Assembly: GCA_016928015.1 (NCBI GenBank)
Contig: JAFGLQ010000119.1
Span: 1-38,306, forward strand
DNA length: 38,306 nucleotides
DNA from: Dehalococcoidaceae bacterium
GTDB taxonomy: Bacteria; Chloroflexota; Dehalococcoidia; Dehalococcoidales; CSSed11-197
Direction: 5' to 3'
This document shows positions 1-38,306 of this stretch, in pieces (within the stretch, counting starts at the first letter, position 1; each line of letters opens with the position of its first letter). The notes under the pieces are model-generated. The model did no database searches. It was not told the origin of the DNA and saw only the letters and a list, made by a program, of their open reading frames with translations. The translations under genes were made by a program, and so were the position numbers.

Positions 1-473
1 ACTTTCCTTTCAACGAAATCAGCTATAACCGGTATATCGTCAATACTTAAAACACATTTCGTAGATTCTAGTGGCTCCTGGCTGGCAATGGCAACTATGT
101 CAATATCATCTTCAAGCAAAGGCATGCCCGTGCGGTGCACCTCAATCTTGGGAACATTCGAGTGCTTAAAACCTTCGGCAATTACGATGTCATGCCCTTG
201 TCCCAGTAATCCGGCAATAGCATGAATGTCAGTTTCAATGGTTGATCTGCGTATAACCACGATACTGTCATGCGTTTTGAGCGCTGTCGCGGTGCTTCCA
301 GCTTCGATATGTTTCCAGGAATCCTTATCTTTAGAATCGAAGGTTGGCTGACGATGGCTGTCCTTCATGGTAGCCACTCGATAGCCTCTGCCAACAAGCT
401 CACGAACCAACCTTGTAACCAAAGTTGTTTTGCCTGAATTTGAACGTCCAACAATCGCAATTATCGGCAGCAA
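1..473 (-). CDS. mobB: Molybdopterin-guanine dinucleotide biosynthesis protein B (MobB), 3' end truncated by window edge
   Basis: Own reverse-strand translation: (TTG)LPIIAIVGRSNSGKTTLVTRLVRELVGRGYRVATMKDSHRQ...IEAGSTATALKTHDSIVVIRR...IAGLLGQGHDIVIAEGFKHSNVPKIEVHR. Walker A GRSNSGKTTL and MobB-type 'AEGFK' motif; GGAGGG RBS upstream of the TTG. Absent from the ORF track because it runs off the window. Confidence 0.85.
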   Translation of the reverse strand, partial: MLPIIAIVGRSNSGKTTLVTRLVRELVGRGYRVATMKDSHRQPTFDSKDKDSWKHIEAGSTATALKTHDSIVVIRRSTIETDIHAIAGLLGQGHDIVIAEGFKHSNVPKIEVHRTGMPLLEDDIDIVAIASQEPLESTKCVLSIDDIPVIADFVERK

Positions 474-592
474 GTTTGCCCTCCGTGTAAAATAATGTAT
501 TTGAACGGGGGAAAGCAAAGGTTAGTCAAATCATCTTCAAATATTATATACTTAATGAGCCACAATTTCCTGTAAGAATATTTAATGTAGCT

Positions 593-1624
593 ATGAAAGC
601 CCTTATATTGATTGGCGGATACGGAACCCGGCTTGAGCCGCTTACCGTTGCTACTCCAAAAAGTATGGTACCGGTCATGAACCAGCCTTTCCTGGAATGG
701 GTTATAAGAAGGTTAACAGCCTTCGGTATCAAACAAATCGTGCTGTCTCTCGGGCACCTTCCTGACTTGATTTTGAATTATTTCGGGCAGGGTGATGCAT
801 TCGGAGTTGATATTAAATACGTTATAGAGAACACTCCTCTAGGTACCGGCGGCGGCATAAAAAATGCAGGCAAGTACCTGGACGAAACATTCTTGGTTAT
901 TAACGGAGACGTATTTACAGATATTGATGTAGCGTTAATGAATGAATATCACCATAGAACACATGCACTGGCGACCATTGCGCTGATACCGGTAGATGAT
1001 CCTTCCCGGTATGGAGTAATTGAAACTGAAAACACCGGCAGAGTTAAACGCTTTTTGGAAAAACCTGCCAGAGAAGAAATAACTACCAACCGAATCAATG
1101 CCGGGTTTATTATAATGGAGCCCGAGATTCTCAATTTCATTCCCGAAAACAAAAAATACAGCTATGAAAAAGAATTATTTCCTTCATTGCTTGAAATGAA
1201 TAAAGCCATATTCGGATATAAAACCGGGGAGTACTGGATCGATATTGGTACTCCGGCCAGCTATTTCCAGTTGCACAAGGACCTGCTAAGCGGTCGCAGC
1301 CGGCAGTATAACCCGCCGGTTAAATATATGAACCATTCAGATTCGTCGGTCGAATACGGAGATGGCTTTTGCTCTAAAGACACAGTCGTGCTGGGCAAAG
1401 GATGTGTTACCGGGCCCAAAGTATGCGTGCAGGACAGCATACTTTGGGAAGAGGTGACCGTCGGAGCTAATACCACCATAACAAACTCCATAATTGCCGA
1501 TAAATGTCGAATCGGAGACAACTGTCTTATCGAAGGCGCTGTATTCGGGCAGAAAGTTTCCATCGGATCCAATGTCAATATTTCCGCGGGAAGCCTTATT
1601 TACCCTGATTCAATAATTTGCTAA
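593..1624 (+). CDS. Sugar-phosphate nucleotidyltransferase (mannose-1-phosphate guanylyltransferase-like) with C-terminal hexapeptide/LbH region
   Basis: MKALILIGGYGTRLEPLT nucleotidyltransferase motif, INGDVF, and C-terminal I-G-x-N hexapeptide-like repeats. Confidence 0.85.
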   Translation: MKALILIGGYGTRLEPLTVATPKSMVPVMNQPFLEWVIRRLTAFGIKQIVLSLGHLPDLILNYFGQGDAFGVDIKYVIENTPLGTGGGIKNAGKYLDETFLVINGDVFTDIDVALMNEYHHRTHALATIALIPVDDPSRYGVIETENTGRVKRFLEKPAREEITTNRINAGFIIMEPEILNFIPENKKYSYEKELFPSLLEMNKAIFGYKTGEYWIDIGTPASYFQLHKDLLSGRSRQYNPPVKYMNHSDSSVEYGDGFCSKDTVVLGKGCVTGPKVCVQDSILWEEVTVGANTTITNSIIADKCRIGDNCLIEGAVFGQKVSIGSNVNISAGSLIYPDSIIC

Positions 1625-1666
1625 CAGCTCACAGTTAACAGCCTATTAACAAAGGAGAAAATATAC

Positions 1667-3616
1667 ATGCCTGAAATCAAACCTGAGTGCTCTCAGGCCT
1701 CCGGCCCTCAAAAAATATTTTCCTGGCCTTACCACCGGTATATGTCTATGTACCGGCATTCGCTGGAAGATCCTGAATCATTCTGGGCCACCGAAGCCAG
1801 AAAGCTTAACTGGGCTCAGCAATGGGAGAAGGTGCTTGAATGGCAGCCGCCTTACGCAAGATGGTTTGTAGGCGGTAAAATCAATGCATCCTACCAGTGC
1901 CTGGACCGTCATGTAAAAACATGGCGGCGTTCGAAAGTAGCTATCTACTGGGAAGGTGAAAATGGCGAAACCAGGACTCTGAGTTACTCCACCCTCTTCC
2001 GTGAAGTTAACCAGTGTGCCGATGTTTTATTGAAGCTTGGTGTAAAAAAGGGTGATATAGTTGCTCTGTACCTTCCCATGATTACCGAATTACCGGTATT
2101 TATGCTGGCTTGCGCGCGTATCGGTGCGGTGCATACCGTCGTATTTTCCGGCTTGAGCGCCCAGTCACTCGGTGACCGTGTTAATGACTGCAAAGCCAAG
2201 GTAGTGGTTACCGCGGATGGAGGCTATCGCCGGGGTAAAATATTTAAACTTAAGCAAACCGCTGATATCACGGTTAACAGTTGCCCTTCGGTTGAAAAAA
2301 TACTGGTGGTCAAGCGCACCGGTGAAGACGTACCCATGGTTGAAGGCAGGGATTACTGGTACAGTGATTTGATCGATGAAGACGTGCATTACGTGGCACC
2401 TGAAGCCTTTGAGGCAACTCACCCCTTATATATTTTATATACCTCAGGAACAACCGGCAAGCCAAAAGGTGTTGTTCACAGTACTGGAGGCTACCTGGTG
2501 TTCAATCATTCAACTTTTAAATGGATTTTCGACATACGAGAAGACTCTGTGTTCTGGTGTACAGCCGACATCGGCTGGGTTACCGGTCACAGTTACGCTG
2601 TCTATGGTCCTCTTTCTCATGGCGCTGCTATAGTGCTGTATGAGGGGTCTCCGGATTATCCCACCATCGACCGGTGGTGGGATATAATCGAAAAATACAG
2701 TGTAAATATTTTCTATACCTCTCCTACAGCTATCCGGATGTTCATGAAGTACGGTGAAGAATATCCCGCCAGGCACAATCTTTCCTCCCTCGAGCTGCTG
2801 GCCAGCGTGGGTGAGCCGATCAGCGCCGAGGCCTGGTGCTGGTATTACAAGCACATCGGACAGGAAAAGTGCCCCATTGTCGATACGTGGTGGCAGACCG
2901 AAACGGGAGGTTTCATGATCGCTCCCTCACCCGGTATCGAACCAATGCCGCTCAAGCCTGGTTCAGCCACTTTACCCCTTCCCGGCATTGATGTGGCAAT
3001 TCTGGATGCTGAAGGAAACGAATTGGGTACCAATCAAAAAGGTTATCTGGTTATAAAGAAACCCTGGCCCGGAATGCTTATGGATATTTACGGAGATTCC
3101 GAACTTTATAAGAAAAATTACTGGTCACGTTTCAAAGGCGTCTACTATCCGGGTGACTACGCAATGCGGGACGAAGACGGTTATTTCTGGCTCTACGGAA
3201 GAGCTGATGAAGTGTTGAAAGTTGCCGGCCATCGCATCGGCACTGCCGAAATAGAATCTTCGGTTGCCGAGCTCGATGAAGTTACCGAGGCCGCCGTCGC
3301 CAGCCGTCCGGATGAAGTTAAGGGCGAAGCCATAGTTTTGTTTATCAGCCTCAAAACCGGTTACAAGCCATCGGATGATCTCAAGAAGGCTATTGTGGGG
3401 CATATACGAAAAAATATTGGACCGATTGCGGCACCGGATGAAATATATTTTGTGCAGAGTTTACCTAAAACGCGCAGTGGTAAAATCATGCGCCGCGTTT
3501 TAAAGGCAGTTGCGTCCAACCAGGGGCTCGGCGACTTATCCACCATCGAGGATCAGGAATCCGTTACGGAAGTAAAAAAGGCATATGAAGCGCTTAAGGG
3601 CTGTACCAGAGACTAA
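1667..3616 (+). CDS. acs: Acetyl-coenzyme A synthetase
   Basis: AMP-binding motif YTSGTTGKPKGVVHSTGGY, WWQTETGG, and C-terminal KTRSGKIMRRVLK (Acs acetylation-site motif). RBS AAAGGAG upstream. Confidence 0.93.
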   Translation: MPEIKPECSQASGPQKIFSWPYHRYMSMYRHSLEDPESFWATEARKLNWAQQWEKVLEWQPPYARWFVGGKINASYQCLDRHVKTWRRSKVAIYWEGENGETRTLSYSTLFREVNQCADVLLKLGVKKGDIVALYLPMITELPVFMLACARIGAVHTVVFSGLSAQSLGDRVNDCKAKVVVTADGGYRRGKIFKLKQTADITVNSCPSVEKILVVKRTGEDVPMVEGRDYWYSDLIDEDVHYVAPEAFEATHPLYILYTSGTTGKPKGVVHSTGGYLVFNHSTFKWIFDIREDSVFWCTADIGWVTGHSYAVYGPLSHGAAIVLYEGSPDYPTIDRWWDIIEKYSVNIFYTSPTAIRMFMKYGEEYPARHNLSSLELLASVGEPISAEAWCWYYKHIGQEKCPIVDTWWQTETGGFMIAPSPGIEPMPLKPGSATLPLPGIDVAILDAEGNELGTNQKGYLVIKKPWPGMLMDIYGDSELYKKNYWSRFKGVYYPGDYAMRDEDGYFWLYGRADEVLKVAGHRIGTAEIESSVAELDEVTEAAVASRPDEVKGEAIVLFISLKTGYKPSDDLKKAIVGHIRKNIGPIAAPDEIYFVQSLPKTRSGKIMRRVLKAVASNQGLGDLSTIEDQESVTEVKKAYEALKGCTRD

Positions 3617-3701
3617 TTGCCATGCCGGACTTTGCAAGTTGATGCTTTGTTGATACAAGAATATTATTGAATAAGAATAGAAAACGTAATTGGATTAATT
3701 C

Positions 3702-4772
3702 ATGCTGAAAAGACTCGACAATATTGTAGCCCGATACAGGGAACTTGAAGAGGAAATAGGTTCTCCTGCAGTTGTTTCCAACCCCAAACGGCTTCAGGAG
3801 ATTGCCCAGGAACGTGCGGGTTTGGAAAACCTGGTTGAAACTTACCATGCCTACAAAGCAGCTGATGCCGAATTGAGTTCTTTGAAAGAAATGCTGAAAG
3901 AGCCCCTCAGTGATGAACTGAAAGAAATGGCCCAGGAAGAAATAGCTGTCCTTGAGAAGAAGCTTGTAGGACTGGATCATGATATAAAACTGGCCTTACT
4001 GCCTAAAGACCCGAGCGATGAACGAAATATTATCATGGAGATTCGTGCAGGGACCGGTGGCGATGAAGCCGGTTTGTTTGCCGCTAATCTGTACAGAATG
4101 TACACCAGGTATGCCCAAATCAAAAACTGGGCGGTTGATATAGTTGACATTAACCAGACGACCATAGGCAGCATAAAAGAAGTCATTTTGGAAATAAGAG
4201 GCGAAGGCGCCTATTCCCGGTTGAAATATGAAAGCGGAGTACACCGCGTCCAGCGTGTGCCTACTACGGAATCTTCCGGCCGAATACACACTTCCACAGC
4301 TACTGTCGCTGTGCTGCCCGAGGCCGAGGAAGTTGAAGTTGAAATCAATCCTGAAGAAATTCGAACAGATATTTTCCATTCAGGTGGGGCAGGCGGCCAG
4401 AATGTAAACAAAGTCGCCACTGCTGTTCGTATTACACATTATCCCACCGGTATTGTGGTAACCTGCCAGGACGAGCGGTCACAGTTGAAAAACCGAAACA
4501 AGGCTATGGCTGTTTTACGTGCCAAGCTTCTTGATTTGGAACGACGCCGACAGGAATCGGAAATAACCTCGCAGAGGCGCTCTCAGGTAGGTACCGGAGA
4601 ACGTGTTGAAAAAATACGAACCTACAATTATCCCCAGGACCGAATTACCGATCACCGAATAGGGTTATCAATGCATAACCTTGAAAAAATCATGGAAGGC
4701 AACCTCGATGAACTGTTTGATTCTCTGGCTACCGAATTTCAAGCCAGACAGTTGGAGGAAGAGCTCATTTGA
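3702..4772 (+). CDS. prfA: Peptide chain release factor 1
   Basis: [19 protein letters not shown] (GGQ), [26 protein letters not shown] (RF1-type P-x-T), [17 protein letters not shown]. Confidence 0.95.
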
Positions 4773-5599
4773 AAATAGTTGATGCCTTGAAAGAGTCCGA
4801 GCATCAATTAACGTTTACCCGCACCGACGCACCCCTGCTCGAAAGCGAAGTTTTATTACGCCATATTTTAAATATCAGCCGGGCTCAACTTTACATGTCG
4901 CTTCACGATGCTATTACCCAGCAGGACTGGCAATCGTTGCAGTGTATGGTAGAAAGACGATTAGCGGGAGAGCCGGTCGCATACATCATTTCTAAAAAAG
5001 AATTTTATAACCTCGAACTGTTTGTCGATAAAAGGGTGCTGATCCCAAGGCCTGAAACGGAAATACTGGTGGAAGAGGCGCTTAATATTGCACAAGGCAT
5101 TGAATCTCCGGTTATTTGTGACTTGGGCACGGGCAGCGGCGCCATTGCTATCGCGATTGCACATAACAACCCTGCAGCAGAACTGTTAGCCATAGACTCA
5201 AATCCTGAATGCCTTGATGTTGCCGCCATCAACATTCATGCCCTGGGTCTTGATGGCCGTATTATACTGTTGCACGGCAACCTGCTGGAGCCTCTTGAAA
5301 AAACAACTGATATTATTTGCGCCAACTTGCCTTATGTAAAGCATAGTGATATTGACAATAACACATTTGAACCGGTGAATTCCCTCGACGGTGGTATAAA
5401 CGGCCTGGACGTGATACAAATACTCATAAAGGATTACTACCGGTATTTAAATCCCGGCGGAAGATTGCTTATTGAAATCGGAGACGGACAGGAAGCAGCG
5501 GTCAAAACTTTTCTCGGCAGATATACTCCGTCAGTCGCAGTACTATCCCGGAGGGATTTGTCCGGCATAGTACGCATGATAATAGCCAGCCGTACTTAG
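4769..5599 (+). CDS. prmC: Peptide chain release factor N(5)-glutamine methyltransferase
   Basis: TTG start overlaps the prfA stop (TTGA). [17 protein letters not shown] motif, ICANLPYV (NPPY-like) motif, and adjacency to prfA. Confidence 0.9.
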
Positions 5600-5612
5600 C
5601 TTACAACCGGTA

Positions 5613-7685
5613 TTAATGCTGCTTGCTTTCTTCCTTGTCTGACTGGGCCTCTTCAGAAATCTTTTGAGCAATATGTGCCGGCACTTCTTCATAGTGGCTG
5701 AATTCCAGGCTGAATTTTCCCCGTCCCTGAGTTATTGACTTCAAATCAATCGCATACCTCTGGACTTCGGCCAGGGGCACCAGCGCTTCAACGATATTAA
5801 CGTCGCCTTCGGGTGTTATTCCATTCACTCTGGCCCGTTTTGTATTTAAATCTCCCACCACATCTCCAGTATGATCGCCGGGAATAACAGCTTTTAACGT
5901 CATAATGGGTTCCAGAAGAACCGGGCTGGCAGCGGCCATACCTTTCTTGAAAGCCTGGGAACCGGCGATTTTGAAACAGATTTCAGATGAGTCCACCGGG
6001 TGAAAGCTGCCGTCATATGCAGTAGCCCTCACGTCTACTACCGGACATCCGGCAATAACGCCTTCTTTGAGCGCCTCAAGGACGCCTTTTTCTACCGCCG
6101 GCAGGTAATTTTTAGGTATTGAGCCGCCGACTACGCGTGTGGCAAATTCATTGCCCGTACTACGGGGCAAAGGTTCTACTTCAAGCATTACATGCCCATA
6201 TTGACCGTGGCCGCCGGATTGTTTCTTATGTTTATGTTCAGCAGTTACCTTTTGTGTTACCGTTTCCTTATAAGGTACTTTTGGAGTTTTCAACTCAACG
6301 CCAACACCGAACTTGCGGTGCATTCTTTCGGCGGCTACATCCAGCTGTGTGTCGCCTGTACCGGAAAGAATAGTCTCTCCGGTATCAGGGTCGCGATGAA
6401 TGCGCATGGTCGGATCTTCCTCAACAATTCGGGCAATAGATGCTCCAAGTTTATCTACATCTTCTTTACTTTTGGGATAAACAGCCGCAGAATAAGACGG
6501 GTCGGGAAAAACGACCGGCTCAATTTTGACCTGACCGGCCTGTTCGCCCAGCGTATCTCCGGTGGCAGTAACAGCGAGTTTGGCTGTAGCCCCGATATCT
6601 CCAGCCGCAACCCGGGTTACGGTCTCCTGGCTTTTACCTCTCGGAACAAACAACTGGCCGATTCTTTCGAAAGCGCCCTGTTGTACGTTGTAAACCTGTG
6701 AATTACTTTCCATTGTCCCGGAATAGACCCTGAACATCGAAAGTTTGCCGACGTATGGATCAGCACTTGTTTTGAATACCAGTGCCGCCAGCGGACTTTC
6801 CTGTCCTGATTTTATATTCTTGACCATTGAATCTTCGGTGAGTTTTACTTCTTTTTCAAGGGGAGATGGCAGTAATGTCTTGATGGCCTGCATCAATGTT
6901 TTTACGCCGATGTTTGCCAGGCCGGAACCGCATAATACTGGATTTATATTTCCTGTTTTTACGGCATTGACCAGAGCAGAAATAATTTCGGCGTCTGATA
7001 TCTCTTCTCCTGCCAGGAATTTTTCTATCAGCGCATCGTCGGTTTCGGCTACAGCTTCTATCATGCGCTCACGATATTCGGCTGCTTTTGCTTTGAGCTC
7101 TTCAGGGATTGGCCCTTCGGTATCGTCGGGGCCTGTGTAGCCTTTTAAGCTGACAAGGTCGATTATCCCCTTGAAATCGGACTGGGAGCCTATGGGAATC
7201 TGTATGGGGAGGCACTTGATACCAAACTTGTCTTGAATTTCATCAACTACCTTAAAAAAGTCGGCATTTTCCCGTTCCATCTTGCTAACAAAAAACATAC
7301 GGCTGAGTTTCTGTTCTCCGGCAAGCTCCCAGGCAATTTCGGTTCCGGTTTTTACGCCTGAATTGGCGCCGATTACTATCAGAGCGCCTTCGCATACCCT
7401 TATCGCCGATTTAACCTCGCCTATGAAATCCGGGTAGCCCGGGCAATCAATCAGATTAATTTTGATATCGTTCCATTCACAAGGCAGAAGGGTGAGATTA
7501 ATGCTTAATTTTCTCTTGATTTCATCGGGGTCGAAATCCGACGTGGCGGTTCCGTTGTCAACTTTTCCCAGGCGGTTTACCGCACCGCTGTTGAATAAAA
7601 TGGCTTCGGAAAGCGTCGTCTTGCCTTCGGAGCCGTGTCCAATAAATACAACATTTCTGATGTTTTCAGCCTGGTACTGGTTCAT
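5613..7685 (-). CDS. Elongation factor G-like translational GTPase (EF-G paralogue, FusA2-type)
   Basis: NVVFIGHGSEGKTTLSEAIL (G1), IDCPGYPDF (G3), SKMERENADF (G4), and EF-G domain IV/V sequence (HGQYGHVMLEVEPL...). Motif deviations from canonical EF-G suggest a paralogue. Confidence 0.88.
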   Translation of the reverse strand: MNQYQAENIRNVVFIGHGSEGKTTLSEAILFNSGAVNRLGKVDNGTATSDFDPDEIKRKLSINLTLLPCEWNDIKINLIDCPGYPDFIGEVKSAIRVCEGALIVIGANSGVKTGTEIAWELAGEQKLSRMFFVSKMERENADFFKVVDEIQDKFGIKCLPIQIPIGSQSDFKGIIDLVSLKGYTGPDDTEGPIPEELKAKAAEYRERMIEAVAETDDALIEKFLAGEEISDAEIISALVNAVKTGNINPVLCGSGLANIGVKTLMQAIKTLLPSPLEKEVKLTEDSMVKNIKSGQESPLAALVFKTSADPYVGKLSMFRVYSGTMESNSQVYNVQQGAFERIGQLFVPRGKSQETVTRVAAGDIGATAKLAVTATGDTLGEQAGQVKIEPVVFPDPSYSAAVYPKSKEDVDKLGASIARIVEEDPTMRIHRDPDTGETILSGTGDTQLDVAAERMHRKFGVGVELKTPKVPYKETVTQKVTAEHKHKKQSGGHGQYGHVMLEVEPLPRSTGNEFATRVVGGSIPKNYLPAVEKGVLEALKEGVIAGCPVVDVRATAYDGSFHPVDSSEICFKIAGSQAFKKGMAAASPVLLEPIMTLKAVIPGDHTGDVVGDLNTKRARVNGITPEGDVNIVEALVPLAEVQRYAIDLKSITQGRGKFSLEFSHYEEVPAHIAQKISEEAQSDKEESKQH

Positions 7686-7766
7686 TTTGTCCGCCTTTCT
7701 ATTAAGGATTTATTTATCTGCTGCCCCTATTATAGATAATTTGAAAGTATCGGGACAAACTTCAAA

Positions 7767-8318
7767 CTAAAACAGACTTAATAACCCCGGTGTCACAAAC
7801 GTTTCTATGAATGCTGCCGGTATCAATAGAGCTATCGAAAGGGCAAGATATTTTAAGCTTGAAATTAGGGTTGGCAGTAACATTGCCCTGAGCTCCCGCT
7901 TGAAAATACTTAATGCCAGCGTTGTACCCAGGTAAATAGCGGCCGAAAGACCGATAATAAGGGCGGGGATTTCAAAAATCCCATGCGGTAAAAGCCCCGT
8001 GAGCAAAAAACCCAGTGATTCCTGCTCAATTACCATTGCGCTGACAACTCCAATCACAAATCCATTCAGCCCCAGGGCTAGCAAAGGTACAATGCCAAAC
8101 AGCGGAGACATGATAAAACTGAAAACGATAGCGATTATATTGTTAAATAAAATAATAAAAAATACGGCCGCAGGGCTCAACGATTCGAAATCCTCAAGAA
8201 ATTCACCAAGGGGAGCGATATCTTCAATAGACACATTTAGCGGAATAATGAATCCGGCAGCAACGGCAAATAACAAAATCAGGCTCGAAGCAGCCAGCCA
8301 TTTACGGTAACTTATCAT
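7767..8318 (-). CDS. Stage II sporulation protein M family (DUF95) membrane protein
   Basis: Multi-TM; '...NNIIAIVFSFIMSPLFGIVPLLALGLNGFVIG...LLPHGIFEIPALIIG' matches the SpoIIM family pattern. Start overlaps the upstream nitroreductase stop. Confidence 0.75.
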   Translation of the reverse strand: MISYRKWLAASSLILLFAVAAGFIIPLNVSIEDIAPLGEFLEDFESLSPAAVFFIILFNNIIAIVFSFIMSPLFGIVPLLALGLNGFVIGVVSAMVIEQESLGFLLTGLLPHGIFEIPALIIGLSAAIYLGTTLALSIFKRELRAMLLPTLISSLKYLALSIALLIPAAFIETFVTPGLLSLF

Positions 8319-8869
8319 AGCGGGTAAGGTTCCCCGAAACGGTTTAAAAAGACCGTTGCTTCAAGCGGTTTTCTGGGAGTCGACCGGGGTTGTTCTGCCG
8401 GATAACCCAGCAGCAACAGCGCCACTGCCGCGTAATCTTGAGGCAGGCATATTTCGCGTGCTACCAAATTTGAATCGAAATAACCTATAATTACGGTACC
8501 AAGACCCAATTGGTGCGCGGCGAGCATCAGATTCTGGGCATACACGCCGGTATCGAACATAAACCATTCAGCCTTATCTGTAACGGGTGAAGAACCGGAA
8601 TACCCGGACAGGCCTTTTTCGGCACATATTACGAGTATAACCGGCGCTTCAAGCGCACCGTCATAGGATCGATTGCCTTTGAGAGCTTCAGCTATGCGTT
8701 TCTTTATTTCAGTATCCTCAACAATGACCACCCGGGCACACTGGCTGTTTTTCCATGAAGGTGCCCATCGGGCAGCTTCAAGTACTTGATACAGTTTCTC
8801 CGGCTCCACCTTAAATTGGCTATAGCGCCGAATAGCACGTCGCGAAGCTATTATCTGCAGTATATCCAT
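8315..8869 (-). CDS. Nitroreductase family protein
   Basis: IIASRRAIRRYSQFKVEPEKLYQVLEAARWAPSWKNSQ and DTGVYAQNLMLAAHQLGLGTV, typical of the FMN nitroreductase fold. Confidence 0.88.
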   Translation of the reverse strand: MDILQIIASRRAIRRYSQFKVEPEKLYQVLEAARWAPSWKNSQCARVVIVEDTEIKKRIAEALKGNRSYDGALEAPVILVICAEKGLSGYSGSSPVTDKAEWFMFDTGVYAQNLMLAAHQLGLGTVIIGYFDSNLVAREICLPQDYAAVALLLLGYPAEQPRSTPRKPLEATVFLNRFGEPYPL

Positions 8870-8875
8870 ACGGGT

Positions 8876-9535
8876 TTACGATTCCTCCCAAGCCTGGCGC
8901 CCGATCAATGAAACAAAACGGCATCCACCAAGGCTGTGCACCTCAATATCATCATGAGTCTTTGTCACTTTAAGCAATTCCTGCTGATGACGGCTGCCTG
9001 CTGGAATAACCATGCGTCCCCCTGTAACTAACTGGTCGAGCAAGGATTTGGGTATTTCGGGCGCTGCAGCCGCAACGAGTATGGCATCATACGGAGCATT
9101 TTTCTTCCAGCCGAGTTCTTCTTCTGCAATCCTGACATCAATGTTGTGATACCCGAGTGTTTTTAAAACCGATTTCGCCCTTGCCGCCATGTCGGGAAGC
9201 CTCTCTACTGTAATAACCTTGGCGGCAAGCTCGGCAAGTATTGCTGCCTGATAACCACTGCCCGTACCGATCTCCAGAACCTTTTCTTCGCCCTTGAGTT
9301 CAAGAGCAGTACTCATTAATGCAACTATATAAGGCTGTGAAATAGTCTGGCCTGAGCCTATTGGCAGCGGGGTATCTTCATAAGCCAGCGCTAATTTTTC
9401 AGGTGGCACAAAGTAGTGCCGCGGCACCTTTGATAAGGCATCCAGAACCCTGTTATCAAATATCCGGTTTCGCAGTTGAGAAACCATCTTTTTTCGTTCA
9501 ATATCATAACAGGACACTGGCTCCATATTGTTCAT
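8876..9535 (-). CDS. pcm: Protein-L-isoaspartate O-methyltransferase
   Basis: RHYFVPPEKLALAYEDTPLPIGSGQTISQPYIVALM and VLEIGTGSGYQAAILAEL. Confidence 0.93.
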   Translation of the reverse strand: MNNMEPVSCYDIERKKMVSQLRNRIFDNRVLDALSKVPRHYFVPPEKLALAYEDTPLPIGSGQTISQPYIVALMSTALELKGEEKVLEIGTGSGYQAAILAELAAKVITVERLPDMAARAKSVLKTLGYHNIDVRIAEEELGWKKNAPYDAILVAAAAPEIPKSLLDQLVTGGRMVIPAGSRHQQELLKVTKTHDDIEVHSLGGCRFVSLIGRQAWEES

Positions 9536-9783
9536 AGAATATATGAAAGGATAATAAGCAGAACAAGCATGATGGCAAAAAGAAGGCCGATTCTCTTCAG
9601 TTCCGGTATTAGGGACCTGGAAACAAAAATATTTCCCGCCTGCTGTTCATTTGGCGGTGCATCAGCGATGCGATCACAGGCAATAGCGGGGTTTGTGCGG
9701 TCTGGCAAACCCGCCGTCTTGGGTGTAATTATTCTTACCGGAGTCCTTTTTGGTTTTCTAAATTTGTTGGCCTTTGAAGACAT
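9532..9783 (-). CDS. Small hypothetical protein with basic N-terminus and single C-terminal transmembrane helix
   Basis: 83 aa; C-terminal IGLLFAIMLVLLIILSYIL. Stop overlaps pcm start (ATGA), consistent with operon membership. Confidence 0.55.
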   Translation of the reverse strand: MSSKANKFRKPKRTPVRIITPKTAGLPDRTNPAIACDRIADAPPNEQQAGNIFVSRSLIPELKRIGLLFAIMLVLLIILSYIL

Positions 9784-9805
9784 TTAAATATACCTCAAGA
9801 AATTA

Positions 9806-10747
9806 TTATTTCGCCCGGGGATGGGAGCTGTTATATGCCCGGCGAATATGTTCGGAAGAAACATGGGTGTATATCTGTGTTGTAGAAATATTGGCATGCC
9901 CCAGCATTTCCTGTACTGCACGCAGGTCAGCTCCACCGCTCAGCATGTGTGTTGCGAAACTGTGGCGTAAAGTGTGAGGTGTTACCTTATTGCCCAAACC
10001 TGCGGCCTTGGCATAACCTTTCAGTATTTGCCAGAGTCCCTGGCGGGTCAATCGTTCTCCGCGCTGGTTCACAAACAGTGCTGGTTCATTATCACGGTGA
10101 ACCATCGCCGGCCTTGCATCCTTTATGTAAACTGCAACCGATTGGGCCGCCTGGGGATATATCGGGATAATTCTCTCCTTGCTGCCCTTCCCAAAACAGC
10201 GAATGGTGTTATTAGCTGTATCGATATCTTCCAGGTTAAGGGCAATCATTTCACTGACCCTCATGCCGCTGGCATACAGCAACTCAAGCATCGCACGGTC
10301 CCTTTTTGCTTCCGGCGCGCTGGATTTGGCTGGCTGGCTGATTAGTTCTCGTACTTCAGTTATGGTAATTGCATCAGGCAGCGACTTGCCAACTTTGGGA
10401 GAAGTAACTTTTTCAGCCGGGTTATCAGCCAGTTTGCCATCGGCAACCATAAAATTAAAAAAGCTCTTGGTAGCAGCTACTTTGCGAGCCAGAGTAGTAA
10501 CTGCATAACCTCTGCTTTTGAGTTCTACCATATAGCTGGCCAATCCGTGCTTGCCGAAATTTTGCCAGGAAGGTATAACGCTTCGATAGCGTGCATCGCG
10601 TTCAACGTATTCAACCATCTGCCCCAAATCGTTATTATACGCATCCAGGGTATTTTGAGAAAAGCCCCGTTCAACCTTGAGATAATTTAAGAAATGTTCG
10701 ATATCCTCTTTCACACGCTCACCCTCTTTGCAGCTAATGGATACCAT
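9806..10747 (-). CDS. Tyrosine recombinase XerC/XerD
   Basis: GKGSKERIIPIY, HTLRHSFATHMLSGGADLRAVQEMLGHANISTTQIYTHV (R..HxxR..H..Y catalytic pattern). The true start may be the GTG at 10714. Confidence 0.9.
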   Translation of the reverse strand: MVSISCKEGERVKEDIEHFLNYLKVERGFSQNTLDAYNNDLGQMVEYVERDARYRSVIPSWQNFGKHGLASYMVELKSRGYAVTTLARKVAATKSFFNFMVADGKLADNPAEKVTSPKVGKSLPDAITITEVRELISQPAKSSAPEAKRDRAMLELLYASGMRVSEMIALNLEDIDTANNTIRCFGKGSKERIIPIYPQAAQSVAVYIKDARPAMVHRDNEPALFVNQRGERLTRQGLWQILKGYAKAAGLGNKVTPHTLRHSFATHMLSGGADLRAVQEMLGHANISTTQIYTHVSSEHIRRAYNSSHPRAK

Positions 10748-10914
10748 ATTAACATAACATGATTATATTTTAAACTGTTTCCTACCACTTGCAGGGCTTT
10801 CCAACCAATATATTGACGTCGATGGAACGGTAGAGCATACTATAACTTGAACCTATGCAGCGTCCCGGCAACCCTGTAATTATTGCCGCTGCTATGTGTT
10901 ACAGGAGAATGAGA

Positions 10915-11529
10915 ATGGTTGATAAGCAAGTAGAAGAAATATTCGAACCCGGTGAATCAGATAAACCACGCACCCGGATACTATCTGTGCCGCTGCCGCA
11001 GATACTGGATGAGATGGAAGCCAATATCAGGGCTGCAGCGGAAGCGGCTCGCAAAGCAGAAGCGGCGGCAAGAGATGCAGTTGGAGCCGCCAAATCTGCT
11101 ACACAGGCTTCCGAAGTCGCTACCCAGCGTGCCAGGGAAGCTCAGGATGCTGGTGAACAGGCAGCCGAAATTGCTACCCAGGCAGCCCGGGATGCAGCTG
11201 CTAAGGCTGAAGAGACTGCTAAAGCTGCCACCGGTGCGGCTGAAATGGCTGTCAAAAAAGCTGAGGAGGCAGACCGCGGCGCTCAAAAAGCCATACAGGC
11301 ACTTCAGGCGGCAACAGCCGAAGCCGCCGTAAAAGGCGAAGAGGTTAGAAAAGCCGGTGAACAAGCAGCTGCCAGAGCCATAAAAGCCGCCGAAGAGATT
11401 GCCGCTCTTGCAATGTATGCCATAAATTCTATAAATGAAGCCGCCAATAATACAGCCAGTTTATCCGAAGGGTTGAAAGAACGAGCCAGGGAAGCAGAAA
11501 ACAGGATAAAGGCCCTGGAGTCGATATAA
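10915..11529 (+). CDS. Ala-rich heptad-repeat coiled-coil protein
   Basis: Start ATG 10915 preceded by ACAGGAGAATGAGA. AAEAARKAEAAARDAVGAAKSATQASEVATQRAREAQDAGEQAAEIATQ... lacks Pro through the repeat and has regular Ala spacing. Confidence 0.7.
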   Translation: MVDKQVEEIFEPGESDKPRTRILSVPLPQILDEMEANIRAAAEAARKAEAAARDAVGAAKSATQASEVATQRAREAQDAGEQAAEIATQAARDAAAKAEETAKAATGAAEMAVKKAEEADRGAQKAIQALQAATAEAAVKGEEVRKAGEQAAARAIKAAEEIAALAMYAINSINEAANNTASLSEGLKERAREAENRIKALESI

Positions 11530-11644
11530 ACTTTCCGGGTTATTGATTGACCTTGGTCGTGTATAAACCTCACGGGCAGTCGCTATTCAGTTGACGCATC
11601 CGTTAACTGGCGGCCAATCCGGCAATTTGCGGGATAATTTAAAG

Positions 11645-13471
11645 ATGATTGATACTCGAACCATATTTAAAGAGCGCGCTAAACGTTTCCCAATGTCTCC
11701 CGGCGTATATCTGATGAAAGACAGCGGGGCAAATATAATTTACGTGGGCAAAGCCAGTTGCTTGCGTAACCGTGTGGGCTCCTATTTTGTATTAACAGAA
11801 AGGTTAAATGCCAAAACCCGGCAGTTGGTCAGCCGGATAGCTGATATAGAGTACTTCGTCACCTCATCCGAAGAAGAAGCCCTGGTTCTGGAACTGAACT
11901 TCATTAAACAATACAGGCCCCATTTCAATATCGCCTTAAAAGACGATAAGAGCTACCCGTATATAAAAATTACCGTTAATGAAGAATGGCCCCGAGTGCT
12001 GGTCACTCGCAGGCTTGAAAACGATGGCTCCCGTTACTTCGGGCCGTACGGGAGTGCATTTTCTACCCGCCAAACTATTGGCACAATTAAGAAAATCTTC
12101 CCTTTCAGATCATGTAAAACAATCAGAAGCGGAGCAAACCGGCGCCCCTGCCTTGAATACGATATGAAGCAGTGCCCCGGTCCCTGCGCAGGGCGGGTGG
12201 ATGGAAATGAGTACAATAACACCATAAAAAGCCTGCTGATGTTTCTGGAGGGAAGACATGGTTCGGTTATTTCAAGGCTTGAATCCGAAATGAAAAAAGC
12301 TGCCACCGAATTGAATTATGAAAAGGCGACCGTAATCAGGGATCGAATAAATTATCTAAACCGTATCATTTCCTACCAGGAAATCACACAGCGTGTAAGC
12401 GGCACCAAAGACGCCATTGCTTTTGCCCGTGAAGATGAGGACGTTTTTGTACAGGTTTATTTTATCCGTGAAAGCAGAATAGTCGGCCGTGAAGGCTATT
12501 TCCTGAAAAACACCCGGCACGAAGAAAACACCAGTATCATGACCAGTTTTGTCAAGCAGTATTACAGTCATGCCGTAAATGTTCCTCCCGCGATATTGCT
12601 GCAGTATCCGATTGAAGACAAACCGGTTATAAAAAACTGGCTTCGCAGCAGGGCCGGTCACAACGTAAACATCCAGGTACCGGCAAAGGGCGCGAAAAAG
12701 GAATTAATTAAAACCGTTGCGTCAAACGCCACCCAGGGCTTGAAAGCCGGTAAGTTCAAAAACATCTCCAGTAAAACAGATGCCACCAGTCTGCTTGATG
12801 AACTCCGGCATTTATTGAACCTGCCGCAGTTGCCAGAACGCATCGAGGGGTATGATATATCCAACATACACGGACATGCAGCCGTAGGCAGCATGGTTGT
12901 GTTCGAAAATGCAACTCCGGCACCTTCTCAGTACCGCAGATTTAAAATTAATACTGTAAACCAGCCGGACGATTTTTCAATGCTTAAAGAGGTAATATCA
13001 AGACGGTTTGGTCAAAAATTCTTGAATTCTCCAACTGCCGGGTACCGCTTGCCTGACCTGATTTTGATAGATGGAGGCAAAGGTCAAGTTAGTTCCGTGG
13101 TAGAATCCATCAGCAGGGCAGGGCATTCTGAAATCAGTATTATTGGTTTAGCAAAAGAAAATGAACAGATATTCTTGCCGGGCGTGAGCCGCCCGGTTGC
13201 ACTTGATAGAACTTCACCCGTACTGCACTTACTTCAAAATATAAGAGATGAAGCCCACCGGTTTGCCCTTGGCTATCATAGAAAAATCCGCAGCAAACAA
13301 AGCTTTAAATCCAGATTGGATGATGTTGCCGGTATCGGGCCGAAAAGAAAACGCGCACTGTTGAATAAATTTGGTTCTCTGGCGGCTGTAATTAATGCAG
13401 ACGCTGATGAACTTACCGGTGTTAAAGGGATCACGCCTGAAATTGCCAGGCGGATCAAGGAAATCGTTTAG
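11645..13471 (+). CDS. uvrC: Excinuclease ABC subunit C
   Basis: FPMSPGVYLMKDSGANIIYVGKASCLRNRVGSYF (GIY-YIG), RPCLEYDMKQCPGPCAGRV, PERIEGYDISNIHG, and C-terminal HhH DDVAGIGPKRKRALLNKFGS. ATG 11645 preferred over the TTG 11591 of the ORF track. Confidence 0.95.
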   Translation: MIDTRTIFKERAKRFPMSPGVYLMKDSGANIIYVGKASCLRNRVGSYFVLTERLNAKTRQLVSRIADIEYFVTSSEEEALVLELNFIKQYRPHFNIALKDDKSYPYIKITVNEEWPRVLVTRRLENDGSRYFGPYGSAFSTRQTIGTIKKIFPFRSCKTIRSGANRRPCLEYDMKQCPGPCAGRVDGNEYNNTIKSLLMFLEGRHGSVISRLESEMKKAATELNYEKATVIRDRINYLNRIISYQEITQRVSGTKDAIAFAREDEDVFVQVYFIRESRIVGREGYFLKNTRHEENTSIMTSFVKQYYSHAVNVPPAILLQYPIEDKPVIKNWLRSRAGHNVNIQVPAKGAKKELIKTVASNATQGLKAGKFKNISSKTDATSLLDELRHLLNLPQLPERIEGYDISNIHGHAAVGSMVVFENATPAPSQYRRFKINTVNQPDDFSMLKEVISRRFGQKFLNSPTAGYRLPDLILIDGGKGQVSSVVESISRAGHSEISIIGLAKENEQIFLPGVSRPVALDRTSPVLHLLQNIRDEAHRFALGYHRKIRSKQSFKSRLDDVAGIGPKRKRALLNKFGSLAAVINADADELTGVKGITPEIARRIKEIV

Positions 13472-13496
13472 ATTTCCTGTGAGTCAAATCCGGAAC

Positions 13497-14309
13497 TCAG
13501 AGAATGAATTCTTCTATCACCCTGGCAACGCCGCCTTCTTCAACATTTTCGGTAATCCAGTCGGCAATAGATTTGAGTTCCGGAAATGCATTACCCATCG
13601 CAATGCCAAAACCGGCAGTTTCAATGAGTGAAAGGTCGTTAAGGCCGTCACCCACCGCAATCACATTATCCAGTTCAATATTCAGATGGCCAGCCAGTTT
13701 GACCAGGGCGCTGCCTTTGGAGGTACCTGGTTCGATAATATTCACAAAATCAACTCCTGGAAACGCTGGCGAACGAGCTACAGAAAACCGGAAACAATCA
13801 CCAAAATTGCTTTGTATTGCTCTGGCTTTATCATATTCCTCCGGAGCCCTGGCGATAGTCTCCATCTTCAGAATTTCTTCATTCCTGCCAATTTTTTCGA
13901 GGTCTTCCAGTAATATGTTAACTCCAAAAAACTCTTTATGCACTTCGTCCGTCCAGTTGGATTTGTCGGCATAAAATCTGTCGCGGGCATAAAGTTCCAG
14001 ATAGGTATCGGTGGTGCGGCAGTATTCAATTGCTTTTAGTACGTTCTCCCTGTTTATGGGCTGACAATGTATTTTATCGCCAAGCTTGGGATTATATACG
14101 AGGGCACCGTCGAAAAATATATGGTTGCCGTTAAGTTCCAGTATACTCAAGATTTTACTGCAGGCCAGCGGCACTCTGCCCGTAGACAGAACGACTTTAA
14201 CGCCTTTTCCAATTGCCCGGTTGATGGCTTTGATATCCCGCTGGCAAATATTTCCGGATCCGTCTACGATAGTCCCGTCGACATCGATTACAAGAAGTTT
14301 ATATTTCAT
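13497..14309 (-). CDS. HAD superfamily (Cof-type) phosphatase
   Basis: YKLLVIDVDGTIVDGSGNI (DxD), VVLSTGR, VIAVGDGLNDLSLIETAGFGIAMGNAFPELK. Confidence 0.9.
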   Translation of the reverse strand: MKYKLLVIDVDGTIVDGSGNICQRDIKAINRAIGKGVKVVLSTGRVPLACSKILSILELNGNHIFFDGALVYNPKLGDKIHCQPINRENVLKAIEYCRTTDTYLELYARDRFYADKSNWTDEVHKEFFGVNILLEDLEKIGRNEEILKMETIARAPEEYDKARAIQSNFGDCFRFSVARSPAFPGVDFVNIIEPGTSKGSALVKLAGHLNIELDNVIAVGDGLNDLSLIETAGFGIAMGNAFPELKSIADWITENVEEGGVARVIEEFIL

Positions 14310-14384
14310 TGTGTAATTCTACCCGCCACCCGGATTAAAAAGCAAAAGCAATTGAGTTTTACACCAAAAGGGGTGAAAATTATG

Positions 14385-14413
14385 TTGACAGTCTAATGCG
14401 CCTTTAATACAAT
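14385..14413 (+). promoter_or_regulatory. Sigma70-like promoter upstream of small membrane protein gene
   Basis: TTGACA-17 nt-TACAAT, 28 bp upstream of the ATG at 14442. Confidence 0.6.
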
Positions 14414-14441
14414 CAATTTGTTAATAAACCGGAGGTTAGCT

Positions 14442-14858
14442 ATGAAAAGACCCGACCTTCTGATACTTGTTGCCGTTTGGCAATTTTTTACCGGTACAAT
14501 TGCATTTTTTGGAATTATGGCTATTGTTTTTATCGCATTACCTGTGGTTTTGGGTATCAGTGATATATGGTCAGGTAACTGGGGGCATTGGAACGGCTGG
14601 GAATATTCACCGGGGCTGGCCGCGCCAATTATCGGACTGAGTATAGCTGTGGTGGTTTTACTTGCATATTTCATCATCAGCCTGGCAGCAGGCATAGGAA
14701 CGCTTCAGGGCAAACCCTGGGCTCGATTGCTTGGCATAGTGCATGCGGTAATGGGCGTAGTCAATTTCCCGCTCGGTACCGTTATCGGTGTTTTGATCAT
14801 CATATATCTCGGCAACCAGGAAGTAAGGGATTATTTTGAGGCAAGCCGGCTGCCCTAG
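14442..14858 (+). CDS. Small integral membrane protein, unknown function
   Basis: ATG 14442 after GGAGG RBS. Several hydrophobic segments (LLILVAVWQFFTGTIAFFGIMAIVFIAL; APIIGLSIAVVVLLAYFIISLAAGIG). Confidence 0.65.
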   Translation: MKRPDLLILVAVWQFFTGTIAFFGIMAIVFIALPVVLGISDIWSGNWGHWNGWEYSPGLAAPIIGLSIAVVVLLAYFIISLAAGIGTLQGKPWARLLGIVHAVMGVVNFPLGTVIGVLIIIYLGNQEVRDYFEASRLP

Positions 14859-15637
14859 TCAGCGATTGAAATGTCGTTTCCGTTGGCTATTACGTAATTA
14901 ACCAGAGAACCTATACCCTGGATTTTAACTTCTACGCGATCCCCAGGGTACATAGGGCCTATTCCGGCCGGGGTGCCGGTTGCGATAACATCCCCTGGCA
15001 TCAGCGTCATCACGTTGGATATAAAATTAATGATTTCTGCTATATTATATATAAGGTCGCCGGTGTTGCCCTGTTGCTTAAGCTCGTCGTTTAGATAAGT
15101 CTCGAGGTTCAGGCTGCCTGGTTCTAAATCGGTTTCGATCCATGGGCCGATTGCAGCAAATGTATCAAATCCTTTAGCTCGGGTCCACTGGTTGTCCTGC
15201 TGCTGAAGGTCTCGAGCAGTAACATCGTTAAAACACGAGTAACCCAGAATATAATCATTAACGTTTTCCTTGCTTACCCTCCAGGCAATCTTGCTGATGA
15301 TAACAGCCAGTTCACCTTCGTAATCGACGCGTGCAGATGCAGAAGGGTATATGATATTTGCTTCAGGCCCTATTACAGCTGTGGGAGGTTTTAAAAAGGT
15401 AAGCGGTGAATTCGGGATTTTATGGCCCATTTCCCTGGCGTGCGAATGATAATTTAAACCCATGGCAATAATTTTGGTAGGTTGGCAGGGAGCCAGTAGT
15501 TTAACCCGGCTAACAGGCAAGCACGCATCCCCGGTTTCAATTTCTTTATATGGTTGTCCAATTATTGGTTTAACAGTGTCGCCTTCGACAATACCGTAAC
15601 TGGAATTGTTGTTGTGGGTATAGCGTACGATTTTCAT
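14855..15637 (-). CDS. Fumarylacetoacetate hydrolase family protein
   Basis: KIIAMGLNYHSHAREMGHKIPNSPLTFLKPPTAVIGP, VDYEGELAVII, GYSCFNDVTARDLQ, PGDVIATGTPAGIGPM. Confidence 0.92.
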   Translation of the reverse strand: MKIVRYTHNNNSSYGIVEGDTVKPIIGQPYKEIETGDACLPVSRVKLLAPCQPTKIIAMGLNYHSHAREMGHKIPNSPLTFLKPPTAVIGPEANIIYPSASARVDYEGELAVIISKIAWRVSKENVNDYILGYSCFNDVTARDLQQQDNQWTRAKGFDTFAAIGPWIETDLEPGSLNLETYLNDELKQQGNTGDLIYNIAEIINFISNVMTLMPGDVIATGTPAGIGPMYPGDRVEVKIQGIGSLVNYVIANGNDISIAD

Positions 15638-15789
15638 TACAAGGCTGTTATTTTACTTCGTTCAGGTCCATAAGGCAAACGACTGAGTAAAATGGCGAAT
15701 AATTCAATCATATATTATTGACACTTCAGAACCAGGATTGATAAACTGAGCAGTCATTAAACTTCGCATGAACCATTTCAGGAGTACCG

Positions 15790-16326
15790 TTGCTTCACAA
15801 TCATGATACCGGGCGAGTCATAATATTTACAGGTGACGGCAAAGGCAAAACTACCGCCGCGATTGGAACAGGGGTGCGTGCCGCCGGGCATGGCCTGAAG
15901 GTGATAATGGTCATGTTTATGAAAGGTGTCGATTATGTCCACGGAGAAATTCAGGCACTGCGCGACATACCCAACTTCGAAGTTGTGAGTTTCGGACAAA
16001 AAGGCTGGGTAAAAAAAGGGCAGTTGCGCAGTATAGATATCAAGCAGGCGAAAGTTGCCCTGGATTTCTGCCGTGATGCAGTTAATTCGAATGCGCATGA
16101 TGTGATAATATTTGACGAAGCCAATTCCGCCCTCGATTGCGGCTTAATTTCTTTTGAGGAACTTTCTGATATTATAATAAGCAGGCCAAAAGGTGTTTCG
16201 ATTATTCTTACCGGACGCAACGCTGATCTGCGTTTGTTTTCATTGGCCGATATAGTCACCGAGATGAATCCTGTAAAGTACAATTACGAACGAGGAATAA
16301 ATGCCCAAAAAGGGCTTGACTACTAG
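15790..16326 (+). CDS. cobO: Cob(I)alamin adenosyltransferase (CobO/BtuR/CobA type)
   Basis: IIFTGDGKGKTTAAIGTGVRAAGHG (P-loop), DVIIFDEANSALD, ILTGRNADLRLFSLADIVTEMNPVKYNYERGINAQKGLDY. TTG start with AGGAG RBS. Confidence 0.9.
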   Translation: MLHNHDTGRVIIFTGDGKGKTTAAIGTGVRAAGHGLKVIMVMFMKGVDYVHGEIQALRDIPNFEVVSFGQKGWVKKGQLRSIDIKQAKVALDFCRDAVNSNAHDVIIFDEANSALDCGLISFEELSDIIISRPKGVSIILTGRNADLRLFSLADIVTEMNPVKYNYERGINAQKGLDY

Positions 16327-16335
16327 GAGGTAGTA

Positions 16336-17436
16336 ATGAAGGTTACTCTAAGTGTTATCAAAGCAGACATCGGGGGTTGGGTCGGCCACAGTGACTCTCA
16401 CCCCGAAGTACTGGCCAAGGCCGAAGAGATGATGGCCAGGGCAAAAAAGGAAGGTACTCTTATTGACTATCATGTTACCAAGTGCGGTGACGATGCCCAG
16501 CTGATAATGACTCATAACCATGGCGAAGAAAATGAACTGATTCACAAACTTTCCTGGGATACCTTTCTTGCCTGCACCGAAGTCGCCAAAAAATTGAAGC
16601 TGCATGGTGCCGGACAGGATCTGCTCAGCGATGCTTTTTCCGGCAACGTCAAAGGTATGGGCCCTGGAGTTGCCGAATGTGAAATTGAAGAGCGCGGCGC
16701 CGAAAGCATTATAATATTCATGGCTGATAAAACTTCATCCGGTGCCTGGAACTTACCTCTGTATAAGATATTTGCCGACCCTTTCAATACCATCGGGCTG
16801 GTAATCGCCGGCAATATGCATACCGGGTTTGCTTTTGAAGTCCATGATGTTAAGGAACACAAGAAAGTAACCTTCAATTGTCCTGAAGAAATATATGACC
16901 TTCTGGTCTTTATCGGTGCTCCGTCAAGATTTTGCATAAAATCGGTATATCATCGTGATTCTGGCGAGATCGCCGCAGTTTCATCGACGCAAAAACTTTC
17001 CTTGATGGCTGGCCGGTATGTCGGCAAAGACGACCCGGTTTGTATAGTCAGAGCCCAGGGCCATTTTCCTGCCGTCGGAGAGGTACTGGAACCGTTTGCT
17101 CACCCGTTCTATGTCGAAGGCTGGATGAGGGGTTCGCACATGGGTCCCCTGATGCCGGTATCGGTTCCTGATGCTACACCATCCCGTTTCGATGGCCCGC
17201 CGCGGGTTACTTCTCTGGGCTTCCAGCTGGCCGGAGGAAAACTGATTGGGCCTAAGGATATGTTCGATGATATTTCTTTTGAAAATGCTCGTGCAGAGGC
17301 CAACTTGATGGCCGACATTATGCGTCAACACGGGCCCTTTGAACCTCACCGCCTGCCTCTTGACGAAATGGAATACACTACCATGCCGCAGGTAGTTGAC
17401 AAGCTGAAAGACAGGTTCGAGATACTGGAGGATTAG
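16336..17436 (+). CDS. Fructose-1,6-bisphosphate aldolase/phosphatase (bifunctional, archaeal-type class V)
   Basis: MKVTLSVIKADIGGWVGHSDSHPE, HNHGEENELIHKLSWDTF, KTSSGAWNLPLYKIFADPFNTIGLVI, TSLGFQLAGGKL. Confidence 0.92.
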   Translation: MKVTLSVIKADIGGWVGHSDSHPEVLAKAEEMMARAKKEGTLIDYHVTKCGDDAQLIMTHNHGEENELIHKLSWDTFLACTEVAKKLKLHGAGQDLLSDAFSGNVKGMGPGVAECEIEERGAESIIIFMADKTSSGAWNLPLYKIFADPFNTIGLVIAGNMHTGFAFEVHDVKEHKKVTFNCPEEIYDLLVFIGAPSRFCIKSVYHRDSGEIAAVSSTQKLSLMAGRYVGKDDPVCIVRAQGHFPAVGEVLEPFAHPFYVEGWMRGSHMGPLMPVSVPDATPSRFDGPPRVTSLGFQLAGGKLIGPKDMFDDISFENARAEANLMADIMRQHGPFEPHRLPLDEMEYTTMPQVVDKLKDRFEILED

Positions 17437-17438
17437 CC

Positions 17439-18047
17439 TTGCCAGGCAAGCTCGTTCTTGCCACCGGTAATCCGGGCAAGTTAAAGGAGCTGCGAGAACT
17501 CCTCAAGGGAGTATCTCTCGAGCTCCTTTCACCGGATCAGGTCGGGTTGTCTCCTTATATTGCAGAGACGGGTTCGACATACCATGAAAATGCCGCAATA
17601 AAAGCTCTAAATCTGGCCGAAAAAAGTGGTATTCTATCGCTGGCCGATGACTCAGGCCTCGAGGTTGATGCGCTTGACGGTATGCCCGGAATATTGTCGG
17701 CCAGGTTTGGTGGCCCTGGTTTAAGCGATGAGCAAAGATGCCTTTTGCTGATAAACAAAATGCAGCACGTCCCTCATGAAAAACGACGGGCGCAATTCAA
17801 ATGTGTTATGGCTCTGGCAACACCGGAAGGTAAGATCGAAACTTGTGAAGGCTGTTGCCAGGGTATAATATATTCCAGGCTTTCTGGTAAAAATCATTTT
17901 GGTTATGATCCCATTTTTTTTATACCGGAATTGAATAAAACCATGGCGGAACTGACTTTTGATGAAAAAAATACCATCAGTCACCGCCGGCGGGCCGCAG
18001 ATAAAATCAAAGACCTGCTCCAGTCGCGGTATCCCGGCGGTAAATAA
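17439..18047 (+). CDS. rdgB: XTP/dITP pyrophosphatase (Ham1/RdgB)
   Basis: LVLATGNPGKLKELRELL, LADDSGLEVDALDGMPGILSARF, GKNHFGYDPIFFIPELNKTMAEL, HRRRA. Confidence 0.93.
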   Translation: MPGKLVLATGNPGKLKELRELLKGVSLELLSPDQVGLSPYIAETGSTYHENAAIKALNLAEKSGILSLADDSGLEVDALDGMPGILSARFGGPGLSDEQRCLLLINKMQHVPHEKRRAQFKCVMALATPEGKIETCEGCCQGIIYSRLSGKNHFGYDPIFFIPELNKTMAELTFDEKNTISHRRRAADKIKDLLQSRYPGGK

Positions 18048-18129
18048 TCCTTGCCGGCTTCCCCTGCATATTGAGCTTGGCTGAGTGGATGATGTATACT
18101 ACACGGTTACAGATATTTAGAGGTGTGAA

Positions 18130-19284
18130 ATGAAGCTATCTTGCCTTCAGGAAAATTTGAATAAAGGGCTAAATCTCGTTGGCAGAGCAGCTGCAGCCCG
18201 TACTACTTTGCCGATTACCAATAACGTTCTTCTGTCGACTGATGGAGGCAGGCTGAAGCTGGTTGCTACCAATCTTGAAATGGCCATAAGTTGCTGGATT
18301 GGCGCCAAAGTTGACGAAGAAGGCGCCATTACCATTCCTGCCAGAATCTTGAGTGAATTCGTAGCATCTCTGCCTAATGATAAAGTCGAAATGACACTCT
18401 CATCCAAAACACGGGTACTCGAAATGAAATGCGCCCGTTTCGAAGCCAGGATGAGCGGCGTTGACGCCAAGGATTTTCCTCCCATCCCCCATATAGATGA
18501 TGGTATAAGCACTACCGTCGAAGCCCTCGAGTTAAAACGCGGTATTCGTAAAGTGGCTTTTGCCGCGGCTGTGGATGATTCCAGGCCTGTTCTTACCGGA
18601 GTCAATGCAGAATTTGATGATCAGACACTAACACTCGCCGCAGCGGACGGTTTTCGTTTGGCAGTATACAAAATGCCTCTGGCAACCAGAGTTAGCCAAA
18701 AAATTACCGCCATCATACCGTCACGCACACTTTTTGAGCTTCAAAAACTTTCAGCAGATCAGGAAGGGCCCATTACAATCGTACTTAATCCCTCCCGCAG
18801 CCAGATCATATTCCGCCTCAAAGATATTGAGCTTGTTTCTCAGCTTATACAGGGAACATTCCCCCAGTATTCCCAGTTAATCCCCCAAAGTTACGGTACC
18901 AGAGTTGTAGCCAATGTAAAACAACTCTCCCAGGCAAACAAGACTGCTTCCATTTTCGCGCGTGACGGCAGCGGAATCGTCCGCCTGGTAGTGACTCCCG
19001 GTGAAAGCGAAGTGACTCCCGGCAAAATGACCGTGTCTGCTCGGGCCGAAGAACTTGGTGAAGACACCGGCGACATTGATGTTACCGTACAAGGGGATGA
19101 GTCGAAGATTGCGTTCAATACACGCTACTTGAAAGAAGTGCTGGAAGCCATTTCCGAAGCCCAGTCCGATGCCGAAAAACAGGTAGCGCTTGAGATTACC
19201 AATCCTTCGAGCCCCGGCGTGTTCAAACCCATAGACGAAGACAACTATTTGCATGTGATTATGCCTATGTTCGTCAGTTGGTAA
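18130..19284 (+). CDS. dnaN: DNA polymerase III subunit beta (sliding clamp)
   Basis: MKLSCLQENLNKGLNLVGRAAAARTTLPITNNVLLSTDGGRLKLVATNLEMAI, LAAADGFRLAVYK, FNTRYLKEVLEAI, YLHVIMPMFV. Confidence 0.95.
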   Translation: MKLSCLQENLNKGLNLVGRAAAARTTLPITNNVLLSTDGGRLKLVATNLEMAISCWIGAKVDEEGAITIPARILSEFVASLPNDKVEMTLSSKTRVLEMKCARFEARMSGVDAKDFPPIPHIDDGISTTVEALELKRGIRKVAFAAAVDDSRPVLTGVNAEFDDQTLTLAAADGFRLAVYKMPLATRVSQKITAIIPSRTLFELQKLSADQEGPITIVLNPSRSQIIFRLKDIELVSQLIQGTFPQYSQLIPQSYGTRVVANVKQLSQANKTASIFARDGSGIVRLVVTPGESEVTPGKMTVSARAEELGEDTGDIDVTVQGDESKIAFNTRYLKEVLEAISEAQSDAEKQVALEITNPSSPGVFKPIDEDNYLHVIMPMFVSW

Positions 19285-19317
19285 TATAGATTTGATGTAT
19301 ATTCGCCCGGAGGTGTC

Positions 19318-20178
19318 CTGGTAGGCATTATAAACCTCGGCCGCCTCACATTAATTTGTCTTGTCGTGATAACCGGTGCAAGCTTGTTAGCGTTAGCGGC
19401 ATGCGCTGCAGATCCGTGGCAACCTGAAAATATTTTTACATCTTCCCAAGAGGGCTCAACGGGAAATATCGCCAGAAATATTACTGCTATCGAAGCATTT
19501 AATCTGTTAAGCATCAATTCAGACAATCGCGACTTTGTAATTTTAGACATAAGAACGTCCGAAGAAAGGACTCAGGCCTACATTAAGGGGTCGATTTTAC
19601 TTGACTGGCATAGCGGCTACTCTCAGCAGATAATCAGCCTGTTGGATAAAAATAAAACCTACCTGGTTTACTGAAAAAGCGGTTTGCGGAGTTCTTCCGC
19701 TTTGGAGTTAATGAAATCTCTTGAGTTTAACGAGGTTTATGACTTACATGGAGGTATCGTCGCCTGGGAAGAGGCCGGTTTGCCTCTGGTAACTCCTGAC
19801 ACTTCAGGCAGTACAAGTGATCCCGCCACCACTTTGCCCGCTGCCACCAGCCCGCCTTCATCCAGCGACAGTAAAACACCGGCAAAATTTGCCGTCTCGA
19901 ACCTTCACACGGATCCCCCTGTGCCTGTCCCTCCCAGCGGCCTCTTCTCTTTCATTGTTACGGTTACCAACGAAGGTGGTGTTGAAGGTTATTATGAAGC
20001 GGTCGTTGAAGTGGTTGAAGTTATCGGTGTGATAAGGCTGGAAATTGGGAGTGTATCAGAACGCGTATTGATTCCACCAGGCCAGAGCAGAATCGTAACG
20101 TTCGAACAAATACATCTGACTCAGGGAATTTTCGAAGCAACTATCGAAAAGGAAAACCTGTTATTCGAATGCACCTGA
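19318..20178 (+). CDS. Putative selenocysteine-containing rhodanese-domain lipoprotein with C-terminal CARDB-like Ig domain (readthrough of TGA 19672-19674)
   Basis: In-frame halves 19366-19674 and 19684-20178 are separated only by TGA: ...VILDIRTSEERTQAYIKGSI...DKNKTYLVY[U]KSGLRSSSALELMKSLEFNEVYDLHGGIVAWEEAGLPLV. The TGA replaces the catalytic Cys of the rhodanese C-[KR]-S-G-x-R loop. N-terminal hydrophobic stretch with lipobox LAAC. The start is uncertain: an upstream CTG 19318 near GGAGGT would supply a full signal peptide; GTG 19366 is the ORF-track start. Confidence 0.7.
19672..19703 (+). promoter_or_regulatory. Candidate bacterial SECIS element directly downstream of in-frame UGA
   Basis: UGA + 11 nt, then GCGGA (19686-19690) / loop GUUCU (19691-19695) / UCCGC (19696-19700). 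Apical loop starts 17 nt after UGA with G in first position. Alternative stem AAAGCGG (19676-19682) / CCGCUUU (19697-19703). Confidence 0.55.
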
Positions 20179-20196
20179 GGCTGAGGGACCTGGTGA

Positions 20197-20215
20197 CGGC
20201 TGCCGTTGGCAGCCG
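20197..20215 (+). terminator. Hairpin downstream of the rhodanese gene (no U tract)
   Basis: CGGCTGCC-GTT-GGCAGCCG perfect 8-bp inverted repeat. Confidence 0.4.
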
Positions 20216-20375
20216 ATGCATGTTATGTTAAATCCAACTATTTACATTAAATTCTATGCCTTTAATGACTGTTTGTTCGCATTTCCATCCGGCTGACATG
20301 TTTTTGATTTGGTGGTTTTATAAGCTTATACTTAACTCCAAGCGGCAACTTCAATAACTTTCGGAGAGGTGGCAT

Positions 20376-20783
20376 ATGAGTATATTAAAAATAGTGATTC
20401 TGTATTTCAGTGCCCTGGTGGCTTTTTTCGCGATAGATATGTTGTGGCTGGGAGTGATATCCAAGGACTTTTATGCCCGTCAGCTGGGTCATCTACTTAG
20501 CCCCAAAGTGCACTGGGTTCCGGCAATAATATTCTACCTGTTGTTCGTCGCCGGCATACTTATATTCGCTGTTGTTCCTGGTGTCGAAGCCGGTTCACTG
20601 GCCAGAACGGCTCTTATGGCTGCCCTGTTCGGCTTGTTCTGCTATGCAACTTATGATCTTTCCAATTTATCAACATTGAAAAACTGGCCCCTCCTGGTTA
20701 CCGTTGTAGATATTGTCTGGGGAATAACTATTTCTACCAGCGTTGCCATAATAGCTTATTTTATAGGCCGGGCCATTATATAA
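20376..20783 (+). CDS. DUF2177-family membrane protein
   Basis: AFFAIDMLWLGVISKDFYARQLGHLLS...VPAIIFYLLFVAGILIFAV...GLFCYATYDLSNLSTLKNWPL...DIVWG pattern. RBS GGAGAGG. Confidence 0.8.
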   Translation: MSILKIVILYFSALVAFFAIDMLWLGVISKDFYARQLGHLLSPKVHWVPAIIFYLLFVAGILIFAVVPGVEAGSLARTALMAALFGLFCYATYDLSNLSTLKNWPLLVTVVDIVWGITISTSVAIIAYFIGRAII

Positions 20784-20816
20784 TTGCTTCCAGTTATTGC
20801 GGATCTGTAACAAAAC

Positions 20817-22553
20817 CTATTGCTCTTTTTTCCAGACGGAAGCTTTGAGTGATAATTCCCTGGCTACATCAAGAGATTTCTCTGAATACTGCCTGGGAGA
20901 TATCATGGCAGCCAGCTCTTCAATACGTTCGTTGTCATTTAGAGCCCTGATTGTACTGGTATTACGGTTACCCCGGGATGTTTTGCAGACCTTGAAATGT
21001 GAATCGGCGAACGCTGCAATCTGTGGCAAATGAGTAATGCATATTATCTGGTGGTGCCGTCCTAGAGACCACAGCTTCCTGCCGATTACCTCCCCGCTCC
21101 TTCCGCCGACACCTATATCAATTTCATCGAATATCATCGTCGGTACCGCATCCGCTCCTGCCAGCGCGTTTTTTAAAGCCAGTGTAAATCGGGATATCTC
21201 TCCAGTAGAGGCAATATTCGCAATAGGCATAACCGGTTCTCCCGGATTGGTTGAGGCAAAAAATTCTACGTTGTCAATACCGTCCTTACCAAATTTGTAT
21301 TCCTTGCCCGATAGGGCCAGGCCGCCTGTTTCTTCGGTATGCTCAATGCAAACTTTGAATACGACTTCGGGCATGTTAAGGCCGGCAAGCTCATCCTCCA
21401 TCTTGTGTTCAAGCTCCCGGGCCGCATTGAGTCTTAAAGACGTTAATTGTTGCGCTAAATCCGCCATTTTGAACATCAGTTCCCTGATTTCGTTGTCCAG
21501 TTTATCCAGATTCGATGCAATGTTGCCGATATCTTCGAGTTCCTGACGAATACTCTTTTGCTGGAGCAGCAAACTGTCCATACTGCCGCCGTATTTACGC
21601 TTCAAGCGCCCTATCAACTCCAGCCGGTTGCCCAGTTCTTCGATGCGTTCCGGGCTGCCATCCAATTCTTCCACGTAGCGGCGTACTTCATAACCCAGTT
21701 CTTCTGTTTTATCGCAGGTCTCCTGTAATAATTCGAACTGAGCGGTTAACCGCGGGTCTATCTCGGCCAGGCGGGAAAACAACCCCAGCGCTTGAGAAAG
21801 GCAGTCAAAGGCGGAAGACTGCTCCGATGTATAATCCCCTCTCAAAGACTGGTAAATATCCCAGGAAAGCCTTTTTACGGTCTCTATATTGGTCAGCTTA
21901 ATTAACTCTTTTTCTATTTCAGCGTCTTCTCCGGGTTTAATGCCAGCTTTTTCAAGTTCATCCATCTGAAAATAAAGATAATCTCTACGTTTGGCAATAT
22001 CATTGTTAGCCGTTTGCAAGCGAGCTCTTTCATGAAGTAAATGCTGAATTTGCGAATACAGCTGGCTGTAAGCATCCCTTATTTCGGCCGTGCAGCCAAA
22101 TTTGTCCAGCAGTCTCAAATGAGTCGACCTGTCATACAAAGACAGGTGCTGAGTCTGGCCATGTATATCCAGAAGAAGGCCCCCGACATGTTCAAGCAAT
22201 TTCTTGGGGACCGGAGTTGAGTTGATGCGAAAAATATTGCGCCCGTTCTTTTTCAGATGGGCAGTAATAACAATGTCGTTTGAGCCGGAATGCAATTTTC
22301 TCTCTTCGAGAAATTCAAGTAAACCCTGGGGTGAACATACGTCTAAGTTGAAATACGCTTCGACTCTGGCCTCTTCACTACCATGCCGGATAACTGAATC
22401 ACCTGGAGACTCAAAAAATAGAATCTCCAATGCCTCGATAATGAGCGATTTCCCGGAACCCGTTTCACCGGATATTATGTTAAGTCCATGGTCAATATCC
22501 CAGGTAAGGTCGTCAATTATTCCCAGTGAAATAATCCGTATTTCTTTCAGCAT
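20817..22553 (-). CDS. recN: DNA repair protein RecN
   Basis: LKEIRIISLGIIDDLTWDIDHGLNIISGETGSGKSLIIEAL, ASTGEISRFTLALKNAL, TMIFDEIDIGVGGRSGEVIGRKLWSL, QIICITHLPQIAAFAD. Confidence 0.93.
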   Translation of the reverse strand: MLKEIRIISLGIIDDLTWDIDHGLNIISGETGSGKSLIIEALEILFFESPGDSVIRHGSEEARVEAYFNLDVCSPQGLLEFLEERKLHSGSNDIVITAHLKKNGRNIFRINSTPVPKKLLEHVGGLLLDIHGQTQHLSLYDRSTHLRLLDKFGCTAEIRDAYSQLYSQIQHLLHERARLQTANNDIAKRRDYLYFQMDELEKAGIKPGEDAEIEKELIKLTNIETVKRLSWDIYQSLRGDYTSEQSSAFDCLSQALGLFSRLAEIDPRLTAQFELLQETCDKTEELGYEVRRYVEELDGSPERIEELGNRLELIGRLKRKYGGSMDSLLLQQKSIRQELEDIGNIASNLDKLDNEIRELMFKMADLAQQLTSLRLNAARELEHKMEDELAGLNMPEVVFKVCIEHTEETGGLALSGKEYKFGKDGIDNVEFFASTNPGEPVMPIANIASTGEISRFTLALKNALAGADAVPTMIFDEIDIGVGGRSGEVIGRKLWSLGRHHQIICITHLPQIAAFADSHFKVCKTSRGNRNTSTIRALNDNERIEELAAMISPRQYSEKSLDVARELSLKASVWKKEQ

Positions 22554-22627
22554 ACTTCTTGCCCAATATAGTATTATATTTATACCCGTGTTGAAAAGGC
22601 CACTGCAATGACGTTATCTTTTTAAGT

Positions 22628-22656
22628 TTGACTTAAAAGCCAATAGTCATTAAACT
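22628..22656 (+). promoter_or_regulatory. Putative sigma70-like promoter upstream of tubulin-like GTPase gene
   Basis: TTGACT-17 nt-TAAACT; a second TTGACA lies at about 22691. Confidence 0.4.
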
Positions 22657-22731
22657 TTTAGTGACTTTTCTCAAATTTAAACACACCATCTTGACACCAA
22701 TTATTTTATCCCGAATAAAGGGAGGAGCGAA

Positions 22732-23910
22732 GTGAAATTATTAGTTGTAGGTTGCGGGCAGGCCGGAGGCCGCATTTCTGACGAATTCGCCCTGCTTAAC
22801 AAAAAAGCGCGTGCCGAACGCGGTTTCGATATCATGACAAACATTCTTGCGGTAAACACCGACGTTGCCGATTTGAGTGGATTGTGCCACATAAAAGCCG
22901 ATTTTCATCATCGTATTCTGATCGGCAGCGGCAAGACTCACGGCCATGGTGTCGGCAAAATGAACGAAATAGGCGCTGCCATCGCCCGTGAAGATGGCGA
23001 TAAAGTTCTGGACAAAATAAGAGATACCAAGAACCTTCCCGAAACAGACGCTTTCATGGTTGTAGGCAGCGCTGCCGGGGGTACTGGTTCCGGATCCGTG
23101 CCCGTAATAACTCAGATTATTAAAGAACATTTTCCCGAAAAACCTGTATATAATCTGATTGCCTTGCCGTTCAAGTTCGAAGAAGTGACGGAGGAGCGTT
23201 CGGTTTACAACGTGGGCACGTGCCTTAAATCCGCTTACCTGGTCGCCGATGCTATATTCCTTGTTGACAACCAGCGTTATATCACCAAAAACGCTTCCAT
23301 GCGCCAGAATCTGGCCAAGATAAACCATGACATAGTCAAACCTTTTTACAACCTGTTATGCGCCGGCGAAGAAACCGATGTGAAATACATCGGTTCCAAG
23401 GTGGTTGACGGGGGTGATATTATCCAGACTCTTTCCGGATGGACAACCATTGGTTACGGCAGAACTAAAACTTCCGTAATGAAACTGCCTTTCAATAAGT
23501 CGGTCGATTTCCGAAGCAAAAATACTGAAGCCATGCCCGGAACCCAGGCTATGAACGAAGCACTGGGCGAACTGTCACTGAAATGTGAACCCAATGATGC
23601 CCGTAAAGCTCTCTATATCATTAATGCTCCGCCTGATGTTATGAGCATGGACCTCATCAAGGACCTTTCTGCCGCTTTGAGAGAAATGGCCCCGCAGGCG
23701 ATTATCCGCAGTGGCGACTACCCGAGAGGCAAAGGTTCGGTCGATGTGACAATTTTACTTTCAGAACTGGTCAACTCTCGTAAGGTTATGAGTTACTTTA
23801 CGAAAACCATCAGCTATATGTCTCACATACGCACTGAAAGAGGCTATATCGAAGAGCAGGAAAGGGGCCTTGCCGGCGCTTTCCAGGATATTCCATCCCT
23901 TCTTTCATAA
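22732..23910 (+). CDS. CetZ/FtsZ/tubulin-superfamily GTPase
   Basis: GTG start after GGGAGGAG. KLLVVGCGQAGGRISDEF (G1-like), RILIGSGKTHGHGVGKMNEIGA, VVGSAAGGTGSGSVPVI (tubulin signature GGTGSG), KPVYNLIALPF. Confidence 0.8.
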   Translation: MKLLVVGCGQAGGRISDEFALLNKKARAERGFDIMTNILAVNTDVADLSGLCHIKADFHHRILIGSGKTHGHGVGKMNEIGAAIAREDGDKVLDKIRDTKNLPETDAFMVVGSAAGGTGSGSVPVITQIIKEHFPEKPVYNLIALPFKFEEVTEERSVYNVGTCLKSAYLVADAIFLVDNQRYITKNASMRQNLAKINHDIVKPFYNLLCAGEETDVKYIGSKVVDGGDIIQTLSGWTTIGYGRTKTSVMKLPFNKSVDFRSKNTEAMPGTQAMNEALGELSLKCEPNDARKALYIINAPPDVMSMDLIKDLSAALREMAPQAIIRSGDYPRGKGSVDVTILLSELVNSRKVMSYFTKTISYMSHIRTERGYIEEQERGLAGAFQDIPSLLS

Positions 23911-23914
23911 ACAT

Positions 23915-23950
23915 AATAATAGAGCGGGTCGGTCGACCCGCTCTATTATT
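23915..23950. terminator. Bidirectional intrinsic terminator between convergent genes
   Basis: AATAATAGAGCGGGTC-GGTC-GACCCGCTCTATTATT, a perfect 16-bp stem with 4-nt loop and T/A tracts at both ends. Confidence 0.9.
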
Positions 23951-23964
23951 TTTCACCTTTTGGG

Positions 23965-25683
23965 TTATTCGTCGTCTGTGTCAGTTTTTCTGGTTGCTCC
24001 ATGCTGTTCAAGCTCGCTGAACATCTGCTCCAGTTCTTCCAGTCTGGATTTCTTCATTTCCTGCGTTTCAACCGGTATCTCATTTGAAGGTAGCGTGTTC
24101 TCTTCTTTCACGGGTTCGTAAATTTCATCGAATTCCTCGGTATTTACCGGTTCCGGGCGTTCTGTCGATATCTGGCTTTTAGTGGCGGTATCGATTTTCT
24201 GTATTTTTGGAGCTTGCTTTTCTATTTTTTTCAAATCGCGCTTCAGTTCCCTGGAAACCTGCCCTGCCACCTTGTTTATTTCGCCCGTGCCGCTGATCAT
24301 TCTTTCTATAATAGGCAGGGACATTCCAACGGCTTCCTGCAAAGCCAGCCTGGCGGCATTGATGGCATCTTCAGCTGTTTGCACGGCTTGCCGGGCTGCT
24401 ATTTCCGCTTCCTGCGACAAGCTGGTTGCATTTTCAAGCGCATTCTGTGATTGCCGGAGAGCGGCAGTGGCCTCCTTCCGGGCTTTTTCGGCAGTTTCTT
24501 CGGCGCGGGAAATGGGCAACCGGGACGATTTTACCCAGCCTTGTATATCATCAACTGCTTTCGAGCTTATTTGCTGAGCTTTTTCTATTGCCTTCTGAGA
24601 AGAGGTTATTGCCTGGTCTGCGGTGTGTTTAGCCACGTTACCGAGGTCAATTGCCTTATTCGAACTGTTCAGCGCATCTTGTTTGGCCTGTTCTACCGAT
24701 AGTTCTGCCTGACGGATAGTGTCTTCAATATTAGCAATCGCCTCTTTAATCATAACAACAGCCTGGTTGGCGTTTTCACTGGCCTGCTGGCTGCTTTGTT
24801 CTACGCGAAAAATAGATTGCTTTGAAAGCTTGAGCGCTTCATCGGCCGTGTTCTTGGCCCACTGGCTGGAATCATTGGCCATTTTTATTGCCTTTTCAAA
24901 GTTACTGGAATAACCCGCGGCAGTTTCCTGGGCAATGGCTGCGGCTCTTTCAGCCCTTTTTACGGCATCCTCGCTCAATCTGGCTGAAGCGTCGGCTACC
25001 TTCCTGGATGCACGGCTTACTTCATCAGCCCTTAAAATGGCTTCATTGGAAATCCGGGCGGCTTCAGTAGCCGATTCCCGGGTGGTTTTTCCCATTTCTT
25101 CTACCTTTTCGATTGCCTGCTGTCCCAGCAGAACTGCGTTTTGAGCTTCACTTTTAGCCTCGTTTGACATTCTTTCGGCGCTTCTGAGGGTTTCCTGGGA
25201 TTGTTTTACTGTTGCTTTAATTTCATCCAGCGTTTCCCTGGCAATTTTTTCTATGCGGGCAACTGTATCTTCAAAGGAGCGTGAAAGTTCTTTTGAAGCC
25301 TTTGTAGAGTTTTCCACGCTTTCTTCGGCATTTCTGGCAGCATGTTTGAATGCAGCTTCAGCTTCTTCGGCTCGCGCTTTGGCCTGGCTGTAATCTTCTG
25401 CTGCCTTGGATACGGCTTCTTCTGCCTTTAATACAGCTTCCTCAGCGCGGCGTACCGCATTTTCAGAAGCTCTTTTCGCTTCGGATGAATCTCTTTGCGC
25501 TTGTTTTACAATTTCCTTTGCGTTATTAAGCGCTTCCTTGCTTACTTTTATAGATTCTTTGGCCTCTTCTTTTGACTGGTTGGATAGATTCACAGCCTCT
25601 GTAATCTCTTTTCTTAAAGCTTCAGTTTCTTTTTCCATGCTTTTAAGGTCTCCTGCAGTAAAATTATGGCTGTTATTATTCAA
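23965..25683 (-). CDS. Large (572 aa) Ala-rich heptad-repeat coiled-coil protein
   Basis: ...AVRRAEEAVLKAEEAVSKAAEDYSQAKARAEEAEAAFKHAARNAEESVENSTKASKEL... Long Pro-poor helical array with acidic, Pro-containing C-terminal tail. Confidence 0.8.
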   Translation of the reverse strand: MNNNSHNFTAGDLKSMEKETEALRKEITEAVNLSNQSKEEAKESIKVSKEALNNAKEIVKQAQRDSSEAKRASENAVRRAEEAVLKAEEAVSKAAEDYSQAKARAEEAEAAFKHAARNAEESVENSTKASKELSRSFEDTVARIEKIARETLDEIKATVKQSQETLRSAERMSNEAKSEAQNAVLLGQQAIEKVEEMGKTTRESATEAARISNEAILRADEVSRASRKVADASARLSEDAVKRAERAAAIAQETAAGYSSNFEKAIKMANDSSQWAKNTADEALKLSKQSIFRVEQSSQQASENANQAVVMIKEAIANIEDTIRQAELSVEQAKQDALNSSNKAIDLGNVAKHTADQAITSSQKAIEKAQQISSKAVDDIQGWVKSSRLPISRAEETAEKARKEATAALRQSQNALENATSLSQEAEIAARQAVQTAEDAINAARLALQEAVGMSLPIIERMISGTGEINKVAGQVSRELKRDLKKIEKQAPKIQKIDTATKSQISTERPEPVNTEEFDEIYEPVKEENTLPSNEIPVETQEMKKSRLEELEQMFSELEQHGATRKTDTDDE

Positions 25684-25839
25684 TGGTCTCCTACCTCCGC
25701 TGCGAATAATTCTATAACAGCATTACCTCTAAAGCAAACATAACCCGGTATCAGCCTAAGTTGAGTTGTTGTTTCGTCATAAAATACAGGGTAAAATGGC
25801 AGGCATGCATGATTGACAGAAAAACAAGGAGTATTTCAA

Positions 25840-27216
25840 ATGAAGAAATATGATGTTATCGTCATCGGTTCCGGCTGCGGTCTCATAGTTACTGAAGCGG
25901 CGGCTATGGCCGGGAATAAGACGGCTCTTGTAGAAATGGATAAAATGGGAGGCACCTGCCTCAACGTTGGGTGTATACCTTCCAAAATGCTTATTTATCC
26001 GGCGGACGTAATATACGAAATTGAAAACTCTTCCCGTTTGGGCATCAACGCTTCACTTTCAAATGTGGATTTTGCCGGCATTTTAGAGCGGACGAGCCGG
26101 ACAATAGAAGGCTATCGCAATAAATTGCATCGTCAGTTGCATCGTATGCATGGGGTTGATCTTTATGAATCAAGAGCTCGATTCATTGACGAGCATACCC
26201 TGGATGTAGATGGCCAAAGAATTACCGCTCCGTTGATTTTTATCGCCTGCGGTACGCGTCCGGTGTTACCCCAGGCTGAACTGTCGGGAAAACCCGGTAT
26301 AATTACCAACGATAATTTGCTTAATCTAACCAGCCTGCCTGCAGAAATACTTATCGTTGGTGGTGGTTATGTTGCCTGTGAATATGGCCACTTTTTCGCT
26401 GCCATGGGCAGCAAGGTTACCATGCTGGAAATGACCGGCCAATTATTATCAGGCGAAGAACCGGAAGTTTCCCAACTGGTTGAAAAAACTCTACGGTCAA
26501 AAATCAACGTTCAAACGAATACAATTTTAAAGACGGTAAATGAGGCTCATTCGGGATGGAATATTTCAACTGAAAACACGCAGGACAATTCCAGCAAGTC
26601 TTTTTTTTCCAGCCATGTTCTTTTCGCCATGGGCAGAATCCCCAACACCGATATTCTCGGTTCGAGGGAAATTGGCATCGACCATGACGATAAGGGGTAT
26701 ATACGGGTTAATGATTACCTGCAGACAAACATCGAGGGCATATACGCTATAGGCGATGTGAATGGCCAGTACATGTTCCGCCATGCTGCCAATTATGAGG
26801 CCGAACTGGCCTGGCACAATGGGCTGCATTCCCGGGCTGGCTTTGCACACCTGACCGCCGTTGATTATCTTGCCATGCCGCATGCGGTTTTTACCCGTCC
26901 GCAGGTTGCTTCGGTCGGCATGACCGAAGCACGCGCCCGTAAAGAGCATGATATTGGTACAGGCATCGTCAGCTATTTCGAGACAGCCAAGGGAGAAGCC
27001 ATGCAGGAAAAAGAAGGGTTTGCCAAAGCGGTAGTCGATAAATCCAACGGGAACGTACTTGGATTCCATATTGCCGGGCCGAATGCTGCAATTTTAATCC
27101 AGGAAGTTGTCAATGCCATGTCCGGCAAGGGGGGAACGGATACCGTTAAACGGGGTATTCATATTCACCCGTCTATCAGCGAGCTTGTACCCTTAACCAT
27201 ATCAAGCGCAAAGTGA
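25840..27216 (+). CDS. Pyridine nucleotide-disulfide oxidoreductase (dihydrolipoamide dehydrogenase / mercuric reductase-like)
   Basis: YDVIVIGSGCG, GGTCLNVGCIPSKML redox-active disulfide, AIGDVNGQYMFRHAA, C-terminal HIHPSISELV. ATG 25840 preferred over TTG 25813. Confidence 0.9.
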   Translation: MKKYDVIVIGSGCGLIVTEAAAMAGNKTALVEMDKMGGTCLNVGCIPSKMLIYPADVIYEIENSSRLGINASLSNVDFAGILERTSRTIEGYRNKLHRQLHRMHGVDLYESRARFIDEHTLDVDGQRITAPLIFIACGTRPVLPQAELSGKPGIITNDNLLNLTSLPAEILIVGGGYVACEYGHFFAAMGSKVTMLEMTGQLLSGEEPEVSQLVEKTLRSKINVQTNTILKTVNEAHSGWNISTENTQDNSSKSFFSSHVLFAMGRIPNTDILGSREIGIDHDDKGYIRVNDYLQTNIEGIYAIGDVNGQYMFRHAANYEAELAWHNGLHSRAGFAHLTAVDYLAMPHAVFTRPQVASVGMTEARARKEHDIGTGIVSYFETAKGEAMQEKEGFAKAVVDKSNGNVLGFHIAGPNAAILIQEVVNAMSGKGGTDTVKRGIHIHPSISELVPLTISSAK

Positions 27217-27217
27217 G

Positions 27218-27237
27218 GTTAATAAATCATTATTAAC
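27218..27237. repeat. Inverted repeat GTTAATAA-ATCA-TTATTAAC
   Basis: Perfect 8-bp arms downstream of the Lpd-like gene and upstream of the ABC operon promoter. Confidence 0.5.
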
Positions 27238-27284
27238 AAGTCCTGTGGGAAAATATTATCTGTGAGCAAAGTTGCCTAAACCTA

Positions 27285-27313
27285 TTGACATTGCTGTATA
27301 TTGCTGATACTTT
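27285..27313 (+). promoter_or_regulatory. Sigma70-like promoter for the ABC transporter operon
   Basis: TTGACA-17 nt-TACTTT upstream of the substrate-binding protein gene; a CCCGGA-ATTAA-TCCGGG hairpin follows in the 5' UTR. Confidence 0.55.
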
Positions 27314-27394
27314 AGAATATTATTATTTCATAAGCGAACTTCCCGGAATTAATCCGGGCAAAGGCTGGAATCAAAATAAATTAATGGAGGAGAA

Positions 27395-29158
27395 ATGTTC
27401 ATGAAACCTAGAACACTCGGCAAGTTCGCGGTTGCGGCACTTGTACTAATAGTGGTTGCAACCGTATTGCCAGCTTGCCAAACGGAGGAAAAACCTGAAA
27501 TCAAGAATCCGGACACTTTTATAGTTGCCACCATCGGTGGCCCGGAAACACTAGACCCGGCGGCAGCCTATGACAGTGCCAGCGGCGAGGTACTGCAGAT
27601 GGTATACGAAACCCTCATATATTACAAAGGCGAAAAAACCGACGAATATGTTGAGGTTCTGGCCGACGAATGGGAAATCTCTGCCGATGGTAAAACCTAC
27701 CGATTCCACATTCGTGATGGAATATACTTCCATAACGGCAACGAAATGACACCGGAAGATGTGGAATATACCTTCGAACGGCAACTGGTACAGGATTATG
27801 TCGGTGCCCCTACCTGGATGCTGTACGAACCCCTGCTGGGTATAGGTACCAGTTCGCATGTCGGTGACTCCCTGCGCCCGCTCAGTGACCTTACCAGCGT
27901 TGTCGAAGTAGTCGATGACAACTGGGTGGAATTCTACCTTGCCGCTCCGTATGAACCGTTTATTCAAATTTTATGCGGGTGGTGGGGCGGTATCGTTGAC
28001 AAGGAATGGTGTATCGAAAACGGCGACTGGGATGGCACCCAGGCTTCTTATGAAGCCCTCAACAATCCGGCTGCCAATGCCTGGCCTCTTGACCTTATTA
28101 CCAACGGCACTGGCCCGTTCAAGCTGGAGTACTGGGAAAAGGCAGTAGAAGTGTCGCTGGTAAGAAACGAAAACTACTGGCGCGATGAAGCCCCGTTCGC
28201 CAGGCTGCTCATCAAAGATGTCCCTGAATGGACAACCCGAAAACTCATGCTTGAAAACGGCGACTGCGACTACGCCTATGTACCCACCATCAACTATGAA
28301 GAAATGGAAGGCGCGGCCAACATAACCGTTTACAAAGACCTGCCGCTGGTGCAGTGCGAAGGCTTTTTCTTCAACTACGAAATAAGCTCCGAGAGCACGT
28401 TTATCGGCAGCGGACAACTTGACGGCAACGGTATTCCGACTGACTTCTTTACCGATCAGGACATCCGCAAGGGCTTTACCTACTCTTTCGATTGGGAAGC
28501 CTATATAGACGATGCCATGAACGGTCACGGTGTTCAACCGGCCTCTCCAGTAGTAAAAGGGCTTACCTACTACAATCCCGACCTCCCCATTTACTCCCAT
28601 GATGCTGCCAAAGCCGAAGAACATTTCAAAGCGGCTTTCGGCGGCCAGGTCTGGGAAAAGGGTTTCAAGATGACCCTGGCCTATAACAGCGGCAACGATA
28701 CCCGCAAGGTTGCCTGCGAAATCCTGGCCGACAATATCAACGCCCTTAACCCGAAATTCCAGGTTACCGCTGCTCCCCAGGAATGGACCAGCTACGGCGC
28801 CCAGATGTATGCCCAGGTACTTCCCTGCTTCCAGGTCGGCTGGATACCCGATTTCTTCGATGCCCACAACTTTATCTATACCTGGATGCACGAAGGCGGC
28901 TACTGGGCATATTACCAGCGCTACAACAACCCGGAAGCCACCGCTCTGATCGAAAAGGCCATCAACTCTCCGGATTCCGACGAACGCCAGGCAATATATG
29001 ATCAGCTTGCCGGTATCTACTACGATGAATGCCCCGGCATCCTACTGGTGCAGCCCACCGGCAACCGTTATTTCCGGGACTGGGTCAAGGGCTTCTACTT
29101 CAACCCGGCCAACTCCGCCAACTATGGCTGGGTTTACGAGCTTGAGAAAAAGTACTAA
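27395..29158 (+). CDS. Peptide/oligopeptide ABC transporter substrate-binding lipoprotein (SBP family 5)
   Basis: Signal peptide with lipobox (VLPAC); FIVATIGGPETLDPAAAYDSASGEVLQMVYETL; YRFHIRDGIYFHNGNEMTPEDVEYTFER. Confidence 0.93.
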   Translation: MFMKPRTLGKFAVAALVLIVVATVLPACQTEEKPEIKNPDTFIVATIGGPETLDPAAAYDSASGEVLQMVYETLIYYKGEKTDEYVEVLADEWEISADGKTYRFHIRDGIYFHNGNEMTPEDVEYTFERQLVQDYVGAPTWMLYEPLLGIGTSSHVGDSLRPLSDLTSVVEVVDDNWVEFYLAAPYEPFIQILCGWWGGIVDKEWCIENGDWDGTQASYEALNNPAANAWPLDLITNGTGPFKLEYWEKAVEVSLVRNENYWRDEAPFARLLIKDVPEWTTRKLMLENGDCDYAYVPTINYEEMEGAANITVYKDLPLVQCEGFFFNYEISSESTFIGSGQLDGNGIPTDFFTDQDIRKGFTYSFDWEAYIDDAMNGHGVQPASPVVKGLTYYNPDLPIYSHDAAKAEEHFKAAFGGQVWEKGFKMTLAYNSGNDTRKVACEILADNINALNPKFQVTAAPQEWTSYGAQMYAQVLPCFQVGWIPDFFDAHNFIYTWMHEGGYWAYYQRYNNPEATALIEKAINSPDSDERQAIYDQLAGIYYDECPGILLVQPTGNRYFRDWVKGFYFNPANSANYGWVYELEKKY

Positions 29159-29218
29159 TATATATCACTGGTAGATAAAGTTAAACATTCATTGATTTTG
29201 GCGACCTGATGTAAGATG

Positions 29219-29258
29219 GACAGGGCCCCTGACTCCTCTTCAACAAAGGGGCCCTGTC
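29219..29258 (+). promoter_or_regulatory. Stable intercistronic hairpin between SBP and permease genes (attenuator / mRNA 3'-end stabiliser)
   Basis: GACAGGGCCCCT ... AGGGGCCCTGTC, a perfect 12-bp stem with 16-nt loop and no U tract. Confidence 0.6.
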
Positions 29259-29292
29259 TAAGTATAAAGCATCGACGGAGAAAGGCTGAGCT

Positions 29293-30339
29293 TTGGAATT
29301 TCGTTCTTATTTAATACGAAGATTGTTTCTTCTGATACCCGTTCTGTTAGGCGTTTCCATTTTAATTTTTGGTCTTTTGCAGCTTTTCCCCCCGTACCAG
29401 CGCGCCATGCTCTATGTTACCGACCCTAGGCAGCTATCCAACATTGATGAGATAATAGAACTCTACGGGTTGAATGCGCCGGTATGGCAGCAGTACTTCA
29501 CCTGGCTGGGCCAGGTATTTCAGGGCAACCTCGGCTGGTCAAAAGTTGTTGGCATGTCAGTAACCGATGCAATCTTCAATTTCCTGCCAGCTACCCTGGA
29601 ACTGGCCATTTTTTCAACCCCTATAATTATCCTGGGCGGTATCTGGCTTGGAACCAAAGCCGCCGCCCACAAGGACGGGCTTATCGATCATACCACCCGC
29701 GCCGGGGCTATTGTCGGCTGGTCGTTGCCCACTTTCTGGTTCGGACTGGTTTTACTTATGATCTTCTACGGTTATTTCCGCGGCCTGTTTCCACCCGAAC
29801 GGCTCAGCACCGCCATGAGTGTACTCGTCAACTCGGCATCCTTTACCCGGTACACCCATCTTAATTTTATCGATGGAATATTGAACTGGGAATGGAGGGT
29901 AGTTTTCGACTCCCTCAGGCACCTGGTTCTGCCGGTTATAACCCTGTCGGTTGTCAATATTGCTTTTATTATGCGCCTGATGCGCTCGAGCATGCTTGAA
30001 TCACTGGGCAGAGGATACGTTTTGACAGCCCGTGCCAAAGGTTTGCCGGAAAAACAGGTTATAAACAAACACGCCCGCCGCAATGCCATGATTCCGGTAT
30101 TGACGGTATCAGGGTATATTTTTGCTGCCATCGTTAACGGGGTGGTTATTACTGAAAGCATTTTTAATTACAAAGGGCTTGGCTGGTGGGCATGGCGCAC
30201 CGCCATCCAACTTGATGTGTCTTCAATACTCGGCTTTGCTCTGTTCAGCGGGGTTCTGTTTGTGCTTACCAACCTGGTAGTCGATCTTCTTTATGCTAAA
30301 TTCGACCCTCGCGTGCGCCTGGGAGGGGGTGTTAAATGA
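29293..30339 (+). CDS. ABC transporter permease (DppB/OppB family)
   Basis: YLIRRLFLLIPVLLGVSILIFGLLQLFP; MRLMRSSMLESLGRGYVLTARAKGLPEKQVINKHARRNAMIPVLTV (EAA loop). Confidence 0.93.
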   Translation: MEFRSYLIRRLFLLIPVLLGVSILIFGLLQLFPPYQRAMLYVTDPRQLSNIDEIIELYGLNAPVWQQYFTWLGQVFQGNLGWSKVVGMSVTDAIFNFLPATLELAIFSTPIIILGGIWLGTKAAAHKDGLIDHTTRAGAIVGWSLPTFWFGLVLLMIFYGYFRGLFPPERLSTAMSVLVNSASFTRYTHLNFIDGILNWEWRVVFDSLRHLVLPVITLSVVNIAFIMRLMRSSMLESLGRGYVLTARAKGLPEKQVINKHARRNAMIPVLTVSGYIFAAIVNGVVITESIFNYKGLGWWAWRTAIQLDVSSILGFALFSGVLFVLTNLVVDLLYAKFDPRVRLGGGVK

Positions 30340-31223
30340 AGAATTTAAGATTCCTCCTTTTCCACTTCAAAAAGAACCCGCTGTCTGTTATCGGCCTGGT
30401 GATAATAGTAATATTTGCTATCATTGCGGCGCTGGCTCCGGTTATTGCGCCCACACCCGAGGGTCAATTCAACCCGTATATGATACCCCGGGACGGCTAT
30501 GGTTCCACTCCTCAACCCCCCAGCGATACTCACATATTCGGCACCACGCAGGGGCAGTACGATATTTTCTACGGCGTGATCTGGGGTACCCGCACTGCTT
30601 TCCAGGTTGGCCTGGTGGTTATCGGCGCTGTTCTGGTAATCGGCATAATTCTGGGGAGTTTAGCAGGGTATTTCGGCGGTATAATCGATGAGATCATCAT
30701 GCGTATAACCGATATTTTTCTGGCTTTTCCGCCGCTGATTCTTGCCATGGCGGTAACCATCGCCCTGGGAGCCAGCATCGAAAGTATCATCATTGCCATT
30801 ACGGTGGTTTCGTGGCCGAGTTATGCCCGCGTTATTCGGGGAGATATTCTGGCCATACGTGAAGAGGATTATATTGAAGCATCTCGCGGTGTCGGCGCAT
30901 CGCACCTGCGAATTATTTTGAAACACATTTTACCCAATTCGATATATCCCATTTTCATAATGGCTTCTCTGGATATAGGATCGGTGGTCCTCACTGCGGC
31001 TGCTCTCAGCTTCCTGGGTCTGGGCGTACCGGAGGGTTACGCCGACTGGGGGCAGATGATCAATTTTGCCCGCAACTGGATTGTAGGTACTCCCACTAAT
31101 ACTTTTGCCTACTGGCATGCCATTACTATTCCCGGTCTTTTTATCTTCTTCTTCGTGATGGGCTGGAACCTGCTGGGCGATTCCCTGCGTGATATTCTTG
31201 ATCCCAGGCTGGCCAGGAGATAA
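30336..31223 (+). CDS. ABC transporter permease (DppC/OppC family)
   Basis: FKKNPLSVIGLVIIVIFAIIAALAPVIAP; ARVIRGDILAIREEDYIEASRGVGASHLRIILKHILPNSI. Overlaps preceding gene by 4 bp. Confidence 0.93.
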   Translation: MKNLRFLLFHFKKNPLSVIGLVIIVIFAIIAALAPVIAPTPEGQFNPYMIPRDGYGSTPQPPSDTHIFGTTQGQYDIFYGVIWGTRTAFQVGLVVIGAVLVIGIILGSLAGYFGGIIDEIIMRITDIFLAFPPLILAMAVTIALGASIESIIIAITVVSWPSYARVIRGDILAIREEDYIEASRGVGASHLRIILKHILPNSIYPIFIMASLDIGSVVLTAAALSFLGLGVPEGYADWGQMINFARNWIVGTPTNTFAYWHAITIPGLFIFFFVMGWNLLGDSLRDILDPRLARR

Positions 31224-31225
31224 CC

Positions 31226-32413
31226 ATGGAAAAGCTGGTGCAGATTAAAGGAGTATCGGTAAATTTCTACACCTATGAAGGTGTTGTCAGAGCGCTGAAT
31301 AATCTCTCCCTGGATATATACAAGGGGGAAACACTGGGCCTTGTCGGTGAAACCGGGTGTGGCAAAACCATGACCGCGTTTGCCATCTTAAGGCTTATTA
31401 TGCCCCCCGGGGTAATAGAAACCGGCACAATCCTGTTTACACCCAACGGCTCAGCACCAGTTGATCTTTTGAGTTTGTCCGAAAAAGATATCCGGGCCAT
31501 TCGCGGCAGTAAAATCTCCATGGTTTTCCAGGAGCCGGGTAACGCTTTGAATCCGGTATACACTATCGGCGACCAGATATCAGAAGTCATACTGCTGCAT
31601 CGTAATAATGAAATGATTGTCCGGGCTATAAAAGACATCGACTGCCATTTGAACCAGCCAGCGGATGAGCGAAATAAGTTATTCGATTATTTTATAAGAA
31701 TGCAGAAATACATTCTCGCTGCAATGCTTAATTCTCCGGGCGCTTTACTACCCAGAATAGTTCAAAAAGTTCCGCTAGTGAAGCGCCTGCTGTGGCGGAT
31801 AAACAACGAGGCCAAAAAAACGGCTGTAGCGATGCTCAAGGAAGTAGATATTCCAGATGCCGAACGCATTGTCAATTATTACCCGCACCAGTTAAGCGGC
31901 GGCATGAAACAGAGAGCGGTTATCGCCATGGCTCTTGCCTGTTCGCCAAAATTTTTGATCGCTGATGAACCTACCACAGCCCTCGATGTTACTATCCAGG
32001 CCCAGATACTCGAACTTCTCCAGCGCCTCAAGGATGAATTCAATTCGTCCGTTTTGTACATAACCCATGACCTTGGCGTTGCTGCAGCCATCTGCGACCG
32101 GGTTGGCGTAATGTATGGCGGCAGTATTGTCGAACTTGCCGAAGTCAACGAGTTGTTTGTCAACCCGCTTCACCCGTATACCAGGGCTTTGCTGGCAGCT
32201 GTGCCCAAGCCGGGCGAAGAACCCATGCCGATTCCCGGCTTTATTCCCGACCCCACCAACCCGCCAGCCGGATGTCCTTTTCATCCCCGGTGTTCATTAG
32301 CGCAAGATATTTGCCGTTTGGAAAAGCCTGAATTGCACGAAATATATCCCGGTCATTTCATCGGTTGCCATATCGACGCAGGAGAAAATATTGACACCCC
32401 TAGTCAGAACTAA
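31226..32413 (+). CDS. Peptide ABC transporter ATP-binding protein (DppD/OppD family) with insertion
   Basis: LVGETGCGKTMTAFAILRL (Walker A), QLSGGMKQRAVIAMALAC (signature), LIADEPTTALDVTIQAQIL (Walker B), C-terminal GCPFHPRCSLAQDIC. About 60 extra residues between Q-loop and signature. Confidence 0.92.
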   Translation: MEKLVQIKGVSVNFYTYEGVVRALNNLSLDIYKGETLGLVGETGCGKTMTAFAILRLIMPPGVIETGTILFTPNGSAPVDLLSLSEKDIRAIRGSKISMVFQEPGNALNPVYTIGDQISEVILLHRNNEMIVRAIKDIDCHLNQPADERNKLFDYFIRMQKYILAAMLNSPGALLPRIVQKVPLVKRLLWRINNEAKKTAVAMLKEVDIPDAERIVNYYPHQLSGGMKQRAVIAMALACSPKFLIADEPTTALDVTIQAQILELLQRLKDEFNSSVLYITHDLGVAAAICDRVGVMYGGSIVELAEVNELFVNPLHPYTRALLAAVPKPGEEPMPIPGFIPDPTNPPAGCPFHPRCSLAQDICRLEKPELHEIYPGHFIGCHIDAGENIDTPSQN

Positions 32414-33437
32414 AAATTTAAAAACTTACTTTCCGATATTGCAGGGCATCATAAGGCGTCCTGTCGGTTATGTAAAAGCAGTCGATGATATCAGCCTGGA
32501 TGTTCAGCACGGGCAGTGGCTCGGTCTGGTAGGCGAATCCGGATGCGGCAAGACTACACTGGGCAAAACCATATTGCGTTTGATCGAACCCACTTCCGGG
32601 CATATATATTTCGATACTCCTTCAGAAATATTCCAGCAAATCGAATCGGCTGAAAATGAAAACAATCAGGAAACATTAGAAACGCTTTATGATACTTATG
32701 ATTTAGCCACCTTTTCGGGCGGGAAATTAAAAGTGCTTCGCAAAGACATGCAACTTGTTCACCAGGACCCCTTCAGTTCGTTGAATCCCAGGATGAAGAT
32801 AAAAGATATCGTCTCCGAACCCATGATCGTTCACAATTCAACTTCTGGAGATGAAAGGCTGAAAAGGGCGGCTGAACTTATGAACCTCGTAGGATTAAGC
32901 GAGAAGAACCTGTCTCGTTATCCGCATCAATTCAGCGGCGGCCAGCGTCAGAGGATTGCTATTGCCAGGGCTCTGGCTACTACTCCGAAATTTATCGTTT
33001 TCGATGAACCTACTTCAGCGCTTGACGTTTCGGTACAGGCCCAGATACTAATTCTCTTAAAAGAACTCAAGCAGAAATTTAACCTTACTTATTTATATAT
33101 AACGCATGCTCTGACTGTAGCCGAAAGCGTGTGCGATTCTATTGCGGTGATGTATTTGGGGAAAATCGTTGAATACGGAGACCCTTCAGTTATTTTCAAG
33201 GAGCCCATGCATCCTTATACCCAGGCGCTGATTCTTTCAACTCCTATACCCGATCCTCAGCAGAAAAGAGTGCGCCTGGTTCTGCCGGGCGAGGTTCCCA
33301 GCCCTTCCAACCCGCCACCCGGCTGCCGCTTTCATCCCCGGTGCTCAAGAGCTACTGATGTTTGCGCTACAACCGAACCACCACTGAAGCAAAGGGGGCA
33401 AAACCGCAAGGTTGCTTGCTGGCATCCACTGGTTTAA
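32391..33437 (+). CDS. Peptide ABC transporter ATP-binding protein (DppF/OppF family)
   Basis: LVGESGCGKTTLGKTILRLIEPTSG, FSGGQRQRIAIARAL, FDEPTSALDVSVQAQIL, GCRFHPRCSRATDVC. Confidence 0.92.
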   Translation: MTPLVRTKNLKTYFPILQGIIRRPVGYVKAVDDISLDVQHGQWLGLVGESGCGKTTLGKTILRLIEPTSGHIYFDTPSEIFQQIESAENENNQETLETLYDTYDLATFSGGKLKVLRKDMQLVHQDPFSSLNPRMKIKDIVSEPMIVHNSTSGDERLKRAAELMNLVGLSEKNLSRYPHQFSGGQRQRIAIARALATTPKFIVFDEPTSALDVSVQAQILILLKELKQKFNLTYLYITHALTVAESVCDSIAVMYLGKIVEYGDPSVIFKEPMHPYTQALILSTPIPDPQQKRVRLVLPGEVPSPSNPPPGCRFHPRCSRATDVCATTEPPLKQRGQNRKVACWHPLV

Positions 33438-33443
33438 TCATTA

Positions 33444-34055
33444 ATGATCCCCCTTCTCATCGGTGCATTTTCAATATCGCTGGCCGCCGCCCTAACTCCC
33501 GGCCCTGTTGTCACTGTAACCCTGGCTAAAAGCTATCGTTCCGCATGGGCCGGTTTTCAGGTAGCTCTGGGTGGCGCAGTCGTAGAAATTCCTATAATCC
33601 TTCTTATCTACTTCGGTTTCGGACAAATACTGAAAATAGACTGGGTTCAAATGGCCCTGGGTATTACCGGCGGCCTGCTGCTTATAGTACTTGGGTTTTT
33701 TCTGTTCAGGCGGCGTACGGTTGTGTTTTCTCACAGTAGCGACCTTCCGGTGACGGCGTTTAAACTTGGAGTTCTAACTTCGCTGGTGAATCCGGGTATG
33801 GCAGTCTGGTGGGCCAGTGTCGGAGCACTGCTTATATCCCAAGCTGCCTCCTACGGAATAGCCGGCCTTATCTGGCTTACCGCAGCTATAGAACTGCCAA
33901 ATTTCTTATGGTATTCAACAATTTCGGTACTTTTTAACCGTTATAATCATTTGTGGAGCCCAAAATGGCAAACCATTTTGATTATCGTTTTCAGTTTCGT
34001 TCTAACTGGTTTTGGAGTATGGTTCATCATAAATGCCCTGCAGCCTGTTTTATAG
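33444..34055 (+). CDS. LysE family translocator
   Basis: FSISLAAALTPGPVVTVTLAKSYRSAWAGFQVALGGAVVEIPIILLIYFG. Confidence 0.8.
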   Translation: MIPLLIGAFSISLAAALTPGPVVTVTLAKSYRSAWAGFQVALGGAVVEIPIILLIYFGFGQILKIDWVQMALGITGGLLLIVLGFFLFRRRTVVFSHSSDLPVTAFKLGVLTSLVNPGMAVWWASVGALLISQAASYGIAGLIWLTAAIELPNFLWYSTISVLFNRYNHLWSPKWQTILIIVFSFVLTGFGVWFIINALQPVL

Positions 34056-34115
34056 CTCTTTTCTTACAAGATATTGACACCTGGACGCCTACTGGCATAT
34101 CATTTCTAAACTGAA

Positions 34116-36101
34116 ATGACTGATACTGCAATCTCCAGGCCGCCCCTTAGCAATTGGTTAGGCAGCCGGCCCGTGATTTTTGAAATCGTTTTTCCGGCCC
34201 TGTTAACCGCCTTAGGGTTGCAGGCAATCAGAGAGCTTATCTCCGGGCTGACCTGGACGCTTGGAGATCGCTTCGGTGTAGGCGCTCCGGTGCTGGGGCT
34301 GATCGCCCTGATAGTTTTCAGCTCTGCTTTTGCGGCATTGCTGCTTAATAAATATCTCGGCATCAAGCGTTCCATAACCGGTTCTGTTGTCGCCGTATGC
34401 ATTGCCTATTTTTTTGCGGGAATATGGCCGCTGGATCCCCTTTTAAATACCGGGTTTTCAATAATCGCCACGATGGCCTTTGGCGTCTTTTTACCGCTTT
34501 ATATTGACCGCGTGAGAATGGCCGGCAGCAAAATTACGGGCTTATTCGCCCTGGGAATATTTACCGGCCTGGGCCTGGATAGTGCGATTCATGGCGCCTA
34601 CGGAACTTACGATATAATATGGTCTGCTGACCCGATTTCGTTGTTATTAAAATTTACACTGGTTTCAATCACATTGTATTTTACCCTCAAGGGATTCAAA
34701 TATTTTGTTCAGGATTCCCGCCCGCCCCTTTCGTTTTCCTTTAACTCTGCCATTCCATTGATTGCAATCGGTCCGTTTCTTTTTCTTGAGCTCCAAATAT
34801 TTCAGAATATTGCACGCCTGGCTACACTCACCGGGTGGCAAATACCGGTAGCTTTTGGCTGGGTCATGCTTGGCAACTTGATAAGCCTGACGCTTTCAGC
34901 CTGGTTCATATATCGCCCGCCCAAATACAGGCTTGCCGTAATATCCTTGCTGGCATTGATTCTCCAGGTAACTACATTGTTGTCCTACCCTGAAGGTATC
35001 ATGGCTGCCTTATACCTGGTGCTGGGCCAGCCGGCATTATGCCTGCTGGTACTGTACTTGATTTTATACACCGGCAAAAATGCTTTCCAGGTAAAGATGC
35101 CTGCCTTTAGCTCCGCTTCGATCCCGGTTGGATTTGGTATGATACTGCTGGTAGCCTTAATACTGGTGTATTATGCCACCTATCAGATAAAAATCCCTTT
35201 CGAAACCCGGATTCTCGAACCCATGGCAGCCTTCTTGGTAATCGCCTGTGTATTGCCCCTGGCCGGCAAAGGTTCTTTCCGGGCCGGATATGAACCACGC
35301 TCGTGGCTGGCCCCTGCCATTACCGTTATTCTGCTGCTATTCAGTTTTGCCAGCATGGTCACCTGGCAGCCTGTGCCCGTTACCTCCTACCATGATACCG
35401 GAATAAAGGTGATGAGCTACAATCTGCATAATGGTTTCGATACCCGGGGCTACCTCGGCCTCGAGGAACTGGCGGCCAATATCGAGCTCCACTCTCCGGA
35501 CATTCTTGCCCTGCAGGAAATCAGCCGCGGATGGCTGATAAGTGGACGGGTTGATATGCTAGGCTGGCTTTCCCAGCGTCTGGGTATGCATTATGTCTAT
35601 GGCGCCACCGCCGGGCCCCTCTGGGGAAACGCCATACTGAGCCGTTACGAAATAACCGAATGGGTTAATATACCGTTACCATCGGAAGGCCTTGCTATCG
35701 AAAGAGGTTTTATTTCAGCACAAATCAAAATAGATGAGGGGAAATATGTAAATGTTTTAGCCACCCATTTTCATCATATCTCCGGCGATTCTGCAATCCG
35801 CCAGCAACAGGCTGAAGCACTCCTCGATTATTGGAACCGGACGGAGAGTACAGTAATAATGGGAGATTTAAACGCTTCCCCGGATGCGCCGGAAATACAG
35901 ATGTTCAAGGATGCCGGGCTGATAGATGTTTTGTCCATTATCGAACCCCCTCCTGCTTACACCTTTCACGCCAACGAACCTTATGAACGCATCGATTACA
36001 TATGGACAAGCCCGGAGATGGAAGTGCAGGATATCCTGGTACACCCGTCTACTGCTTCCGACCATTTGTCAATTATGGCGACTATCTTTCCTGACTACTA
36101 A
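34116..36101 (+). CDS. Multi-spanning membrane protein with C-terminal endonuclease/exonuclease/phosphatase (EEP) domain
   Basis: N-terminal ~400 aa of hydrophobic segments; C-terminal KVMSYNLHNGFDTRG, DILALQEISRG, VLATHFHHISGDSAIRQQQAEALL, VIMGDLNASPDAPE, RIDYIWTSPEM, ASDHLSIMATI. Confidence 0.88.
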   Translation: MTDTAISRPPLSNWLGSRPVIFEIVFPALLTALGLQAIRELISGLTWTLGDRFGVGAPVLGLIALIVFSSAFAALLLNKYLGIKRSITGSVVAVCIAYFFAGIWPLDPLLNTGFSIIATMAFGVFLPLYIDRVRMAGSKITGLFALGIFTGLGLDSAIHGAYGTYDIIWSADPISLLLKFTLVSITLYFTLKGFKYFVQDSRPPLSFSFNSAIPLIAIGPFLFLELQIFQNIARLATLTGWQIPVAFGWVMLGNLISLTLSAWFIYRPPKYRLAVISLLALILQVTTLLSYPEGIMAALYLVLGQPALCLLVLYLILYTGKNAFQVKMPAFSSASIPVGFGMILLVALILVYYATYQIKIPFETRILEPMAAFLVIACVLPLAGKGSFRAGYEPRSWLAPAITVILLLFSFASMVTWQPVPVTSYHDTGIKVMSYNLHNGFDTRGYLGLEELAANIELHSPDILALQEISRGWLISGRVDMLGWLSQRLGMHYVYGATAGPLWGNAILSRYEITEWVNIPLPSEGLAIERGFISAQIKIDEGKYVNVLATHFHHISGDSAIRQQQAEALLDYWNRTESTVIMGDLNASPDAPEIQMFKDAGLIDVLSIIEPPPAYTFHANEPYERIDYIWTSPEMEVQDILVHPSTASDHLSIMATIFPDY

Positions 36102-37207
36102 AAGTCTATTACAAAACGTCCATTTTCATAGAATAATTCTTTATCGACCCACACTTGCCCGCCGTCTCTCAAATCACACACCATATCCCAGTGAATAGCG
36201 GATTCATTCTTAGAGCCTGTCTCGGGATAACCGGCTCCGAGCGCCATGTGGAACGAACCGCCGATTTTTTCATCGAAGAGTATTTGCCGGGTAAACTTTT
36301 TTATGCCATCGTTAGTTCCAAAAGCAAATTCACCCACATATCGCGCACCCTCGTCAGTATCCAGCTTTTTTATTAGAAATTCTTCGTTCTTTTCCGCTGT
36401 AGCCTTAATCACCTTGCCTTTTTCAAACCAGAGCCTTACACCGGTGACTTCTTTGCCATCGTAGATGGCGGGGTATGAGAAGTAAACCTTGCCTTCCAGG
36501 CTATTTTCTACCGGACCGGTAAATACCTCGCCATCCGGTACGTTAAAGCGCGCGTCGCAGTTGATGAATTTGCGCCCTTCGATACTCAATTTTAAATCCG
36601 TTTCTTTTGCCAGTACCCGGACTTCTTTTTTCCCGTCCAGCCAGCGGATTATTTTATCCTGCCATGCAGAAAACCTCTTCCAGTAACCAACAGGATCATC
36701 CAAATCCGGCATGCATGCTCCGTATACAAAATCCTCATACTCTTCCAGGCTCATATCGGCATCCTGAGCGCAGGCGTTGTTGGGGAAAATGGTCAGTGTC
36801 CATTTGTATTCCCCGGCTGCCGAACGCCGCATCATGGTTTTCATGAGGCTTGTTCTTGCTTTATCGGCAATTACCATGCGTTGCGGGTCTACACTGGACA
36901 GCGCCCGGGTGTTATGTTCCGCATAACATGCTATTCTGGCGTCATAGGTCTTAACAACCAGTTCCTGGGGTGGCGGGATATGCTTTAGCTGCTCTTCACT
37001 GGCATACTTGTAAAATATTTCCTCCATACCGTTCAGATTCACTACAGTGAAAGGCAATCCGCCGGCTTTCAAAACATGCTTGTATACCGCTTTTATCAGC
37101 GGTTCTGCCAGTGTATCGCCGTTTATGACAACCTTTTCGCCCGGTTTTACGCTCACCGAATAGTTGACCAGCATGCTGGCCAGTTTGTCCACCCTGGGAT
37201 CAGCCAT
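36098..37207 (-). CDS. Aminopeptidase (M29 family, AmpS/AmpT-like)
   Basis: MADPRVDKLASMLVNYSVSVKPGEKVVINGDTLAEPLIKAVYKHVLKAGG; GEVFTGPVENSLEGKVYFSYPAIYDGKEVTGVRLWFEKGKV; LGAGYPETGSKNESAIHWDMVCDLRDGG. ATG 37207 after RBS. Confidence 0.92.
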   Translation of the reverse strand: MADPRVDKLASMLVNYSVSVKPGEKVVINGDTLAEPLIKAVYKHVLKAGGLPFTVVNLNGMEEIFYKYASEEQLKHIPPPQELVVKTYDARIACYAEHNTRALSSVDPQRMVIADKARTSLMKTMMRRSAAGEYKWTLTIFPNNACAQDADMSLEEYEDFVYGACMPDLDDPVGYWKRFSAWQDKIIRWLDGKKEVRVLAKETDLKLSIEGRKFINCDARFNVPDGEVFTGPVENSLEGKVYFSYPAIYDGKEVTGVRLWFEKGKVIKATAEKNEEFLIKKLDTDEGARYVGEFAFGTNDGIKKFTRQILFDEKIGGSFHMALGAGYPETGSKNESAIHWDMVCDLRDGGQVWVDKELFYENGRFVIDF

Positions 37208-37296
37208 AGTTGTCCTCCTGTCTTGATTTAACAAAGTTGAATACGCGTCTAATTATATCCACAAAACCTGGTATGTGTATATACCACACCCTGCCT

Positions 37297-38166
37297 TTAT
37301 ACCACCTGCGGCCGGTTATACCTCATCACAATGTAAATCCCCCCCAGTATAATTAGCCCTCCAATGATTTCTACCGGCCTTGGAATCTCGCCCAGGACAG
37401 CCCAGCCGAGTAATGCTGCTCCCGCCGGTTCTCCCAATATGGCAATGGAAACGACTGTAGCCGGTATCATGCGTACCGCGAGATTTAAGCAGCTGTGTCC
37501 GATCAGTTGCGGCACAAGCGCAATAAGTACCAGCATGGCATATGTTGGCAGTGAATACCCGGTCATTTCTTTGCCGGCTGCAATTACCGAACCGGCCAGA
37601 ATAACAGCGCTTACCGCATAGACGGTTGTAAGATATTTCAGAGCTGGTAATTTGTCTTTCAGATGCCTTCCTGTGACCAGATAGGCTCCCATTGCCATGC
37701 CCGCAACAAGTGCCATAACATTACCCTTAAGCGCCGTTGAGCCAAAATCAAAACTTCCATGGTTTATAACAAGAACGCCTGCAAATGCTATAAAAATCCC
37801 CAGCACGCTCGCCCTGCCCGGTTTTTCCTTAAATAATATAAATGAAAACAAAACTACAAAAGCGGGGTGGGCGGTAACCAGAACTACCGAACTGGCAATA
37901 GTGGTGTATTCCAGGGAAGTGATCCATAAAGCAAAATGTATCGAAAGAAATATACCGGCGAAAATAACGTAAATTATATCCGTCCTTTTAAGATTCTCAG
38001 GCATCGTTGAACGCCGTTTTATAAATACCGGTACCAGCAACATGGCGGCAAGCGTCATTCTATAGGCGGCAATAACCAGAGAAGGAGCATCGGCAAGGCG
38101 GATAAAAACGGCTGCAAATGAAATCGCAATTACACCGGTTGCCAGAATCAGGTACGCTTTTTTCAT
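37297..38166 (-). CDS. EamA/DMT superfamily transporter
   Basis: About 10 hydrophobic segments with two EamA-like halves (AAVFIRLADAPSLVIAAYRMTLAAMLLVPVF; PATVVSIAILGEPAGAALLGWAVLGEIPRPVEIIGGLIILGGIYIV). Confidence 0.88.
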   Translation of the reverse strand: MKKAYLILATGVIAISFAAVFIRLADAPSLVIAAYRMTLAAMLLVPVFIKRRSTMPENLKRTDIIYVIFAGIFLSIHFALWITSLEYTTIASSVVLVTAHPAFVVLFSFILFKEKPGRASVLGIFIAFAGVLVINHGSFDFGSTALKGNVMALVAGMAMGAYLVTGRHLKDKLPALKYLTTVYAVSAVILAGSVIAAGKEMTGYSLPTYAMLVLIALVPQLIGHSCLNLAVRMIPATVVSIAILGEPAGAALLGWAVLGEIPRPVEIIGGLIILGGIYIVMRYNRPQVV

Positions 38167-38277
38167 TTTTCTTGTACCAGCATACGTCAAATTCTACCGA
38201 GTGGCAATATAACTTGAATGTGTTCTGAAAAGTTATGCAAAAGTTCAGAAACATATTGGACTCCCGGGGAGGTGATC

Positions 38278-38306
38278 TTGGGGAGTCTTTGCAGTGAAAC
38301 AGATCT
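38278..38306 (+). CDS. Possible 5' end of a CDS running off the window
   Basis: GGGGAGG RBS-like sequence 5 nt before TTG 38278, open to the window end (too short to assign). Confidence 0.2.

Follow-up and report, generated by a model that had tools for sequence, protein, structure and literature searches.

The window, a stretch of 38,306 nt, lies on contig C37 of a 1.6-Mb assembly (120 contigs, 92% complete, 1.8% contaminated) of a Dehalococcoidaceae bacterium. Near its middle lies a frame on the plus strand that is predicted to encode a lipoprotein with a rhodanese domain and selenocysteine (Sec) in the active site. The features are as follows.

19309..19313, plus strand: candidate ribosome-binding site GGAGG, read from the sequence, preceding CTG 19318
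19318..20178, plus strand: entire predicted selenoprotein frame, closed by TGA 20176-20178, start CTG 19318 or GTG 19366
19318..19404, plus strand: predicted lipoprotein signal peptide, read from the sequence, ending in an L-A-A-C lipobox with its Cys encoded by TGC near 19402
19522..19773, plus strand: rhodanese domain (Pfam PF00581, E 8e-15; top-ranking PDB structure matches include rhodanese folds)
19672..19674, plus strand: in-frame TGA on the catalytic Cys position, predicted Sec119 in the motif U-K-S-G-L-R-S (sequence, homologue alignment)
19686..19700, plus strand: candidate bacterial SECIS hairpin GCGGA-GUUCU-UCCGC, starting 11 nt after the UGA
19885..20175, plus strand: C-terminal Ig/FnIII-like beta domain following a Pro/Ser/Thr-rich linker (all-beta prediction, structure matches)

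Reading frame, coding signal and domain architecture

The original prediction had treated the ORFs 19366-19674 and 19684-20178 as parts of one gene. Re-reading of the sequence places both in one frame with a gap consisting of TGA 19672-19674 and the codons AAA AGC GGT, and this TGA is the single internal stop between 19318 and 20178. Joined, the two ORFs yield one rhodanese domain as proposed. The Pfam match covers residues 69-152 with the TGA as residue 119, and the read-through protein passes the curated cut-off of the PF00581 profile (55.6 versus 22.2 bits). The UxxG active-site motif is present as U-K-S-G.

The frame remains coding beyond the TGA for 167 codons, including the second domain, in line with what had been claimed. 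Codon-usage scores of the gene frame are 0.07 upstream and 0.12 downstream of the TGA (dnaN as reference: 0.16), while all other frames at the locus score negative. As the scores are positive on both sides, the gene frame is not a chance open frame. It is the clearest case in the window of an in-frame TGA flanked by coding signal; no other scored equally.

The start codon is uncertain since no ATG, GTG or TTG is found in frame upstream of GTG 19366, and a start at GTG 19366 would shorten the signal peptide. Between 19285 and 19366 there is likewise no ATG, GTG or TTG that fits the signal peptide. Perhaps the true start is CTG 19318 behind the GGAGG at 19309-19313.

From its sequence the window protein looks like a lipoprotein. 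A helix is predicted at residues 2-26, and a hydrophobic N-terminus with the lipobox LALAAC was read by eye, subject to the uncertain start. A lipobox also closes the signals of the two other TGA genes described below, a paralogue on contig C10 of the same genome (TAGC) and a gene of genome G055 (VAGC). The AlphaFold model has a mean pLDDT of 70.9, with values of ~78-93 in the rhodanese part, and residue 119 is located at the end of a strand immediately ahead of the active-site loop and helix. PDB structure matches comprise rhodanese domains and multi-domain GH3 enzymes. We read the latter as matches of the modelled C-terminal part to the FnIII-like region of these enzymes. A genome of the same genus encodes the C-terminal domain on its own, as a separate lipoprotein with 43% identity.

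The catalytic codon in homologues and the downstream hairpin

Homologues were drawn from relatives and public genomes and aligned. TGA 19672-19674 occupies the column of the catalytic Cys, hence exactly the codon on which the stop had been proposed to fall. Over 138 distinct sites the codon is TGC in 95, TGT in 38, TGA in three, and TCT and AGT in one each, showing the expected alternation between TGA and TGC/TGT. TGA is carried by the window gene, the C10 paralogue (YLVY-U-KKGGRSASAM) and L024 of G055 (YLLY-U-KRGGRSASAM). G055 belongs to another family of the order and its tRNA-Sec scores 75.2 bits. The TGA is thus not unique to one assembly, but is also found in a diverged paralogue of the same genome and in a second family, in both cases in genomes with tRNA-Sec.

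Upstream of the TGA the three TGA proteins are 35-43% identical to one another, compared to 54-64% downstream. The part behind the TGA is thus better conserved than the part in front, contrary to what a decaying frame would show. Most of the closest homologues among named records stem from MAGs of Chloroflexota, Dehalococcoidia or Dehalococcoidales; the underlying scan used a pattern with a Cys codon and could return Cys homologues only. No further TGA member was found by a class-wide profile search (393 genomes). A DNA motif combining TGA and hairpin retrieved only the two copies of the own genome from 400 genomes of the phylum and nothing from viral contigs.

In a tree based on 85 columns the three TGA genes and one TGT gene (L019) fall into one group with modest support (86/84). 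With so few columns the tree neither demonstrates nor rules out that the TGA state arose once (p-AU 0.30). L019 may represent a reversion from Sec to Cys, or the other genes may have gained their TGA separately.

The hairpin at 19686-19700 fits the published bSECIS rule. This model calls for a G at position 1 or 2 of the apical loop, at a distance of 16-37 nt from the UGA and in many cases with G or U as the next base (PMC13188914). Here the apical loop (19691-19695) starts 16 nt past the UGA with G first and U second. All three TGA genes share a perfect 5-bp stem GCGGA/UCCGC exactly 11 nt past the UGA; the loop is GUUCU in the window gene and GUGCC in both the C10 paralogue and the G055 gene. 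As these genes are related, they are not three independent tests of either the hairpin or the TGA. In the same fixed register none of 135 non-TGA homologues forms all five pairs, and two form four. In free RNA of the window segment the hairpin (-7.5 kcal/mol) is not the global minimum, as a competing fold reaches -8.5 kcal/mol. It becomes the best fold after excluding the first 11 nt as covered by the ribosome. Minimum folding energies compared to synonymous shuffles do not separate TGA from Cys genes; only the fixed-register hairpin test tells them apart.

Selenocysteine machinery and interpretation of the TGA

The genome was searched for selA, selB, selC and selD, as had been advised, and all four are present in one cluster on contig C100 in the order selC, selD, selA, selB. 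selC was identified by Rfam RF01852 (70.8 bits versus a cut-off of 47 bits) and by ARAGORN as tRNA-SeC with anticodon tca. selB matches TIGR00475 with 349.3 bits. selD matches TIGR00476 with 362.6 bits and contains an in-frame TGA of its own (FSGUAAK). selA was recognised from its sequence and its position in the cluster. Contig C84 (L186, G000:C84) encodes a formate-dehydrogenase-like protein with an in-frame TGA in CARI-U-HSATV, corresponding to the classical R-I-U-H Sec site. Hence, the Sec system serves further genes besides the window gene. Sec machinery together with a Sec-containing SelD and formate dehydrogenase was reported for Dehalogenimonas alkenigignens (PMC4918011).

Translation as one selenoprotein, the core of the original prediction, is supported by the machinery, the TGA homologues in the Cys/Sec alignment, the conserved downstream frame and the SECIS-like hairpin, each of them a computational observation. 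We infer from these sequence features that the locus very probably encodes one extracytoplasmic lipoprotein with Sec as the rhodanese nucleophile, the UGA being decoded via SelB, tRNA-Sec and the hairpin. In such a scheme SelB and tRNA-Sec would let the ribosome decode UGA 19672-19674 as Sec, with the hairpin at 19686-19700 as the guiding element. The selenol would probably accept sulfur or selenium, or else serve as a redox centre with persulfide/selenosulfide chemistry, and membrane anchoring would place this chemistry on the external side of the membrane. The role of the Ig-like domain is probably to hold or dock the rhodanese domain.

Several other explanations were considered. The gene could be a pseudogene, i.e. 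a Cys rhodanese gene lately inactivated by a nonsense mutation from TGC or TGT to TGA. We regard this as very unlikely, given that a TGA is present at the equivalent codon in the diverged paralogue and in another family, that the downstream frame combines coding signal with high conservation, and that the register-specific hairpin is confined to TGA copies. On the other hand, one base change suffices to turn the Cys codon into TGA, and no close homologue exists in the same-genus genomes G001 and G003-G005, so that the gene may be dispensable. Slightly less probable still is a design of two proteins, with termination at the UGA and re-initiation at TTG 19684. Even though TTG is a legal start codon, there is no evident ribosome-binding site at this position; moreover the rhodanese fold would be broken within the active-site loop and the first part alone would be exported.

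Some bacteria read through UGA by routes other than Sec, and the codon might accordingly be decoded as Cys, Trp or another residue, owing to a suppressor tRNA or a changed genetic code. We consider this the most improbable alternative, with next to no chance of being correct. UGA terminates six of 32 ORFs in the window, and since ordinary genes of the window end in TGA the code is unlikely to be changed genome-wide. Further arguments against this alternative, and for decoding as Sec, are the complete Sec system and the classical Sec genes of the genome as well as the SECIS-like hairpin 3' of the codon.

Relation to known Sec rhodaneses and a second family in the order

Sec rhodaneses as such are already known, and the window protein is almost certainly a well-supported addition to them. 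Reviews list several forms, two of which are UxxG (PMC13188914, PMC9312934, PMC1088965). No published report of the window protein itself was found. With these UxxG forms (forms 2 and 4) it has PF00581, Sec, UxxG and widespread Cys homologues in common, but it adds a predicted lipoprotein signal and the C-terminal domain; the comparison covers motif and domain. Form 3 (CxU; NF041203, rhodanese_LYCAU) shares the rhodanese fold and Sec in the active-site loop, whereas the window protein exhibits UxxG instead of CxU and scores 39.8 bits against a cut-off of 115. TsoB (form 5, NF045694), a fusion of rhodanese and DsbD, is likewise a rhodanese selenoprotein; the window protein lacks the DsbD part and scores 25.1 against a cut-off of 805. 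Cys rhodaneses of Dehalococcoidia (e.g. L019, L021, L061) are ~48-52% identical to the window protein within the domain. They carry the catalytic Cys where the window gene has TGA and lack a SECIS-like hairpin in that register.

The window protein contributes to the Sec rhodaneses a predicted lipid-anchored form with an Ig-like domain, from Chloroflexota. The window gene represents a clean case of a selenoprotein that gene callers and standard annotation would split in two; the Cys/Sec pairing, the machinery and the SECIS candidate with its conserved register all point the same way. As members with TGA and TGT are found on adjoining branches, the exchange of Sec and Cys is testable within one small group.

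A second family of lipoprotein rhodaneses was found in the order by searching with P0002, from the gene adjoining the UxxG copy of G055. There L200 (3617-4207, minus strand), a lipoprotein rhodanese directly next to this UxxG Sec rhodanese, contains a pair of in-frame TGAs at a distance of two codons (FYUGUIDDGE), with a stable hairpin behind them. Members with CDU occur in G093, G031, G003, G004, G045 and on contig C11 of the own genome. The latter (L206, G000:C11:8791-9216, minus strand of the contig) is a lipoprotein rhodanese with FYC-D-U-PDDE (CxU); together with the two UxxG copies, the own genome thus has at least three predicted Sec rhodaneses. L204, L205 and L207-L209 are the CDU members in other genomes of the order. 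Further motifs are UGU in G055, UIU in G002 (L212) and SCAU in G046. Cys versions with CDC at the equivalent site (L210, L211) are found in G131 and G141. Apart from this family, two other genomes of the order encode NF041203-like rhodaneses with YCT-U (CxU; L196, L197), of which L197 scores 83.6 bits against the cut-off of 115.

This second family is the part that could exceed the ordinary. Tentatively, and with doubts prevailing, we raise the possibility that Dehalococcoidales possess surface-anchored selenium rhodaneses of at least two lineages, one UxxG and one CxU/UxU (CDU, UGU and UIU with CDC homologues), perhaps forming an undescribed extracytoplasmic selenium-dependent relay for sulfur/selenium or redox transfer.

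Elsewhere in the window, 22732-23910 encodes a Tubulin/FtsZ-family protein that Pfam matches to the C-terminal domain of CetZ (E 6e-20). CetZ proteins are better known from archaea.
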